Positions 1-64,000 of a stretch of DNA of 64,000 nt are shown here, piece after piece. This DNA comes from an uncultured Flavobacteriales bacterium (GTDB lineage: Bacteria; Bacteroidota; Bacteroidia; Flavobacteriales_D; Crocinitomicaceae), in contig CAJXJK010000005.1 in NCBI GenBank assembly GCA_913054135.1, positions 124,001 through 188,000 of the forward strand. The letters are read 5' to 3'. The notes beneath the pieces were generated by a model. It saw only the letters and a list, made by a program, of their open reading frames with translations, was not told the origin of the DNA and ran no database searches. Position 1 is the stretch's first letter. Each line of letters starts with the position of its first letter. A program made the translations under genes and the position numbers.

Positions 1-849
1 TTCACTATTTTCTATGTGCAATTTAGCGTTTGTATAGGTGCCAAAGCGAATTGGGACTCCATCATAAAGGACAAATCCCAAAAAACCAGTGAAGGAACTT
101 CCTAGCCAGGGAATCTCTGCTACCGAAAGCATGAAAGAAGTATTCTTCTTATTGAAATTGTTCGTTTGCATCCAAATCCAAGATGACGGCATTGACTTGC
201 CCCAATCCTTTTCAATGTACCCAAGGCCATTATCAAAGTTGTATGATTCTTTGTTTAATTGAAGGTTCCCTTTTAAATCATGATTTAAACTTACAACTCC
301 ATGATAACATTCCATTAAAGGAACATATCTATACCATCCCATAATGCCCGCATCTTTCTTTCCCTTGTTCTTTGCCATCTTCACTTGATTTGACATGTAC
401 ACATTGCCGTGAATAGAAGTAGTGTCATTTTCAATATGAATGTTGATGCTGTCTTCTGAAAAAAAGTTATCGCCTATTTGTACTGCAAAGCGATATTCGG
501 CAAAAGAAAATGATTCAATCGGATATTTGTAATAAGAAGTTTGAGCGGTTTTTCCGTTAATTATTTGAATGAAGGCTTCTTGCTCTTCTCCATTTTCAGA
601 AAGTGAGATGCCCGGAATAATGCTTAGAATTGAGGTGCTATCGGCCGAAACCATTTTGAAGTACCAACCTTCAAAGTAGTCTTTTTGTTCTCTGTTTCCT
701 TGAAAAAGGTCAGAGTTATTCATCTTTCTAAATCTGTAAAAAGGGAGTGTAAGACGCTCTTTGAAATTGTATTGCTGCTCTTGTGAATAGCTATCAGTGC
801 TCAGGGAAAGCCCTGCTAATATTAGAAAGAGGCAAATAATTGATTTCAT
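1..849 (-). CDS. Tocopherol cyclase-like family protein, partial (C-terminus beyond window edge)
   Basis: The minus strand is open from an ATG at 849 to the window edge, giving 283 residues without a stop. The protein starts with a signal peptide (MKSIICLFLILAGLSLSTDS, cleavage near YSQ). It then carries family motifs of the tocopherol cyclase (VTE1-like) superfamily: FEGWYFKMV near residue 63, MGWYRYVPLMECYHGVV near 185, and IEKDWGKSMPSSWIWMQ near 226. In plants and cyanobacteria this family closes the chromanol ring of vitamin E. Secreted bacterial homologues lack a proven reaction, so the substrate here is unknown. No other tocopherol pathway gene is nearby. Family call is good, function is inference. 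Confidence 0.75.
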   Translation of the reverse strand, partial: MKSIICLFLILAGLSLSTDSYSQEQQYNFKERLTLPFYRFRKMNNSDLFQGNREQKDYFEGWYFKMVSADSTSILSIIPGISLSENGEEQEAFIQIINGKTAQTSYYKYPIESFSFAEYRFAVQIGDNFFSEDSINIHIENDTTSIHGNVYMSNQVKMAKNKGKKDAGIMGWYRYVPLMECYHGVVSLNHDLKGNLQLNKESYNFDNGLGYIEKDWGKSMPSSWIWMQTNNFNKKNTSFMLSVAEIPWLGSSFTGFLGFVLYDGVPIRFGTYTNAKLHIENSE

Positions 850-922
850 TAGCTAAACTTAGAGATTTTGTTCTCTATCCATACAACAGCTGAAACTGCA
901 TTCTGTTTATCGATAGTAATAA

Positions 923-1399
923 TCAAAACGATAAGTTGATTACAATTATCCCTACTGCAATGATATAATCAAATAGCGCCAATTTAAAATGGTCTCTAAT
1001 TGACTTTACTAAAAGTAAGCCAGCTGATATTGCGCACAATATCATTCCAGTACCTTGCATCCAAACTGAAGGATCAACACGACCAGTTTCTATTCGGTCC
1101 CATACGAACATGCTTCTTGTAATCACTGTTAAAACGCAAATGGCTAAAGCGATAATCCAACCGAAATTTTTTCTATAAAGTAGACCTATTCCCCCAAAAA
1201 TGTAAAGGACGATAAAGCTAACCATCTTAATAAGCAAGATGATGAATATAAAATTGCTAGGGTCATCAAATTGCAGTTGGTTGTGCTTTCCTAGGTCAAG
1301 GAAAACAACTATTGCCGCGTAAATTGAATATAGCGCCCATGCCAAAAGAAAAACTCCTATTACGTTAAGAAGTTTAGCTGATCTTTCTTGATTGCTCAT
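923..1399 (-). CDS. Small integral membrane protein, unknown function
   Basis: A 158-residue protein with four or five hydrophobic segments (about residues 12-34, 48-72, 79-95, 110-130 and 140-157) and little else recognisable. It lies directly downstream of the glutamate-synthase-like gene: the upstream stop and this ATG overlap by one base (TAATG), so the two are very probably co-translated. An AGGAGC sequence inside the end of the upstream gene, ten bases before the ATG, could serve as a ribosome binding site. I do not recognise the family. An inner-membrane location is inferred from hydrophobicity only. Confidence 0.8.
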   Translation of the reverse strand: MSNQERSAKLLNVIGVFLLAWALYSIYAAIVVFLDLGKHNQLQFDDPSNFIFIILLIKMVSFIVLYIFGGIGLLYRKNFGWIIALAICVLTVITRSMFVWDRIETGRVDPSVWMQGTGMILCAISAGLLLVKSIRDHFKLALFDYIIAVGIIVINLSF

Positions 1400-2952
1400 T
1401 AAGCGTGCGCTCCTGCTTTCGCAGTAGCCTTAACACCTGTCAACTTCTCAACCATATGCCATGATTTGATAATCTCAGTGTACGTCCACACATCACCATC
1501 TTCAGCCATACGTTTAATATTGTCGGTATTTAATTCGCTTGGATGCTGAGCGCCTGTCGCTCCCATCAGTTCTAAAAATGCTTTAACTGTGTTGTGGTGA
1601 TAGTTGTAACATCTCACGTACTTGTCTTCAACATTAAGTCCTTTCATCAAGGCTTTGTTTTGAGTAGCAACTCCTACCGGACATGTATTTGTGTTACATA
1701 ATTGAGCATGAATACATCCAATTGATAACATAAATGATCTAGCAGATTGAGTAAGGTCAGCTCCCATTGAGAGCGCTTTGAAAATTCCAAATCCTGAAAA
1801 TACTTTACCTGATGCAATCACTTTGATTTTATCTCTTACTCCGTATTTTTTCAATAAAGTATCTGCCAGTACTAATCCAACATAAAGTGGTAATCCAACA
1901 TTGTTTGCGAATTCAAGAGGTGCAGCTCCCGTTCCTCCTTCAGCTCCGTCAATTCCAATAAAATCAGGATATTGTCCTGTTTCTTGCATTGCTTTACAAA
2001 TCTCTTCGAACTCTTCAACTTTACCAATACACAATTTGAATCCTACTGGTTTTCCGCCAGATAATTCTCTCAGTTTATCACAGAAATTCAATAATCCTTT
2101 TGGATCAGAGAATGCTGAGTGGTGTGAAGGGGAAAGTACATCTTGCCCAACAGGTACCGCTCTAATTTTCGCAATTTCAGGAGTTACTTTTTTACCTGGA
2201 AGAATTCCTCCTTTACCTGGTTTTGCTCCTTGTGATAATTTCACCTCAATGATTTTTACAGATTCATGAGTTGCGTTTTCTTGAAACATTGTTTCATTGA
2301 AAGTTCCATCTTGGTTTCTACATCCGAAATATCCCGTTCCAATTTGCCAACTCAAATCTCCTCCTACCTTGTGATAAGGTGCGATTCCACCTTCACCTGT
2401 ATTGTGAAAAAACTTTCCTTTGGCAGCTCCTTTGTTCATTGCTAAAACTGCATTTTTAGACATTGATCCAAAAGACATTGCAGAGATATTATATAGAGAA
2501 GCCGAATACGGTTTTGCACATTGGCCTTCACCAATCATTACACGTGGTTCTTCTTTTATTTTTTTCGGATACATTGAGTGTGTTATAAACTCATAACCTT
2601 CTTCATACACATTCATCTCAGTACCAAAAGGGTGTGTTGCACCAACGTTTTTTGATCTTTGATAAATGATGGCTCTGCTATTTTTATTAATTGGCGCTCC
2701 ATCAGTTCTTCTTTCTACAAAGTACTGCTGAATCTCAGGAGAGATTGCTTCGAGCATATATCTCATATTCCCAATAAGCGGAAAGTTCTTTTTAATTGCA
2801 TGCTTATTTTGCAGCATATCCCTAATTCCTATTAGAATAAGTGGACCAAAGAAAACGAATGCATAAAGCCAGTTCATGTGATAAAAATAAGCGAGTGCTG
2901 CGATTCCGCCAGAAATGGCCAAAGAGGCAACAACAAAGATAATACGTACCAT
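1399..2952 (-). CDS. FMN-binding glutamate synthase family protein (GltB-like synthase domain only)
   Basis: This is the FMN-containing synthase domain of glutamate synthase without the glutaminase domain and without a GltD partner nearby. It has an N-terminal membrane segment (about residues 3-40). It then shows typical family stretches: NTGEGGIAPYH near 184, AKPGKGGILPG near 243, GIDGAEGGTGAAP near 333, and an iron-sulfur cysteine set in GCIHAQLCNTNTCPVG near 412-425 (three cysteines, as for the 3Fe-4S cluster of the family). I chose ATG 2952; a TTG 33 bases upstream is in frame but lies next to a -7-like element (TATATTTA, 2981-2974). It probably uses an alternative ammonia or electron source. 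The exact reaction is not established for such stand-alone forms. Confidence 0.88.
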   Translation of the reverse strand: MVRIIFVVASLAISGGIAALAYFYHMNWLYAFVFFGPLILIGIRDMLQNKHAIKKNFPLIGNMRYMLEAISPEIQQYFVERRTDGAPINKNSRAIIYQRSKNVGATHPFGTEMNVYEEGYEFITHSMYPKKIKEEPRVMIGEGQCAKPYSASLYNISAMSFGSMSKNAVLAMNKGAAKGKFFHNTGEGGIAPYHKVGGDLSWQIGTGYFGCRNQDGTFNETMFQENATHESVKIIEVKLSQGAKPGKGGILPGKKVTPEIAKIRAVPVGQDVLSPSHHSAFSDPKGLLNFCDKLRELSGGKPVGFKLCIGKVEEFEEICKAMQETGQYPDFIGIDGAEGGTGAAPLEFANNVGLPLYVGLVLADTLLKKYGVRDKIKVIASGKVFSGFGIFKALSMGADLTQSARSFMLSIGCIHAQLCNTNTCPVGVATQNKALMKGLNVEDKYVRCYNYHHNTVKAFLELMGATGAQHPSELNTDNIKRMAEDGDVWTYTEIIKSWHMVEKLTGVKATAKAGAHA

Positions 2953-3032
2953 AGTGAGGGGTTTAAATTCTCTTAAATATAACAAAAGAATTGAACCATC
3001 TTGGCTAATTTTTAATTCTAACTTCTTAATGA

Positions 3033-3040
3033 TACATTTG
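3033..3040 (+). promoter_or_regulatory. Bacteroidota-type -7 promoter element
   Basis: TACATTTG matches the TAnnTTTG -7 consensus of Bacteroidota. It stands 24 bases before the ATG of the VOC gene, in the divergent spacer shared with the glutamate-synthase-like gene. No convincing -33 TTG at 19-21 bases was seen. Confidence 0.45.
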
Positions 3041-3064
3041 TCTATAACGAAAAAACTTAAAGAT

Positions 3065-3430
3065 ATGAATGCAGTAAATTGGTTTGAAATACCAGCATCA
3101 GATTTAGAAAGAGCAAAGAAATTTTATGGAGCAGTGTTTGATTTAAACATGCAATACATGGATAGTGGCGAATCAAAAATGTACATGTTTGTAGGTGATA
3201 CAGATGGTGCAGGAAGTGTTGGAGCAATTTTTCATCATCCAAAACATAAGCCAAGTCAGGAAGGAACAGTTGTTTATTTCTCAACTAAGGATACCGAAAC
3301 TGAAGTAAATAAAGTTGAAGCGAATGGCGGGTCAATTGTATTTGGTAAAACTTCAATTGGGCCATTTGGTTTTATCGCTCAGGTGATAGATTCAGAAGGA
3401 AACAGAATTGGAATTCATTCAGAGAAGTAA
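3065..3430 (+). CDS. VOC (glyoxalase/bleomycin-resistance fold) family protein
   Basis: A 121-residue single-domain vicinal-oxygen-chelate protein. The start MNAVNWFEIPASDLERAKKF is the typical first beta-alpha unit of the family. The C-terminal half ends in the usual GFIAQVIDSEGNRIGIHS strand. The reading frame is open upstream to 2915, but the ATG at 3065 gives the normal family length and follows a promoter element. Such proteins are often dimeric metal-binding enzymes of unknown substrate. It is divergent from the glutamate-synthase-like gene and convergent with dnaG. Function beyond the fold cannot be assigned. Confidence 0.85.
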   Translation: MNAVNWFEIPASDLERAKKFYGAVFDLNMQYMDSGESKMYMFVGDTDGAGSVGAIFHHPKHKPSQEGTVVYFSTKDTETEVNKVEANGGSIVFGKTSIGPFGFIAQVIDSEGNRIGIHSEK

Positions 3431-3453
3431 TTGATCAGTATTAAATAATTGAA

Positions 3454-3480
3454 AGGTCCTCGAATTGAGGGCCTTTTTTT
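3454..3480 (+). terminator. Intrinsic terminator after the VOC gene
   Basis: AGGTCCTC (3454-3461) pairs with GAGGGCCT (3467-3474) around a five-base loop, followed by a run of T to 3480. It separates the convergent VOC gene and dnaG and may work for both. Confidence 0.75.
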
Positions 3481-3493
3481 ATACTAAAAATTC

Positions 3494-5569
3494 TTAGTGG
3501 ATGACTCTACCTAAACTGTCATTGTTTGTCAAAAGTCCTATCACAGTATCAAGCTTTTTTTGACGAGCTAAGAGCACCATGATTTGGGCAAAACTTTCAT
3601 CATTATCAATTTCATTTAATTGCTCAATTTCTTTTTGAATCTCATCTTTTTCATCTCTAATTCGAGCAGTTTTAAATGAGTAAACCGCTTGTTTTACTGC
3701 CAATTCAAGATTCTCCAATTCAGTGGTGGTATAAACTTTCTTCTCAACCCATTGAGGTGAGATTTCATATCGGTTTGAAATGATATTTACAGCAGTGCTA
3801 CTAATCTTTTGATCTTCATTTTGAACGAAGAACTTCTCACCAAGCATTTCGCCTTTTTCTAAGCCATCTTTGAAGCATTTATAGATAGATTGGTAAACCG
3901 GATTTGAGAATTCGATTTCATCTTTCTCCAATTCGTGAACAACCAATTCTATAACCGAAACTTCCACAGTATTTTCTATGAGCTGTCCTTTTTCGTCTTC
4001 TTCAACATGCTCAGTATTCACTGAGAACAAACCATAGTTTAATAGAATTCGAATGACATCTGCTTCTTGAGCTTCAATTCGTTTGAACCCGTCTGTAGCG
4101 GTTGTCTTTTGCTCAGTAGCAAATTCAGGAGGAAGCATTGCCTCAATTGGAATGTCATATTCTTGAGGAGGCCCATCAAAGTTGGTATTTGGCTTAGTTG
4201 ATGTTTGTGGACTTTGCGTTTGAGTAGCTCTATTTGAGGTCGGTTTATTAAACCTGCTCTTACTCTTTTGAGTCCTAACCTTGTTTACTGCTTGAATTAT
4301 CGTTTGCTCATCTATCCCAAAAATGCTTGAACACTCTCTGCAATAGATTTGACGTTTAATAGAATCTTCAATAACAGCAACCGAAGCTATGATATCGTTA
4401 ATCAGCTCGGCTTTTTTGATAGGGTCATTACCCGCACCTTCAAGAAGTACATCTGATTTGAAAACAATAAAATCTTTCGAGTTTTCTTCAATGTAGGTTT
4501 CTAGTTCAGCTGTGCTTGATTTTTTAGCAAAAGAATCAGGATCCTCTCCGTCAGGGAAAAGAACAACTTTCACGTTTAACCCTTGAGCCAAAATCATATC
4601 AATTCCTCTAAACGAAGCTTTGATTCCGGCAGCATCTCCATCATAAAGAATGGTGATGTTATTTGAGTAACGTTTTATCAGTTTAATCTGATCTTCAGTA
4701 AGCGAAGTACCAGAAGATGCCACTACATTTTCAACACCCGATTGATGCATTGAAATAACATCCGTGTATCCCTCAACTAAATAACACCTATCATACTTGA
4801 TGATGGCTGTTTTAGCAAAGTACAATCCGTAAAGGATCTTTGATTTATTATATAATTCACTCTCAGGAGAGTTGAAATATTTGGCAATCTTTTTATCAGC
4901 CTTTAAGGTACGTCCACCAAATCCCAGAACTTTACCGGCAACTGAATGTATAGGGAACATCACTCTCCCTCTAAAAAAGTCAAAAGAGCGATCTTCTTTG
5001 GTTTTGGTAAGACCTACTTTTTCTAAGAACTCTAATTTGTAGTTCTTTGCCAAGGCTTGTTTTGTGAATCCATTTGATTCATCCAAGCAATATCCCAGCT
5101 GAAATTTCTCAATGATATCTTCTCTGAATCCTCGTTCAACAAAGTATGAGAGACCTATAGCCTTGCCCTGTTCATTGTTCTTAAGATTGTATGCGAAATG
5201 ATCTCTTGCAAATTCATTGATGATGCTTAAGTTCTCTCTGATAGTATAGGCCTCAATCTCTTCAGGCGTTCTTTCCCTATCTTCTTTGATCTCAATGTTA
5301 TACTTGTTCGCCAACCATTTTAAAGCTTCGACATAAGTGAAATGCTCGGCTTCCATTAAAAATGAAACGACATTTCCACCCTTAGATGAACTAAAGCATT
5401 TCCAAATTTGCTTCGCAGGTGATACCATGAATGAAGGTGTTTTTTCATCCACGAAAGGGCTCTTCGCTTTAAAGTTTGATCCTGATTTTTTTAAAACTAA
5501 AAAATCACCAATCACCTCTTCAACTCGAGCCGTCTGAAATATTTCGTCTATGGTCTGCTTAGGTATCAC
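3494..5569 (-). CDS. dnaG: DNA primase DnaG
   Basis: This is the 691-residue replicative primase that makes RNA primers for lagging-strand synthesis. The N-terminal CHC2 zinc-finger region is recognisable (residues 37-66, SPFVDEKTPSF and WKCFSSSKGGN). Three of the four zinc ligands are replaced: Ser37, Val40 and Ser61 stand where Cys, His and Cys are expected; only Cys58 remains. The catalytic TOPRIM domain is intact, with Glu266 in LVEGYTD and Asp310/Asp312 in LYDGDAAG. The C-terminal part is a long linker (about 430-500) plus a helicase-interaction-like region. The start is GTG at 5569. Loss of the zinc ligands is, to my knowledge, shared by flavobacterial primases, so the gene is probably functional. 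Confidence 0.96.
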   Translation of the reverse strand: MIPKQTIDEIFQTARVEEVIGDFLVLKKSGSNFKAKSPFVDEKTPSFMVSPAKQIWKCFSSSKGGNVVSFLMEAEHFTYVEALKWLANKYNIEIKEDRERTPEEIEAYTIRENLSIINEFARDHFAYNLKNNEQGKAIGLSYFVERGFREDIIEKFQLGYCLDESNGFTKQALAKNYKLEFLEKVGLTKTKEDRSFDFFRGRVMFPIHSVAGKVLGFGGRTLKADKKIAKYFNSPESELYNKSKILYGLYFAKTAIIKYDRCYLVEGYTDVISMHQSGVENVVASSGTSLTEDQIKLIKRYSNNITILYDGDAAGIKASFRGIDMILAQGLNVKVVLFPDGEDPDSFAKKSSTAELETYIEENSKDFIVFKSDVLLEGAGNDPIKKAELINDIIASVAVIEDSIKRQIYCRECSSIFGIDEQTIIQAVNKVRTQKSKSRFNKPTSNRATQTQSPQTSTKPNTNFDGPPQEYDIPIEAMLPPEFATEQKTTATDGFKRIEAQEADVIRILLNYGLFSVNTEHVEEDEKGQLIENTVEVSVIELVVHELEKDEIEFSNPVYQSIYKCFKDGLEKGEMLGEKFFVQNEDQKISSTAVNIISNRYEISPQWVEKKVYTTTELENLELAVKQAVYSFKTARIRDEKDEIQKEIEQLNEIDNDESFAQIMVLLARQKKLDTVIGLLTNNDSLGRVIH

Positions 5570-5574
5570 TATCT

Positions 5575-5582
5575 CAAAGTTA
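5575..5582 (-). promoter_or_regulatory. Candidate -7 promoter element of dnaG (very short or no leader)
   Basis: On the minus strand TAACTTTG (5582 to 5575) fits TAnnTTTG and ends five bases before the GTG start of dnaG. Transcription from it would begin at or next to the start codon. No TTG was found at the -33 spacing, so the call is tentative. Confidence 0.35.
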
Positions 5583-5676
5583 CGGAATTTAACGATTGCG
5601 ACATACCTTTCATTTTTTTAAATCTGTGCAAACTATCTTCAGTTAAGTGCCTTTTTTTATTAAGTTTATATCTGAA

Positions 5677-6597
5677 ATGTCAGAGGAAAAAATACCTAAA
5701 AAAAAGAAATTCAACATTGACCGATTATGGGTCATTGATAAAGTGATAGAACTATCCATTTTCGTTTTAGGTTTTTTAATTGCTTTATGGATTGATGGTG
5801 TAAGAGCCGACAATGATGTTCAGCAGTTAAAAGAGCATTATATGGAGGTTGTTCAATCTGATCTTCGAAAAGATCTAGAGAGTTATGAATTCTCTTATCA
5901 TCATGATTCTTTGCGTTCAGAAGGGTGTGATTATATTTTAGGATGGCTGCTTAAAAGACAAAATTCAGAATTCAATTCTTACGGAACCTTAAAGCATTCA
6001 AGCGAAGGACGTATTGGTCCTGGTTTTGATTTTGATGAAGGAGGTTATTTTAATGAGTTAGATACAGTTGAGATCGTGGCCGAGAAAAACGGATGGTTTT
6101 TAGATTCTTCGGGATATTGGGTGAACAAGCAAATTGTGAAGTCGGTGGATAATGAATTCAATTGGTTTTCATCTGAAATAACAGATTCTGTTAAAGCCAA
6201 AATTGAAAACTATGCTTGGTACGTAGACGAAACCAAATCTGTATTTCAACACACCACAGGTTATGAAGGCTTAATTTCTCAAAACACCTCATCTTTCTTA
6301 AACACCACTGAAATTGAATCAAAATTGTCTGACTATTATAGTTTTGGTTCATATTTAAATTGGCTAGAGAATTATTACCGAGACAATCACTACGTAAAGT
6401 ATAATGAGTTGAGGTATGCCTATGGACCAAAAGAGCTATTTAAGTTTTTGTACCTGCTCACCAATGAGCAAAACAATATGCTTATCCAACAACTAACGCT
6501 TGCAAGCATTCATGCTAAAAAAGAGAAGGTTTATTACCTCAAAGCGATAGAGATGAATAAAAGTTTGGCTGATTATATTGCTAATTCTGAATTCTAA
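5677..6597 (+). CDS. Single-pass membrane protein, DUF6090-like, unknown function
   Basis: A protein of 306 residues from ATG 5677 (an in-frame start 30 bases upstream is possible). A lysine-rich N-terminus precedes one membrane segment (VIELSIFVLGFLIALWIDG, about residues 24-43). It continues into a helical charged region (QQLKEHYMEVVQSDLRKDLE). This arrangement resembles the DUF6090-type membrane proteins common in Flavobacteriia, where a helix of the form GILIALxxxxW is followed by a conserved soluble helix pair. The remaining 240 residues are soluble, tyrosine- and aspartate-rich, and show no motif that I recognise. It sits 11 bases before the SprT-like gene. Function unknown. Confidence 0.75.
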   Translation: MSEEKIPKKKKFNIDRLWVIDKVIELSIFVLGFLIALWIDGVRADNDVQQLKEHYMEVVQSDLRKDLESYEFSYHHDSLRSEGCDYILGWLLKRQNSEFNSYGTLKHSSEGRIGPGFDFDEGGYFNELDTVEIVAEKNGWFLDSSGYWVNKQIVKSVDNEFNWFSSEITDSVKAKIENYAWYVDETKSVFQHTTGYEGLISQNTSSFLNTTEIESKLSDYYSFGSYLNWLENYYRDNHYVKYNELRYAYGPKELFKFLYLLTNEQNNMLIQQLTLASIHAKKEKVYYLKAIEMNKSLADYIANSEF

Positions 6598-6608
6598 AAT
6601 CATTAAAT

Positions 6609-7244
6609 TTGAAGGTGAGTTCATCTGAAAAAATCGTACAATTTTCTGAAACATTGCGACCATTTTTACCTTCGGGTACTGAATACTATGTGGCTAAGTT
6701 TTTAATTGAGCATGTGGTACATTTTAAAGTGAGTAAAAAAAGATCAACCAAACTGGGAGATTATCGCCAACCTTTCGAAGGAGAACCTCACAGAATTTCA
6801 GTTAATGGTGATTTGAATCAATATGCCTTTTTGGTGACCACGATTCATGAAATGGCTCATTTGACAACATTTGACAAGTTTGGTAACAGAGTGAAATCTC
6901 ATGGCAAAGAATGGAAAGCAGAATTTGCTGATTTGTTTCAGCCAATTGTTGAGCGTGACATACTTCCTTCAGATGTGACCATGGCGGTCAATAACTATTT
7001 GAAAAATGCGAAGGCAGCTTCTTGCTCAGATGAAAGACTTTATAGAGTTCTCAGGCGCTACAATAAAAATAAAGGTATTTTAGTTGAGCATTTAGAAATG
7101 GGCGCTATTTTTGAAATCAAAGGGCGAGCATTTCAATTGGGTAAAAAACTCAGAAAGCGTTACGAGTGTAAGGATTTGGCTAACGGAAAGACGTATAGAG
7201 TTCTTGGATTAGCTGAAATTGACAAATTAAGAGAAGATGAATAA
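6609..7244 (+). CDS. SprT-like zinc metalloprotease-fold protein
   Basis: A 211-residue protein with an HExxH motif (His80-Glu81-Met-Ala-His84) and a third likely zinc ligand, His98 in SHGKEW. This is the arrangement of the SprT/Spartan-like family. Eukaryotic Spartan degrades DNA-protein crosslinks; bacterial SprT-like proteins are poorly characterised. The C-terminal third (about 140-211) resembles the SprT zinc-ribbon position but lacks a clear cysteine set (only Cys131 and Cys188). The start is TTG at 6609 (GTG at 6615 also possible). The stop overlaps the next gene by eight bases, so translational coupling to the guanylyltransferase is likely. Confidence 0.85.
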   Translation: MKVSSSEKIVQFSETLRPFLPSGTEYYVAKFLIEHVVHFKVSKKRSTKLGDYRQPFEGEPHRISVNGDLNQYAFLVTTIHEMAHLTTFDKFGNRVKSHGKEWKAEFADLFQPIVERDILPSDVTMAVNNYLKNAKAASCSDERLYRVLRRYNKNKGILVEHLEMGAIFEIKGRAFQLGKKLRKRYECKDLANGKTYRVLGLAEIDKLREDE

Positions 7245-8298
7245 CAACTACGGAATTATAATGGCAGGCGGAATAGGGAGTAGGTTTTGGCCAATGAGTC
7301 AAGAATCTATGCCTAAACAGTTTTTAGATGTTTTAGGAACTGGAAGAACGCTCATTCAAATGACAGTTGATCGTCTTGCCAAGATTGCACCAAGAGATCA
7401 AATTTATGTGATGACGAATGTTGACTACGCCGATTTGGTTCACGAGCAAACTGGTCTTGCTTATTCGCAAATATTGACAGAGCCCATGAGAAAGAATACG
7501 GCTCCATGTATTGCCTATGCTGCGCATAAAATTCACGCTCAAAATGAAAATGCCAACTTGGTTGTTGCTCCTTCTGATCATTTAATCTTAAACGAAGACA
7601 ATTTCGTTTCTATTATCAATACTGCAATTGAAAAGGCTGCCCAAGATCAAATCGTGACCTTAGGAATTAAGCCTTCACGACCTGATACTGGATACGGATA
7701 CATTCATTTTGACTCAGCTTCGGGTACTGAATTAGGAAGTGTAAAAGAAGTAAAACAATTTACTGAAAAACCTAATCATGAAAAGGCGCAAGAGTTTGTA
7801 GCCAGTGGAGATTACTATTGGAATTCGGGAATATTTATTTGGAAAACTTCAACGGTAATTGACGGCTTAAAAGCTTTCAAACCACAAATTGATGAATTGT
7901 TTTCTTCAAAAGGAAACGATTACAACACTGATCAAGAACAAGCATTTGTAAACAATGCATTTGAAAAAGTTGAAAGTGTTTCTATCGATTATGCTTTGCT
8001 AGAACCTGCAAATAATGTGAGTGTTGTTCTTTCTGATTTTGGATGGTCTGATTTGGGAACCTGGGGTTCTCTTTATACGCATCTGAATCATGATAATGAA
8101 GGTAACGCAGTAATTGGCGACAAGGTTAATCTTTTTGACAGCACAAACTGTATTGTGAATGTGCCGAATGGTAAAAAAGTAGTGCTTCAAGGTTTGGACG
8201 ACTATATTATTGTAGAGTCAAATGATACGCTCATGGTTATTAAGAAGCAAGACGAGCAAAAGATAAAAGAGTATTCAAAGATGGCTGATCAAGCTTAG
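7237..8298 (+). CDS. manC: Mannose-1-phosphate guanylyltransferase
   Basis: This enzyme makes GDP-mannose from mannose-1-phosphate and GTP, a precursor of surface polysaccharides and fucose. The nucleotide-binding signature MAGGIGSRFWPMSQESMPKQ is at residues 9-28. Further family motifs include TEPMRKNTAPCIAYAA near 81, VAPSDHLI near 111 and FTEKPN near 175. At 353 residues it is the short, single-domain form without the phosphomannose isomerase extension. It overlaps the SprT-like gene by eight bases and its stop overlaps the convergent lipoprotein gene by four bases. Two glycosyltransferases lie 2.6 kb downstream, but no complete polysaccharide cluster is present. Confidence 0.92.
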   Translation: MNNNYGIIMAGGIGSRFWPMSQESMPKQFLDVLGTGRTLIQMTVDRLAKIAPRDQIYVMTNVDYADLVHEQTGLAYSQILTEPMRKNTAPCIAYAAHKIHAQNENANLVVAPSDHLILNEDNFVSIINTAIEKAAQDQIVTLGIKPSRPDTGYGYIHFDSASGTELGSVKEVKQFTEKPNHEKAQEFVASGDYYWNSGIFIWKTSTVIDGLKAFKPQIDELFSSKGNDYNTDQEQAFVNNAFEKVESVSIDYALLEPANNVSVVLSDFGWSDLGTWGSLYTHLNHDNEGNAVIGDKVNLFDSTNCIVNVPNGKKVVLQGLDDYIIVESNDTLMVIKKQDEQKIKEYSKMADQA

Positions 8299-8921
8299 CA
8301 ACCACAGTACCAATCAACAGTCAAGCTGCTATTGATAGAATCTCTAGTGAAATTGTAATAACATCCTGCTCCGTCTGGTCCGTATTCTGTTGAATCTTCG
8401 TTCCAAGTGTTTTCTTCATCAAGCATCAAAGGGTAAAGAATTCTAATAAAGTTTTGTTTGTCTGTGCAAGGCGTTGAGATGTATCCTGTAGCTCCAGCTT
8501 CTGGGTACTGTTCAAAACCAAACTTAATTCCTCCTTCAAAATACTGTTCCCAAACAAGAGGCGACATCTCATACATTGTATCCCGCTTCGTGATTGATTT
8601 TGTACTTACTGAATCAAGATGTGTTGAGGTGTACATATACATGAGCTCATAACTCCATGGGAAAAAATGTCTCAATGAATCTTGCTCCATCCATCTTAAA
8701 AAAGTTGGATCGATTTCAGGTAAACAGCCATCATATTCTCCTTGAAACTGGATCTTTGATAAATCATAAGACTCCTCATCTTCATAAACTTCTAGGCTTT
8801 CTTCAGCCATTTCTTCAATGACCTCTTCAATTAGCTCTTCAGGGAGGATTTCTGAGCTTGTCGTGTCTTCGCTTCCGCAAGAAATTAGTGTAACAAATAG
8901 TAATAGGGCAAAAATTCTCAT
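8295..8921 (-). CDS. Putative lipoprotein, unknown function
   Basis: A 208-residue protein with a lipoprotein signal (MRIFALLLFVTLISC, lipobox LISC-G, cysteine 15). A Glu/Asp/Ser-rich stretch follows (about 17-52), and then a soluble domain rich in aromatic residues with cysteines near 64, 162, 194, 206 and 208 (C-terminus DWYCGC). I do not recognise the domain. Its ATG overlaps the last base of the sppA stop (TAATG), so it is probably co-expressed with sppA. Its own stop overlaps manC on the other strand. A role at the cell envelope is inferred from the signal only. Confidence 0.8.
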   Translation of the reverse strand: MRIFALLLFVTLISCGSEDTTSSEILPEELIEEVIEEMAEESLEVYEDEESYDLSKIQFQGEYDGCLPEIDPTFLRWMEQDSLRHFFPWSYELMYMYTSTHLDSVSTKSITKRDTMYEMSPLVWEQYFEGGIKFGFEQYPEAGATGYISTPCTDKQNFIRILYPLMLDEENTWNEDSTEYGPDGAGCYYNFTRDSINSSLTVDWYCGC

Positions 8922-10726
8922 TATTTAATCCACATTAAGAATGGTAAACGTGCTTGGTACTTATTTTGAGTACTGATTGACTGCGCATAACCATACATTT
9001 CTCTTAGCTGAAGTTCTAACTGAGATGTTTGTTGAATTGAAGTCTGATTGTCCATTTCTTCTATATTTTCTAAGAACTCAAAAAGGTCATTCTTCTTTTT
9101 CTTTGGGTAGAACTGAAGAGCGATATCTTCTTCACCAATTCCAGCCATTTCAGCAGCATAGTCAATAGCATCATTGATTCCGCCATACTCATCTACTAAT
9201 CCAATTTCAATAGCGTCAGATCCTGCCCAAACTCTTCCCTGTCCAATGCTGTCAACCATTGCTTTTGACATGTTTCTGCCTTCACCTACCTTAGAAATAA
9301 AATCGTCATAAATGATGTCAACACCTTCTTGAACGATAAGCAATTCATCTTCTGATAATTTCTTGTTTAGAGATAGCACTGAATGTTCATTTGTTGAAAC
9401 ATAATCAAAAGTAACTCCCAACTTGTTTTCAAACATTGATCCTGTGTAAGGTATTATTCCGAACACTCCAATAGAACCAGTAATTGTATTTGGCTGAGCA
9501 TAAATTTTGTCGGCAGCACAAGAAATATAATATCCACCTGAAGCAGCAACATTACCCATTGAAACAATTACCGGCTTCCCAGCTTCTCTTGTCAAAACAA
9601 CTTCTCTCCAAATAATATCTGAAGCTAATGCCGATCCTCCCGGAGAATTAACTCTCAAAACAACTGCTTTAATCGTACTGTCTTGTCTCGCGTCTCTGAT
9701 ATATTCAGACATGCTAGTTCCTCCAATTTGACCTGGTTTTCCGTTACCATCTACAATTTCACCTTCAGCAAATATTACGGCGATATTCTTAGGGTCTAAT
9801 ACTTCTAAAGTTCTTTGCTCTTTGGTCTTTTTTAAAGCATATTTTTTGAACGACAACAAATTCAAATCAGTTGACTCTAATGAATCTACTTTACTTTCTA
9901 TGATTTCAAGTACTTCATCATAATACATTGTTCCGTCAGCCATTTTTACATCTACCGCATCACCTGATTGTCTTACTAAAACACTATCAGCAATCTTATT
10001 TAAGTATGCCGGTTTCATGTTCCTTGATTTAGCAACACCATCAACCATTTCATCCCAAAGAGCATTGATAAATTTCTCAGTTTGCTCTCTATTTGCTTCA
10101 GACATTTCAGTGTAAAGTAAAGGCTCAACTGCACTTTTAAACTTGTTGTTTGATCCTCTGATTACTTGCATTTCAACATCCAGTTTCTCAAGAGCTCCCT
10201 TCACAAACATCAACTCAGATCCTAGTCCCAACCAGTTAATCATACCTGAAGGGAAAACATACAATTCATCAGCCACCGAAGAAAGGTAATATGCTGAGGT
10301 GCTATAATTTTCGTGATAAGACACTATAAATTTTCCGCTCTCTTGAAAATCAGCTAAGGCATCTCTAATTTCTTTAACGCTCGCCATTCCTCCTGCGATA
10401 TTGTCGCAGTGTAAGAATATTCCTTTAATTTTTGGGTCTTCTTTGGCAATCTCAATTCCCTCTAAAATCTCCATCAAACCAAATTGTTTTTGAAGAGAGA
10501 AAGTTGAAGGGTCAAAGTTTGCAGTGGTGAAGTCACCAAGAGGATCATTCAATTCCATGTGAAGCACAGTGTCGTTTTGTACCACCAACTTCTTGTCTTC
10601 AAACATTGCATCAAATCCTGCAACTATTGATCTTAAAATCAAAAAGAAAATTCCAATTATAATTAATCCTGAAACTAATGAGCCTAACATACTTGCCCAA
10701 AACGTTTTCCAAAAAGTCATATTCAT
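8921..10726 (-). CDS. sppA: Signal peptide peptidase SppA, 67 kDa type
   Basis: A membrane-anchored serine protease that degrades signal peptides left after secretion. It has one N-terminal membrane segment (about residues 11-35) and two tandem S49 peptidase domains, the long Escherichia coli-like form (601 residues). The catalytic dyad is visible: Lys197 in NNKFKSAVEP of the first domain and Ser396 in NVAASGGYYIS of the second. The glycine-rich turn near 362 (NSPGGSALAS) is also typical. It is followed with a one-base overlap by a small lipoprotein gene. The N-terminal MNMTFWKTFWASMLG is the common start of Bacteroidota SppA. Confidence 0.95.
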   Translation of the reverse strand: MNMTFWKTFWASMLGSLVSGLIIIGIFFLILRSIVAGFDAMFEDKKLVVQNDTVLHMELNDPLGDFTTANFDPSTFSLQKQFGLMEILEGIEIAKEDPKIKGIFLHCDNIAGGMASVKEIRDALADFQESGKFIVSYHENYSTSAYYLSSVADELYVFPSGMINWLGLGSELMFVKGALEKLDVEMQVIRGSNNKFKSAVEPLLYTEMSEANREQTEKFINALWDEMVDGVAKSRNMKPAYLNKIADSVLVRQSGDAVDVKMADGTMYYDEVLEIIESKVDSLESTDLNLLSFKKYALKKTKEQRTLEVLDPKNIAVIFAEGEIVDGNGKPGQIGGTSMSEYIRDARQDSTIKAVVLRVNSPGGSALASDIIWREVVLTREAGKPVIVSMGNVAASGGYYISCAADKIYAQPNTITGSIGVFGIIPYTGSMFENKLGVTFDYVSTNEHSVLSLNKKLSEDELLIVQEGVDIIYDDFISKVGEGRNMSKAMVDSIGQGRVWAGSDAIEIGLVDEYGGINDAIDYAAEMAGIGEEDIALQFYPKKKKNDLFEFLENIEEMDNQTSIQQTSQLELQLREMYGYAQSISTQNKYQARLPFLMWIK

Positions 10727-10875
10727 AACGCGAGTGTTTTAAAGATGTAAAAGTAGTAGATAAATCGGCTAGGATGAACATTTTAGTGTAAATGGATGAA
10801 AGAAATGTTGAGAATTAATTTTTAAGGATAAAGGGTGATGCAATAAATGCAATTCATTTCTGTTAATTTAGCGCC

Positions 10876-11997
10876 GTGGGTAAGCCTCAAAAAGCGTACA
10901 TATCTGTTACTAATGATCTTTTTACTGACCAAAGAGTAAGAAAGGTATGTGAGTTTTTAGCGGCGAATGATTTTGAAGTCACACTGGTAGGACGAAGGTT
11001 GAAAAACAGCCAGGATATGCCTTCAAACTTGAAGTACAAAACAAAACGCTTTCCCCTTTGGTTTACGAGAGGTCCTAAATTCTATGCTTCTTATAATTTG
11101 AGGTTGTTTGTTTATCTGCTATTTCGCAGAGCAGATCTCTTAATTTCAAATGACTTAGACACGCTTTACGCAAATCATTGGGCCCGAAAGTTCAAGCGAA
11201 ATTGTAAACTAGTTTATGATTCACATGAGTACTATTGCGGAACTCCAGAGTTAGTGAGTAGGCCAAAAGTTCAGAATTTTTGGAGAAAGATTGAAAAAAG
11301 GTGTTTACCTAAAGTTGATGCAATGTATACCGTCAACGAGTCAATTGCAGATTTGTATCGAGAAGAATATGGAATGGATGTAAAGGTGGTGAGAAACATT
11401 ACTGACGGTAATTTACCACCTTTTGATATGACCAGAAAACAGCTTGGTTTACCTCTAAATAAAAAGGTGGTTATCATGCAAGGTGCTGGTATCAATATAG
11501 ATAGAGGAGGTGAAGAGATGATTGAGGCAATTCAGCAAGTTGATAATGCTGTTTTGGCAATTGTTGGAGATGGAGATGTGGTGCCTGATTTAAAGAAGAA
11601 GGTTAGTGAAGAAGGTTGGAAAGAGAAAGTGCTATTCTTTGGGAAGCGCCCTTATGCTGAGTTGATGAATTTTACGGCACTTTCAGATGTCGGAATCTCA
11701 TTGGATAAGGACAGTAACATCAACTATAGATTTTCATTGCCAAATAAGATTTTTGATTACATCCATGCTGGCATTCCATTGTTTGTTTCGGACCTGAAAG
11801 AGGTCGCATCTATTGTAAGAAAGTATGAAGTTGGTGTAGTTTGCTCTTCGCACAAAATTGAAGATATTGCTAAAGAACTAATTGCTCTTTTGAAGGATGA
11901 TAGTGCGCAGCTAAGGTATAGAGAGAATACAAAAAAGGCGGCAGCTGAACTGAATTGGCAAAAGGAAACTGAAGTGCTAAAAGAAATATATTTGTAA
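10876..11997 (+). CDS. Glycosyltransferase (GT4-like, GT-B fold)
   Basis: A 373-residue GT-B glycosyltransferase starting at GTG 10876. The N-terminus (AYISVTNDLFTDQRVRKVCEFLAANDFEVTLVGR) is the usual Bacteroidota form in which DxRVxK follows the first strand. The C-terminal donor-binding half has QGAGINIDRGGEEMIEA near 201, VGDGDVVPDLK near 232 and the conserved region PNKIFDYIHAGIPLFVSDLKE near 290-310, where GT4 enzymes bind the nucleotide sugar. It is most likely cytoplasmic and builds a surface glycan. It is followed in the same frame, after a single TAA, by a second glycosyltransferase. Confidence 0.88.
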   Translation: MGKPQKAYISVTNDLFTDQRVRKVCEFLAANDFEVTLVGRRLKNSQDMPSNLKYKTKRFPLWFTRGPKFYASYNLRLFVYLLFRRADLLISNDLDTLYANHWARKFKRNCKLVYDSHEYYCGTPELVSRPKVQNFWRKIEKRCLPKVDAMYTVNESIADLYREEYGMDVKVVRNITDGNLPPFDMTRKQLGLPLNKKVVIMQGAGINIDRGGEEMIEAIQQVDNAVLAIVGDGDVVPDLKKKVSEEGWKEKVLFFGKRPYAELMNFTALSDVGISLDKDSNINYRFSLPNKIFDYIHAGIPLFVSDLKEVASIVRKYEVGVVCSSHKIEDIAKELIALLKDDSAQLRYRENTKKAAAELNWQKETEVLKEIYL

Positions 11998-12000
11998 GCT

Positions 12001-13161
12001 ATCGAAAATAACAAGTTACATATAATAGCCTTTGATGTTCCTTTTCCACCTAACTATGGTGGCATTGCTGATGTCTATTACAAGTTGAAGTCTTTGCATG
12101 AAGCTGGAGCTGAAATAATCTACCATTGTTTTTATTACAAAGGTCACAATCCGCCAACTCAAGAATTAAAAAAGTACTGTTCTGAGCTGCATTACTATGA
12201 GCGTAAAAGGAGTCTATTTAGTTTACTGTTCAGTAAGAAACCCTATGTTGTTGCATCACGTGGAGACTCGACTTTGTTAATGAAGGTTTTATCTCAGCCT
12301 GCCCCCATTTTAATTGACGGAATTCAATGTTCTTATTGGATGATGCACGAAGATTTTAGAGAGCAAAAGTTGATTTTTAGAGCGAATAATATTGAGCACG
12401 ACTACTATGATGGCTTGGCGAACTGGGAGCGCAACCCTCTTAAGAAAATGTATCTAAAAAGAGAGGCAAGAAAACTTCGAAATTATGAAGGGGTACTCAA
12501 AGATGTTGATTTAATATTGAGTGTTGCTAAAATGGATATTGATCACTTTTCGCAATATTCAAAAACGATACACTTGCCACCTTTTTTCAACGATTCTGCT
12601 GAGTCTCATTTCGCCCCTTCTAAAGAAGGAGATGACAAATTTGTTCTGTTTCAAGGTAATCTTTCGGTAAAGGAGAATGAGCATGCGGCGGTTCATATTA
12701 CTCAAAATATTGCACCATTGTCTAATAAGTTTTTCGTGATTGCTGGTTTAAATCCTTCAGCTTATTTGAGAGGAATTATAGATACGCAACCTAATGTGAA
12801 ATTGATAGCTTCTCCTTCTCACGAAGAGATGAACGGATTGATTAGAGATGCCCATGTCAATTTACTGATGACTTTTCAGCAAACTGGGGTTAAATTAAAA
12901 GTGTTGCACGCCTTTCAATCTGGAAAACACATTATAATTAATTCAAAAATGGATGATTCAGGGATTTTTGGTTCTATGTGTGAAGTGATTGATGATTCAA
13001 GGGCAATTTCAAAAAAGATTACCGAATTATTGGATGTTGATTTCACTCAAGAAATGAAGAATGCAAGAGATGAAAAGTTCAATCACATCTATAGTAACAA
13101 GAAGAATGCAAATAAGATCTTAGCTGAAGTTCAGAGAATGAATAAAAAGATTTGGGGATAA
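12001..13161 (+). CDS. Glycosyltransferase-like protein with non-standard start codon
   Basis: Coding similarity clearly begins upstream of the first ordinary start codon. The frame reads IENNKLHIIAFDVPFPPNYG from 12001, the usual N-terminal strand and glycine loop of this Bacteroidota glycosyltransferase group. Between the TAA of the upstream gene (11995-11997) and the TTG at 12085 there is no ATG, GTG or TTG in frame. ATC 12001 is therefore the likely initiator, or the stop is read through. If TTG 12085 were used, the first Rossmann strand and loop would be lost. The C-terminal half (QGNLSVKENEHAAVHI near 212, FQQTGVKLKVLHAFQSGKH near 290) looks like a donor-binding domain. Product of about 386 residues; acceptor unknown. 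Confidence 0.8.
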   Translation: MENNKLHIIAFDVPFPPNYGGIADVYYKLKSLHEAGAEIIYHCFYYKGHNPPTQELKKYCSELHYYERKRSLFSLLFSKKPYVVASRGDSTLLMKVLSQPAPILIDGIQCSYWMMHEDFREQKLIFRANNIEHDYYDGLANWERNPLKKMYLKREARKLRNYEGVLKDVDLILSVAKMDIDHFSQYSKTIHLPPFFNDSAESHFAPSKEGDDKFVLFQGNLSVKENEHAAVHITQNIAPLSNKFFVIAGLNPSAYLRGIIDTQPNVKLIASPSHEEMNGLIRDAHVNLLMTFQQTGVKLKVLHAFQSGKHIIINSKMDDSGIFGSMCEVIDDSRAISKKITELLDVDFTQEMKNARDEKFNHIYSNKKNANKILAEVQRMNKKIWG

Positions 13162-13219
13162 AAGAATTATAAGCTCTCTGATTCCTTTTGGTAATGGAAA
13201 CACGAAACACGAGAAACGT

Positions 13220-13248
13220 CATTTGTCATCTTGCCGAAGCGAAGCTTC
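13220..13248. repeat. Possible remnant of a short dispersed intergenic repeat
   Basis: GTCATCTTGCCGAAGCGAAG near 13225 resembles the GTCATyyTGAGCGAAGCGAAG-type short repeats scattered between genes in many Bacteroidota genomes. A related stretch is found at 61980-62003. Only one diverged copy is present at this place, so the assignment rests on recall of the pattern. Confidence 0.35.
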
Positions 13249-13968
13249 TTACTCAAACTTAGTTTCTGAAAAAGGGTCAAACTCATTCATTGGGTTCAAT
13301 TCAACAACCGTTTGATCTTTAACCTGCATTGTTCTCGAAGGAAATTTCTCCATAATAGTTAAATCATGAGTCGCCATTAAAACAGCAGTTCCCTCTTTTG
13401 CAATTGCCATTAACACGGCCATAATTTCGGCAGATGTTTCGGGATCTAGATTTCCAGTTGGCTCATCTGCAAGAATGAATTCAGGATTATTAATTAGTGC
13501 CCTAGCGATTGAAACCCTTTGCTGCTCTCCACCAGATAATTGGTGAGGCATTTTGTTTTCAATGTGATCTAGACCAACTAGTCTCAATACTTGATCAGCT
13601 CGTTTTTTAATCTCATCTTTCTTTTTCCAACCTGTTGAGCGCATCACGAAACGCAAGTTTTCATGAACAGTTCTGTCTGATAAAAGCTGAAAATCTTGAA
13701 AAACCACACCTAATTTTCTTCTCAAAAAAGGAATTTGCTTTCTTTTTAGGTCGTGAAGAGTTATTCCAGCCACATGACCTTCACCTTTTTCTAAAGGCAA
13801 TTCACCATATAATGTTTTGAGTAAACTACTTTTCCCCATCCCCGTTTTACCAATTAGATATACGAATTCACCTTTGTCTAAGTGAATATTAACGTCTTTC
13901 AAAATTAATTTTTCGCCTTGGTGAATCTCGCCGTGGGCAATAGAAAAGATGTGATTTGTTGTGTCCAT
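13249..13968 (-). CDS. ftsE: FtsE-like ABC transporter ATP-binding protein
   Basis: A 239-residue ATPase with Walker A GKTGMGKS (40-47), Q-loop VVFQDF (88-93), signature LSGGEQQR (144-151), Walker B FILADEP (164-170) and switch His201. Sequence around the Q-loop and QRVSIARALINNP is characteristic of FtsE, which with the membrane protein FtsX regulates cell-wall hydrolases at the division site. No ftsX is adjacent, which is common in Bacteroidota. The gene is divergent from the TPR/barrel operon with a 228-base spacer. A LolD or MacB-type ATPase is the alternative, but FtsE fits better. Confidence 0.9.
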   Translation of the reverse strand: MDTTNHIFSIAHGEIHQGEKLILKDVNIHLDKGEFVYLIGKTGMGKSSLLKTLYGELPLEKGEGHVAGITLHDLKRKQIPFLRRKLGVVFQDFQLLSDRTVHENLRFVMRSTGWKKKDEIKKRADQVLRLVGLDHIENKMPHQLSGGEQQRVSIARALINNPEFILADEPTGNLDPETSAEIMAVLMAIAKEGTAVLMATHDLTIMEKFPSRTMQVKDQTVVELNPMNEFDPFSETKFE

Positions 13969-14196
13969 TCAACTCCAAAAATACGCTTTACAATATTCTT
14001 TTGGCAACATTCTTGTTATATTTTTTGTGAGAGTTATTAACGCATTTCAAAAACGACAATGACAATAAACTTAACAGCACTGCGTTTATAACTTTCACCC
14101 CGCACACATCAAACCCCTTCTCAACGCATTTAATTTTACAAACTTAAAGTTGTATGAAATTTCATTTGACACAACTTTTAAAATTGACAATATTAA

Positions 14197-17100
14197 ATGA
14201 AGAGATTAAGTCTCATATTATTACTTCTGATCGGTTTATCCGCTCATTCACAATGGACAGACAAGTACGCGTCTGACAATGTAGATTTCTATCGTGCTGA
14301 AGAATTGTTTGAAAAAGCAAAATTTTCTGCTGCTCAAGAAGAGTTCAGAGTGTACATGAAAACTCATGAATCTGCAAATCATCCATTTTATGTGAAAGCG
14401 AAGTATTATGACGCATTATGCGCATTATACCTTTATCACCAAGATGCCGAGAAGTTGTTGCTGGCTTTCTTAGCTGAGTACCCTGAGAGCATCTATCGTC
14501 AAGAAGTTTATTTTGAATTAGGAAGATATTATTATCGAAAAAATCTGCACAACAAAGCAATTGATTGGTTCACTCAAGTAGAAGTTTTTGACTTATCAGA
14601 AGATAAAAAACCAGAATATTACTTTAAACTCGGTTACTCTAACTTCAGAAAAAGCAAGCTGACTAAAGCCAGAGATGCCTTTTACGAAATAATCGAGGTT
14701 GAATCTCAGTACAAAGATCCGGCCCTTTATTACTATTCGCACATTGCCTATTCTCAAAAGAATTACGAAGTAGCTCTGAAAGGTTTCAGAAAGCTTGAAA
14801 GTAACGAGAACTTCAAAAAATCTGTACCACCATACATTGCTCAAATTCTATACTTGCAAGGTAAGTATGATGAATTGTTAGAGTATGCGCCACCATTAAT
14901 GGAGGGCGATAACAAGAAGAATTCACTTGAAATGTCTCATTTAATTGGAGACGCTTTCTATAGAGTAGGGAAATATGATGAAGCCGTTCCTTTCTTAGAA
15001 GAATACAACAACAAAAGTGCTACTACCAGAGATGAAGATTATCAATTAGGCTTTGCTTACTTCAGGTCAAATCAAAACATTGAGGCCGTAAAAATGTTTG
15101 ACAAAGTTGCGAAGGTGAAAGATGCTCTGGGCCAAATGGCGCTTTATCATATCGGAGAAGCTTATTTAAAAGAAGAGAATTATCTGTATGCCAGAAATGG
15201 ATTTGAATTGGCGGCAGCTATGCATTTTGACGAAGAAATTGAAGAAGATGCACTTTATCAGTATGCCGTTCTCTCTTACAAATTAGATTACAATCCATTT
15301 GATGAAGCCGTTGAGGCAATGAATCTTTACTTGAAAAGATATCCTGATTCTCCAAGAACGCAAGATATCTATCAATACTTGGTGAATGTTTACACCACCA
15401 TGAAGAATTATAAATCTGCAATGGCTTCTATTGAACGTATTGAAGACAAAGATTTTAAAATGAAAAATGCTTATCAAATGATGGCATACAATAGAGGTGT
15501 AGAGTTGTTTGATGATGGAAAATACCTAGCGAGTAAGCGAGCTTTTGAATTGGCTAGAAAATATCCGGTTGATCCTAAGATAAACGCATTGAGCCATTAC
15601 TGGCAAGCAGAAGCGGACTATAAAAGAGATGATTTTGATGGCGCAATAAGAACATACAGAAAATTCCTTGAGATTCCTGGAAGTTACGGATTGGTTCAGC
15701 ACAATGACGCATATTATAACATTGCTTACTGCTACTTTAAAAAAGGTGATTTTGCTTCGGCAATTCAGAATTTCAGAACTTTTACACAAGATCCAACTGA
15801 GACTTCTCATGTAAAAATAGCTGATGCCTATTTAAGAGTAGGGGATGCTTACTTCGCTAATCCTGACAAAGTAAGGAGAAGAGAAAATGATGAAAACGCC
15901 ATTAAGTTTTACGGACTAGCAATTGCCGAAGATGGAGGTCAAGTGGATTACGCAAAATTCCAAACAGGATTGACTTATGGGTTCATGCAGAACTATGATA
16001 AAAAGGCTTCTACAATGCTTGACATTGTTAATAATCACAGCAAGTCAACATTTGCAGTGCCTGCTTTATATGAAGTTGGTGAGGCTTATAGATTGATGGA
16101 TAATCAACATTATTCTCAAGCTATGAAGTATTACAATCAGTTAATAATTGACCATCCAAAACATCCAAAGGTGATTGACGCAGTATTTCAAATTGCAACA
16201 TTACATTTCATTCAAGAAGAGTATAGATCAGCTGAAAAGCAATACTTGAGAATAATTAATGAGTTTGATGATCCGGTAAAAGAAAAAGAAGCGCTTGCAA
16301 GGTTGAAGGATGTTTACACAGCTCTCAACGAACCGGATAAATACTTCGATTTAATTGCAGAGACTCAAGGACCAGTGAATCAATATGAGAAAGACACCTT
16401 ACTTTATTTCTCTGGATTTCATCAGTATGAAGATTCACTATATGATCAGGCAATTGTTGCTTTCAAACGTTATTTAGCTGAGTTTTCAAACCCAATTTTC
16501 GTAAGAGAAGCTCATTACTACAAAGGTATTTCGCACTTCAAATTAGGGCAAAAAGACATAGCGCATGTTCATTTTAAAGAAGTACTTAAGCGACCAAGTG
16601 GTTTGGGAACAGAGTTTTGTGCAATGGAGGCTTCAAAGTATGAATATGACGCACAAAATTATGATGCAGCAATTGATTATTACGAGAAGTTAGAACAGGC
16701 AGCCTCTTACCCTGGAAATGTATTGGCAGCTCGAATTGGTTTGATGAGGTGTTTCACTTTCAACAAGCGTTTTGACTTGGCTAAACCTTATGCACAAAAA
16801 GTATTGGTTGATCCACTTGCTCTAGATAATGCGAAAATTGAAGCACATTATGTTCTCGGAAAAGCTGATCAAGCAACAGCTAGTTACGAATCAGCAATTG
16901 AACACTATCGTGAAGTAACCAATGAAACAAATGGAGAGATAGCAGCTGAATCACAGTTTAACATTGCATTGATCTTCCACTTGCAAGAAGAGTATTCACT
17001 CTCTGAAGCTGAGGTAAGAATCTTAATGAAAGAACAAGCGGGATATGATTACTGGGTTGCAAAAGCTCTTATTCTTCAAGCCAAAAATTCAATCGGATTA

Positions 17101-17280
17101 GAAGATTATGTTCAAGCAGAGTACACTTTAAATTCAGTGTTGAATGGATACAATAATCCTGATGACGGAATAATAGATGAAGCAAATGAGGTAATGGCAG
17201 TTCTTCAAGGATTGAAAAATAAAGACAAGGATATTCCTGAAGATGGAGATAATACAATTGAGATAGGAGGAGACCAATGA
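14197..17280 (+). CDS. Large secreted TPR protein coupled to an outer-membrane barrel
   Basis: A 1027-residue protein with a signal peptide (MKRLSLILLLLIGLSAHSQ). Almost the whole remainder consists of tetratricopeptide-like helix pairs, e.g. KPEYYFKLGYSNFRKSKLTK near 138, ALYHIGEAYLKEENYLYAR near 313, AYYNIAYCYFKKGDFASAI near 506 and AHYYKGISHFKLGQKDIAHV near 770. It ends in an acidic tail. It is predicted periplasmic or attached to the outer membrane. The stop overlaps the next start by four bases (ATGA), and the last codons contain an AGGAGG ribosome binding site for that gene, so the two products are probably made together. TPR proteins of this size usually act as scaffolds; the function is unknown. 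Confidence 0.88.
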   Translation: MKRLSLILLLLIGLSAHSQWTDKYASDNVDFYRAEELFEKAKFSAAQEEFRVYMKTHESANHPFYVKAKYYDALCALYLYHQDAEKLLLAFLAEYPESIYRQEVYFELGRYYYRKNLHNKAIDWFTQVEVFDLSEDKKPEYYFKLGYSNFRKSKLTKARDAFYEIIEVESQYKDPALYYYSHIAYSQKNYEVALKGFRKLESNENFKKSVPPYIAQILYLQGKYDELLEYAPPLMEGDNKKNSLEMSHLIGDAFYRVGKYDEAVPFLEEYNNKSATTRDEDYQLGFAYFRSNQNIEAVKMFDKVAKVKDALGQMALYHIGEAYLKEENYLYARNGFELAAAMHFDEEIEEDALYQYAVLSYKLDYNPFDEAVEAMNLYLKRYPDSPRTQDIYQYLVNVYTTMKNYKSAMASIERIEDKDFKMKNAYQMMAYNRGVELFDDGKYLASKRAFELARKYPVDPKINALSHYWQAEADYKRDDFDGAIRTYRKFLEIPGSYGLVQHNDAYYNIAYCYFKKGDFASAIQNFRTFTQDPTETSHVKIADAYLRVGDAYFANPDKVRRRENDENAIKFYGLAIAEDGGQVDYAKFQTGLTYGFMQNYDKKASTMLDIVNNHSKSTFAVPALYEVGEAYRLMDNQHYSQAMKYYNQLIIDHPKHPKVIDAVFQIATLHFIQEEYRSAEKQYLRIINEFDDPVKEKEALARLKDVYTALNEPDKYFDLIAETQGPVNQYEKDTLLYFSGFHQYEDSLYDQAIVAFKRYLAEFSNPIFVREAHYYKGISHFKLGQKDIAHVHFKEVLKRPSGLGTEFCAMEASKYEYDAQNYDAAIDYYEKLEQAASYPGNVLAARIGLMRCFTFNKRFDLAKPYAQKVLVDPLALDNAKIEAHYVLGKADQATASYESAIEHYREVTNETNGEIAAESQFNIALIFHLQEEYSLSEAEVRILMKEQAGYDYWVAKALILQAKNSIGLEDYVQAEYTLNSVLNGYNNPDDGIIDEANEVMAVLQGLKNKDKDIPEDGDNTIEIGGDQ
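17265..17270 (+). promoter_or_regulatory. Strong Shine-Dalgarno for the barrel gene
   Basis: AGGAGG lies six bases before the ATG at 17277, inside the last codons of the TPR gene. Canonical Shine-Dalgarno sequences are rare in this window, so it suggests tuned, coupled translation. Confidence 0.6.
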
Positions 17281-19004
17281 TAAAGTTTGTAAAACATACT
17301 AGTCTTTTGATTTGCTTTTTAGTGAGCGGATTGAGCTATGCACAAGGTGAAACTGAAATCATTTCAGAAGCCGAACGTCCGATTTCACCATCTTACCGAA
17401 TCACTGAGATTCCAAAGGTGATTGATACCGTTATTCCAATTCCTAACATTGATTATCCGCTTTTAATTAGAAACAAGGAAACTGAGATTAACCTAAATGA
17501 TATTGAGGCGTCTCGTATTAAAATTGTAGATAAGTTAGAGAAGCTTTATCCTGGATATATTAAACTTGGGTTAGGAAACTATACTACTCCAATAGGAGAG
17601 TTTTACTACAACACAACTCGTAATCGCCGAACAAATATGGGGGTTCATGTAAAACACCATTCTTCTTGGGGAAAACTGAACGGCTGGTCACCACAGACAT
17701 TTGACAATACTGAAGGTAAACTGTTTGGTGAATTCTTTGCAACCGACTATAAGTTTGAAACTGAAATTGATTACTTGAATAGTGGATACCATTTTTATGG
17801 AGTAGAAGATACAACAGACTTCTTCACAACAGATTCATTGAGAAATAGAGTTCAAGGTTTTGGCGGAATGTTTAAAATGTCAAACAACAGTAGAAAAGAC
17901 TCGGCAAAATTATTGTGGTCGGCAACTTTGGGAAATCAATATTTTCATGAGTTCCAAAGACCTTGGGACACTTCTGACAAGCATGCACGAAACAATAATT
18001 TTAGAGCAGGAGCCGCTTTTAAATACAAGCATTTAAGAAATGTATATAATCTTGATTTTGATTGGTTGTATAATAGGTATTGGTATGCTGAGAATGACGA
18101 AACATTACCAACCGAAGAACGATTTAATGAGCGTAATGCAAACATCCATTTCAGACCAACCATTTCAACATATGGTGAAAAATGGAAGATTGTTTATGGT
18201 TTAGATATGGTATTTGACTTCCCTAAGGTGAACACCAATGAGAGCATCTTTAAAGTTGTTCCTGTAATTGAAGGAAAGTATAGTCTGTTTGATGATATGT
18301 TTATTCCATATGTAGGTATAGATGGTGGCGTGACTCAAAACTCATTTTATACTTTGAATAGAATCAATCCTTATATGTATTCAGGAACTGAATTGCTCAA
18401 TGAGAGGTTGTTCAATTTGTATGGCGGAATCAAAGGAACACTATCAAAAACAATATCATTCAATATTGCTGCACATCTGAAAAATTACAAGAACAAAGCT
18501 TTATTCGTGAATATGAATACTCCACAGGCTGGCGGTTTAATTAATACTGATTTGAACAGGTATGATGTGATCTATGACAATATGAATTCAATGGGACTTG
18601 AAGGTTCAATGTCTTTTCAGTTAGATGAGAAATTGAAAATTGATGCGATTACACAGTATTATAGATACAATCCTGAGAATGAATTGTACGCTTGGCATTT
18701 GCCAGAATTGAAGTTCACCTTGAGAGGTAGCTACAATATGTTTGATAAGATTTATGCGAAGGCAGATTTCACTTTAGAGCAAGGTCGCAAATCTCCGGTT
18801 TATTTATTCAACCCGGCAGATGATAATATTGCTGTGAACATGCCAGTAATTGCTGATGGTAACCTAAGTGTTGAGTACAGATATAATAGCAGAATATCAG
18901 CCTTTGTTCAATTGAACAATATCGCCGCACAAAAGTATGATCGTTGGTATAATAACCGCGTTCAAGGTTTCCAAGTTCTTGGTGGTGTTACTTTCGGATT
19001 TTAG
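17277..19004 (+). CDS. Plugless outer-membrane beta-barrel protein (TonB-receptor-like barrel)
   Basis: A 575-residue protein with a signal peptide (MIKFVKHTSLLICFLVSGLSYAQ). There is a short periplasmic N-terminus without a TonB plug domain, then alternating amphipathic strands to the end. It terminates in GGVTFGF, with the C-terminal phenylalanine typical of outer-membrane barrels recognised by the BAM machinery. Strand-like segments such as KTISFNIAAHLKNYKNKALF and FTLRGSYNMFDKIYAKADFT recall TonB-dependent receptor barrels. It is translationally coupled to the 1027-residue TPR protein, which suggests a physical complex at the outer membrane. Substrate or role is unknown; porin-like or assembly functions are both possible. 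Confidence 0.85.
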   Translation: MIKFVKHTSLLICFLVSGLSYAQGETEIISEAERPISPSYRITEIPKVIDTVIPIPNIDYPLLIRNKETEINLNDIEASRIKIVDKLEKLYPGYIKLGLGNYTTPIGEFYYNTTRNRRTNMGVHVKHHSSWGKLNGWSPQTFDNTEGKLFGEFFATDYKFETEIDYLNSGYHFYGVEDTTDFFTTDSLRNRVQGFGGMFKMSNNSRKDSAKLLWSATLGNQYFHEFQRPWDTSDKHARNNNFRAGAAFKYKHLRNVYNLDFDWLYNRYWYAENDETLPTEERFNERNANIHFRPTISTYGEKWKIVYGLDMVFDFPKVNTNESIFKVVPVIEGKYSLFDDMFIPYVGIDGGVTQNSFYTLNRINPYMYSGTELLNERLFNLYGGIKGTLSKTISFNIAAHLKNYKNKALFVNMNTPQAGGLINTDLNRYDVIYDNMNSMGLEGSMSFQLDEKLKIDAITQYYRYNPENELYAWHLPELKFTLRGSYNMFDKIYAKADFTLEQGRKSPVYLFNPADDNIAVNMPVIADGNLSVEYRYNSRISAFVQLNNIAAQKYDRWYNNRVQGFQVLGGVTFGF

Positions 19005-19102
19005 AGATTCAAACGTTTTAAGAGCGCTACTTTCATTATTTTTTCTAATTTGGTACGATAATTGCCTCATGGCATCTATTACTAATCAATTAAAAATTTA
19101 TT

Positions 19103-19459
19103 ATGAAAAAATTATTCCTTTTAGCATCATTCGTAGTGATGGGACTTGGAGCTAACGCACAAGTTATCGTTGAAGAAACTAACATCAATGAATTAGATGT
19201 TAAGTTTGTTGAGCTTGTTGGTAGAAACAAAGTAGGATTCGGAAAAATCAAAATTATTGTTGACTATGGTCAAGAATTAAAGATTTTCAAGTCTCAAGCT
19301 ATCCGTTCTGCTGACGGAACTAAAGCTGCATTTAATTCAATGATTGACGGATTGAACTTTATGGAAGCTAACGGATGGGATTTTGTTTCTAACTACGTAA
19401 TTCCAGCTACAACGGAAGGTGGAAATAACGAAGTAAGATACATTCTTAGAAAAAGATAG
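19103..19459 (+). CDS. Small secreted protein, DUF4177-like pattern
   Basis: A 118-residue protein with a signal peptide (MKKLFLLASFVVMGLGANAQ). The mature part begins with a beta strand (VKFVELVGR) and ends with a helix and strand, LNFMEANGWDFVSNYVIP...YILRKR. This resembles the pattern in DUF4177-like proteins, in which LNxxGxxGWE is followed by an exported strand. The likeness is by eye and uncertain. It has its own terminator directly downstream and about 98 bases of upstream spacer, so it is probably an independent unit. Function unknown. Confidence 0.8.
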   Translation: MKKLFLLASFVVMGLGANAQVIVEETNINELDVKFVELVGRNKVGFGKIKIIVDYGQELKIFKSQAIRSADGTKAAFNSMIDGLNFMEANGWDFVSNYVIPATTEGGNNEVRYILRKR

Positions 19460-19467
19460 ATTTTCTT

Positions 19468-19505
19468 AACTCCCCTTTCTTAATTGAGAGGGGAGTTTAC
19501 TTTTA
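19468..19505 (+). terminator. Intrinsic terminator after the small secreted protein
   Basis: AACTCCCCT (19468-19476) pairs with AGGGGAGTT (19489-19497) around a 12-base loop, followed by a T-rich stretch (TTTACTTTT). The nine-base stem is perfect. Confidence 0.75.
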
Positions 19506-19517
19506 ATAATTGATGAC

Positions 19518-20078
19518 ATGAAAAATATATTTGCAATTGCATTTATCGGACTTTCATTTGCAGCTTCGGCACAAGATGAATTTCAATTAAAGATGAATGA
19601 TGATAAAAAAGTTGAATACCAAGGGGTAATCGAAAATGCTGATGCTAAATCAGCTGATTTATATAAGAAGGCAATTTCTTGGTGTGAGAACACTGATAGA
19701 TCACAAACAGTAGATTTTAAAGATCCTGAAGTTGGTAAAATCGTAGCAAAATCTTCTTTCAGTACGGTTGGTAAGAAGAATGCATATACGTACAAATCAT
19801 ATCACTACACATTCGTATGTGATGTTGTTTTAGAATTTAAAGATGGCAAAACAAGGTATACCCTTGAGAACTTCAAAAAGAAGTCTTCTCCGGGTGAACC
19901 AGGTTCATCTCTGGAGTATTTTATTGAAAACTATAAGCCAAAAGTTTCTTCTGAGAAATCAAGAAACAGAGAAGCTAAGATGTTAGATGCTATTGAGCTT
20001 GCTATTCAAGATCAAGTTTGGGATCTAATTGATGACTTAAAAAAGAACTTAGGGCCAGACGCAAAAGACGACTGGTAA
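19518..20078 (+). CDS. Secreted DUF4468 domain protein
   Basis: A 186-residue protein with a signal peptide (MKNIFAIAFIGLSFAASAQ). It has the layout of the DUF4468 family: a KVEYQGVIENADAKSADLYKK helix start, a central YHYTFVCDVVLEFKDGKTRYTLENF strand pair, and a charged C-terminal helix. DUF4468 proteins are abundant in Bacteroidota and have a TBP-like fold; their role is unknown. It lies between two clear terminators, hence probably monocistronic. It may be functionally connected to the preceding small secreted protein, but there is no direct evidence. Confidence 0.85.
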   Translation: MKNIFAIAFIGLSFAASAQDEFQLKMNDDKKVEYQGVIENADAKSADLYKKAISWCENTDRSQTVDFKDPEVGKIVAKSSFSTVGKKNAYTYKSYHYTFVCDVVLEFKDGKTRYTLENFKKKSSPGEPGSSLEYFIENYKPKVSSEKSRNREAKMLDAIELAIQDQVWDLIDDLKKNLGPDAKDDW

Positions 20079-20097
20079 ACTAAATAAATTGAATTAA

Positions 20098-20130
20098 AAG
20101 TCCTTGGTCAAAAACTAAGGACTTTTTTTT
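20098..20130 (+). terminator. Intrinsic terminator after the DUF4468 gene
   Basis: AAGTCCTTGG (20098-20107) pairs with CTAAGGACTT (20115-20124), with a G-T wobble, followed by eight or more T up to 20130. Confidence 0.85.
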
Positions 20131-20154
20131 GGCGTTAACATAACTAAATTGCAA

Positions 20155-20970
20155 ATGCGATTATTGCTGCTCATACTTCTAATCTTGCCAGCCCTTTCAA
20201 AGGGAGCTGAGATTAAGTTCGTGCAATCGCATTTAATAAAAGGCCAATTTGACAACTTCTCAGTTGATAATTTGGGAAGAATTTATGTCAATAAAGAAGA
20301 TGTTTTAATTCAGTTCTCTTCAAAATTCGATACACTTTTTACGGCTTCACTGAAGTCTATAAGACCTTCGTTTATGCAGAGCTCGAAATCGTTTCGAACG
20401 CTCTTGTTTGATTATGATAGAAGCGTTATTAAATTCTTAGATAACACACTTACCGATATTGATGAAGATGTTGATTTGGTGAATATAGATATTCAACAAC
20501 CGCATCTTGTATGTGAGTCATTTGTTGGGAATGGATTTTGGGTGCTTGATGCCGGATCAAATCGATTAGTCAAGCTGAATGAAAAACTAGAAGTGAGCGT
20601 TACAGCCGAAAACATTGCTAACCTTTTTGATAGCAAAACACAGAAATATGATTTGCCTTCGCAAATGTTAGAGACTAATGAATACCTCTTCATTTCTTAT
20701 CCAGGATATGGAGTCGCTTTGTTTGATGTCTTTGGCACATACATTAATTCTTATCCGTGTAATCCTAAAAATATTGGGTCTTTTGGTAATCATCTAATAG
20801 TGCAAACCGAAGAAGCGAAAATGCATATTGTTCAACTTAATGAATTACTAGAAGCTGATTACATCTATCAACTGCCCTCTGGCGTGTCAGATTTCTATTA
20901 CACTCGTGAAAGACTTTATTTGTTGACAAATGAAGGTATCTCAATTGGCCAATTCAAGAAATTTGAATAA
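20155..20970 (+). CDS. Secreted beta-propeller-like protein, unknown function
   Basis: A 271-residue protein from ATG 20155; a TTG six bases upstream is also in frame. It has a signal peptide (MRLLLLILLILPALSKGAE). Repeated strand patterns such as FDNFSVDNLGRIYVNKEDVLIQF, NGFWVLDAGSNRLVKLNEKL and ETNEYLFISYPGYGVALFDVFG resemble the blades of NHL or six-bladed propeller proteins. No metal-binding or catalytic motif is evident. It is followed by the PASTA protein after a 115-base spacer carrying a promoter. Such propeller genes neighbour PASTA genes in related genomes as far as I recall, but a joint function is speculation. Confidence 0.75.
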   Translation: MRLLLLILLILPALSKGAEIKFVQSHLIKGQFDNFSVDNLGRIYVNKEDVLIQFSSKFDTLFTASLKSIRPSFMQSSKSFRTLLFDYDRSVIKFLDNTLTDIDEDVDLVNIDIQQPHLVCESFVGNGFWVLDAGSNRLVKLNEKLEVSVTAENIANLFDSKTQKYDLPSQMLETNEYLFISYPGYGVALFDVFGTYINSYPCNPKNIGSFGNHLIVQTEEAKMHIVQLNELLEADYIYQLPSGVSDFYYTRERLYLLTNEGISIGQFKKFE

Positions 20971-21034
20971 TCAGTAAACCAACACCTTTTTTAATAAATT
21001 ATCTCCAGTTAATAAACTGTTTTCGCTCTTGCTA

Positions 21035-21051
21035 AATCATTGCGAATGATT
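21035..21051. promoter_or_regulatory. Perfect inverted repeat in the promoter of the PASTA gene
   Basis: AATCATT GCG AATGATT is a perfect seven-base inverted repeat placed directly upstream of the -7 element at 21055. In this position a bound repressor could block RNA polymerase. Binding protein unknown; chance occurrence in AT-rich DNA is possible. Confidence 0.4.
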
Positions 21052-21054
21052 ACC

Positions 21055-21062
21055 TATATTTG
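21055..21062 (+). promoter_or_regulatory. -7 promoter element for the PASTA/T9SS/rluD unit
   Basis: TATATTTG matches TAnnTTTG exactly and lies 23 bases before the PASTA gene ATG. A TTG at 21029-21031 is a possible -33 element with 23 bases spacing, slightly long. Confidence 0.5.
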
Positions 21063-21085
21063 CTCTCGTTAGCGGAAAAGTATAG

Positions 21086-21880
21086 ATGAAAAAATTTTTC
21101 AAATTCTTTATTAGTAAGCAGTTTTTACTCAACCTGGTAGCTATTGGTGTCGTTTGGATTTTGATAATTCAAATTGATAAGTGGTACTTAAAAAGCACGA
21201 CCAATTTTGGCGAAAGTATTAGTGTACCTTCATTTTACAAAGTTCACATGGATGAGCTGGATGAATTTGTCAGTGATAACAACCTGACCTACGAAATCGT
21301 AGATTCAGTGTATTTAGATGATTGGCCAAAAGGAACTGTCTGCTGGCAATATCCAAGACCTACTGACTCTTCAGGAATGGGGATTAAACAAGGTAGGGTG
21401 ATTGAATTATCAATCGTTCCGCTTGCACCAAAAATGGTTGCAATGCCACTTGTGACTGATATGTCTAAGCGTATGGGGGAAACAACCCTAGAGGCTTTAG
21501 GTATGAAAACTAAGATCTCATACAAACCTCATCCTTATGCACCAGGATTTATCATGGAGCAACTTTACAAAGGTAATCCAATTGATTCTGGAACATTTAT
21601 CCCAAAGGGAAGTCGAATTGAGTTAGTTGTTTCAAAAGGAAAGACTGGTGAAGCATCTGCACTACCAAATGTTGTTGGGCTTACAATAAAAGAAGCTCAG
21701 TCACGTTTTTCTACTTTGGCACTTTCTATTGAAATTCAATGTGAGGAATGCTTAACTGAAGATGACTACGCAAATGCAGTAATCTCTAAACAGAGTCCTG
21801 CAGGTGGTGAGAACATGACGGTTGCGGCAGGAACACCAGTTACAGTTTGGGCTTCAATTTCAGGAGGTGGCACAGAGTAA
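21086..21880 (+). CDS. PASTA domain protein, membrane anchored
   Basis: A 264-residue protein with one N-terminal membrane helix (about 12-32) and three PASTA-like repeats outside the cytoplasm: SVPSFYKVHMDEL near 46, AMPLVTDMSKRMGE near 118 and ALPNVVGLTIKEAQ near 192. PASTA domains bind peptidoglycan or muropeptides. Unlike the Ser/Thr kinases and PBPs of Gram-positives, there is no kinase or penicillin-binding domain here; stand-alone PASTA proteins are usual in Bacteroidota. It heads a unit with a T9SS cargo gene and rluD. A cell-wall-binding role is inferred from the repeats. Confidence 0.9.
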   Translation: MKKFFKFFISKQFLLNLVAIGVVWILIIQIDKWYLKSTTNFGESISVPSFYKVHMDELDEFVSDNNLTYEIVDSVYLDDWPKGTVCWQYPRPTDSSGMGIKQGRVIELSIVPLAPKMVAMPLVTDMSKRMGETTLEALGMKTKISYKPHPYAPGFIMEQLYKGNPIDSGTFIPKGSRIELVVSKGKTGEASALPNVVGLTIKEAQSRFSTLALSIEIQCEECLTEDDYANAVISKQSPAGGENMTVAAGTPVTVWASISGGGTE

Positions 21881-21889
21881 ATTACTCAA

Positions 21890-24172
21890 ATGAAAAACGC
21901 GATACTCTTAATATTAATTATTGCCGGCTACTCTTCTTTTTCTCAAGAAGTGACTAGCCCTTTGCTAACGAATCCTTCTCTTTATGCTGGACACGGGGGT
22001 GAAATGAGAATGCTAAGAACTTCAACAGGAGATACAATTTCGGTTGATTCAACTTTTACTTACACATACGGCTCGCTTGATTTGACAGATGTTTGGGATG
22101 ATTTTTCAGAAAGTAAGTTCATAAAGTACCCTGCGAATTTTACAGATGCCGGAGTCACTTCTGTTTTATATCACCAATTGATGAATTCGGCTAATACGGT
22201 AGATGAACCTGCTAGTGCCATTTATTGTGACACAGATAAGGCTCGTCACGATTCAGTGAAAATAGTTTCTGGGGTTTTGGATACAGTAGTCACCACTTTA
22301 TTCACGCCTCATTCAATATGGGTTAATAACTTGAATTGCCTGCCAATTGATGGTGAGTTGATGGATTTGTATGATGAGTGTTACGTTTTGATTGATTCAA
22401 TCATTGATGGTGTTCCGCAAATTCAAGACACGGTTTTTTATACTTCTAATCCTAATTATCATCAAGACAGTGCAAGAGTGTTTAATGCATTCAAGAATGA
22501 TCCTAACAAGATCTGGAAGAATAATAACGCTTGTCATAATTATAGATATGCAGTTGATCCTTGGTCATTGGGTGTTGCTACTTTTGATGGAGTTGATTCA
22601 ACTGGTAGACCTTATGATTTTGGAAATGAGAACGCATATGGCGGAGCGGATACACTAACTTCAAAAGAGATCAATTTAACCGGTACTTCTAATGTGTTTT
22701 TAAGCTTTCTTTATCAAGCTCAAGGTCACGGGAATATGCCCGAAGAAGAAGATTCTCTAGTAGTTGATTTCTGGTTGGTAGATTCATTACAATGGTATAA
22801 TATCTGGTATCCACCAGTATTTCCAGCTGCAAACCAATGGGATACTGCACACATTGCTGTGCCACCTAACTTTTTAGAAGACGGATTTAGGTTCAGAATA
22901 AGAAATAGAGCGTCAACATCAGGTGCTTTAGATCACTGGCACATAGATTATGTTGAAATGGAAGAAAACCCAATTTTACCTTGGGAGCCTTATAAAGATC
23001 TTGCAGTCTCAATGCCACTTAACTCTTTGCTTAAGGATTACACTGCCGCTCCTTGGGATCACTTTAGCAATTTAGCGACTCCTGCAGACGCTATGATTGA
23101 TACAGCATTCTTAAAAGTTTATAATTCTGATAATACGCCTACCAATGTTGGTTCTACTTCAATGTTCTTGAAGGTTGATTATGATGGTGCTAATGAATTA
23201 AATTATCAATTACCTAATCCAGGAACAATTCCACCTTGGACAAGTAACTGGGAGCTTGGAGTAAATGAGTTTCCTTTCTTCGTTTCGCCTAATTATACAT
23301 TTAGTGCCCCAGGAAATGATTCAATAGCCATATTTGACGTGACAATTAATGCTGATGCTGATGTTGCTGCTTCAAACGCACACAAGGTAAATGATACAAC
23401 TAGGTTTCAGCAAGAATTCAAAAACTTCTACGCTTATGATGATGGGTCTGCTGAGGTTGGGTATGGAATCACAGGTTCTAACTCTCAATTAGCTTATGGG
23501 TTTGAAGCATACGAGTCAGATACTTTAACGGGAATTTTAATGCACTTCGTGCCAACTGTTGTTGATGTGAGTCAATACATTATGTTGTTGACTATTTGGG
23601 ATGCTGACAGTGAAGGGAATCCTAGCACTATTTTATATCAAGATGATTATTTCACGCCTTCTTATCCTCAATATGGAGCATCAAAAAATGAGTTTAAGTA
23701 TTACGAGTTTTCTAATCCTGATTATGCTTCTGAAATTGTTGTTCCTGAAAAGTTTTATGTTGGATGGGAACAAATTGAAAGTCAAACATTGAACATTGGG
23801 ATGGATAGAAATACAAACAGTGGACAAGAGATTAAGTTTAATGTTGGTGGATCTTGGATTACATCAAGTCAAGAAGGCTCATTAATGATTCGTCCAGTAT
23901 TTTCAACTGCCATTAATCATACTTTAGGTGAAAGAGAAGAGCCAAATCAAATCATCTCTATGTATCCAAATCCAACAAAAGACATCATTTCTTTTAGTGG
24001 ACTAAGTGGCGAAGATCAAATTTCAGTTTATGATATGAGTGGCAGATTGGCTATCTCAGAATCTAATTCAACGAACTTGAATGCTGATTTCCTTACAAAT
24101 GGAGTTTATCTTGTGAACATCACTGATGCATCAGGAAATACAATTTTCTCTGAAAAGCTAATTAAGCAATAA
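21890..24172 (+). CDS. Large secreted protein with type IX secretion (T9SS type A) sorting domain
   Basis: A 760-residue exported protein with a signal peptide (MKNAILLILIIAGYSSFSQ). The C-terminal 75 residues form a Por-type sorting domain: SMYPNPTKDIISFSGLSG, then VYDMSGRLAI and GVYLVNITDASGNTIFSEKLIKQ. This directs export across the outer membrane by T9SS. The middle (about 230-360) contains a jelly-roll/lectin-like stretch (LTSKEINLTGTSNVFLSFLYQAQGHG). There is no obvious catalytic motif. Its stop overlaps the start of rluD by one base. Role probably surface-exposed binding or adhesion, but not demonstrated. Confidence 0.88.
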   Translation: MKNAILLILIIAGYSSFSQEVTSPLLTNPSLYAGHGGEMRMLRTSTGDTISVDSTFTYTYGSLDLTDVWDDFSESKFIKYPANFTDAGVTSVLYHQLMNSANTVDEPASAIYCDTDKARHDSVKIVSGVLDTVVTTLFTPHSIWVNNLNCLPIDGELMDLYDECYVLIDSIIDGVPQIQDTVFYTSNPNYHQDSARVFNAFKNDPNKIWKNNNACHNYRYAVDPWSLGVATFDGVDSTGRPYDFGNENAYGGADTLTSKEINLTGTSNVFLSFLYQAQGHGNMPEEEDSLVVDFWLVDSLQWYNIWYPPVFPAANQWDTAHIAVPPNFLEDGFRFRIRNRASTSGALDHWHIDYVEMEENPILPWEPYKDLAVSMPLNSLLKDYTAAPWDHFSNLATPADAMIDTAFLKVYNSDNTPTNVGSTSMFLKVDYDGANELNYQLPNPGTIPPWTSNWELGVNEFPFFVSPNYTFSAPGNDSIAIFDVTINADADVAASNAHKVNDTTRFQQEFKNFYAYDDGSAEVGYGITGSNSQLAYGFEAYESDTLTGILMHFVPTVVDVSQYIMLLTIWDADSEGNPSTILYQDDYFTPSYPQYGASKNEFKYYEFSNPDYASEIVVPEKFYVGWEQIESQTLNIGMDRNTNSGQEIKFNVGGSWITSSQEGSLMIRPVFSTAINHTLGEREEPNQIISMYPNPTKDIISFSGLSGEDQISVYDMSGRLAISESNSTNLNADFLTNGVYLVNITDASGNTIFSEKLIKQ

Positions 24173-25194
24173 TGGAAGAAGAATTGGAGTCAGAAGAGCT
24201 CTTTGAACATCACCAAATCATAGCTGATGTAGGTCAGGAACAATTGAGAATCGATAAATTCTTAATGTTAAGACTGCCAACAATTTCAAGATCCAAATTA
24301 CAGGCTTGTGCAAAAGATGGTAATCTTTTAGTAAACGGAAAACCTGTTAAGTCTAACTATAAAGTTAGGGCAAAAGATGAGATATCAGTAATGATGCCTT
24401 ATCCAGTTAGAGACAAAACTTTGATTCCTGAAGATATCCCTATTCAAATTGAGTATGAAGATGACGATCTCGTCATTGTCAACAAACCTGCAAACATGGT
24501 TGTTCATCCAGGATATGGAAATTATTCAGGAACATTGATGAATGCCATGGTTTTTCACTTTAAAAACTTGCCTAAAAGAGATGATTATGAGACCAGACCG
24601 GGCTTAGTTCATAGAATTGATAAGCACACAACTGGAACCTTGGTTATCGCAAAAACTGAAGATGCCTTAGTACATCTTTCAAAGCAGTTTTATGATCGAA
24701 CTTCTGAAAGGCGTTATTATGCCTTAGTTTGGGGTGATTTAGAACAAGACGAAGGAACCATTACCGGCGATATTGGCCGTTCTCAAAAAAACAGAAAGGT
24801 TTTTCAGGTATATGGAGAGGATGAAGAAGGGTATGGTAAGCATGCCGTAACGCATTATAAGGTTCTTGAGCGCTTTAGGTATACCACTTTGGTTGAGTGC
24901 AAATTAGAAACAGGAAGAACGCATCAAATCAGGGTTCACTTCAAACATATCGGACATCCTTTATTTCATGATTTAGAATATGGAGGTGATAGAATCATAA
25001 AAGGAACCACTTTTACAAAATATAAGCAGTTTATTGATAATTGTTTTAAGTTAATTCCGGGTCAAGCGCTTCACGCTAAAACACTGGGTCTCACACATCC
25101 TACAACGGGTGAATGGATGCATTTTGAGTCCGATTTACCCGAAGGGTTTAAACTTTTGTTAGAAAAGTGGCGTACATATAGCCAAAACACTTGA
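24172..25194 (+). CDS. rluD: Ribosomal large-subunit pseudouridine synthase RluD family
   Basis: A 340-residue enzyme converting uridines to pseudouridine in 23S rRNA. An N-terminal S4 RNA-binding domain (about 26-85, DKFLMLRLPTISRSKLQACA) precedes the catalytic domain. That domain has the catalytic Asp150 in GLVHRIDKHTTGTLVIAKT, and the motif LETGRTHQIRVH near 247. Length and the S4 domain fit RluD/RluC. Its ATG shares a base with the stop of the T9SS cargo gene (TAATG), an odd operon partner, probably coincidental co-transcription. Confidence 0.93.
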   Translation: MEEELESEELFEHHQIIADVGQEQLRIDKFLMLRLPTISRSKLQACAKDGNLLVNGKPVKSNYKVRAKDEISVMMPYPVRDKTLIPEDIPIQIEYEDDDLVIVNKPANMVVHPGYGNYSGTLMNAMVFHFKNLPKRDDYETRPGLVHRIDKHTTGTLVIAKTEDALVHLSKQFYDRTSERRYYALVWGDLEQDEGTITGDIGRSQKNRKVFQVYGEDEEGYGKHAVTHYKVLERFRYTTLVECKLETGRTHQIRVHFKHIGHPLFHDLEYGGDRIIKGTTFTKYKQFIDNCFKLIPGQALHAKTLGLTHPTTGEWMHFESDLPEGFKLLLEKWRTYSQNT

Positions 25195-25299
25195 TCTGGC
25201 TCAAACGCATAAAATCAAGAATTATAGGCGTTTTTTAAAATTATTTAATTATTTTCGCCTTTAATAACAAGCCTGCTCAAATTTTTGAAAAAGTATTCT

Positions 25300-27405
25300 A
25301 TGAAGTTATTGAAGTTATTTATTGCCATTTTAGCCATTAGCGGTTTCACGAACGCGGCCATTTCACAAGGTGGAGGTCCAGCAACAAGAAACTACGCAAA
25401 AGAGGCAGATAATTTATGGAAATCGGGGGCTTACTCTGAAGCTGCAGAAGCATTTAAGAAAGCATCCGAAAAAGTAAATCCGAAAAATTCTAAGGCCAGA
25501 TTAAAAAAAGCATACTATGCTTATATGTCTGCGACATGTTACAAGTTGTTACATGAGTTTCCTGCTGCTGAGCAGCAGTTTGAGAAGTCTATCTTGCTTA
25601 AGTACCAAGAAACTGAGCCAAAAACTTATTTCTATTTAGCAGAAATGGAAATGGCACAGTGTAAGCATGATGAAGCTAAGGAGAACTATAAAAAGTATGA
25701 CAAGATTAATCCTGGCGATCCAATCACTAAAGTAAGAATTGAGTCTTGTGAAAAATACAAAGAGTCTACTTCTGGTGAGAACATGACTAAGCACAAAGTA
25801 ACAAACGTTACCAAATTGAACACAACTGGTTTTGATTACTCTACAGTTATGGGACCAAGAGGAAACGAAATGTATTTCTCTTCTTCTCGTCCGGGATCAA
25901 CTGGTGAAGGAACTGACCCAATTACAGGTCAAAACTTCATGGATATCTGGGTGTCTAAAATTGATAGAAATGACAACTGGGGTCAACCAACTCCATTAGG
26001 AAAAGAAATCAACACAATTGATTCTGAAGGAACAATGTGTTTTGATGGTAGAGGAAAAACAATGTGGTTCACAAGATGTCCTGTTGAAGACAAAATGAAC
26101 ATTGGTTGTGAAATCTTTATGGTTGAGAAAAAAGGTAAGAGCTGGGGAGAAGCTAAGAAATTAGAGCTTAAAGATCACGATACAACTCATGTTGGTCACC
26201 CTGCAGTTTCTCAAGACGGTAAAACAATGATTTTTGCATCTAACATGGCCGGTGGTTATGGTGGAGTTGATTTATGGATGACTACTTATGATAAAAGAAA
26301 TGATGAGTGGAGCTTACCTGTAAATCTTGGTGACGGAATCAACACAGCAGGAAATGATGTGTTTCCAACTATCACAAAAGAAAACGAATTATTCTACGCT
26401 TCTGACGGATTAGTTGGTCTTGGTGGATTAGATATTTACAAGTGTTCTCAAATAGGAGAAGAAATGAAATGGGAAAAGCCAACTAACATTGGATATCCGT
26501 TAAACTCTTGTAGAGATGATTATTCATTAATCTTCACTGAAAGAGGAAAAGTTGAAAGAGGATATATTTCTTCAAACAGAAACGGTTCTAAAGGTGATCA
26601 CTCTCAAGATATCTGGGATTTCTATTTACCGCCAATCTTGGTTGACGTAGATATCTTAGTAACTGATGTTGAAACTGGAGAAGCTATTCCTGACGCTAAA
26701 GTTGTTATCGTTGGTTCAGGTGGAGAAAACTATGTGATGAACACAGATGCTTCTGGTAGAATTACAATGACTGAGAAGCCTGATGGATCAAGATACATTG
26801 AGCCAGGAGGAACATGGACAATCGAAGTTGAAGGGCAACCTAAACAATACTTCTCTGCTTCTGATAAATTCTCAGTTGCTGATGTTCAAAACAACACTAG
26901 AATTATTAGAGAGTTAAAAGTTCTTCCAATTCATGATGTAATTCGTCTTCCTGAGGTACGTTACGATTTAGGTCGTGCTACGCTTCAAGTAAATGATTCA
27001 GTAAATTCTAAAGATTCATTGAACTACTTATTTGATCTGATGACTGCCAATCCAACAATTATTGTACAGTTGATGGCACACACAGATTCACGTGGTTCTA
27101 ATGGAGCGAATCTTGCTCTATCTCAAAGAAGAGCTGATTCATGTGTATCTTACTTAGTTCACGAAAAGGGATTAGATGAAGCTAGATTAGTACCGAAAGG
27201 TATGGGTGAAACTACACCAACTACAATCTATGATATTTCAGAGGCTGGTGATACGACCGGAACTCACAAATTAACTGAGTCTTACATTAACGGCTTCAAG
27301 AGTAAGAAAGCTGTCTTTGAAGGACTTCATCAAAAGAACAGACGTACTGAGGGTAAAATCTTAAGTTACGATTACGTTCCTAAGCAAGAAGGCGGAGACC
27401 AATAG
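25300..27405 (+). CDS. PorE-like OmpA family protein (TPR + WD40-like + regulatory fold + OmpA domain)
   Basis: A 701-residue envelope protein from ATG 25300 (TTG 25285 also in frame) with a signal peptide (MKLLKLFIAILAISGFTNAA). Domain order: TPR (about 30-155), PD40/WD40-like repeats (about 187-440), a carboxypeptidase-regulatory-like beta domain (about 447-530, VDILVTDVETGEAIPDAK), and an OmpA peptidoglycan-binding domain (about 547-695). The last one contains MAHTDSRGSNGANLALSQRR and ends KNRRTEGKIL. The same four-domain order defines PorE, a T9SS component of Porphyromonas. Paralogues with this order also exist, so PorE identity is probable, not certain. T9SS cargo in this window needs such a system. 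Confidence 0.88.
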   Translation: MKLLKLFIAILAISGFTNAAISQGGGPATRNYAKEADNLWKSGAYSEAAEAFKKASEKVNPKNSKARLKKAYYAYMSATCYKLLHEFPAAEQQFEKSILLKYQETEPKTYFYLAEMEMAQCKHDEAKENYKKYDKINPGDPITKVRIESCEKYKESTSGENMTKHKVTNVTKLNTTGFDYSTVMGPRGNEMYFSSSRPGSTGEGTDPITGQNFMDIWVSKIDRNDNWGQPTPLGKEINTIDSEGTMCFDGRGKTMWFTRCPVEDKMNIGCEIFMVEKKGKSWGEAKKLELKDHDTTHVGHPAVSQDGKTMIFASNMAGGYGGVDLWMTTYDKRNDEWSLPVNLGDGINTAGNDVFPTITKENELFYASDGLVGLGGLDIYKCSQIGEEMKWEKPTNIGYPLNSCRDDYSLIFTERGKVERGYISSNRNGSKGDHSQDIWDFYLPPILVDVDILVTDVETGEAIPDAKVVIVGSGGENYVMNTDASGRITMTEKPDGSRYIEPGGTWTIEVEGQPKQYFSASDKFSVADVQNNTRIIRELKVLPIHDVIRLPEVRYDLGRATLQVNDSVNSKDSLNYLFDLMTANPTIIVQLMAHTDSRGSNGANLALSQRRADSCVSYLVHEKGLDEARLVPKGMGETTPTTIYDISEAGDTTGTHKLTESYINGFKSKKAVFEGLHQKNRRTEGKILSYDYVPKQEGGDQ

Positions 27406-27426
27406 CTTAGTTGATAAAAATATTAA

Positions 27427-27460
27427 AACACCTGTTGATTTTTCAATGGGTGTTTTTTTT
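27427..27460 (+). terminator. Intrinsic terminator after the OmpA family gene
   Basis: AACACCTGTTGA (27427-27438) pairs with TCAATGGGTGTT (27443-27454), with internal wobbles, followed by a T run to 27460. Confidence 0.85.
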
Positions 27461-27466
27461 ATTCAA

Positions 27467-27474
27467 TAACTTTG
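27467..27474 (+). promoter_or_regulatory. -7 promoter element of purM
   Basis: TAACTTTG fits TAnnTTTG and lies 36 bases before the ATG of purM, just after the upstream terminator. No clear -33 element was seen because the terminator T run occupies that position. Confidence 0.45.
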
Positions 27475-27510
27475 TATAACGAATATTTTACCCTTTACTG
27501 AATAACCACA

Positions 27511-28680
27511 ATGTCTGATATTAGATACAACCAAAGAGGTGTCTCGGCATCCAAAGAAGATGTACATAAAGCAATTAAAAATGTAGATAAAGGTCTTTTT
27601 CCGCAAGCCTTTTGCAAAATCGTTCCTGATTACTTAACAGGTGACGAAGAGTATTGCGTAGTAATGCATGCAGATGGCGCAGGAACTAAAAGTTCGTTAG
27701 CATACATGTATTGGAAAGAAACAGGTGATGTTTCAGTTTGGAAAGGAATAGCACAAGACGCGCTCATCATGAATATTGATGATCTCTTATGCGTTGGAGC
27801 TACAGACAACATTCTCTTATCATCTACCATTGGTAGAAACAAAGGTTTAATCACTGGAGATGTACTTTCAGAAATCATTAATGGTACTGAAGAGCTACTT
27901 GAAGAATTAAGAGGTCATGGTGTTAATATCAGATCTACCGGAGGAGAAACTGCTGATGTTGGAGACTTGGTTAGAACAATCATTGTTGATTCTACAGTTA
28001 TTGCAAGAATGAAAAGATCTGATGTTGTTTCAAATGATAACATCAAAGCCGGACACGTAATTGTAGGTATGGCCTCATTTGGTCAAGCAAATTACGAAAC
28101 AGAATATAATGGCGGAATGGGAAGTAACGGATTAACATCCGCACGACATGACGTCTTTGATAAATATTTGGCAGATAAATACCCAGAGAGTTTTGATCCT
28201 TCGGTTCCTTCTGACCTAGTTTATTCAGGTAAAAAGAAATTGACCGATTCAGTTGAAAATTCTCCTATTGATGCGGGGAAATTGGTACTGTCGCCTACAA
28301 GAACTTATGCTCCAATCATTAAAGCGATTTTAGATAAACACAGATCTAATATTGGTGGAATGGTACATTGTAGTGGAGGAGCACAAACTAAGATTCTTCA
28401 TTTTGTAAATGACTTGCACATCATTAAAGACAATATGTTTGATGTACCGCCTTTGTTTAAGTTAATTCAGGAGCAATCAGGAACGTCTTGGCAAGAAATG
28501 TACAAAGTGTTCAATATGGGCCACAGAATGGAAGTGTATCTTCCTGAAGAATTTGCTCAAGACATTATCGATATCTCTGAGTCATTCGGAGTTGCCGCAC
28601 AAATTGTAGGTAGAGTAGAAGACGCTCAAAGTAAATCATTGACCATCAATTCTCAATTTGGTGAGTTCAAATACAACTAA
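27511..28680 (+). CDS. purM: Phosphoribosylformylglycinamidine cyclo-ligase (AIR synthase)
   Basis: A 389-residue enzyme that closes the imidazole ring in purine synthesis (FGAM + ATP to AIR). The N-terminal part shows HADGAGTKSSLAYMYWKETGD near 51 and IAQDALIMNIDDLLCVGA near 84. RSTGGETADVGDLVRTI lies near 139. These are PurM signatures for ATP and metal binding. The C-terminal domain has IGGMVHCSGGAQTKIL near 284 and VFNMGHRMEVYLP near 330. It is slightly longer than the enterobacterial enzyme (about 345), which is normal for Bacteroidota. The gene starts a run of co-directional genes with prfA and pyrF. Confidence 0.93.
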   Translation: MSDIRYNQRGVSASKEDVHKAIKNVDKGLFPQAFCKIVPDYLTGDEEYCVVMHADGAGTKSSLAYMYWKETGDVSVWKGIAQDALIMNIDDLLCVGATDNILLSSTIGRNKGLITGDVLSEIINGTEELLEELRGHGVNIRSTGGETADVGDLVRTIIVDSTVIARMKRSDVVSNDNIKAGHVIVGMASFGQANYETEYNGGMGSNGLTSARHDVFDKYLADKYPESFDPSVPSDLVYSGKKKLTDSVENSPIDAGKLVLSPTRTYAPIIKAILDKHRSNIGGMVHCSGGAQTKILHFVNDLHIIKDNMFDVPPLFKLIQEQSGTSWQEMYKVFNMGHRMEVYLPEEFAQDIIDISESFGVAAQIVGRVEDAQSKSLTINSQFGEFKYN

Positions 28681-28685
28681 AAACT

Positions 28686-29558
28686 ATGTTAGCATTCATC
28701 ATTTTCGGAACTAGAGGAATTCGTTCAACGATTAAGCAAGGTGCATTTTATTGCCCTCAATGTCAATCAGAGAAGAATTACAAGCATAAAAAAGTAACAC
28801 AATTTTTTACGCTTTACTTTATTCCGTTAATCCCTTTAGGAAACAAAGGAGAGTATGTTGAATGTCAAACTTGTAGAAATACATATATCGAGCGAGTGCT
28901 TGATATTGCGCCGGTATTGGATATTACGCCTAAAAAAGCAGTTGCATCTTCTACTACCGAAGAGCAAATTGAAAGATTTGGCGGGCAATCAGCTCAAATG
29001 GGAATTGCTTCTGAGTCTGCTGCTCAAACATCAACTCCGGCTGCATCTCAATCAACTCCTGCGGCCTCATCTGATACTAGCTTAATTGATCAGGTAAAAC
29101 AGTTGGCCGAAGCAGAAGCGGCCTTAGTCGCAGCTCAAGAGAAAGTAGCTGCTGAAAAAGCTGAGGCTGAAAAGCCAGTTGACATCCTTTCTGAAAAGCA
29201 AAAGGCAATAAAGAAAGTATTAATCATGATGATTTTAGCTGATGGCAAAGTTGAAGATTCTGAGATTTCAATGTTCCATAAAGTGTACAGAGATGTTGCT
29301 GATTCTGTAGTGCCAGATATCTACAAAGAAATTGAAGAAGTAAGAGTAGAAAACAAAGCCCCTCGTCAATATTTGAAACAAGTATCAGCTTATTTAAATG
29401 AGGAGGGAAAGAAAGATATAATAAAAGCAGCTATGATGATTGCTGCATCTGACGGAGATATTGATCCTTCAGAGGTGAGAATGGTAGAAAACTTCGGTAA
29501 AGCTTTAGAGCTTAGAACACTTGAAGTGAGAGAGATTATCGAATCAATTAAAGTTTAA
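28686..29558 (+). CDS. Zinc-ribbon protein with C-terminal TerB-like domain
   Basis: A 290-residue protein. The N-terminus contains a zinc ribbon with two CxxC pairs (Cys23/Cys26 in YCPQCQ and Cys60/Cys63 in ECQTCR). They are separated by a hydrophobic stretch (FFTLYFIPLIPLG) that may insert into membranes. A low-complexity Ala/Gln/Ser linker (about 85-165) follows. The last 125 residues have two helical repeats (MMILADGKVEDSEISMFHK and MMIAASDGDIDPSEVRMVE), the acidic DGxxxxxE pattern of the TerB/DjlA-N-like family. TerB is linked to tellurite or stress responses, but most members have unknown roles. It sits between purM and prfA with spacings of five and four bases. Confidence 0.85.
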   Translation: MLAFIIFGTRGIRSTIKQGAFYCPQCQSEKNYKHKKVTQFFTLYFIPLIPLGNKGEYVECQTCRNTYIERVLDIAPVLDITPKKAVASSTTEEQIERFGGQSAQMGIASESAAQTSTPAASQSTPAASSDTSLIDQVKQLAEAEAALVAAQEKVAAEKAEAEKPVDILSEKQKAIKKVLIMMILADGKVEDSEISMFHKVYRDVADSVVPDIYKEIEEVRVENKAPRQYLKQVSAYLNEEGKKDIIKAAMMIAASDGDIDPSEVRMVENFGKALELRTLEVREIIESIKV

Positions 29559-29562
29559 TAGA

Positions 29563-30648
29563 ATGAGTGATATTTTACAAAAGTTAGAAGCTATTAATAT
29601 CCGCTTTGAAGAAGTTGGCCAACAAATTGTTGACCCCGACATCATTGCTGATATGGATCGTTATGTGAAATTGAACAAAGAATATAAAGACTTAGAAGAG
29701 GTTGTTGCAGCATACCACAAGTATAAAAATGTGGTTGAGAACATTGCTTCGGCTAAAGAGATATTGTCTAACGAACCAGATCCTGAGATGAAGGAAATGG
29801 CACAAATGGAGTTAGATGAATTGCTTCCTAAAAAGGAAGAAATGGATGAAGAGATGAAAGTCTTGCTGATTCCTAAAGATCCTGCTGATGACAAAAACGT
29901 TATCATTGAATTGAGAGCCGGAACTGGTGGAGACGAAGCTTGTATTTTCGTTGAAGACATTTTCAGAATGTACAGTATGTACTTCAAAGATAGAAAGTGG
30001 AAGATGGAAGTGGTGAATACAAATGAAGGAGGTACATCTGGTTATCGTGAAATGCAATTTGAAGTTGCCGGCGAAGGTGTTTATGGTACATTGAAATTTG
30101 AGTCTGGTGTTCACCGAGTTCAAAGAGTCCCTGAAACTGAATCACAAGGTAGAGTTCATACATCTGCGATTACTGTGGCGGTTATGCCAGAGGCTGAAGA
30201 AGTTGATTTTACTCTGAACATGGCTGACGTTAAGAAAGATACTTACCGTGCATCTGGTGCTGGTGGTCAGCACGTAAATAAAACTGAATCTGCCGTAAGG
30301 TTAACACACATTCCAACAAACACTGTTGTTGAGTGTCAAGACGGAAGATCGCAGCATAAGAATTACGAAAAGGCTTTGGGAGTTTTAAGAACCAGATTAT
30401 ATCAAGCTGAGTTTGAAAAATTAGAATTAGAGAGAGCGGCACACAGAAAATCTTTGGTTTCTACAGGAGATAGATCTGCAAAAATTAGAACATATAATTA
30501 TCCGCAAGGAAGAATTACTGATCATAGAATTAATAAAACAATGTATAACCTTTCAAACTTCATGAACGGAGACATCCAAGAGATGATTGATTCATTGAAG
30601 ATGGCTGAGAATGCCGAGAAAATGAAAGAAGGTAATACTGCAGGATAG
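29563..30648 (+). CDS. prfA: Peptide chain release factor 1
   Basis: A 361-residue class I release factor that recognises UAA and UAG and triggers peptidyl-tRNA hydrolysis. The catalytic GGQ motif is at 234-236 in [15 protein letters not shown]. The codon-recognition loop reads [15 protein letters not shown], so the RF1 P-x-T tripeptide is Pro-Glu-Thr (190-192), where Escherichia coli has Pro-Ala-Thr. RF2 would have SPF here, so RF1 is certain. It ends 1 base before pyrF and is probably in one operon with the zinc-ribbon gene. Confidence 0.96.
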
Positions 30649-30649
30649 G

Positions 30650-31471
30650 ATGACAAAAGAACAACTCATTCAAGAAATTAAAGCAAAGCAATCTTTTCTT
30701 TGTGTAGGTTTAGATACCGATCTTAAAAAAATGCCTAAACATCTATTGGATTATGATGATCCAATTTTTGAATTTAATAAGCAGATTATTGATGCCACTA
30801 AAGATCTTTGCGTGGCTTACAAACCAAACATTGCCTTTTATGAGTGTCATGGTAGTAAAGGTTGGGACTCTTTGAAGAAAACGGTTGATTACATCCCTGA
30901 TAACATCTTTACAATTGCTGATGCAAAAAGAGGAGATATCGGAAACACTTCTTCATACTACGCAAAGACATTCTTTGAGTACATGGACTTTGATTCGGTA
31001 ACAGTTGCTCCATATATGGGAGTTGATTCTGTGACGCCGTTTTTAGAATTTGAGGGTAAATGGGTGATTCTATTAGCACTTACTTCAAACAAAGGAGCTT
31101 TAGATTTTCAAATGAATAAGTTTGAAGATGGTGAACGTCTATTTGAAAAAGTAATTAAGGCAGCCAATACTTGGGGAGATGACAGCAACTTACAGTTTGT
31201 TGTTGGCGCAACAAGGGCTGAGGGAATAGGAGAGGTTAGAGCAATTGCCCCAAACAACTTCTTTTTAGTTCCTGGTGTTGGCGCACAAGGCGGGTCTTTA
31301 GAAGATGTTGCCAAATACGGTTGGAATGATGACTGTGGTTTATTGGTGAACTCATCAAGAGGAATCATCTACGCCGGTAATGACGAAAACTTTGGTGAAG
31401 CTGCGAGAGCATCAGCCCAAACTCTTCAATCCCAAATGGCAGAGGTGTTGAAGGAGAAAGCATTTGTTTAG
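30650..31471 (+). CDS. pyrF: Orotidine 5'-phosphate decarboxylase (type 2)
   Basis: A 273-residue enzyme catalysing the last step of UMP synthesis. The catalytic loop [10 protein letters not shown] is at 91-100 with Asp91, Lys93 and Asp96. The N-terminal [13 protein letters not shown] (17-29) and the phosphate loop VPGVGAQGG near 209 are typical of the longer type 2 subfamily found in Bacteroidota, Actinobacteria and myxobacteria. The ATG lies one base after the prfA stop. The downstream gene is convergent after a 135-base spacer that contains only a weak inverted repeat. Confidence 0.95.
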
Positions 31472-31606
31472 ATCTCTTTTCTCACTGATCATTAGCTTTC
31501 CTGAGTCGAACCTTTTCAGGCATTTATCTTCAGAAGTTTAGATGAATTTACTTTGATGAGCATTATTTGCAAACTTCAAGATTTAGTAAGGAGTGGAGGC
31601 CAATAA

Positions 31607-32056
31607 CTATAAGTCGTTAGCGTGTTCGCTATAGAATCGTTTTAAGAATCCAACCATCTTTTTTTGCTCTTTTTTTCGTTTGGCATCTGCCGAATAAGAA
31701 ATATATCCCACTGATCCTTTTGTTTCAAAAACAACAAGCTGATCTCCCTTTTCTTGGTGCTTCTCATAAAATTTAGTGCATTTCTCTTTTTCAGTCAAAT
31801 CATAAAGATCCAATTGCACAGATGTACTAATCTCTTTCAACCCTGGGGTACGATAAGCAAATTCTAACATTACTACAGGCAGTTTATTCAATTCTGGGTG
31901 ATTGATCATTTGCCAATCCCACATTTCCCAATTCTCGGGTAAACCTTCTTCCATTTCTTGCATGAGCTGCATGAAGGAAGTCACTTTTGAAATGGTTTGA
32001 CTTTGTGATGCTAATGGCAATCCTGCCAAAAGAATAATAATTAAGAGCTTTTTCAT
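31607..32056 (-). CDS. Small secreted protein, unknown function
   Basis: A 149-residue protein from ATG 32056 (an ATG 12 bases upstream overlaps the DUF4249 gene and is less likely). It has a signal peptide (MKKLLIIILLAGLPLASQSQ). The mature part has helices (VTSFMQLMQEMEEGL) and a central strand region (GDQLVVFETKGSVGYISYSA), ending in a basic helix. I do not recognise a domain. It directly follows the DUF4249 lipoprotein, so it probably belongs to the TonB receptor operon; a periplasmic accessory role is a guess. Confidence 0.78.
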   Translation of the reverse strand: MKKLLIIILLAGLPLASQSQTISKVTSFMQLMQEMEEGLPENWEMWDWQMINHPELNKLPVVMLEFAYRTPGLKEISTSVQLDLYDLTEKEKCTKFYEKHQEKGDQLVVFETKGSVGYISYSADAKRKKEQKKMVGFLKRFYSEHANDL

Positions 32057-32057
32057 A

Positions 32058-32879
32058 TTAAGGGACAACTACACTTTTACTTTCTGTGGATGAAACAAGA
32101 AACACGCCAAGTCCATTATTCGACACATTTGAAGGAATATTTGCTGGAGGAGAATCAAAAATTCCACCACGCCATTCAGTCTCAGCTAAAATGGCCAAAA
32201 ACGAATCATATGTTTGACGAGAAATGTTGTGTTGTTCTAAGGTCAAAGTGTCTCCACTACTCACCTGGTTTGCACTCACTGATTCAATTGGGAAAGCTTC
32301 AAATTCTAATCCATCTCCCAAATACTCATCTGATTCAATGGCTATCTCTGAAAGGGTATCTCGCAAGTAGATATCGTTATTCAATGTTCTCCAAACATAA
32401 TAATGGCCGTATCCTGAAAGTTCTTTGGTCCATATTAAAAACTCATAACGTTTTAAAACACCTTCATTATCATAAGTCGGAACAATAATCATTGAGTCTA
32501 AAGAAGGAACGGTATCGCAGTAATCTGTCGCTTCATAAAACTCGTTTTGATATGTTACACCCAAAGTGTATGATGTACCCATTTTGGCATGGGCTGTCGG
32601 CTGTGACTGATAAATACCTGGCTCCACTTCGGTAAAAGGAAAAACATCTCCTCCGCCTGAAATTTGAACGGTTGCTCCGCTTACTAAAGGAGTTGCTTCA
32701 TTTGAGAAGTAGGCGGCCGTTTCTGTTAGCCTTATTTCATGAACTTTTTCTTCGGTTGTGAACCAAGCATCAACCACTAATCTTCTATCTCCCTCATCTA
32801 GTTCAATGTCTAAATCTTTGGTGCAGCTTACTGTTAGCAGACCAAGAAGAAAAAACAATATGTAATTTTTCTTATTCAT
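32058..32879 (-). CDS. DUF4249 family outer-membrane lipoprotein
   Basis: A 273-residue lipoprotein with signal and lipobox (LLTVSC, cysteine 19). It has the DUF4249 pattern: RRLVVDAWFTTEEKVHEIRLTETAAYFS near 31, then a beta-rich domain (VSGATVQISGG, GIYQSQPTAHAKMGTSYTLGVTYQ). DUF4249 proteins are generally encoded next to a TonB-dependent receptor, as here, where the receptor stop shares one base with this start. By analogy with SusD they may bind the ligand at the surface, but the fold is different and the ligand is unknown. Confidence 0.9.
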   Translation of the reverse strand: MNKKNYILFFLLGLLTVSCTKDLDIELDEGDRRLVVDAWFTTEEKVHEIRLTETAAYFSNEATPLVSGATVQISGGGDVFPFTEVEPGIYQSQPTAHAKMGTSYTLGVTYQNEFYEATDYCDTVPSLDSMIIVPTYDNEGVLKRYEFLIWTKELSGYGHYYVWRTLNNDIYLRDTLSEIAIESDEYLGDGLEFEAFPIESVSANQVSSGDTLTLEQHNISRQTYDSFLAILAETEWRGGIFDSPPANIPSNVSNNGLGVFLVSSTESKSVVVP

Positions 32880-35203
32880 TAAAACTTGAAATTATAAGTG
32901 ATTGAAGGAACGATTCCAAATAGGTAGAGCATCTGTGCTTTCGTCTGTGTTGGGTCAGCCTCGTCAGTCACAAAATTAATGCTGTATGGGTTTGCTCTGT
33001 TGTAGCAATTATAAGCAGAGAATACCCACTCACTTTTCCATTTCTTTTCTAAAGTTTTCTTTGGTCTCCACGTGACTGCGAAGTCTAACCTGTGGTAGTC
33101 TGGCATTCTTTTACCGTTTCTCTCTGAGTAAATAGGAACCGTCATTCCCATATATTCCATCTTCCCAATTGGCATTGTTACTGCTGCGCCTGTGCTATAA
33201 ACAAAGTTGGTTGAGAAAGTCCAAGATTTACCCAAGTCATATGACAGTATCACAGATAAATCATGCGTCTTATCATACTTGGCAAAGTAAAGTTCGTTAT
33301 TGTTAATACCGTCAATTTTCTTTTGCGTTCGTGATAAAGTATAGCCAATCCAACCAGTAAAATTGCCTTTTGTTTTTTTAATCAAAAACTCTGCGCCGTA
33401 GGCATAAGCGGTTCCAAATCTCAACTCTCCTTCTAATTGTGGGTTTAAAACTAAGGTGGCGTGATCTTTAAAATCAATAGCGTTCTGCATTTGCTTGTAG
33501 TAAACTTCAACTGATGCTTGGTAAGTATCTTTTTTAAAGTTCTTAAAGTAGCCTGCCGCAGTTTGATCTGCCATTTGAGGTTTCACATTTGGGCTAGATG
33601 GAAACCAAATATCTAAAGGTGATGATGCAGTTGAATTACTTGCTAAATGGACGTATTGAAAAGTACGGTTATAACTTGCTTTGATTGAAGAAGATTCATT
33701 GAGCAAGAAAGTTGCTCCAATTCTCGGTTCAAATCCATAGTACTTATTATAGATCTCTCCCTTCGCAACTTCAATTGTATCAGAAACGTCATAGTTTTCA
33801 TCAAAATCATAATAAGTCGTGGCCCCAATATTTTGAAAAGATGAAAAGCGAAGACCATACAAGGTGGTGAACCTTTTCCCAAGTTTGAGTTCGTGCGAAA
33901 CATAAAGAGCTTGCTCAAGTCCATTCGTTTTCGGAACCACAAATTCATCTAAAATTGATTCGCCAATTCCAGTTGCCTGTCCTGGGTCAATTTGATGATA
34001 TGCTGCTTGGCCTCCAAATTTTAAAGTGTTTGTAGGATTAATGTAATAACTGAAATCAGTTTTAAGATAATAGTCCTTTATGTTTGAAGTCCATTCATAG
34101 GCATCCAATCCTTCTGGTTCACCCAAGAAATAATCGTAATTACTGAAAGTTGCAGTAGTGTTTAAAAAAAGTTTATCCGAGAAGACATGATTCCATCTAG
34201 CAGTGGCTGCTGCATTTCCCCAATCAATTCTGAATTGCTTATCCACTCCAAATACGTCTCTTCCTAAATAGCCTGAAAGAAACACTCTGTTATTATCATT
34301 TAGCTTATAGTTGGCTTTAAGGTTCACATCATAAAAATGAAGTTTAGAATTCTTCAAATCTTCATCTTTTGCAAAGTTGAGAAAGATGTCTGCGTAAGTT
34401 CTTCTGGCTGATAAAATGACTGAGCCTTTATCCTTGACAATCGGTCCTCCAATTGAGATTCGAGAGGAGATGGTGCCTATTCCTCCGCTCATTGCGAATC
34501 GCTTCATGTTTCCTTCTTTCATTCTCACATCTAAAACTGAAGATAGTCTCCCTCCATATTGAGCCGGAATTCCACCTTTATATAATTCTACTTCTTTCAC
34601 CACATCCGGATTGAATACAGAGAAAAACCCCATTAAATGCGAAGCGTTATACACATTGGCTTCATCTAAAAGAATTAGGTTCTGATCAACAGACCCGCCT
34701 CTCACGTAAAAGCCTGAACCTCCTTCGCCAACAGTTGCTACACCAGGTAACATCTGAATAGCCTTGATAATATCAACTTCTCCCATCAAAGCAGGCATTT
34801 TTCTTATTTGAGTGATCGACAATTTCTCTACACTCATTTCGGTAGAGGTTACATTTGAATTCCCTGCTTCAGAGGTGACCAAGACTTTTTCTAAAGTGTT
34901 CTCCTCTTTCATTTCCACGTCAATCTTCATGTTTTGATGAAGAGAAACCTCCTTTGTAAAAGTCGCCATTCCCACAAATGAAAAGCTAATGACATATTGT
35001 CCTTCTGGGATTGTCAGGGAATAAAAACCGTAGTTATTGGCTAAGACGCCAACGGTTTCTCCATTTACAGTTGTCTTGATTCTGGCTCCAATTAATTCTT
35101 CACCCGAGCTAATATTCTTGACATTACCCGATAGAGTAAAGTTTTTTTGAGCCCAAGAGAGTGAACCAAAAATCAATAACGATATGACAAGCAAAGACTT
35201 CAT
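32879..35203 (-). CDS. TonB-dependent outer-membrane receptor with carboxypeptidase-like N-domain
   Basis: A 774-residue receptor from ATG 35203 with a signal peptide (MKSLLVISLLIFGSLSWAQ). An N-terminal carboxypeptidase-regulatory-like domain follows (NFTLSGNVKNISSGEELIGARI near 20). The plug shows MPALMGEVDIIKAIQMLPGV near 134 and GEGGSGFYVRGGSVDQNLILLDEANVYN near 156. The barrel ends in ITYNFKF with C-terminal Phe. It imports a ligand across the outer membrane using TonB energy. The ligand is unknown. It heads the operon with DUF4249 and a small secreted protein. An in-frame ATG 18 bases upstream is possible but adds residues before the signal peptide. Confidence 0.93.
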   Translation of the reverse strand: MKSLLVISLLIFGSLSWAQKNFTLSGNVKNISSGEELIGARIKTTVNGETVGVLANNYGFYSLTIPEGQYVISFSFVGMATFTKEVSLHQNMKIDVEMKEENTLEKVLVTSEAGNSNVTSTEMSVEKLSITQIRKMPALMGEVDIIKAIQMLPGVATVGEGGSGFYVRGGSVDQNLILLDEANVYNASHLMGFFSVFNPDVVKEVELYKGGIPAQYGGRLSSVLDVRMKEGNMKRFAMSGGIGTISSRISIGGPIVKDKGSVILSARRTYADIFLNFAKDEDLKNSKLHFYDVNLKANYKLNDNNRVFLSGYLGRDVFGVDKQFRIDWGNAAATARWNHVFSDKLFLNTTATFSNYDYFLGEPEGLDAYEWTSNIKDYYLKTDFSYYINPTNTLKFGGQAAYHQIDPGQATGIGESILDEFVVPKTNGLEQALYVSHELKLGKRFTTLYGLRFSSFQNIGATTYYDFDENYDVSDTIEVAKGEIYNKYYGFEPRIGATFLLNESSSIKASYNRTFQYVHLASNSTASSPLDIWFPSSPNVKPQMADQTAAGYFKNFKKDTYQASVEVYYKQMQNAIDFKDHATLVLNPQLEGELRFGTAYAYGAEFLIKKTKGNFTGWIGYTLSRTQKKIDGINNNELYFAKYDKTHDLSVILSYDLGKSWTFSTNFVYSTGAAVTMPIGKMEYMGMTVPIYSERNGKRMPDYHRLDFAVTWRPKKTLEKKWKSEWVFSAYNCYNRANPYSINFVTDEADPTQTKAQMLYLFGIVPSITYNFKF

Positions 35204-35294
35204 TGAGTAATTGAAAGTCAAAATTAGACAATTGTTAATGGAAAGTCATCTAAATGAGGATTTTATATCGTCTTTTTTTATTTCTTTAATAATA

Positions 35295-36545
35295 ATGAAA
35301 GAGGCCTTTTTACATTATTTATTTGATCAAAGAAAATTGGGAGATGAATTCCAAACAACTAAAGGTGAGACCTTAAAAGTTGAACGTTTCGGAGAATTAA
35401 ATAAAGATGCCGGTCCTGATTTTCAAAATGCAAAAGTTACATTAGACAATAAGGTTTGGGCTGGTCATATTGAGTTTCATGTAAAGTCTTCAGATTGGAT
35501 GAAACATAAACATCAATTTGATCCCGCTTACAAGAACGTAATTGCACATTTTGTGTATGAACATGATTTAGAAGTCAAGAGTGGGGAGTATGAATTGCCT
35601 GTTGTAGAATTAAGAGAGTTGATTAAGAAAGAAGAGCAATCAAAATATGACAACTTCATTTCATCAAAAGGATGGGTTCCGTGTCAAAAACAAATCTCTT
35701 CTATTCCTCAAGAACTATTGAAAGATACCATTAGTGAAAAGACTTTAGAACGACTCAGTCGCAAAGGGCAAGAAATCCTTAAGTTGAAAGAGAGTTTAAA
35801 CGGCGATTCTCAGAGAGTTCTGTATTTATTACTTGCCAAATATCTTGGTGGTAAGGTTAATCAAAAGTCTTTTTTAAGGTTGGCTGAAATGATTCATCCG
35901 TCAAATTTGATGCAGTTGAATTTTGACAACCACAAAATCACAGCCCTACTTTTAGGCTTGTCAGGCCTTTTACCAGATAAATCAGAAGATGAGTATGTGT
36001 TAGGATTGAAAAAAGAGTATGAATACATTTCACACCTTTTTCAACTGAATGAAATGCAAAAAGAAGAATGGAAATTCTCCTCACTTCGTCCTGCCGGAAA
36101 CCCTATTATTCGCATAGCCCAACTAGCCGCAATACTCAGTCAGCAATCCTTATATTCCAGTTTTTTAGATAATACCCGAGAACAACTTGCTTTCATCAAA
36201 TTAGATCCTTTTTGGAAAACACATTATAATTTTCAAAACAAGACGGCGGTAAAATCTGTTCACTTAGGTGAAGGCGTAGTAAATTCAATTTTGATAAATG
36301 CGATTGCACCATTGAAGCACAGTCAATTTATTGATTCTGAGGATGAGATAGCAAAACTTGAATCTGTCAACTTATTGAAGAATTTAAAGGCAGAGAAAAA
36401 CACGATTACATCTCATTGGAAAAAGATAGGCGTACCGGCACTGAATGCATTTGAATCTCAGGGTTTAATTGAACTTAAAAATGAACATTGCAACCGAAAA
36501 AAATGCTTACTTTGTGGCCTAGGAAAATCAATCCTTAATAAATGA
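35295..36545 (+). CDS. DUF2851 family protein
   Basis: A 416-residue cytoplasmic protein starting at ATG 35295. The N-terminus (MKEAFLHYLFDQRKLG...FGELNKDAGPDFQNAKV...WAGHIEFHVKSSDWMKHKH) is the hallmark of DUF2851. The family is conserved in Bacteroidota and shows a PD-(D/E)XK-like pattern (DAGPDFQNAKV...GHIEFHVKSSDW). That would fit a nuclease fold, but activity is unproven. Near the C-terminus CNRKKCLLCGLG holds three cysteines that could bind metal. It overlaps the PspC gene by four bases (ATGA) and so begins a tightly packed run of genes. Confidence 0.88.
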   Translation: MKEAFLHYLFDQRKLGDEFQTTKGETLKVERFGELNKDAGPDFQNAKVTLDNKVWAGHIEFHVKSSDWMKHKHQFDPAYKNVIAHFVYEHDLEVKSGEYELPVVELRELIKKEEQSKYDNFISSKGWVPCQKQISSIPQELLKDTISEKTLERLSRKGQEILKLKESLNGDSQRVLYLLLAKYLGGKVNQKSFLRLAEMIHPSNLMQLNFDNHKITALLLGLSGLLPDKSEDEYVLGLKKEYEYISHLFQLNEMQKEEWKFSSLRPAGNPIIRIAQLAAILSQQSLYSSFLDNTREQLAFIKLDPFWKTHYNFQNKTAVKSVHLGEGVVNSILINAIAPLKHSQFIDSEDEIAKLESVNLLKNLKAEKNTITSHWKKIGVPALNAFESQGLIELKNEHCNRKKCLLCGLGKSILNK

Positions 36546-36775
36546 ATCTCATTCAAAAAATATCTCTTTTTTTCGAGCTGCGTTCTTTCGGCGTAAGTGC
36601 TTGGTTTGCGAGAAAAATGAGGGTTGAAGTTTCGAGAGTTAGATTATTCTTTATTTACTTTTCATTTATAGGATTAGGTTCTCCAGTTTTGATTTATTTG
36701 ATGATGGCTTGGATTTTAGAGCACAAGCATATTTTTAAATTTCAAAGAAAAAGAAAAACCATTTGGGAAATATAG
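36542..36775 (+). CDS. PspC domain protein
   Basis: A 77-residue single-domain protein. It has a short N-terminus with SAWFARKMRVEVSRVRLFFIY, then one membrane segment (about 36-58, FFIYFSFIGLGSPVLIYLMMAWIL), the PspC consensus. PspC proteins sense envelope stress in proteobacteria together with PspB; the stand-alone domain in Bacteroidota has no fixed role. It overlaps DUF2851 by four bases and abuts the K+ channel gene with no gap. Confidence 0.85.
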   Translation: MNLIQKISLFFELRSFGVSAWFARKMRVEVSRVRLFFIYFSFIGLGSPVLIYLMMAWILEHKHIFKFQRKRKTIWEI

Positions 36776-37795
36776 ATGTTACTGAATTATAAATATTTCG
36801 CCAAAGTCTATTATGCTATTGGCCTTCTGATTACCATAATCCTTATGGGGACATTTGGTTTTATGATTGTTGAAGGCTGGAGCTTTTTTGAGTCATTTTA
36901 CATGACCATTATTACTATTTCAACTGTCGGATTCAATGAAGTGCAGGAGTTGTCTGACGGAGGGAAACTCTTTACTGCATTTTTGATAATTACCAGTTTC
37001 GGTACCTTTGCCTATGCTTTAACATCTATCACTTCGTACATAGTTGGTGGCGAATACAAGAAGTATTTTCAAGATTTTAAGTCCATAAAAACAGCACAGA
37101 ATATGAATGACCATACAATAGTTTGCGGATACGGAAGGGTAGGAAAGCAGGCAGCACATGATCTTCGTTTTTACAAACGAAATTTTATTGTTGTAGAACG
37201 AAACGTTGAGATCACTGATGATCCGGCTCATGGCGAAACACCTTTTGTTAAAGGTGATTCTACAGATGACCAAGTTTTGATGAGGGCCAATATTACAAAG
37301 GCTGATTCATTGATCACGGCTTTGCCTCATGACGCAGATAATTTATTCGTGGTGCTTTCAGCTCGAGAACTGAATCCTAAACTGAAGATTATTTCTCGCG
37401 CTTCTTCATATTCTACCATGAGAAAATTAAGAATTGCTGGGGCCGATAACGTTATTATGCCTGATACAGTAGGTGGTGCTCATATGGCTTCGCTTGTCAT
37501 GAACCCCGATATTATGGAGTTCATGGATTTAATTAAAGTATCCGGTAAAGCGGCAATTAACCTTGAAGAGATTACTTTCTCAGAACTACCAGATGAAGTG
37601 AAATATACGACCATTGCTGATTTACAAGAGAAATCAATGTCAGGATGTAATGTAATTGGCTACCGATCTGAGGATGGTGAGTACATTATTAATCCAGCAA
37701 GTGATTTGAAAATCATGCCAAATTCAAAATTATTTGTTCTAGGGAATCCAGAGCAAATTAAAAAGTTGAACACTATTTTCGGTATCAAAGAATGA
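36776..37795 (+). CDS. Two-TM potassium channel with TrkA-N/TrkA-C (RCK) regulatory domain
   Basis: A 339-residue channel subunit. Two membrane helices (about 12-33 and 66-90) flank a pore helix and filter. The filter reads TISTVGFNEV (residues 48-56), unlike the usual TVGYGD: Asn54 and Glu55 replace Gly and Asp. A long cytoplasmic RCK domain follows with the nucleotide loop VCGYGRVGKQA near 116 and a TrkA-C part. Many Bacteroidota homologues deviate at the filter, so selectivity cannot be assumed. It overlaps the SDR gene by four bases (ATGA). Confidence 0.88.
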   Translation: MLLNYKYFAKVYYAIGLLITIILMGTFGFMIVEGWSFFESFYMTIITISTVGFNEVQELSDGGKLFTAFLIITSFGTFAYALTSITSYIVGGEYKKYFQDFKSIKTAQNMNDHTIVCGYGRVGKQAAHDLRFYKRNFIVVERNVEITDDPAHGETPFVKGDSTDDQVLMRANITKADSLITALPHDADNLFVVLSARELNPKLKIISRASSYSTMRKLRIAGADNVIMPDTVGGAHMASLVMNPDIMEFMDLIKVSGKAAINLEEITFSELPDEVKYTTIADLQEKSMSGCNVIGYRSEDGEYIINPASDLKIMPNSKLFVLGNPEQIKKLNTIFGIKE

Positions 37796-38703
37796 AAGTT
37801 GAACATAATTTGGTGAAGATTTTGGTCACTGGTTCTAATGGCTTGCTCGGACAAAAAATTGTTGCCCAACTTCTCAAAAAAGGCATTCCATTCTTAGCCA
37901 CTTCTAAAGGAGAGAATAGAAACCCCGACTGTCCAAAAGAGAATTATCAATCGCTTGATATTACAGATATTGATGCCGTTTGGGATTTGTTTGATAACGA
38001 ATACTTTGTTTCTGTTATCAATACAGCAGCAATGACGAATGTTGATGCTTGCGAAGAAGATGAAGAAAACTGCAGAAAGATAAATGTGCAAGGTGTTAAG
38101 AATTTACATGACGCCACAACCACATTTGGCTTGGGTCATTTAGTACACGTTTCAACTGATTTCGTTTTTGATGGTGAAAATGGTCCATACTCTGAAGAAG
38201 ATGAGCGAAATCCATTAAGTATCTACGCAACTTCAAAGCGTGATTCTGAAGATCTACTTTTGAATTCAGAATATGATAATTGGTCAATCTTAAGAACAAT
38301 CATAGTATTTGGTCAAGGTAAAAATTTGAGTAGATCAAATATTGTTCTTTGGGCAAGGCAAGCGCTCAAAGATGGTCAAGAACTCACAATTGTAAATGAC
38401 CAATTTAGAGCTCCAACCTGGGCTGACGATTTAGCGTGGGCTTGTATTCAGGCGGCGCAAACTTCTTCAAAAGGAGTCTATCATATTTCAGGACCCGAGA
38501 CTTTTTCAATATTTGATCTCGTTTCAAGAATTGCAAAATTCTATGAACTTGATTCTTCAGTAGTAAAACCAATTTCGTCTTCTACCCTAAATCAAAAGGC
38601 TAAAAGACCAACTACAACCGGATTTGATATTTCAAAAGCAAGAGAAATTTTGGGATATAAACCACTTACATTCGAAGAGAGCCTCTCTCAATTAGAAGAA
38701 TAG
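37792..38703 (+). CDS. SDR family oxidoreductase, RmlD (dTDP-4-dehydrorhamnose reductase)-like
   Basis: A 303-residue extended short-chain dehydrogenase. The nucleotide-binding motif ILVTGSNGLLGQKI (10-23), the NTAAMTNVDACEED motif near 75 and the catalytic Tyr/Lys pair in YATSK near 145-149 match the RmlD-like group. RmlD reduces dTDP-4-keto-rhamnose, but single RmlD-like genes outside rml clusters, as here, often have other sugar-nucleotide or unknown roles. No rmlA, rmlB or rmlC is present. The start overlaps the K+ channel gene by four bases. Confidence 0.85.
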   Translation: MKVEHNLVKILVTGSNGLLGQKIVAQLLKKGIPFLATSKGENRNPDCPKENYQSLDITDIDAVWDLFDNEYFVSVINTAAMTNVDACEEDEENCRKINVQGVKNLHDATTTFGLGHLVHVSTDFVFDGENGPYSEEDERNPLSIYATSKRDSEDLLLNSEYDNWSILRTIIVFGQGKNLSRSNIVLWARQALKDGQELTIVNDQFRAPTWADDLAWACIQAAQTSSKGVYHISGPETFSIFDLVSRIAKFYELDSSVVKPISSSTLNQKAKRPTTTGFDISKAREILGYKPLTFEESLSQLEE

Positions 38704-38722
38704 GCCCTCTGATTAATTTTTC

Positions 38723-38730
38723 TATATTTG
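38723..38730 (+). promoter_or_regulatory. -7 promoter element of the symporter gene
   Basis: TATATTTG matches TAnnTTTG exactly and lies 35 bases before the ATG at 38766. No good TTG was found at -33. Confidence 0.5.
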
Positions 38731-38765
38731 CTACTTAACATTGAAAGCATTACCAATACAGTATT

Positions 38766-40604
38766 ATGAGGTCTTTTTTAGTATTATTAATTAGTATCTT
38801 TTTCTTTAATGCAACAATTGCACAAACTATTTCTGCGGTAGAAGATAATTGCCCGCAAGAAGCAATTGTAGAGAAGTCCATGTCTGAAAAAATTGATGAT
38901 GGATTTGGACCAGTTGTGGGTGTATTAGCTTCTGTGTTATTTTGGGATCCATTTGATGCTTTTGGTATTTATGATCCTGTTGTTTATGACGAGCAAGGAA
39001 TCCCAGTAGCTGATTCCCCAATGGACGGAACAGTTGATTTTACAGAAGGTTCTAATGAAGTGACTGGTCATTGCACCAAGTTTTCAGGTCTTGAAGGAAC
39101 TAGAGTAATCTTAGATGGCAAAATTTATTTTGTTGATGAAGTAAAGAATGATGTTTCAATGACCGTTGAAAGTCCTATGCATTCATCTGCTTCAGATGTG
39201 GTGATGAGCAGTGCTGCTCAAAACCCAATTAGAATTATTGTTATTTGGCTGGTAATAGGAGCCATCTTTTTCACAATCAAAACTAGATTCATTAATGTTA
39301 GAGGATTCAAGCATTCCATTGATTTAATTAGAGGTAAGTACAGTAAACCAAAAACCAAAGGTGAAAGAGCAGCTGCAGGTGAGGTATCACACTTTCAAGC
39401 ATTGGTAACCGCACTCTCGGCTACGGTGGGGTTAGGGAATATTGCAGGTGTAGCTATTGCTGTATCTGTTGGTGGAGCGGGAGCAACATTTTGGCTTATT
39501 GTGGCTGGATTGCTAGGAATGTCATCTAAGTTTATCGAATGTACATTAGGTGTTAAATACAGAAATGTCAATTCTGACGGAGAAGTATCTGGTGGTCCAA
39601 TGTATTATCTTTCAAAGGGATTAGCAAAACAAGGTAAAAAAGGATTGGGTAGAATCTTAGCTGGAATGTTTGCAGTACTTTGTATTGGTGGATCTTTCGG
39701 AGGTGGAAATATGTTCCAAGCGAATCAAGCATTTGATCAAGTAAAAAACAAATTTACCAGCCTGCAAACAGTTGAGTTTTTAGGAATGGATGGCGGAGTT
39801 CTATTCGGAATTATTATGGCGGTTCTTGTTGCTGTAGTAATTATTGGAGGAATTAAAAGTATTGCCAGAGTAACAGATAAAATTGTACCAGTGATGGTTG
39901 GTATGTATGTCTTAACTGCATTGATTATTATCGGAATGAATATTGATCAAATTGGAGATGCATTCAGTCAAATCTTCAATGGAGCGTTCGCACCCGGAGC
40001 ACTTAAAGGTGGTATCTTAGGGGTGTTAATTATCGGATTCCAAAGAGCTGCCTTCTCTAATGAAGCGGGTGTTGGTTCTGCATCAATTGCACATGCCGCA
40101 GTTAAAACTGATGAACCTGTAACTGAAGGATTTGTTTCTTTGCTTGAACCATTTATTGATACAGTTGTGGTTTGTACTATGACTGCACTCGTTTTAATAT
40201 TTACAGGATACACTGCAAACCCAGCAGGTCTTGCAGGTGCTCCTTTAACTTCTGCAGCATTTAGTAGTGTTATACCTTGGTTTGATTGGGTTCTTCTAAT
40301 TGCAATTGTGCTTTTTGCCTTTTCTACAATGATCTCTTGGTCTTATTACGGTTTAAAAGCATTCACTTATTTATTCGGACAAGGAAAACCACAAGAATAC
40401 ATTTATAAAGGAATGTTCTTAATATTCATTGTTGTTGGTGCGTCTTCTAGCCTTAGTAACGTAATGGATTTTTCAGATCTAATGATTCTTGGAATGGCTT
40501 TCCCTAATATTCTGGGTCTTTACTTCTTGTCGGGTGAGGTGAAAGCAGACATGATAGATTATATGGCCAGGGTCAAGTCTGGCGTCATCAAGAAATATAA
40601 GTAA
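38766..40604 (+). CDS. Alanine/glycine:cation symporter (AGCS family) with inserted extracytoplasmic region
   Basis: A 612-residue Na+/amino acid symporter. The AGCS core is clear: [20 protein letters not shown] near 173, [22 protein letters not shown] near 209, [11 protein letters not shown] near 277, and [15 protein letters not shown] near 433. There is a cleavable-looking signal ([20 protein letters not shown]). Between the first hydrophobic segment (about 47-62) and the second (153-171) lies an acidic insertion of about 85 residues with a beta-rich stretch ([33 protein letters not shown]). The insertion is absent from the flavobacterial AGCS proteins I can recall. It may be exposed to the periplasm. 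Substrate likely alanine, glycine or a related amino acid. Confidence 0.9.
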
Positions 40605-41474
40605 TTGAAAGAGCACTTTAATTTTTCACGAAATCAAAAAATCGGAGTCGCGGCTCTGTCAATTTTGATAGTTGCAGGAATAGTGCTTCTTAATGTCAAT
40701 TACAATCAATACCTACCTGAGCGTACAGATGTTTTGTACTCAGACTTTGATCTGAGTTCAAATGACGATTTATCTAATGGCTTAACGAACGAAAATGAAT
40801 CTGATCTTGAAAACAAGATTGATTACTTTGATCCAAATGAAATTTCTGTAGTTGATTGGGAAGATTTAGGGTTTTCTGAGAAACAAGCCAAGTCAATTGT
40901 GAAGTATCGAGATGCCTATGGTCCATTTGAAAACGCTAATGAAGTAGGCAAAATTTATGTGATTTCGGATGAAAAGTTCAAGGAGCTGAAGCCTTTCATG
41001 ATTTTTACAAATCCAGAGACCAGTCAAAATAATGATTTCAAAAATGACGAATATGTACCTTACTCTAAAGAGCTGTTGCAAATTGAAATCAATTCTGCAT
41101 CAAAAGAAGAATTAGAAAGTATTTCTGGCATTGGCCCAACTTTTTCTGAAAGAATCGTCAAGTATCGAAATCTGTTGGGAGGTTTTTATTCTTCAAATCA
41201 ATATTCAGAAGTTTACGGTTTGAAAGAGGAGTCTCTCAAAGCACTGGAAGATAATACCGTAATTGACAGGGAGGCTATCACAAAAATCAAAATCAACTCT
41301 TGCTCAAAGTCAGACTTGAAAAAACATCCATTCTTTAAAAAGTGGGAAGTGACAGCAGCAGTAATGACTGAAAGACAAAAACAAAAACTAACATCTCTTC
41401 AATTCTTGATCGAGCAAAAAGTGGTTTCAGAATCAGAAGTTGAAAAAATGAACCATTACACATCCTTTGAATAA
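40605..41474 (+). CDS. Membrane-anchored helix-hairpin-helix (ComEA-like) protein
   Basis: A 289-residue protein starting at TTG 40605, directly after the symporter stop. One membrane helix (about 13-29) is followed by an acidic linker and three helix-hairpin-helix modules: VVDWEDLGFSEKQAKSIVKY near 84, INSASKEELESISGIGPTFSERIVKY near 164 and INSCSKSDLKKHPFFKKWEV near 230. HhH modules bind DNA without sequence preference. ComEA uses two to receive transforming DNA. This longer type is widespread in Bacteroidota and its role in DNA uptake is plausible but unproven. It precedes apt by two bases. Confidence 0.88.
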   Translation: MKEHFNFSRNQKIGVAALSILIVAGIVLLNVNYNQYLPERTDVLYSDFDLSSNDDLSNGLTNENESDLENKIDYFDPNEISVVDWEDLGFSEKQAKSIVKYRDAYGPFENANEVGKIYVISDEKFKELKPFMIFTNPETSQNNDFKNDEYVPYSKELLQIEINSASKEELESISGIGPTFSERIVKYRNLLGGFYSSNQYSEVYGLKEESLKALEDNTVIDREAITKIKINSCSKSDLKKHPFFKKWEVTAAVMTERQKQKLTSLQFLIEQKVVSESEVEKMNHYTSFE

Positions 41475-41476
41475 TT

Positions 41477-42007
41477 ATGAGTTTACAAGAAGAATTAAGA
41501 ATTGCAATTAGAGATGTACCTGACTTTCCAAAAGAAGGAATTGTTTTTAAAGACATCACAACCATTTTTCAAAATGCTGAATTAACAAAAAAGGTTCATG
41601 CTGAAGTGATAAGTCAAATAAAAGAGCTCAAGATTGACGCAATTGCAGGAATTGAAAGTCGTGGTTTTCTTTTAGGTCCGGCTTTAGCCATGGATTTAGG
41701 TTTGCCTTTTATTATGATTCGTAAAAAAGGAAAACTTCCGTACCACACAGTCTCACATAAGTATGATCTTGAATATGGTAGAGCTGAGATTGAAATGCAC
41801 ACAGACGCTGTTTCTCCCGGCCAAAACATTCTAATTCATGATGACTTATTGGCTACAGGTGGATCGGCTTCAGCTGCTGCCCAATTGATAACAAAACAGG
41901 GCGGAAAAGTAGCTGGATTCAACTTTCTAATTGAGCTCTCCTTTTTAGAAGGTAGGGAGATGTTGAAGGAATACTCAGAAAATATTACTACTTTAGTAGA
42001 CTTTTAA
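41477..42007 (+). CDS. apt: Adenine phosphoribosyltransferase
   Basis: A 176-residue purine salvage enzyme converting adenine and PRPP to AMP. The PRPP-binding loop ILIHDDLLATGGSASAA is at about 118-134. Other family features are the N-terminal RDVPDFPKEGIVFKDIT (13-29) and IAGIESRGFLLGPALA near 57. It lies two bases after the HhH gene and is probably co-transcribed with it. Full normal length. Confidence 0.96.
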   Translation: MSLQEELRIAIRDVPDFPKEGIVFKDITTIFQNAELTKKVHAEVISQIKELKIDAIAGIESRGFLLGPALAMDLGLPFIMIRKKGKLPYHTVSHKYDLEYGRAEIEMHTDAVSPGQNILIHDDLLATGGSASAAAQLITKQGGKVAGFNFLIELSFLEGREMLKEYSENITTLVDF

Positions 42008-42101
42008 AAACACTCCGCAATTGTCTTAATTTTAAGGTAATCCACTAAACAGGTGGATTTGTAGGTTTAAGAGAATTGTGAAATTGAAAATATTACAAGA
42101 A

Positions 42102-43241
42102 ATGGAAATTGTAGAAAACGAAAACCAGTTGATGATCAAGCAAATGGTTCGTGATTTCGCAGAAAAAGAAATCAGACCGAAGATGATGGAATGGGACGAA
42201 TCTCAAGAGTTCCCAGTGCCTTTGTTTAAGAAGTTAGGGGAACTTGGATTGATGGGAGTATTGGTTCCTGAAGAGTATGGAGGATCTGGTTTTGGATACA
42301 ATGAGTACATCACTGTCATTACGGAGATTTCTCAAGTGTGCGGGTCAATAGGACTTTCAGTTGCTGCGCATAACTCATTGTGTACTGGACATATTTTATA
42401 TCATGGTTCAGAAGAGCAAAAAAGAAAATACCTTCCAAAGTTAGCATCTGCTGAATTTATTGGAGCATGGGGATTAACTGAAACAGGTACAGGTTCGGAT
42501 GCTGGAGGAATGGCGACAACAGCTGTTAAAGATGGAGATCACTGGGTGCTTAACGGCTCTAAGAACTTTATTACACACGCCATTTCAGGTGATGTAGCTG
42601 TAGTTATAGTAAGAACTGGCGAAAAAGGTGATTCTCACGGAATGTCTGCTTTCATAGTTGAAAAAGGAACACCGGGATTCTCTTCTGGAAAGAAAGAGAA
42701 TAAATTAGGAATGAGAGCATCTGAAACAGCTGAACTTATTTTTGATAACTGTAGAATTCACAATGATCAACTGATCGGAGAAGAAGGAAAAGGATTCGTT
42801 CAAGCAATGAAAGTTTTAGATGGAGGAAGAATCTCTATTGGAGCTCTTGCATTAGGAATAGCAACTGGAGCTTATAAAGCTGCACTTAAGTATTCTAAAG
42901 AAAGAGAACAGTTCGGTCAGCCAATTGCAAAATTTCAAGGTATTGCTTTCAAATTAGCAGATATGGCAACTAAAGTAAAAGCTGCTGAATTATTACTTCT
43001 TCAAGCTGCGGCAATGAAGAATAGAGGTGAGAAGATGACTAAAGAATCTGCCATGGCTAAGTATTATGCCTCTGAAATCTCTGTTGAAGTTTCAACTGAT
43101 TGTGTTCAAATCTTTGGTGGATACGGTTATACGAAAGACTTTCCAGCTGAGAAATTTTACAGAGATTCTAAGCTTTGTACGATAGGTGAAGGAACCTCTG
43201 AAATTCAAAAATTGGTAATTTCTAGAGAATTATTTAGATAA
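42102..43241 (+). CDS. Acyl-CoA dehydrogenase (short/branched-chain type)
   Basis: A 379-residue FAD enzyme from ATG 42102 (a GTG at 42078 would add eight residues). Typical motifs are [21 protein letters not shown] near 126, [11 protein letters not shown] near 156, [26 protein letters not shown] near 248, and the C-terminal [17 protein letters not shown] with the glutamate that serves as catalytic base in this family. It oxidises an acyl-CoA to the enoyl-CoA and passes electrons to ETF. The substrate is not readable from sequence; butyryl- or isovaleryl-type substrates fit best. Confidence 0.93.
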
Positions 43242-43243
43242 GA

Positions 43244-43274
43244 TTGTGATAATTATAAAATTGGACTATCTTTG
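43244..43274 (+). promoter_or_regulatory. Promoter of rpsU
   Basis: TTG (43244-43246) is separated by 20 bases from TATCTTTG (43267-43274), a good match to the Bacteroidota -33/-7 consensus TTTG-N19-21-TAnnTTTG. The rpsU ATG follows 33 bases later. Confidence 0.6.
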
Positions 43275-43307
43275 CCATCCAATTTTGAATAAGAAATAAA
43301 TAAAGAT

Positions 43308-43499
43308 ATGTTAATAATTCCATTGAAAGAAGGCGAAAATATTGAGAGAGCGCTTAAGAGATACAAGAAGAAGTTCGAAAGAACAGGAGTCTTAAGAGAA
43401 TTGAGAGATAGACAACAATTCACTAAACCTTCTATTGTCAACAGACAAATGAAATTGAAAGCTGCATACAAACAAAGAATGCAACAAGCGGAAATGTAA
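43308..43499 (+). CDS. rpsU: 30S ribosomal protein bS21
   Basis: The 63-residue small-subunit protein bS21. The N-terminus LIIPLKEGENIERALKRYKKKFERTG (2-27) and the arginine-rich helix are typical. In Flavobacterium the protein helps hide the anti-Shine-Dalgarno end of 16S rRNA, explaining the scarcity of Shine-Dalgarno leaders. No AGGAGG precedes this gene itself. It has its own promoter and a strong terminator, and is followed by xerC and hpf, an arrangement usual in the phylum. Confidence 0.96.
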   Translation: MLIIPLKEGENIERALKRYKKKFERTGVLRELRDRQQFTKPSIVNRQMKLKAAYKQRMQQAEM

Positions 43500-43527
43500 T
43501 TAGTAACATTTTCTTTCAAAATACGTT

Positions 43528-43557
43528 AAAGAGTGTAGTTTACTACACTCTTTTTTT
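43528..43557 (+). terminator. Intrinsic terminator between rpsU and xerC
   Basis: AAAGAGTGTAGT (43528-43539) pairs with ACTACACTCTTT (43542-43553), a perfect 12-base arm pair with a minimal apex, followed by T to 43557. The T run directly touches the ATG of xerC at 43558. Confidence 0.85.
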
Positions 43558-44439
43558 ATGGCCTACAGCGAACAGTTTGAGAACTACTTATTACACGAAA
43601 AGAGATTTTCGGCTCATACTGTGGTTGCCTATATGAAAGACTTGAGTCAGTTTTATGAGAGCTGTGCTATCGAGACAGACTCAGATGTACAAGATGTTAC
43701 TCACAGAAACTTGAGAGGATATTTAGTTGATATGGTAGAGTCCGGTCTTGAGAACTCATCTATAAATAGAAAGCTATCTTCTGTTAAAACCTTTTTTAAG
43801 TTCTTAAGGCAGAATGATTTTATTTCTGCTAATCCAGCTCAAAAAATAAAAAGTCTTAAGCAAAAGAAAGTCTTACCTCAATTTGTGCCAGAAACGCAAT
43901 TGTGGGATAAAAGCATATTTGAAGAAGTAGAAGACGTTTTCGAGAGATCTCAAGATGAACTAATTTTAGAATTGTTTTATCAAACTGGAATTCGATTGGA
44001 TGAACTGATCAAGCTGAAAGAGAAAAGTGTTAGCAGTGCGCAAATAAAGGTGTTGGGAAAACGAAACAAAGAAAGAATCATTCCCATCACGCAAAATCTC
44101 TATCAATTGATTGAGCATTACCAAGCAATTAAAAACGATTTAGGTTTATTTTCAGAAACCTTAATGTGTTCTAAAAAAGGCAAAATACTCCAGCCAAAGT
44201 TTGTTTATAACAAGGTTAATCATTATCTTGGAAAAGCGACGAACCTGAGTAAGAAGAGTCCTCACGTGCTGCGGCACACCTTTGCTACGCACATGTTGAA
44301 TAATGGCGCTTCTCTTGAGTCAATTAAAAAATTGTTAGGTCACACTGACTTATCTGCGACTCAAATCTATACTCATAATTCGTTTAAGCAAATTAAGTCG
44401 ATTTATAAACAATCGCACCCACGTGGTGCAGCCCAGTAA
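43558..44439 (+). CDS. xerC: Tyrosine recombinase XerC/XerD
   Basis: A 293-residue site-specific recombinase that resolves chromosome dimers at dif. The catalytic residues are visible: Arg146 (TGIRLDEL), Lys168 (LGKRNKER), His236 and Arg239 (HVLRHTFATHML), His262 (LLGHTDLS) and Tyr271 (ATQIYTH). The N-terminal SAM-like core-binding domain covers about 1-95. XerC versus XerD assignment rests on the rpsU neighbourhood and is less certain. The start codon immediately follows the rpsU terminator, so expression probably requires read-through. Confidence 0.94.
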   Translation: MAYSEQFENYLLHEKRFSAHTVVAYMKDLSQFYESCAIETDSDVQDVTHRNLRGYLVDMVESGLENSSINRKLSSVKTFFKFLRQNDFISANPAQKIKSLKQKKVLPQFVPETQLWDKSIFEEVEDVFERSQDELILELFYQTGIRLDELIKLKEKSVSSAQIKVLGKRNKERIIPITQNLYQLIEHYQAIKNDLGLFSETLMCSKKGKILQPKFVYNKVNHYLGKATNLSKKSPHVLRHTFATHMLNNGASLESIKKLLGHTDLSATQIYTHNSFKQIKSIYKQSHPRGAAQ

Positions 44440-44455
44440 TCTGGGAATTAAAACT

Positions 44456-44462
44456 AGGAGGT
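44456..44462 (+). promoter_or_regulatory. Full Shine-Dalgarno sequence of hpf
   Basis: AGGAGGT precedes the ATG of hpf with three bases between. It is the most complete anti-16S match before any gene start in this window and is outside any coding sequence. Confidence 0.65.
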
Positions 44463-44465
44463 ATT

Positions 44466-44759
44466 ATGGATTTAAATGTTCATGCGGTTCACTTTGATGC
44501 AGACCGTAAATTGGTAGACTTTGTAAATGAGAAAGTCGCTAAACTAGAATTGTTTTTCGATAACATTATTTCAGGTGAAGTTTATCTAAAGTTAGATAAG
44601 GCCGGTAGCGGCGAAAACAAAGTAGCCGAAATAAAATTATCCATCCCAGGAAAAGAATTATTTGCAAAGAAACAATGTAATAGTTTTGAAGAAGCAGCAG
44701 ACCTTGCTTGCGAAGCTTTGAGAAAACAAGTTAAAAAACACAAATCAAAACACAGTTAA
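44466..44759 (+). CDS. hpf: Ribosome hibernation-promoting factor, short form
   Basis: A 97-residue HPF/RaiA (YfiA) family protein that inactivates ribosomes in stationary phase by binding the decoding and tRNA sites. MDLNVHAVHFDADRKLVDFV at the start and EEAADLACEALRKQVKKHKSKH at the end are typical. No long-form dimerisation domain is present. It follows xerC by 26 bases and carries an exceptional Shine-Dalgarno sequence. A terminator ends the unit. Confidence 0.93.
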   Translation: MDLNVHAVHFDADRKLVDFVNEKVAKLELFFDNIISGEVYLKLDKAGSGENKVAEIKLSIPGKELFAKKQCNSFEEAADLACEALRKQVKKHKSKHS

Positions 44760-44779
44760 CATTAAAATTTTTTAAATTT

Positions 44780-44813
44780 ATCCCTTCTTGATTTTTCAAG
44801 AGGGGATTTTTCT
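44780..44813 (+). terminator. Intrinsic terminator after hpf
   Basis: ATCCCTTCTTGA (44780-44791) pairs with TCAAGAGGGGAT (44796-44807) with one wobble and a four-base loop, followed by TTTT. Confidence 0.85.
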
Positions 44814-44915
44814 TGTGAAATTCACAAAAAAAAGCTCGGCCCGGCGGAAATAAATTATTAATAATAAATGTTTGGCCCCAAATTTGAATCACGTAAAACA
44901 ATTAATAAAAAAATT

Positions 44916-45482
44916 ATGAAAAAAGTATTTGCAATGTTCTCGTTACTATTAATCTTTGGTACAGGAGCTCAAGCACAAACAAAAATTGGTGGAATTGCCA
45001 TGCCTAATGTAATGAAGGCTGATGGACAATACCTTAAGATGAATGGTGGCGGAATTAGAGAAAAGATGTGGATCGACCTTTATGTAGGTGTTCTGTATTT
45101 AGAAAACAAAACAAGTGATGCAGATAAAATCATCAAAGCTGATGAGCCAATGGCTATCAAAATGAAGATTATATCTGGTATGGTGTCTAATTCTAAATTA
45201 GAAGATGCCGTGAGAGATGGAATGGAGAAGTCAACAGGTGGTGATATTTCTAAAGTAGAAGCGAGAATGGAAACTTTGATCAAAAAAGGTTTTGCAGCTG
45301 ATGTTGTAGATGGTGATTTGTTTGACCTTGTTTACATCCCAGGTAAAGGAACTACGCTTAAAAAGAACAACAAAGATCTAGTTACTGTTGAAGGTTTAGA
45401 CTTTAAAGAAGCTTTATTTGGTGTTTGGTTGTGTGATGACCCAGCTGATGATAACCTGAAAAAGAAGATGTTAGGAAAGTAA
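44916..45482 (+). CDS. Secreted chalcone isomerase-like domain protein
   Basis: A 188-residue protein from ATG 44916 (an ATG 48 bases upstream only adds residues before the signal peptide). Signal peptide MKKVFAMFSLLLIFGTGAQAQ. The mature protein matches bacterial chalcone-isomerase-like proteins: MNGGGIREKMWIDLYVGVLYLENK near 43 and LVYIPGKGTTLKKNNKDL near 138, then EALFGVWLCDDPADDNLKKKMLG at the end. In plants the fold makes flavanones or binds fatty acids. In bacteria the exported members have no established reaction, so a lipid-binding role is only inferred. Confidence 0.88.
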   Translation: MKKVFAMFSLLLIFGTGAQAQTKIGGIAMPNVMKADGQYLKMNGGGIREKMWIDLYVGVLYLENKTSDADKIIKADEPMAIKMKIISGMVSNSKLEDAVRDGMEKSTGGDISKVEARMETLIKKGFAADVVDGDLFDLVYIPGKGTTLKKNNKDLVTVEGLDFKEALFGVWLCDDPADDNLKKKMLGK

Positions 45483-45516
45483 TTCGTTTTTCATGAAAAT
45501 ATTTTAAAATATTTTT

Positions 45517-45546
45517 TTGTCAACATAAATTAGTTTCATATATTTG
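45517..45546 (+). promoter_or_regulatory. Strong promoter of the tRNA cluster
   Basis: TTTG ending at 45519 and TATATTTG at 45539-45546 are separated by 19 bases, a full match to the Bacteroidota -33/-7 consensus. Transcription would begin near 45552, about 50 bases before tRNA-Thr. Confidence 0.7.
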
Positions 45547-45547
45547 C

Positions 45548-45578
45548 ACTCCCGTTTTGAAAAAGGCGGGAGTTTTTT
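45548..45578 (+). terminator. Terminator-like hairpin at the 5' end of the tRNA transcript
   Basis: ACTCCCG (45548-45554) pairs with CGGGAGT (45567-45573) around a 12-base loop and is followed by TTTTTT. It lies between the promoter and the first tRNA, so it may act as an attenuator, or it may end transcripts coming from the upstream gene. Confidence 0.5.
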
Positions 45579-45600
45579 AGTTCTTTTAATAGGAGATTTT

Positions 45601-45675
45601 GCCTCTGTAGCTCAGCTGGCTTAGAGCAGCTGATTTGTAATCAGCAGGTCGTGGGTTCGAGTCCCTCCAGAGGCT
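45601..45675 (+). tRNA. tRNA-Thr (anticodon TGT)
   Basis: Acceptor arms GCCTCTG (45601-45607) and CAGAGGC (45668-45674) pair fully. The anticodon stem GCTGA/TCAGC encloses TTTGTAA, anticodon TGT. The discriminator is T45675, and CCA follows at 45676-45678, perhaps encoded. It is the first gene of the tRNA unit. Confidence 0.97.
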
Positions 45676-45693
45676 CCATTTTATAGTATTATT

Positions 45694-45776
45694 GGGGAGA
45701 TACCAAAGCGGCCAACTGGGACAGACTGTAACTCTGTTGATTTATTTCTTCGAAGGTTCGAATCCTTCTCTCCCCA
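45694..45776 (+). tRNA. tRNA-Tyr (anticodon GTA)
   Basis: GGGGAGA (45694-45700) pairs with TCTCCCC (45769-45775). The anticodon stem ACAGA/TCTGT encloses CTGTAAC, anticodon GTA. The long variable arm typical of bacterial tRNA-Tyr is present. No CCA is encoded. Confidence 0.97.
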
Positions 45777-45793
45777 CAGTACTAAAATAATAA

Positions 45794-45866
45794 GCGGGAG
45801 TAGCTCAGTTGATAGAGCGTCAGCCTTCCAAGCTGAGGGTCGCGAGTTTGAGTCTCGTCTCCCGCT
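45794..45866 (+). tRNA. tRNA-Gly (anticodon TCC)
   Basis: GCGGGAG (45794-45800) pairs with CTCCCGC (45859-45865). The anticodon stem TCAGC/GCTGA encloses CTTCCAA, anticodon TCC. T-loop GTTTGAGTC is slightly unusual (TTTGAGT instead of TTCGAAT) but base-paired. No CCA is encoded. Confidence 0.96.
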
Positions 45867-45885
45867 CAAAAAATTTGAAGGGTCG

Positions 45886-45973
45886 TCTCGGTTTAACCGA
45901 GATCACCACTCAAAAAATGTAAGTAGAGAAAGTTTACTTTAACTACTTGCTAAATTGTCAAACGAGACAATTT
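45886..45973 (+). other. Structured spacer between tRNA-Gly and tRNA-Thr(GGT)
   Basis: This 123-base spacer holds three successive inverted repeats. TCTCGG pairs with CCGAGA (45886-45902). AAGTA...AAAGT pairs with ACTTT...TACTT (45921-45948). AAATTGTC pairs with GACAATTT (45952-45973). They could be processing signals for RNase III or similar in the polycistronic tRNA transcript. Confidence 0.5.
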
Positions 45974-45989
45974 AAATAAAAGAATTAAT

Positions 45990-46061
45990 GCCGGTGTAGC
46001 TCAGGGGGAGAGCGTTTCCTTGGTAAGGAAGAGGCCACGGGTTCAAATCCCGTCATTGGCT
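45990..46061 (+). tRNA. tRNA-Thr (anticodon GGT)
   Basis: GCCGGTG (45990-45996) pairs with CATTGGC (46054-46060) with two G-T pairs. The anticodon stem TTTCC/GGAAG encloses TTGGTAA, anticodon GGT. It complements the TGT isoacceptor 400 bases upstream. No CCA is encoded. Confidence 0.95.
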
Positions 46062-46229
46062 CTAAAGAGTAATGACGAGGTTAGGATTTACCCTGATGCA
46101 GAGATAGCGGCATTGATTAATTTTAGTGATTAAGAGAGAGAAAGAGAAGAAGAGGTGATCATTGAAAAACGAGTAATTGCGAATAGATTTTGGATAGCCA
46201 AATATCGTCAATCGCTCAACAGGATTAGT

Positions 46230-46253
46230 ACACACTTTTTTAAGTGTGTTTTT
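46230..46253 (+). terminator. Terminator of the tRNA cluster, before tuf
   Basis: ACACACTT (46230-46237) and AAGTGTGT (46242-46249) form a perfect stem with a TTTT loop, followed by TTTT. The surrounding 245-base spacer (46062-46306) otherwise shows no gene; a weak -7-like sequence (TATAATTTG, ending 46270) precedes tuf. Confidence 0.7.
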
Positions 46254-46306
46254 GGTGTATATATAATTTGATAAATAAATAATAATAAAGTAAACAATTG
46301 TAGATT

Positions 46307-47494
46307 ATGGCTAAGGAAACTTTTGACCGTTCCAAACCACACGTAAATATTGGAACAATTGGACACGTAGATCACGGGAAAACTACTTTAACTGCTGCTA
46401 TTACTGTTGTATTAGGTAAAGCTGGTGGTGCTGAAGTTAGAGATTTCGATACAATCGACAACGCTCCAGAAGAAAAAGAAAGAGGTATTACTATTAATAC
46501 TTCACACGTTGAATATGAAACTGAGAACAGACACTACGCTCACGTAGATTGTCCTGGTCACGCCGATTATGTAAAGAACATGGTAACGGGTGCTGCTCAA
46601 ATGGATGGTGCTATCCTTGTAGTTGCGGCTACAGATGGTCCAATGCCTCAAACTAGAGAGCATATCCTACTTGGAAGACAAGTTGGTATTCCTAGAATGG
46701 TTGTTTTCATGAATAAAGTAGACATGGTTGATGACGAAGAGTTATTAGAGCTTGTTGAAATGGAGATTAGAGACTTATTATCTTTCTATGAGTATGATGG
46801 TGACAACACACCTGTTATTGCTGGATCTGCTTTAGGTGGATTAAATGGTGATGCTAAGTGGGAGCCTTCAATTATGGAATTAATGGCAGCAGTTGATGCT
46901 TACATTGAATTACCTCAAAGAGAAGTTGATAAAGATTTCTTAATGCCAATTGAAGATGTATTCTCGATTACTGGTCGTGGAACTGTTGCAACTGGAAAAA
47001 TCGAAACTGGTGTTATTAACTCTGGTGAAGAAGTTGACATTATCGGAATGGGTGATGAAAAATTATCTTCTACTGTAACTGGTGTTGAGATGTTCAGAAA
47101 GATCTTAGATAGAGGTGAAGCAGGAGATAACGTAGGTATCTTATTAAGAGGTATTGAAAAGTCTGATATCCGTAGAGGTATGGTTATCGCTAAGCCTGGA
47201 TCAATTAAGCCACACGCTAAATTTCAAGCAGAGGTTTATATCCTTAAGAAAGAAGAAGGTGGACGTCACACTCCATTTCACAATAAATACAGACCACAGT
47301 TCTATTTAAGAACTACAGATGTTACTGGTGAAATCATCCTTGAAGATGGTAGAGAAATGGTAATGCCTGGTGATAACGTTACTATTACTGTAAATCTTAT
47401 CGTTCCTGTTGCAATTAACGACGGACTAAGATTTGCTATCCGTGAGGGTGGTAGAACAGTAGGTGCTGGTCAGGTTACTAAGATTTTAGATTAA
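46307..47494 (+). CDS. tuf: Elongation factor Tu
   Basis: The 395-residue GTPase that brings aminoacyl-tRNA to the ribosome. All GTP-binding motifs are visible: [10 protein letters not shown] (19-28), DCPGHADY (near 81) and NKVD (near 136). Switch and domain II/III sequences are normal. The gene sits between the tRNA cluster and trnW, the usual place in Bacteroidota. A large hairpin follows the stop codon. Confidence 0.98.
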
Positions 47495-47513
47495 TCTAAA
47501 GTCCATATAAAAA

Positions 47514-47562
47514 TTGAGGGAGTCCCGTCTCGGCTATGCTGAGATGGGACAACTTCTCTCAA
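47514..47562 (+). other. Long hairpin in the tuf-trnW spacer
   Basis: An outer stem TTGAGGG (47514-47520) with CTCTCAA (47556-47562) encloses a 13-base-pair inner stem, GTCCCGTCTCGGC (47522-47534) with GCTGAGATGGGAC (47538-47550), two G-T pairs and a three-base loop. Only a short T stretch (GTTTTACG) follows, so it could be a partial terminator or a processing site for releasing tRNA-Trp. Confidence 0.65.
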
Positions 47563-47567
47563 GTTTT

Positions 47568-47638
47568 ACGGGTGTAGTTCAATGGTAGAATGCCGGTCTC
47601 CAACACCGTTGATGAGGGTTCGAGTCCTTCCACCCGTG
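47568..47638 (+). tRNA. tRNA-Trp (anticodon CCA)
   Basis: ACGGGTG (47568-47574) pairs with CACCCGT (47631-47637), discriminator G. The anticodon arm CCGGT/ACCGT encloses CTCCAAC, anticodon CCA; the outermost pair of that stem is a C-T mismatch. The D arm GTTC/GAAT and T arm GAGGG/CCTTC are intact. The tuf-trnW-secE order is the classic bacterial arrangement. Confidence 0.95.
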
Positions 47639-47711
47639 CTAAAAAGAATTACAGAATCAAGAAATTGATTTTGAAACGCCTGCCAAAAACAGGCAAATTA
47701 AAATAAGAAAC

Positions 47712-47969
47712 GTGGCTAACATTATTCAATATATTGAAGAGTCTTACAATGAGCTAGTACATAAAGTTACTTGGCCAACTTGGGATCAACTTCAAAGTAG
47801 TTCAATCGTAGTACTAGTTGCTTCGGTTATTTTTGCATTATTAATCTTTGCAATGGATTACCTTTTTGGAATTAACGTAAAGTTCGTAAATGAATCACCT
47901 GATTTTGGTGCTTGGCCTGGGATTCTAGGATTCTATTATGAATTTATTGGTGCTTACAAAATTAAATAA
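47712..47969 (+). CDS. secE: Preprotein translocase subunit SecE
   Basis: An 85-residue single-span subunit of the SecYEG protein-export channel, starting at GTG 47712. The amphipathic helix YIEESYNELVHKVTWPTWDQLQ (7-28) with the conserved WPT motif precedes one membrane helix (about 31-51). The tail after the helix is about 30 residues longer than in short SecE proteins and ends in KIK. It lies between trnW and nusG, as in most bacteria. Confidence 0.95.
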   Translation: MANIIQYIEESYNELVHKVTWPTWDQLQSSSIVVLVASVIFALLIFAMDYLFGINVKFVNESPDFGAWPGILGFYYEFIGAYKIK

Positions 47970-47975
47970 TCATTG

Positions 47976-48527
47976 ATGAGCGAAGTAAAGAAACGTTGGT
48001 ACGTAGTTAGAGCTATCGGTGGTAAAGAGAAAAAAGTTCGTGATTATATCGAGCTTGAAATTAAACGCCACAAACTTGAACACTTAGTTGGACAAGTTTT
48101 AATCCCTACTGAAAAAGTTTACCAAATTAGAAATGGTAAAAAAATCAGTAAAGAAAGAAATTACCTTCCTGGTTATGTTTTGATTGAAGCAGCTCTTGAA
48201 GGAGAAGTACAGCACGTTATCAAAAGTGTTCCTAATGTAATTGGATTCATGGGTGCGGTTAAAGGAGGAGATCCTATGCCAATGCGCCAAAGTGAAGTAC
48301 ACAGAATTCTTGGTAAAGTTGATGAACTTGCTGAGCAAGAAGAAGAATTAAACATCCCTTATGTTGTTGGTGAAACTGTCAAAGTAATTGATGGTCCATT
48401 CAACGGATTTAATGGGGTGATTGAAAATATTAATGAAGAGAAGAAGAAGTTAGAGGTGATGGTGAAAATATTCGGCCGTAAAACTCCACTGGAGTTAAAT
48501 TACATGCAGGTCGACAAAAACAGTTAA
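47976..48527 (+). CDS. nusG: Transcription termination/antitermination factor NusG
   Basis: A 183-residue factor that binds RNA polymerase and couples it to ribosomes or Rho. The N-terminal NGN domain starts with KKRWYVVRAIGGKEKKVRDYI (5-25). The C-terminal KOW domain has VKVIDGPFNGFNGVIENIN near 135. I chose ATG 47976; a TTG three bases upstream is not needed. It follows secE by six bases and precedes rplK by a structured spacer of 94 bases. Confidence 0.96.
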   Translation: MSEVKKRWYVVRAIGGKEKKVRDYIELEIKRHKLEHLVGQVLIPTEKVYQIRNGKKISKERNYLPGYVLIEAALEGEVQHVIKSVPNVIGFMGAVKGGDPMPMRQSEVHRILGKVDELAEQEEELNIPYVVGETVKVIDGPFNGFNGVIENINEEKKKLEVMVKIFGRKTPLELNYMQVDKNS

Positions 48528-48542
48528 AAGTTTTTATTAACG

Positions 48543-48607
48543 AGTAGGAGCACTACGCGGGCTATTATAATGCTTCCGGTCTGCGATTAACGTGTGTTAG
48601 TACTACT
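48543..48607 (+). promoter_or_regulatory. Structured leader before rplK, candidate ribosomal-protein operator
   Basis: Nested arms AGTAG/CTACT (48543-48547, 48603-48607), ACTA/TAGT (48552-48555, 48598-48601) and CGCGGGC/GTCTGCG (48556-48562, 48579-48585) can form one branched hairpin. The 12-base asymmetric internal loop ATTAACGTGTGT lies on the 3' side. In many bacteria protein L1 represses the rplKA mRNA by binding such a leader. Here the rplA-rplJ gap is too short for a separate L10 leader. Confidence 0.5.
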
Positions 48608-48621
48608 AAAAACAAAGTAAA

Positions 48622-49065
48622 ATGGCAAAACAAGTTGATGGATTAATCAAGCTTCAAATTAAAGGTGGAGCAGCTAATCCAGCACCACCAGTAGGACCTG
48701 CTTTAGGTGCGAAAGGTGTGAACATCATGGAGTTCTGTAAGCAGTTTAATGCTAGAACCCAAGAGAAAGCTGGAAAAGTATTACCGGTTGTTATTACAGT
48801 TTATGGCGATAAATCATTCGATTTTATCGTAAAAACTCCTCCGGTAGCTGTACAATTATTAGAAGCTGCTAAACTTAAATCTGGTTCAGCCGAACCAAAC
48901 AGAATCAAAGTAGCAAAAGTAACATGGGATCAAGTAAGAGCAATCGCTGAAGATAAAATTCAGGATATGAATGCTTTTAAAGTTGAATCTGCAATGAAAA
49001 TGGTAGCCGGTACTGCAAGAAGTATGGGTATCACTGTTCAGGGCGCATTTCCAGAACCTAAATAA
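48622..49065 (+). CDS. rplK: 50S ribosomal protein L11
   Basis: The 147-residue protein of the GTPase-associated centre. The N-terminal [36 protein letters not shown] (8-43) with the proline-rich turn is fully conserved. The C-terminal rRNA-binding domain carries [20 protein letters not shown]. It starts the rplKAJL part of the block and is eight bases before rplA. Confidence 0.98.
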
Positions 49066-49073
49066 TTTGAGCT

Positions 49074-49769
49074 ATGGCAAGAATAAGTAAGAAAAGAAAA
49101 GCAATCTTGGAGAAAATTGACCAAGAGAAAGCTTACTCTCTAACTGAGGCATGTGCTTTAGTAAAGGAGATTACAACTACTAAATTTGACGCATCTGTTG
49201 ATTTGGCAATCAGATTAGGAGTAGATCCTAGAAAAGCTAACCAAATGGTACGTGGTACTGTTGCTCTTCCTCACGGAACAGGTAAAGACATCAAGGTATT
49301 GGTGTTATGTACTCCTGACAAAGAAGAAGAAGCAAAAGCTGCTGGTGCCGATCACGTTGGTTTGGATGATTATATCACTAAAATTAAAGGCGGATGGACT
49401 GATATTGACGTTATCGTTACTATGCCATCTGTAATGGGTAAAGTAGGTGCTTTAGGTAGAGTATTAGGACCAAGAGGTCTTATGCCAAATCCTAAAACCG
49501 GAACCGTTACAATGGATATTGGTAAAGCAGTAACTGAAGTAAAGGCTGGTAAAATTGACTTTAGAGTAGACAAATTCGGAATCATTCATTCATCTGTAGC
49601 AAAATCATCTTTTGATGCTGCTAAGATTGAAGAAAATGCAAATGAATTATTACAAACTATCGTAAAGTTAAAACCAACAGCTGCAAAAGGAATTTACATT
49701 AAGAGCATCACAGTAAGCTCAACAATGTCTCCTGGAATTAGTATTGACGCAAAACAATTTGCTAGCTAA
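49074..49769 (+). CDS. rplA: 50S ribosomal protein L1
   Basis: The 231-residue L1 stalk protein, also the usual translational repressor of its own operon. Typical motifs are [23 protein letters not shown] near 39 and [19 protein letters not shown] near 131. It lies eight bases after rplK and is followed by rplJ after 11 bases. Confidence 0.98.
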
Positions 49770-49780
49770 AACACTTGATT

Positions 49781-50308
49781 ATGACGAAAGACGAAAAATC
49801 ACAGTACATTGAAGATTTGGCAACCAAATTGTCTGAGTCGGGTGTATTCTATCTGACTGACGCATCTGGATTAGATGTTGAATCAGTAAACAATTTAAGA
49901 GAAAAATGCTTCAAAAGCAATATTGAGATGAAGGTTGTAAAAAACACTCTTCTTAAGAAAGCTATGGAGAAAATTGAAGATAAGAACTATGAAGAGCTTT
50001 ACGGAGTTCTTGCTGGTCCTACTGCAATATTATTCTCTGAAGTTGGAAACGCTCCGGCAAAGTTGATTAAAGATTTCCGTAAGAAAAACGATAAACCACT
50101 TGTTAAAGGTGCATTTATTGAAGAAGCGATCTACACTGGTGATGATAACTTAGAATTCCTAAGCGCCATCAAAAGTAAAGAAGAGCTTATCGGAGAAATC
50201 ATTGGTCTTCTTCAATCGCCTGCTAAAAACGTTATTTCTGGACTTAAGTCTGGAGGCGGAACCATCGCAGGTATTATTAAAACGCTATCCGAAAGAACGG
50301 AAGCTTAA
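49781..50308 (+). CDS. rplJ: 50S ribosomal protein L10
   Basis: A 175-residue protein that anchors the L7/L12 stalk. I chose ATG 49781; a TTG six bases upstream is less likely. Conserved parts are FYLTDASGLDVESVNNLR near 23 and VVKNTLLKKAMEK near 52. The C-terminal helix (about 135-175) carries the L12 binding sites. The 11-base gap to rplA leaves no room for the L10 leader found in other phyla. Confidence 0.97.
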   Translation: MTKDEKSQYIEDLATKLSESGVFYLTDASGLDVESVNNLREKCFKSNIEMKVVKNTLLKKAMEKIEDKNYEELYGVLAGPTAILFSEVGNAPAKLIKDFRKKNDKPLVKGAFIEEAIYTGDDNLEFLSAIKSKEELIGEIIGLLQSPAKNVISGLKSGGGTIAGIIKTLSERTEA

Positions 50309-50338
50309 ACTATTAACTTAAATTAAAAAATAAATAAA

Positions 50339-50716
50339 ATGGCAGATTTAAAAAAATTCGCTGAGGAGCTAGTAAACTTAACAGTAAAAGATGTTAACGA
50401 ATTAGCTGAAATCTTAAAAGAAGAGTATGGTATCGAGCCTGCTGCTGCTGCTGCAGTTGCTGTTGCTGGACCTGCTGCTGGTGGAGACGCTGGTGGAGAA
50501 GCTCAAACTGAGTTTGACGTAATCTTAAAAGCTGCAGGTGGCGCAAAACTAGCTGTAGTAAAACTAGTTAAAGAATTAACTGGTAAAGGACTTAAAGAAG
50601 CAAAAGAATTAGTTGATAGCGCACCTGCTACAGTTAAAGAAGCTGTTTCTAAAGACGAAGCTGACGGTCTTAAATCTTCTTTAGAAGAGGCAGGAGCTGA
50701 AGTAGAGATTAAATAA
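50339..50716 (+). CDS. rplL: 50S ribosomal protein L7/L12
   Basis: The 125-residue stalk protein that recruits translation factors. The N-terminal dimerisation domain is followed by an Ala/Gly-rich hinge (about 37-58). The C-terminal factor-binding domain contains [27 protein letters not shown]. It follows rplJ by 30 bases and precedes rpoB by a 109-base spacer with a strong hairpin. Confidence 0.98.
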
Positions 50717-50732
50717 GACATACTTATTTTAC

Positions 50733-50776
50733 ACAGGATAGGCACTGCTTTCGGGCATGTGCCTACTCCTGTTTTA
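50733..50776 (+). other. Strong hairpin between rplL and rpoB, candidate attenuator/processing site
   Basis: ACAGGA-TAGGCAC (50733-50745) pairs with GTGCCTA-C-TCCTGT (50759-50772), 13 pairs with one bulged C, followed by TTTTAT. In Escherichia coli the same spacer holds an attenuator and an RNase III site that reduce rpoBC relative to ribosomal protein output; this hairpin may do the same. Confidence 0.65.
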
Positions 50777-50825
50777 TATTGCTTATAGTCCAATAAGCGT
50801 TTTGATAACTAAAAATTTTTAAGCC

Positions 50826-53800
50826 TTGGGATCAACAAATAATATTACCGAAAGAATTAGCTTTAGAAGTCAATCAAAGGTATTTGAATACCCGGATTTT
50901 CTAGACATACAATTAGAGTCATTTAGACAGTTCTTTCAGTTGGAAACAACACCTGAAAACAGAAATGAAGAAGGTCTCTTCAAAGTGTTTAGTGAGAATT
51001 TTCCAATTACGGATACTAGAAACCAATTCGTATTAGAGTTCTTAGATTATTTCATTGACCCTCCTAGATATACTATCACAGAGTGTATCGATAGAGGATT
51101 AACGTATTCTGTACCTTTAAAAGCTAAGCTTAAATTGTACTGTACTGATCCTGAACATGAGGATTTTGAAACAATCGTTCAAGATGTGTACTTAGGTACC
51201 ATCCCATACATGACCCCAAAAGGATCATTTGTTGTCAATGGTGCAGAAAGAGTAATCGTTTCTCAGCTACACAGATCTCCTGGAGTTTTCTTCGGGCAAT
51301 CTCGTCACGCTAACGGAACTAAACTTTATTCTGCTAGAATTATTCCTTTTAAAGGATCTTGGATTGAGTTCGCAACAGATATTAATTCTGTAATGTATGC
51401 GTATATCGATCGTAAGAAAAAGTTACCTGTTACTACTCTTTTCCGTGCTATCGGATTCGAGAGTGATAAAGATATTTTAGAAATTTTCGATCTTGCCGAC
51501 GAAGTGAAAGTTACTAAGGCTGGATTGAAAAAAGTTCTAGGTAGAAAACTTGCTGCCAGAGTTCTTAAAACTTGGGTAGAGGATTTCGTAGATGAGGATA
51601 CTGGTGAGGTAGTTTCTATCGAAAGAAACGAAGTGTTGTTAGACCGTGAAACAATCTTAGAAAAAGATCATATCGAACTTATTTCTGATTGTGGAGCGAA
51701 AACTATCATCCTTCATAAAGAGAATGTAAATTCTGCAGATTTTGCAATTATTTACAACACTCTTCAAAAAGATACATCAAATTCAGAGAAAGAGGCAGTA
51801 GAGCACATCTACCGTCAATTGAGAAATGCTGAGCCGCCAGATTTTGAGACGGCAAGAAACGTATTCGAAAAACTTTTCTTCTCTGATACTAGATATGATT
51901 TAGGTGAAGTTGGACGTTTTAGAATTAATACGAAATTGGGAATCGATACAGATATCGACCAAAAAGTATTAACGAAGCAAGATATCATCTTAATCGTAAA
52001 ATATTTGATCGAGTTAATCAATGCGAAAGCAGAGATTGATGATATTGATCACTTGTCAAACAGACGTGTTAGAACGGTTGGTGAGCAATTACACAACCAG
52101 TTCGGAGTTGGTTTAGCTAGAATGGCTAGAACTATCCGTGAAAGAATGAATGTTAGAGATAACGAAGTATTTACGCCAATCGATTTGATTAATGCGAAAA
52201 CACTTTCATCTGTAATTAACTCATTCTTCGGAACGAATCAGCTTTCTCAGTTTATGGATCAAACGAATCCACTATCTGAGGTTACTCACAAGAGAAGACT
52301 TTCGGCACTAGGGCCTGGAGGTTTATCGAGAGAAAGAGCAGGATTTGAGGTTCGTGATGTTCACTACACTCACTACGGACGTCTTTGTACAATTGAAACT
52401 CCTGAGGGACCGAATATTGGTCTTATTTCTTCACTTTGTGTATTCGCAAAGGTGAACAAACTTGGATTTATCGAAACTCCTTATTGGGAAGTTGAGAAAG
52501 GAAAAGTTGACTTCAAAAAAGAGCCGATTTATAAATCAGCTGAAGAAGAAGAAGGAAAAATCATTGCACAAGCTTCTGTTGCAATGGATGAAAAAGGAGC
52601 ATTTACTGATGACAAAATTAAAGCAAGACTAGAAGGTGACTTCCCAGTTGTTGATCCAAAAGAAATCGCAATGGTGGATGTTGGAACAAATCAAATTGCT
52701 TCAATTGCAGCATCTTCAATTCCTTTCTTAGAGCATGATGATGCCAACAGAGCCCTGATGGGATCTAACATGCAGAGACAAGCAGTTCCTTTATTAAAAC
52801 CAAACTCTCCAATAGTTGGTACTGGAATCGAGAAGCTAGTAGCTAGAGATTCAAGAGTATTGATTAATGCAGAAGGTACAGGAGTTGTTGAATATGTTGA
52901 TGCAAACGAAATCAAAATCAAATACAACTTATCTAAAGAAGATAAATTGGTAAACTTTGATGGAGATGTTAAATCATATGAATTAACGAAATTCCAAAAA
53001 ACCAATCAATCAACTACTATTAACTTAAGACCGATTGTGTCAAAAGGTGATAAGGTTGAAAAAGGTCAGGTTCTTTGTGAAGGATATGCGACACAATTAG
53101 GAGAGCTTGCGTTAGGTCAAAACTTGAAAGTAGCATTCATGCCATGGCAAGGATATAACTTTGAGGATGCGATTGTAATCTCTGAGAAAATTGTTCGTAA
53201 TGATATCTTTACTTCTGTACACATTGATGAGTACGCATTGGAAGTTAGAGATACTAAACGTGGTTTAGAAGAATTAACTGCTGATATTCCTAACGTTTCA
53301 GAAGAGGCTACTAAAGACCTTGATGAAAACGGAATTATTAGAGTTGGTGCTGATATTAAAGAAGGTGATATCTTAATTGGGAAAATTACTCCAAAAGGTG
53401 AAACTGATCCTTCTCCAGAAGAAAAACTATTAAGAGCAATCTTTGGTGATAAAGCCGGAGATGTTAAAGATGCTTCATTGAAAGCTGGTCCTTCTCTAAG
53501 AGGGGTTGTAGTAAACAAGAAATTGTTTTCTAGAGCAATCAAAGACAGAAAAACAAAAGCTAAAGACAAGCCAATGCTTGCTGCTTTAGATGAAGAGTTT
53601 GACAAAGAAGCTGATTTATTAGCAGGTGTTTTAATTGACAAGCTGTTAGTAATCCTTGATGGTTTAAAATCGGCAGGTGTATTCAACAACTACAAAGAAG
53701 AAATCTTGAAAAAAGGAATTAAGTTCTCAAACAAGAACTTAGCTACTGTTGATTTCCAAATTGTAAATCCATATAACTGGACATCTGACGAAAAAGTTAA

Positions 53801-54638
53801 TAAACTAGTTCAAAGAGTTCTTCACAACTATAACATTAAAGCAAACGATTTATTGGGAATCTTTAAGAGAAAGAAATTCCAAATCTCTGTTGGTGATGAG
53901 TTACCAAACGGAATCGTGAAAATGGCTAAGGTTTATGTTGCGAAAAAGAGAAAACTAAAAGTAGGTGATAAGATGGCGGGACGTCACGGTAACAAAGGTA
54001 TTGTTGCTAATATCGTTCGTCAAGAAGATATGCCTTTCTTAGAAGACGGAACTCCTGTTGATATTGTACTTAACCCACTTGGTGTACCATCTCGTATGAA
54101 CCTTGGACAGATTTACGAAACTGTTTTAGGATGGGCTGGTGATGAACTAGGTGTTAAGTTTGCAACTCCAATTTTTGATGGAGCTTCAATTGAGCAAATC
54201 AACGAATACACTGACAAAGCTGGCGTACCTAAATTTGGTAAAACTTACCTAATTGATGGAAACACAGGTGAGCAATTTGATCAACCGGCTACAGTAGGTA
54301 TTATTTACATGCTGAAACTAGGTCACATGGTTGATGATAAGATGCACGCTCGTTCTATCGGACCATACTCATTAATTACACAACAACCATTGGGTGGTAA
54401 AGCTCAATTTGGTGGTCAAAGATTTGGTGAGATGGAAGTTTGGGCACTTGAGGCTTATGGTGCAGCTAATATCCTAAGAGAAATCTTGACTATTAAGTCG
54501 GATGACGTGATGGGTAGAGCTAAAGCTTACGAATCAATTGTAAAAGGTGAAAATTTCCAAGAACCTGGTATTCCAGAATCATTCAACGTATTGTTGAACG
54601 AGCTGGCTGGTTTAGGATTGAACATCACAATGGATTAA
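50826..54638 (+). CDS. rpoB: DNA-directed RNA polymerase subunit beta
   Basis: The 1270-residue beta subunit. The start appears to be TTG 50826, giving [15 protein letters not shown]; no ATG precedes the conserved [15 protein letters not shown]. The rifampicin region reads [47 protein letters not shown] (about 467-515) and has wild-type residues at the common resistance sites. The C-terminus has the typical [22 protein letters not shown]. It is followed after 87 bases by rpoC, with a perfect hairpin between. Confidence 0.98.
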
Positions 54639-54665
54639 TTATTAATTGAATTAAAGAATCTAGAT

Positions 54666-54708
54666 ATTAAGTTGGGCTGAGGATCCCGAAGCCCAACTTA
54701 ATTTTCTA
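54666..54708 (+). other. Perfect 13-base-pair hairpin between rpoB and rpoC
   Basis: ATTAAGTTGGGCT (54666-54678) and AGCCCAACTTAAT (54690-54702) are perfectly complementary around an 11-base loop (GAGGATCCCGA), followed by TTTTCT. It looks like an intrinsic terminator placed inside an essential operon; partial attenuation or RNA cleavage are the likely roles. Confidence 0.75.
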
Positions 54709-54725
54709 AAATCTAAAAAGATAAT

Positions 54726-57700
54726 ATGGCTTACAGAAAAGAACAAAAACAAAGAAGTAGTTTTAATAAAATTACGATCAGTTTGGCTTCTCCAGAAATG
54801 ATTCTAGAGAGATCACATGGTGAAGTTTTAAAGCCTGAGACGATTAACTACAGAACATATAAACCAGAAAGAGATGGTTTGTTTTGTGAGAGAATCTTCG
54901 GACCTGTAAAAGATTACGAATGTCACTGTGGTAAATACAAAAGAATCCGTTATAAAGGAATCGTTTGTGACCGTTGTGGTGTTGAGGTAACTGAAAAGAA
55001 AGTTAGAAGAGAGAGAATGGGACACATCTCATTAGTTGTGCCTGTTGCTCATATCTGGTATTTCCGTTCTTTACCAAACAAAATTGGTTACTTATTAGGC
55101 TTACCTACTAAGAAATTGGATCAAATCATCTATTACGAAAGATATGTGGTTATCCAAAAAGGTATTGCTGAAAGAGCTGATGGTGAACCATTAGAATACA
55201 TGGACTTCCTGACTGAAGAGGAGTACCTTGATATTTTGGATGAAATGCCAAAAGAGAATCAATATTTAGATGATAACGATCCTAACAAGTTTATTGCTAA
55301 GATGGGTGCTGAGGCATTACATGATTTATTAGCTAGACTTGAATTAAATTCTTTATCATTTGATTTAAGACATAAAGCAAACACTGAAACTTCTCAACAA
55401 AGAAAGAAAGAAGCATTAAAGCGTCTTCAAGTTGTTGAATCTTTAAGAGATTCGCATACAAGAGTTGAGAATCGTCCTGAATGGATGATTGTTAAAGTTG
55501 TACCGGTTATTCCGCCTGAATTAAGACCTTTAGTTCCTCTAGATGGTGGACGTTTTGCAACTTCTGATTTAAATGACCTTTATAGAAGAGTTATTATCAG
55601 AAATAACCGTTTGAAAAGATTATTAGAGATCAAAGCTCCTGAAGTGATCTTGAGAAATGAGAAGCGTATGCTTCAAGAATCTGTTGATTCTTTATTCGAT
55701 AACTCAAGAAAATCATCAGCAGTAAAAACTGAATCTAACAGACCTTTAAAATCATTATCTGATTCGTTAAAAGGTAAGCAAGGGCGTTTCCGTCAAAACT
55801 TACTTGGTAAAAGGGTTGATTATTCTGCACGTTCTGTAATCGTTGTAGGACCTAACTTGAAATTACACGAGTGTGGTCTTCCAAAGAACATGGCGGCTGA
55901 GTTATTCAAACCTTTCGTAATCAGAAAACTGATTGAAAGAGGTGTTGTAAAAACTGTAAAGTCTGCGAAGAAAATCGTTGATAAGAAAGAACCAATAGTT
56001 TGGGATATTCTTGAAAACGTATTGAAAGGACACCCTGTTCTATTGAACAGAGCCCCAACTCTTCACAGATTAGGTATCCAGGCTTTCCAACCAAAATTAA
56101 TTGAAGGAAAAGCAATTAGACTTCACCCATTAGTATGTACGGCCTTCAACGCCGATTTTGATGGGGATCAAATGGCAGTTCACTTACCATTAGGTAATGC
56201 TGCAATTCTTGAAGCTCAAATGCTAATGCTTTCTTCTCACAATATCCGTAACTCTGCTAATGGTGCTCCTATTGCTGTACCTTCTCAGGATATGGTATTG
56301 GGTCTTTACTACATTACTAAGTTGAAGAGATCTACAAAAGAAGAGAAAGTTGCTGGTGAAGACATGACATTCTATTCTCCTGAAGAAGTGATTATCGCTA
56401 AAAATGAAGGAGCTTTAGATATCCATGCTGCTATTAAAGTAAGAACTAATGATGTTGATGAAGACGGTAACGAGATTGTTCGTATCGTAGAGACTACTTG
56501 TGGTCGTGTTATCTTCAACGAAATGGTTCCTAACGCAGTAGGATATGTTGATGAAGTATTAACTAAGAAAGCATTGAGAGGAATTATCTCAAAAGTATTA
56601 GCGGTTTGTGGAACAGCTCGTACTGCTCAATTCTTAGATGATATTAAAGGATTAGGATACCATATGGCATTCAAAGGTGGGTTATCATTCAACTTAGATG
56701 ACGTAATTATTCCTAAAGAGAAGGATGAAATGGTTGATAAAGCCAACACTGAAGTTGATGAAGTAATGATGAACTATAACATGGGTCTGATTACTAACAA
56801 CGAGCGTTACAACCAAATCATTGATATCTGGACGCACACTAATACTCGTCTTACTCAGAAATTGATGGACAGAATTTCTACAGATAACCAAGGTTTCAAC
56901 TCTATCTATATGATGATGGATTCTGGAGCAAGGGGATCTAAAGAGCAAATTCGTCAGTTATCTGGAATGAGGGGATTAATGGCGAAACCACAAAAATCTG
57001 GTGCTTCTTCTCAAGACATTATTGAGAACCCGATTCTTTCAAACTTTAAAGAAGGATTATCGGTACTTGAGTACTTTATTTCTACTCACGGAGCCCGTAA
57101 AGGTCTTGCAGATACAGCCCTAAAAACGGCAGATGCAGGTTACCTAACAAGAAGGTTAGTTGATGTTGCTCAAGATGTTGTTATTAACGAAGACGATTGT
57201 GGTACCCTTAGAGGAATCGTAGTTTCTCCGTTAAAGAAAAATGACGATATCGTTGAGTCATTATATGACAGAATTCTTGGTAGAACAGCTGTTGCAGATG
57301 TTTACATGCCAGGAACTGAAGATTTAATTATTGCTGCAGGTGAAGAAATCACTGAGCCTTACGCTAAGACAATCGAAGCTGCTGATATTGATGAAGTTGA
57401 AGTACGTTCAGTACTTACTTGTGAAATGAAGCGTGGAGTTTGTGCTAAGTGTTACGGACGTAACCTTTCATCAAGTGAAATGGCTGTACAAGGTGATGCT
57501 GTTGGTGTAATTGCTGCACAATCAATTGGTGAACCTGGTACACAGTTAACGTTAAGAACGTTCCACGTAGGTGGTACGGCATCTAATATTGCTGATGAAA
57601 CAATGATCAAAGCGAAATTTGATGGACATCTTGAAATCGAAGAGTTGAGAACTATCTCTACTAAAGATAAAGATGGAAATAAAATTGAAGTTGTTGTTGG

Positions 57701-59000
57701 TCGTTCAGGTGAAGCCAAAATAACAAATCCGAAAACTGGAATCGTAATGATGACAGCAAATATCCCTTACGGTTCTCACATGGTTGCAAAACCAACAGGA
57801 GCTGTTAAGAAAGGTGATGTTATCTGTACATGGGATCCATATAACGCAGTTATCGTTTCTGAATTCAAAGGAAAAATCGAATTCGAACACATTATCGAAG
57901 GAGAAACTTTCCGTGAAGAGATTGATGAGCAAACAGGATTTACAGAAAAAGTAATTGTTGAAAACAGAAATAAGAAAACTGTTCCAACAGTAAAAGTAGT
58001 AGCTGGTAAAGAAGAGAAATCTTATAACTTACCTGTTAGTGCGCATATTATCGTAAAAGAAGGTGAGAAGATTGAAGCTGGACAAATCTTGGTGAAAATT
58101 CCAAGAGTTGCTGGTAAATCAGGAGATATTACCGGGGGTCTACCAAGAGTAACTGAGTTATTTGAGGCACGTAACCCTTCTAATCCGGCAACAGTTTCAG
58201 AGATTGACGGAATGGTATCTTACGGTAAAATTAAGAGAGGTAACAGAGAAATTATCATTGAGTCTAGAACTGGTGAAGTACGTAAGTATTTAGCGCCACT
58301 TTCTAAACACATCTTAGTTCAGGAAAATGATTTCGTGAAAGCGGGACAATCATTATCTGATGGAGCAATTACTCCTAAAGATATCCTAAACATTAAAGGG
58401 CCTACTGCAGTGCAGGAGTACTTAGTGAACGAAGTTCAAGAGGTATACCGTCTACAAGGGGTGAAAATTAATGATAAGCACTTCGAAGTTATCGTTCGTC
58501 AAATGATGTTGAAAGTAGAGATTAAAGAGCCAGGAGATACTAAGTTCTTGGAAGGACAATCTGTACACAAAGCTGATTTCTTTGAAGAGAATGATTCATT
58601 ATTTGGAAAAGTAGTTGTTGAAGATCCAGGTGAGTCTGATTCAATCAAAGCAGGTCAAATTATCTCTGCACGTAAGTTAAGAGATGAGAATTCTACTTTG
58701 AAAAGAAAAGATAAAGCTTTGATCGTAGCAAGAGATGCTGAGACTTCAACTTCTCAACCAATGCTTCAAGGTATTACCAAGGCGTCATTACAGACACGTT
58801 CGTTCATGTCGGCAGCTTCTTTCCAAGAAACTACTAAAGTATTGAATGAAGCAGCTCTTAATGGAAAAGTAGATTACTTAATGGGACTTAAAGAGAATGT
58901 AATTGTTGGACACAAAATTCCAGCAGGTACAGGATTTAGAAGATTCCAAAGTTTAGTAGTTGGTTCTCAAGAAGAATACGAAGAGCTAACAGCTAAGTAA
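54726..59000 (+). CDS. rpoC: DNA-directed RNA polymerase subunit beta'
   Basis: The 1424-residue catalytic subunit. The N-terminal zinc-binding motif has [20 protein letters not shown] (about 65-84). The active site [15 protein letters not shown] (about 475-489) holds the three magnesium-binding aspartates. The second zinc site lies in [16 protein letters not shown] (about 899-914). A long terminator ends the operon. The next gene is DUF3467. Confidence 0.98.
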
Positions 59001-59020
59001 GATATATTTTATATTTTTAA

Positions 59021-59057
59021 AGCGTTCTCTTGGCTTAGCCGGGAGAGCGCTTTTTTT
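59021..59057 (+). terminator. Intrinsic terminator of the rpoBC operon
   Basis: AGCGTTCTCTTGGC (59021-59034) pairs over 14 positions with GCCGGGAGAGCGCT (59038-59051), with three wobbles and a TTA loop, followed by TTTTTTT to 59057. Confidence 0.92.
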
Positions 59058-59102
59058 ATTTACAGACTTTCTAACATTTGAAAGCACACAAAATCGAAAC
59101 TA

Positions 59103-59435
59103 ATGAGCGATCAAAATAACAATCAAGGAAACAAACCAAATCAAATTAATATTGAATTGACTGAAGATGTATCTTCTGGAACCTATTCAAACCTTTCTAT
59201 AATCACACATTCGCCATCTGAATTTATTGTAGATTTTGTACAGTTAATGCCGGGTGTACCAAAAGGAAAAGTACAGTCAAGAATTATCTTGACACCAGAT
59301 AATGCTAAAAAATTGATGAAGGCTATGGTTGAAAATGTTCAAAAATATGAACAACAACACGGAACAATCAAAGAGCACGGACCAATGGGTACTCCGATTC
59401 CAATGAATTTTGGTGGGCCAAATACTGAAGCCTAA
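59103..59435 (+). CDS. DUF3467 domain protein
   Basis: A 110-residue protein whose middle part (NIELTEDVSSGTYSNLSIITHSPSEFIVDFVQLMPG, 16-51) is the DUF3467 signature, followed by VQSRIILTPDNAKKLMKAM. The family is often encoded just after rpoC in Bacteroidota, as here, though the rpoC terminator separates them. A biochemical role is unknown; the conserved position suggests a connection to gene expression, but that is inference. Confidence 0.92.
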   Translation: MSDQNNNQGNKPNQINIELTEDVSSGTYSNLSIITHSPSEFIVDFVQLMPGVPKGKVQSRIILTPDNAKKLMKAMVENVQKYEQQHGTIKEHGPMGTPIPMNFGGPNTEA

Positions 59436-59479
59436 TCCAACCAATTAAGAATTATAGTATCTAATTATAAAGAAACGTT

Positions 59480-59830
59480 ATGAAAAAAGGATTATTGATT
59501 TTGACAGTATTAGTAATGGTAATTGGCCTGCAATCTTGTAAAAAATGTAAAGGAGAAGATCCTATTTCAAGAATAGTGAATAACGGAACTGAATCTGTAT
59601 CAGTTCAAATTCAAACTTCTGGAGGAAACACAGTAAACATCAATAATATCCTCTCAGGAGAGACTTCTGAAGATAAAAGTTTTGCTGTAGGAAATGTAGA
59701 TTTTACTATTTCTATTGGAAACATGAATGATGTTGAACTTTCTGTTTTAATGGAAGAATGTTGGCAATACGAAATTGTGATTGATGAGAACAATAACGTT
59801 AATTCTATCCCAACAGACAGAAACGAATAA
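59480..59830 (+). CDS. Small lipoprotein, unknown function
   Basis: A 116-residue protein with a lipoprotein signal (MKKGLLILTVLVMVIGLQSC, lipobox LQSC). Two further Cys follow (KKCKGEDP region near 23, and MEECWQYEI near 96). The mature part is a predicted beta sandwich (VSVQIQTSGGNTVNINNIL, VDFTISIGN). I do not recognise the family. It is followed by SRPBCC genes five bases after its stop, which suggests one operon. Confidence 0.8.
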   Translation: MKKGLLILTVLVMVIGLQSCKKCKGEDPISRIVNNGTESVSVQIQTSGGNTVNINNILSGETSEDKSFAVGNVDFTISIGNMNDVELSVLMEECWQYEIVIDENNNVNSIPTDRNE

Positions 59831-59835
59831 ACTAC

Positions 59836-60387
59836 ATGAGAGCGTTGGGCAAGAGATTATTAAAGGCGCTTGGCCTTGCGGCGGCAGGATACCTGGTGTT
59901 CGCATTTTTTGCTCCTTCTTCTTATCGTATTGAACGTTCAAAGAAAATCGGAGCTTCTCCTGAGATCATCTATGAACAATTGGCTTTTTTTGAAAACTGG
60001 GAGAACTGGTCACCCTGGAAAGAGAAAGATCCTTCTTTGAAATACAGTTATCAGGGAGAAACAGGGTTTACGGATGCTGTATGTATTTGGGATGGAGATG
60101 AAAAACTTTCTGGTAGCGGTAGCAGAGTAATAACTGATGTAAACGAGAATAGTCAAGTTCGATACAGCCAGACCTATGATGAAAGAGAAATGGATTCAGA
60201 TGGCGGCTTTTCTATCATTGAAGGAGAATTCACAACCGAAGTTAGATGGTTTGTAGAATGGGATGTCCCCTTTTTATTCAGGCCAATTGCGGCACTCAAT
60301 GATCTAGAGTCTCAAATGATACCTGATCTTGAAAGAGGATTAGAGCGCTTAGATTCGGTGGCTGAATTAAAGCAAGAAGAATATTAA
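59836..60387 (+). CDS. Membrane-anchored SRPBCC (START-like) domain protein
   Basis: A 183-residue protein with an N-terminal membrane helix (about 9-27, LKALGLAAAGYLVFAFFAP) and one SRPBCC/polyketide-cyclase-type domain. That domain is marked by IGASPEIIYEQLAFFENWENWSPWKEKDPS near 38 and GSGSRVITDVNEN near 94. Such domains hold hydrophobic ligands. Its partner downstream shares the same layout, so the pair most likely arose by duplication. Ligand unknown. Confidence 0.88.
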   Translation: MRALGKRLLKALGLAAAGYLVFAFFAPSSYRIERSKKIGASPEIIYEQLAFFENWENWSPWKEKDPSLKYSYQGETGFTDAVCIWDGDEKLSGSGSRVITDVNENSQVRYSQTYDEREMDSDGGFSIIEGEFTTEVRWFVEWDVPFLFRPIAALNDLESQMIPDLERGLERLDSVAELKQEEY

Positions 60388-60405
60388 AAAGAAAAGATTA
60401 AGACA

Positions 60406-61440
60406 ATGAAGAAATGGATTCTCAGGATATTGAAAGTATTAGGTGTTTTTATCGCCTTGTATCTAGTAGTTGCGATAGTTGCACCTTCGTCTTACAAAGT
60501 AGAGAAAGAGGTTTCTATTAATGCCGATTCAGAAGTTGTGTTTGATATGATATCCAAATTTGAGAATTGGGAAGATTGGTCTGTTTGGAAAGAAAAAGAT
60601 TCGACAGTAGTTTTCACTGTTGACGGAGAAGACGGAACAGTTGGTTGCGTGCAATCATGGGTTGGAGACCCCAAATTATCGGGGAAAGGTAATATCACAG
60701 TAACTGACATTGTTCAGAATGAGAAGTTTGCTTACGACTTAAAAATGATTGACTACGGAATGGAGTCAAAAGGATTTCTTTCAATTGTTGAGAATGAAAA
60801 TGATTTAACTGTGAAGTGGCAAGATTCTGGAGATTTTCCGTTCATGATGAGACCAATCATGATGTTCATGGATATTGAAAATAAAGTAGGAGATGACCTT
60901 CAAAAAGGACTTGCCAATTTAGATAGTGTTGCTCAAATTAAACAGCATGATGTTGATGCCAATAGATACAAACTTGTAGAGATGCAGGTTGATGAAATGC
61001 AGTTTTTCGGTCGTAGAAAAGAACTGAAGTTAGAGGATGTTGATTCGGCCTTTATTGCAAAAAGTTTTAGCATAATTATCGGTCAAATGATGGAGTCAGG
61101 AGCTGAGTTTGCTGGTATGCCGGGCAATCTCAATTTCAACTACAGCCCAGGCGACGAGAAGGTTGATGTTATGCCTGTTGTTCCGGTTGATGATGCGAGC
61201 AAACTTATAATGGTTGGTAAGAATAGAGTAGAGGCAAAAGTAATTCCTGCCGGTTTAGCTGTCGTAATTGACTTTTATGGCGAATATGAAGACATGGAGT
61301 TAGCTCACAGACAAGCAGCCATTTACTTAGAGGATAATAACCTTAACGCAAGCATGTCACTTGAGCAATTCGTTTCAGACCCGACAGAAGTTGAGTCAAT
61401 GGATGAATGCTTGACGAAAATTTATTACTTTTTAGAGTAA
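60406..61440 (+). CDS. Membrane-anchored SRPBCC protein fused to a GyrI-like effector-binding domain
   Basis: A 344-residue protein with a membrane helix (about 9-27), an SRPBCC domain (about 35-180, FDMISKFENWEDWSVWKEKD) and a C-terminal region (about 185-344). The latter (PVVPVDDASKLIMVGKNR, EAKVIPAGLAVVIDFYGEYEDME) resembles GyrI-like/AraC effector-binding domains that bind small hydrophobic compounds. Such fusions are seen in Bacteroidota, but their ligand is unknown. The stop touches the convergent VOC gene with no gap. Confidence 0.85.
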   Translation: MKKWILRILKVLGVFIALYLVVAIVAPSSYKVEKEVSINADSEVVFDMISKFENWEDWSVWKEKDSTVVFTVDGEDGTVGCVQSWVGDPKLSGKGNITVTDIVQNEKFAYDLKMIDYGMESKGFLSIVENENDLTVKWQDSGDFPFMMRPIMMFMDIENKVGDDLQKGLANLDSVAQIKQHDVDANRYKLVEMQVDEMQFFGRRKELKLEDVDSAFIAKSFSIIIGQMMESGAEFAGMPGNLNFNYSPGDEKVDVMPVVPVDDASKLIMVGKNRVEAKVIPAGLAVVIDFYGEYEDMELAHRQAAIYLEDNNLNASMSLEQFVSDPTEVESMDECLTKIYYFLE

Positions 61441-61857
61441 TTAGCAGGTTGTCTCCCCTGGCTTTTCAGGCGTAAAAACAGAGTCAACAGGCTCCCAAAG
61501 TTCAATCTTGTTTCCTTCGGGATCCAAAATGTGAAGGAATTTTCCATATTCAAACTCTTCAATCTTGTCACAAATGGTGACGCCATCTTTCCTCAATTCT
61601 TTTTCTAAAGCTACTAGGTCAGCAACCCTATAATTGATCATAAATTTTGCGTCAGATGGCTCAAAGTATTTAGAGTCATTTTTCATAGTGCTCCACTGCA
61701 AATAATTAATTTCTTCAGGTTTGTGAGTGTTTCTGAATTCAAACAAAGAGCCATAATCATTAGTAACCAGCCCTAAGTTCTTCGTATACCAATCATTCAT
61801 TTTTTTTGGATCTTCACATTTAAAGAAAATCCCACCAACTCCGGTTACCTTTTTCAT
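61441..61857 (-). CDS. VOC (glyoxalase-like) family protein
   Basis: A 138-residue single VOC domain. It starts MKKVTGVGGIFFKCEDPKKMNDWYTKNLGL and ends in FLHILDPEGNKIELWEP, the glutamate of the last strand being a typical metal ligand. A second copy of the fold exists at 3065, but the two are only distantly similar. It is convergent with the SRPBCC gene and divergent from the membrane protein at 62080. Substrate unknown. Confidence 0.88.
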   Translation of the reverse strand: MKKVTGVGGIFFKCEDPKKMNDWYTKNLGLVTNDYGSLFEFRNTHKPEEINYLQWSTMKNDSKYFEPSDAKFMINYRVADLVALEKELRKDGVTICDKIEEFEYGKFLHILDPEGNKIELWEPVDSVFTPEKPGETTC

Positions 61858-61978
61858 AATTCTTTGGTTTGTATGAAGATAATTGTTTTTCTAAAAAGGC
61901 TAATAGTGAACTTCAAAGCTCTAATTATCTCTTCATCTCTTTCGATTGTGTCCAAGTCTTCATTCGTCTTTGCATTAC

Positions 61979-62043
61979 TGGTCATTTCGAGCGCAGCTGA
62001 GAAATCTAAAACCCTTTTCCAATTTTCCTTCCTTCGTCTGAAA
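61979..62043. repeat. Probable dispersed intergenic repeat remnant
   Basis: GTCATTTCGAGCGCAGCTGA followed by GAAATCTAAAACCCTTTTCC is the pattern of the GTCATTTCGAGCGCAGyCGAGAAATCT repeats found between genes in many Bacteroidota genomes. ATTTC and GAAAT arms give it a small hairpin. It lies in the otherwise empty spacer 61858-62079. Confidence 0.5.
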
Positions 62044-62079
62044 TAACAAAAGAATACCTAAATAGATTAACTTTAGCTC

Positions 62080-62469
62080 ATGAAAAAACTTTGGGGTGTC
62101 ATAGCGGGTTTAATAGCAGCATTCATTGTGGTATTTGCCATTGAAATGATTTCTCATATGATCTATCCTCCACCGGTGGTAGAAGATCCAACAGATTATG
62201 ATGCAATATCTAAACTATTGTATCAAGCGCCTTTAGGAGCATTAATCATTGTGATAATTGGTCATATGATTGGCATGTTTGTAGGAACTGTTATCACCCT
62301 AAAAATTGCTAAAGAAAAGTCAGCTGCTTATATCTTAATAGGTGTCTTCGTGCTCTTAACAGCCATGAATCTATATCTGATCAAACATCCACTTTGGTTC
62401 GCCATATCTGATGTAGCTGCGGTTATTTTGGGAGGTGGAATCCCATATCTGGCTTTTTCGAAGAAATAG
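62080..62469 (+). CDS. Small integral membrane protein, unknown function
   Basis: A 129-residue protein with four hydrophobic helices (about 5-26, 49-72, 83-98 and 108-125) and a short loop rich in proline (YPPPVVEDPTDYD). Family not recognised. It has a spacer of 46 bases before the next gene. Inner-membrane location is inferred from hydrophobicity. Confidence 0.78.
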   Translation: MKKLWGVIAGLIAAFIVVFAIEMISHMIYPPPVVEDPTDYDAISKLLYQAPLGALIIVIIGHMIGMFVGTVITLKIAKEKSAAYILIGVFVLLTAMNLYLIKHPLWFAISDVAAVILGGGIPYLAFSKK

Positions 62470-62497
62470 TTTATTCCTTTTAAAACCTTTCTTTGTC

Positions 62498-62505
62498 TAT
62501 CTTTG
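62498..62505 (+). promoter_or_regulatory. -7 promoter element with a very short leader
   Basis: TATCTTTG matches TAnnTTTG and ends only ten bases before the ATG at 62516, so the transcript would have almost no leader. Confidence 0.4.
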
Positions 62506-62515
62506 TTAACACTAC

Positions 62516-63715
62516 ATGAAAACACTCTTGCTCATCTTTTTAATCGGAATTTCAAGCTTAGCATCTTCTCAAGATTCTTTAAGAGTGATGTATCATAATA
62601 TTTTGAATTTTCCTTCGGCTGGAGCAAACAGAATAGATACTTTGAGAACTATTCTCTCTTATGCAAAACCTGATGTGTATGTGGTGTGCGAATTAGAAAC
62701 CGAAGTGGGAGGTCAAATGATTTTAGACCAAGCTTTAAACATCAATGGCAATTCAAATTATCAAATGGCCTCATTCGTAGATGGCGGAACTTTCACAAAC
62801 AACTTACTTTTTTACAATACTGACAAGCTGGGCTTTGTGAGTCAAGAAGAAATAGGAACAGTATTGAGAGATATTAATACTTATAAACTGTATTACAAAG
62901 CGCCCAATTTAAGTGCGTTAACAGATACTATTTATATGAACTTCTTTGCTTGTCACTTAAAGGCTGGCTCAGCTGATTTTGAGCAAAGAAACACTGAGGT
63001 GCTGCAAGCTAAATACTACATGAACTCCTTAGTTGATAGAATGGAGAATGTATTCTTGGGAGGAGACCTTAATGTCTATTCTGCTTTTGAATCGGCAATA
63101 TTGTCGATTAAGAATACTGGTGAGATACCACTTTTTGATCCGATTAATTCAACTGGTAATTGGCATAACGACTGGTCATATTCTGGGGTGCATACTCAGA
63201 GCACAAGAAACTCTAGTTTACAAGGAGGCGCCGGAGGTGGTATGGATGATCGATTTGATTTGATCTTTGTTTCAGAAGATGTATTGGACAATGATAATGG
63301 CATAAAATATATATCAAACACATATAAGGCATTAGGTCAGGACGGGAATCACTTCAATGACCAAATAAATGCAGGTACCAATACCTCTGCCCCTGACTCT
63401 GTTATTAATGCTCTTTACTATGCCTCTGATCACCTTCCGGTAATAATGGATGTTGTTTTTGATGAAACGGCTTCTGTATCCAATTCTCAGGTAAAAGATC
63501 TGAAGCTTTACTACAATTCACAACTTAAAGCTCTGGTGATAGATGATTTGACGGATGAGTTCAGAATCAAAATATATGATGCGTCTGGAAGAGAAGTGAG
63601 AGATCTAACTTCTTCGTCTAATCAAATTCAGCTCTCAGAATTGAAAGCAGGGCTGTATCTCTACAAATTGAAATATCACGATAAATTTTACACATCTAAG
63701 TTCTTGATTGACTAA
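62516..63715 (+). CDS. T9SS-sorted endonuclease/exonuclease/phosphatase family protein
   Basis: A 399-residue exported protein with a signal peptide (MKTLLLIFLIGISSLASSQ). The EEP fold is shown by LRVMYHNILNFPSAGANR (22-39), VVCELETEVGG near 59, the metal motif FLGGDLNVYS (about 179-188) and the catalytic His in YASDHLPVIMDV near 303. The C-terminal 75 residues form a sorting domain (VKDLKLYYNSQLKALVID, IKIYDASGREVRDL, LKAGLYLYKLKY). It is therefore a secreted nuclease, phosphatase or phospholipase-like enzyme; the substrate is not clear. Confidence 0.9.
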   Translation: MKTLLLIFLIGISSLASSQDSLRVMYHNILNFPSAGANRIDTLRTILSYAKPDVYVVCELETEVGGQMILDQALNINGNSNYQMASFVDGGTFTNNLLFYNTDKLGFVSQEEIGTVLRDINTYKLYYKAPNLSALTDTIYMNFFACHLKAGSADFEQRNTEVLQAKYYMNSLVDRMENVFLGGDLNVYSAFESAILSIKNTGEIPLFDPINSTGNWHNDWSYSGVHTQSTRNSSLQGGAGGGMDDRFDLIFVSEDVLDNDNGIKYISNTYKALGQDGNHFNDQINAGTNTSAPDSVINALYYASDHLPVIMDVVFDETASVSNSQVKDLKLYYNSQLKALVIDDLTDEFRIKIYDASGREVRDLTSSSNQIQLSELKAGLYLYKLKYHDKFYTSKFLID

Positions 63716-63772
63716 ATCTGCCTTCGGTTCACAGCTAAAAATCAATATCTTAGTAGTCCTGAATTTAAACCT

Positions 63773-64000
63773 GTGTCAAAAAAGAAAATACCATTTGAAA
63801 AGCGAGTACTTATCATTTTGATACTTGTTCTTTTAGTGGCTATTGCCAGCGCATTATTCGTAAATAATTCCCTTCAAAACATAGTAGAAGAAATAAGTGA
63901 AGAATCTGAATTTGATGAGGATTTAGTATTGCTGAAAGGTTTAATGGCAGATATCTCTGATGCCGAAAGCAGTGTGAAGTCATTTGGTCTCACAAAAGAT
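63773..64000 (+). CDS. Membrane sensor-like protein, partial (N-terminus, continues past window)
   Basis: From GTG 63773 the frame is open to the window edge for 76 codons. It begins MSKKKIPFEKRVLIILILVL with a membrane helix (about 11-30). A periplasmic helical segment follows (VEEISEESEFDEDLVLLKGLMADISDAE) and ends in VKSFGLTKD. The length and the S-x-x-S-F pattern recall CHASE3-type sensory domains of histidine kinases. Only the N-terminus is available, so the identity is a guess. Confidence 0.6.
   Translation, partial: MSKKKIPFEKRVLIILILVLLVAIASALFVNNSLQNIVEEISEESEFDEDLVLLKGLMADISDAESSVKSFGLTKD

Follow-up and report, generated by a model that had tools for sequence, protein, structure and literature searches.

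The window analysed here, a stretch of 64,000 nucleotides, carries on its plus strand two adjacent open reading frames, one for a TPR protein of 1027 amino acids (14197 to 17280) and one for an outer-membrane barrel protein of 575 amino acids (17277 to 19004), which overlap by the four nucleotides ATGA, as described in the initial annotation. Divergent from them, again as described there, a gene for an FtsE-like ABC ATPase lies on the minus strand (13249 to 13968); NCBIfam FtsE is the best match of its product, which at 249.1 bits stays slightly below the cut-off of 264.85. An AGGAGG motif is present on the plus strand at 17265 to 17270, within the TPR coding sequence and 6 nt ahead of the ATG of the barrel gene. 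It had been presented as a rare sign of co-production, and this rarity was overstated: the window holds 20 copies (12 on the plus and 8 on the minus strand), and the copy in question doubles as Gly-Gly codons of the TPR gene. Loci of 40 relatives were fetched, and 10 of the 18 that were inspected have a GGAGG- or AGGAG-type match within a wide interval of about -40 to +60 around the TPR stop. Since AGGAGG is not rare and is also coding, the argument for co-production is carried by the gene overlap and the conserved adjacency.

The TPR protein gave many Pfam TPR matches, and its AlphaFold (AF2) model is an all-helical solenoid with a pLDDT of 86. Both window proteins, TPR and barrel, start with what we judged by eye to be a Sec-type signal peptide without a lipobox. 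These features agree with the proposal of a secreted solenoid of many TPR units, and the protein is predicted to be a periplasmic TPR solenoid. The fold search with the model returned generic helical solenoids only, with low TM-scores. The protein passed the cut-offs of TPR_Slam, the Pfam model of the N-terminal TPRs of Slam (37.8 bits, cut-off 35.2), and of the NCBIfam model tol_pal_ybgF (149.4 bits, cut-off 90.1, across repeated stretches), as it did those of the TPR-like ANAPC3 model and of plain TPR models. TPR models cross-match one another, so the Slam match is weak; neither TPR_Slam nor tol_pal_ybgF was accepted as the identity of the protein, and both were taken as generic TPR cross-matches. 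The CpoB trimerisation domain PF16331 was not among its Pfam matches at E<=0.1. With a threshold of E<=1e-3, 58 of 59 relatives gave a match to the protein, including a probably spurious one (G047, E 9.5e-4). A conserved IEI-type motif, defined as a loose pattern, stands at the C-terminus in 22 of 38 sequences.

In the AlphaFold (AF2) model of the barrel protein (pLDDT 82) we counted 22 strands, the first of them at residue 93, and the closest folds are TonB-dependent transporters. BtuB was retrieved by Foldseek with an E of 2.9e-17 and aligned with VIA-align over 393 residues at 3.2 A (Z 20.8), and the BtuB alignment starts only at its residue 134-135. Pfam gave no plug domain match in the barrel or in the 39 family members searched, and a C-terminal Phe is found in 35 of 39 aligned homologues. 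The description of a barrel without plug and with C-terminal Phe is thus borne out, and the prediction of a plugless 22-strand outer-membrane barrel with the fold of a TonB-dependent transporter barrel is supported. PF00593 matches 1 of the 39 members (E 0.02), and the C-terminal ~180 residues are related in sequence to an ordinary TonB-dependent transporter. The N-terminal tail (approximately residues 24-91; 17346 to 17549, plus strand) is modelled with low confidence, with block means of pLDDT of 41-60 up to residue 90, and occupies the position where a transporter carries its plug. This tail is partly conserved among homologues, and a TonB-box test on it gave a weak signal, with p<=0.05 in 19 of 150 cases versus 9 of 150 for a control region, near-duplicates included.

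The distribution of the TPR and barrel genes supports a genuine pair with deep conservation. The barrel was matched in 57 of 59 relatives and in 177 of the 197 genomes of the window's class. Its gene lies immediately 3' of the TPR gene in all 40 fetched loci, from relatives ranging from the same genus to the same order (in one locus, L051, the TPR frame is interrupted by a stop), and adjoins it in 76 of 76 evaluable loci, out of 80 from a named genome collection consisting mostly of close relatives. Beyond the window's order, the two genes are also adjacent in 25 of 26 members of the class, with one intervening ORF in four of the 25. A single copy is usual; one genome, G182, has two TPR-barrel pairs, with TPR proteins 46% and barrels 53% identical. 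A fusion of the two genes, considered for the long open frames in genus g114 of f49, was rejected, as four loci show separate ORFs or overlapping frames. In 69 of 77 evaluable named-collection loci the gene for FtsE is divergent and no more than two ORFs away from the TPR gene. The link to division, which the initial annotation had called conceivable, is therefore more than that.

In several distant lineages the pair opens a longer gene run, TPR - barrel - HU/SPOR - ExbB - ExbD - TonB-like - folC. Of the 26 class members, 10 have an HU/SPOR-type gene next to the barrel and 7 have ExbB there; among 13 distant genomes, hand-picked out of 33 with weak barrel matches, the counts are 13 and 9. Drift is possible in the HU profile, which was built by iteration; when 11 linked HU/SPOR calls were scanned with Pfam, nine matched HU or SPOR models, above cut-off at L053, L059, L062, L064, L070, L083 and L088 and below it at L066 and L067, and no such match was obtained for L071 and L082. 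HU or ExbB was found within a few ORFs downstream of the pair in none of the 59 evaluable named-collection loci, although at L203 ExbB-ExbD-TonB-like genes lie slightly farther on, and FtsE and ExbB occur together at none of the class, distant and named-collection loci scanned.

In the window genome itself, the genes for the motor and for HU/SPOR show no linkage to the pair. This genome has two ExbB genes, one of which lies in an ExbB-ExbD-TonB-like-folC cluster away from the pair. In an ExbB tree, which leaves out two low-scoring PF01618 matches without a locus, this folC-linked ExbB falls in a clade with barrel-linked ExbBs (support 97/99) and the other ExbB falls with paralogues; the separation of every barrel-linked ExbB from the paralogues is supported at no more than 67/83 and appears in 68% of bootstraps. 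The folC of the window genome matches 7 of 23 linked loci, and in BLAST searches its HU/SPOR protein matches 3 of 23 and its TonB-like protein 1 of 23, the latter giving no Pfam match at E<=0.01. The earlier reading of the pair as a periplasmic adaptor and outer-membrane channel is supported as to the conserved pairing and the plugless barrel, but the HU/SPOR, ExbB, ExbD and TonB-like neighbours in other lineages, which the window by itself could not reveal, point to an energised system and away from a passive adaptor with a channel.

Tol-Pal couples outer-membrane constriction to division in many diderms. According to the excerpted text of a 2025 paper, Bacteroidetes are without identifiable tol-pal loci, no pal genes were reported in the Bacteroidetes genomes studied there, and putative TolB-Pal fusions occur in some taxa (PMC12204202). 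Our Pfam searches found TolB_N (PF04052) in 6 of 118 genomes of the phylum but in none of the 29 from the window's class, among them the genome of the window itself; the control genome Bacteroides ihuae gave a match. Because its neighbourhoods in several lineages connect the pair with either a proton-driven motor or a gene of cell division, and the phylum seems largely without Tol-Pal, the pair may do the work of Tol-Pal. Like Tol-Pal (TolQRA, TolB, Pal, CpoB), it is found in several lineages, though not at the 59 named-collection loci or in the window's genome, in one neighbourhood with a TolQ/TolR-type motor and a TonB/TolA-type transducer, its own TPR protein completing the set, and in an envelope and division context. 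It differs in the lack of TolB_N in the 29 class genomes, in a 1027-aa TPR protein without the CpoB trimerisation domain, and in a plugless TonB-receptor barrel where Tol-Pal has the Pal lipoprotein. PorE, proposed as an outer membrane-peptidoglycan tether of Bacteroidetes, has likewise been put forward for the missing Tol-Pal role; in the excerpted text it is a CpoB-TolB-carboxypeptidase-Pal fusion lipoprotein, whereas here the TPR and barrel proteins are separate (PMC12204202).

We tentatively favour, at slightly less than an even chance, the reading that the pair is part of a Tol-Pal-like system, driven by the proton motive force, for outer-membrane constriction or tethering. The pair would form the half of a trans-envelope system, widespread in Bacteroidota, that lies in the periplasm and the outer membrane. 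In this system an ExbB/ExbD (TolQ/TolR-like) motor would power a TonB/TolA-like transducer, and this would work on the outer membrane via the TPR scaffold and via the barrel, which is of TonB-receptor type without a plug and would fill the role held elsewhere by Pal. Through the HU/SPOR membrane protein and FtsE the system would be located where the cell divides and, during wall constriction, would draw the outer membrane inwards or tether it. What we infer for the pair is that its proteins touch, that they are coupled to the energy source, that they lie at the septum and that they have this outer-membrane role. A bolder form is more doubtful: in a core force-transduction machine of Bacteroidota, a TonB-type motor would act on an empty, plug-free TonB-receptor barrel via a TPR arm of 1000 residues, and chromosome and septum (through HU/SPOR and FtsE) would thereby be coupled to outer-membrane constriction, so that the missing Tol-Pal of the phylum would be built from TonB parts. 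Counted against the Tol-Pal-like reading are the unlinked motor and HU/SPOR genes of the window genome, the absence of HU and ExbB beside the pair in the 59 named-collection loci, the lack of any scanned locus with both FtsE and ExbB, the low support for the overall ExbB split, the few matches of the window genome's TonB-like and HU/SPOR proteins to linked loci, the weak TonB-box signal, the TolB_N match in Bacteroides ihuae, the putative TolB-Pal fusions of some taxa and the tracking of SprA by the TPR protein; an open 22-strand barrel is also odd for a mere tether.

That tracking would fit an accessory of the type IX secretion system: among 118 genomes, TPR and SprA were both found in 83, TPR only in 1, SprA only in 8 and neither in 26. 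At least 19 of the 27 SprA-negative genomes belong to one family, f26, so the co-occurrence may only follow descent, and although 83 of 84 TPR genomes have SprA, occurrence only with the SprA translocon fails at the single-contig genome G060, where the TPR-barrel-HU/SPOR-ExbB-ExbD-TonB run is present and SprA gave no match. With the PorW/SprE model reaching 26.3 bits against a cut-off of 250, and no T9SS component among the neighbours scanned, we regard this role as improbable. A powered export channel is unlikely, though less so: the barrel would be the outer-membrane pore, the TPR solenoid would gather periplasmic cargo and the ExbBD-TonB-like module would give the energy. The cargo could be surface lipoproteins, for which the route of export in Bacteroidota is to our knowledge unsolved. 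The lack of a plug, the passing of the TPR_Slam cut-off and the breadth of the barrel across the class suit such a channel, as does Myxococcus, where, in the excerpted text, PopC protease secretion requires a TonB-dependent transporter with ExbB/ExbD/TonB (PMC6434023); against it stand the weakness of the Slam match and the missing Slam barrel match in Pfam, and linkage to FtsE and HU/SPOR would not be expected of an exporter. Least probable, and very much so, is a dedicated importer of nutrients or metabolites, in which a TonB-dependent transporter would have lost its plug and the TPR protein would be the gate on the periplasmic side. The fold and a partial sequence kinship to TonB-dependent transporters speak for it; against it, the gene is mostly single-copy and present in most class genomes, unlike substrate-specific transporters, and is linked to FtsE or HU/SPOR.

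Several known systems share features with the pair. TonB-dependent transporters (BtuB, FhuA) have the 22-strand fold, the related C-terminal stretch and, in several lineages, the TonB/ExbBD linkage in common with the barrel, which differs from them in its missing plug domain, the near absence of PF00593 and its constant TPR partner gene. Slam and the synthase-dependent exporters AlgK/AlgE, BcsC and PelB pair a TPR region with an outer-membrane barrel. The present proteins resemble all of these in this pairing and differ from them in being two separate proteins, in the 22 strands and in giving no Pfam match to the Slam barrel or exporter barrel families. The F. johnsoniae BAM complex is also Bacteroidota-specific outer-membrane machinery, whose subunits are called BamA, D, G, H, M and P in the excerpted text, and neither TPR nor FtsE occurs in the main text of that paper (PMC12611786). 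Canonical BAM, the T9SS core, Slam and polysaccharide exporters were rejected as identities, the TPR_Slam and tol_pal_ybgF passes being read as generic TPR cross-matches. No published description of the pair was found in a literature search that covered neither preprints nor most subscription journals, which fits the earlier suggestion of a candidate undescribed system.

The gene set is apparently widespread in Bacteroidota and uncharacterised. It has the kinds of part expected of a Tol-Pal replacement in this phylum, which makes the question testable; if the pair were an exporter instead, it would be relevant to the way in which lipoproteins reach the cell surface in Bacteroidota.

The TPR protein gene (14197-17280) and the barrel gene (17277-19004) overlap by ATGA, as the initial annotation had described, and an ftsE-like gene (13249-13968) is encoded divergently from them. 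The AGGAGG at 17265-17270 did not hold up as a rare sign of co-production and is given little weight, since the motif scan counted 20 copies over the two strands of the window. By eye, each of the two proteins has an N-terminal Sec-type signal peptide lacking a lipobox. The region 3′ of the barrel gene encodes two small secreted-looking proteins (19103-20078), the second matching DUF4468, and a membrane-type protein (21086-21880) that carries three PASTA stretches and matched no kinase domain; after it lies a protein bearing a T9SS sorting tail (21890-24172).

Of 59 relatives, 57 have the barrel, 58 the TPR protein (genome G047 only marginally) and 58 FtsE. In 40 loci fetched from relatives, at levels from shared genus to shared order, the barrel ORF always comes after the TPR ORF and on its strand, the TPR frame of one locus (L051) being interrupted by a stop; FtsE lies inside the fetched stretch in 32 of the 40, contig ends cutting some of the remaining loci. 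In the named collection, where the closest matches of the window were Crocinitomix and other Crocinitomicaceae records, the barrel is at most two ORFs from the TPR gene in 76/76 evaluable loci (80 fetched) and a divergent FtsE is present in 69/77. The pair is thus conserved, with ftsE beside it in most named-collection loci. Of 118 genomes sampled across the phylum, 84 matched the TPR profile (E ≤ 1e-30) and 62 that of the barrel (E ≤ 1e-3, the matches being weak outside the class); each of the 29 from the window's class matched both. A larger class sample gave the barrel in 177 of 197 genomes (E ≤ 1e-10); the 20 others include one 0.5-Mb genome and families that may have lost the barrel or have a diverged version of it. 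One genome (G182) has two pairs (L226 and L227; TPR proteins 46% and barrels 53% identical), and FtsE is in the fetched stretch of only one of them. A second TPR protein of the single-contig genome G060 (868 aa; L229, 4329-6932) also matches the TPR profile, with no barrel gene within the 10 kb fetched.

The TPR protein matched TPR-type and other helical-repeat models in Pfam, and its AlphaFold model is all helical (pLDDT 86, pTM 0.55), in agreement with the solenoid originally claimed; a fold search against the PDB returned generic helical solenoids, and conservation peaks at about residues 161-440 (n = 38 aligned homologues). TPR_Slam (Pfam, 37.8 vs. 35.2 bits) and tol_pal_ybgF (NCBIfam, 149.4 vs. 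90.1 bits) passed their cut-offs, and we take both for generic TPR matches.

The barrel has no good family match in Pfam or NCBIfam, and its sequence matched only a de novo protein in the PDB (E 0.38). Its AlphaFold model (39-row homologue alignment; pLDDT 82, pTM 0.75) has 22 strands by our count, spanning residues 93-574 and preceded by a low-confidence N-terminal tail, which is partially conserved across homologues and gave no convincing result in a TonB-box test. TonB-dependent transporters took the top Foldseek ranks (BtuB, E 2.9e-17), and the VIA-align superposition on BtuB (Z 20.8, 393 residues, 3.2 Å) begins at BtuB residue 135; together with the first strand at residue 93, this supports the earlier description of the barrel as plugless. 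The profile of the 39-row homologue alignment also picks up L225, an ordinary transporter that has both a Plug and a barrel domain (E 3.3e-12 within its genome), the match covering the last ~180 residues at 44 bits. From the fold likeness and this sequence match, loss of the plug from a transporter barrel is therefore the most likely origin of the protein.

Outside the window's order, as assigned by the tool, 26 class members were sampled, and in 25 of them the barrel follows the TPR gene, in four of the 25 with a single intervening ORF of 127-304 aa; in the remaining genome (G109) the two genes are ~190 kb apart. Within these 26, one of whose loci (L069) stops just past the barrel, a HU/SPOR-type gene adjoins the barrel in 10, ExbB adjoins it in seven, and a divergent FtsE is next to the TPR gene in nine. 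In 13 distant genomes, hand-picked out of 33 with weak barrel matches, the barrel is followed by a HU/SPOR-type gene in all 13 and by ExbB in nine; the TPR gene adjoins it in seven, once with an intervening 144-aa ORF, and lies elsewhere in the genome in the other six. Pfam scans of the linked proteins gave HU or SPOR in 9 of 11 (two below cut-off), ExbB in 4/4, ExbD in 2/2 and, for five TonB-like proteins, TonB_C above cut-off in two, below it in two and unmatched in one (L083), the folC of that locus being confirmed. Neither HU nor ExbB was close to the pair in any of 59 evaluable named-collection loci, and FtsE and ExbB occurred together in none of the class, distant and named-collection loci examined. 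A 2017 survey reportedly covered the HU superfamily and may have described the HU/SPOR linkage already. We found no published description of the TPR-barrel pair in the part of the literature that was accessible, outside preprints and most subscription papers.

The window's genome has two PF01618 matches, one in a run ExbB-ExbD-TonB-like-folC and the other with three ORFs downstream, of which the one scanned (238 aa) is ExbD. The TonB-like protein, without a Pfam match at E ≤ 0.01, is so called from its place before folC and its C-terminus. A tree of 37 rows places the folC-linked ExbB inside a 97/99 clade together with barrel-linked ExbBs from the class, and the other ExbB among paralogues; the whole linked set forms one side of a branch (support 67/83, 68% of bootstrap trees), with one change compared to a shuffled mean of 12.4. 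Also encoded, neither linked to the pair, are two HU proteins, one of the HU-HU-SPOR type (L103) and a second one (L104). The latter (7669-9570) is a 634-aa HU-CCDC81 protein; its linker is long and rich in Ala/Lys, and its C-terminus looks SPOR-like by eye but gave no SPOR match in Pfam. By BLAST against 23 linked loci, proteins of the window's genome matched in 17 (ExbB), 7 (folC), 6 (ExbD), 3 (HU-HU-SPOR) and 1 (TonB-like).

Several roles were weighed for the pair. An accessory function in type IX secretion is improbable; it is kept as a candidate because the TPR family and the translocon SprA co-occur closely (83 genomes with both, 1 with TPR only, 8 with SprA only, 26 with neither), although G060 carries the system, as a TPR-barrel-HU/SPOR-ExbB-ExbD-TonB run, with no SprA match. 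A powered export channel, which the missing plug would suit, is somewhat less remote, yet still unlikely.

A Tol-Pal-like role is the reading we tentatively prefer, at a little under even chances. SPOR domains bind septal peptidoglycan, and the parts fit force transduction, with a motor, a transducer, a periplasmic scaffold, an outer-membrane end and septum-associated partners. Against this reading, the motor linkage is absent near the window's own relatives in the named collection. The TolB marker TolB_N was matched in 6 of the 118 phylum genomes, the TPR family being absent in four of these and present in two, and in 0/29 from the window's class; Bacteroides ihuae, used as a control, was matched. 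According to one study (PMC12204202), Bacteroidetes lacked identifiable tol-pal loci, some taxa have putative TolB-Pal fusions, and PorE is a proposed tether. Because the parts match force transduction, Bacteroidetes lack identifiable tol-pal loci according to that study and TolB_N is missing from the class sample, the TPR-barrel system may fill a Tol-Pal-like role.
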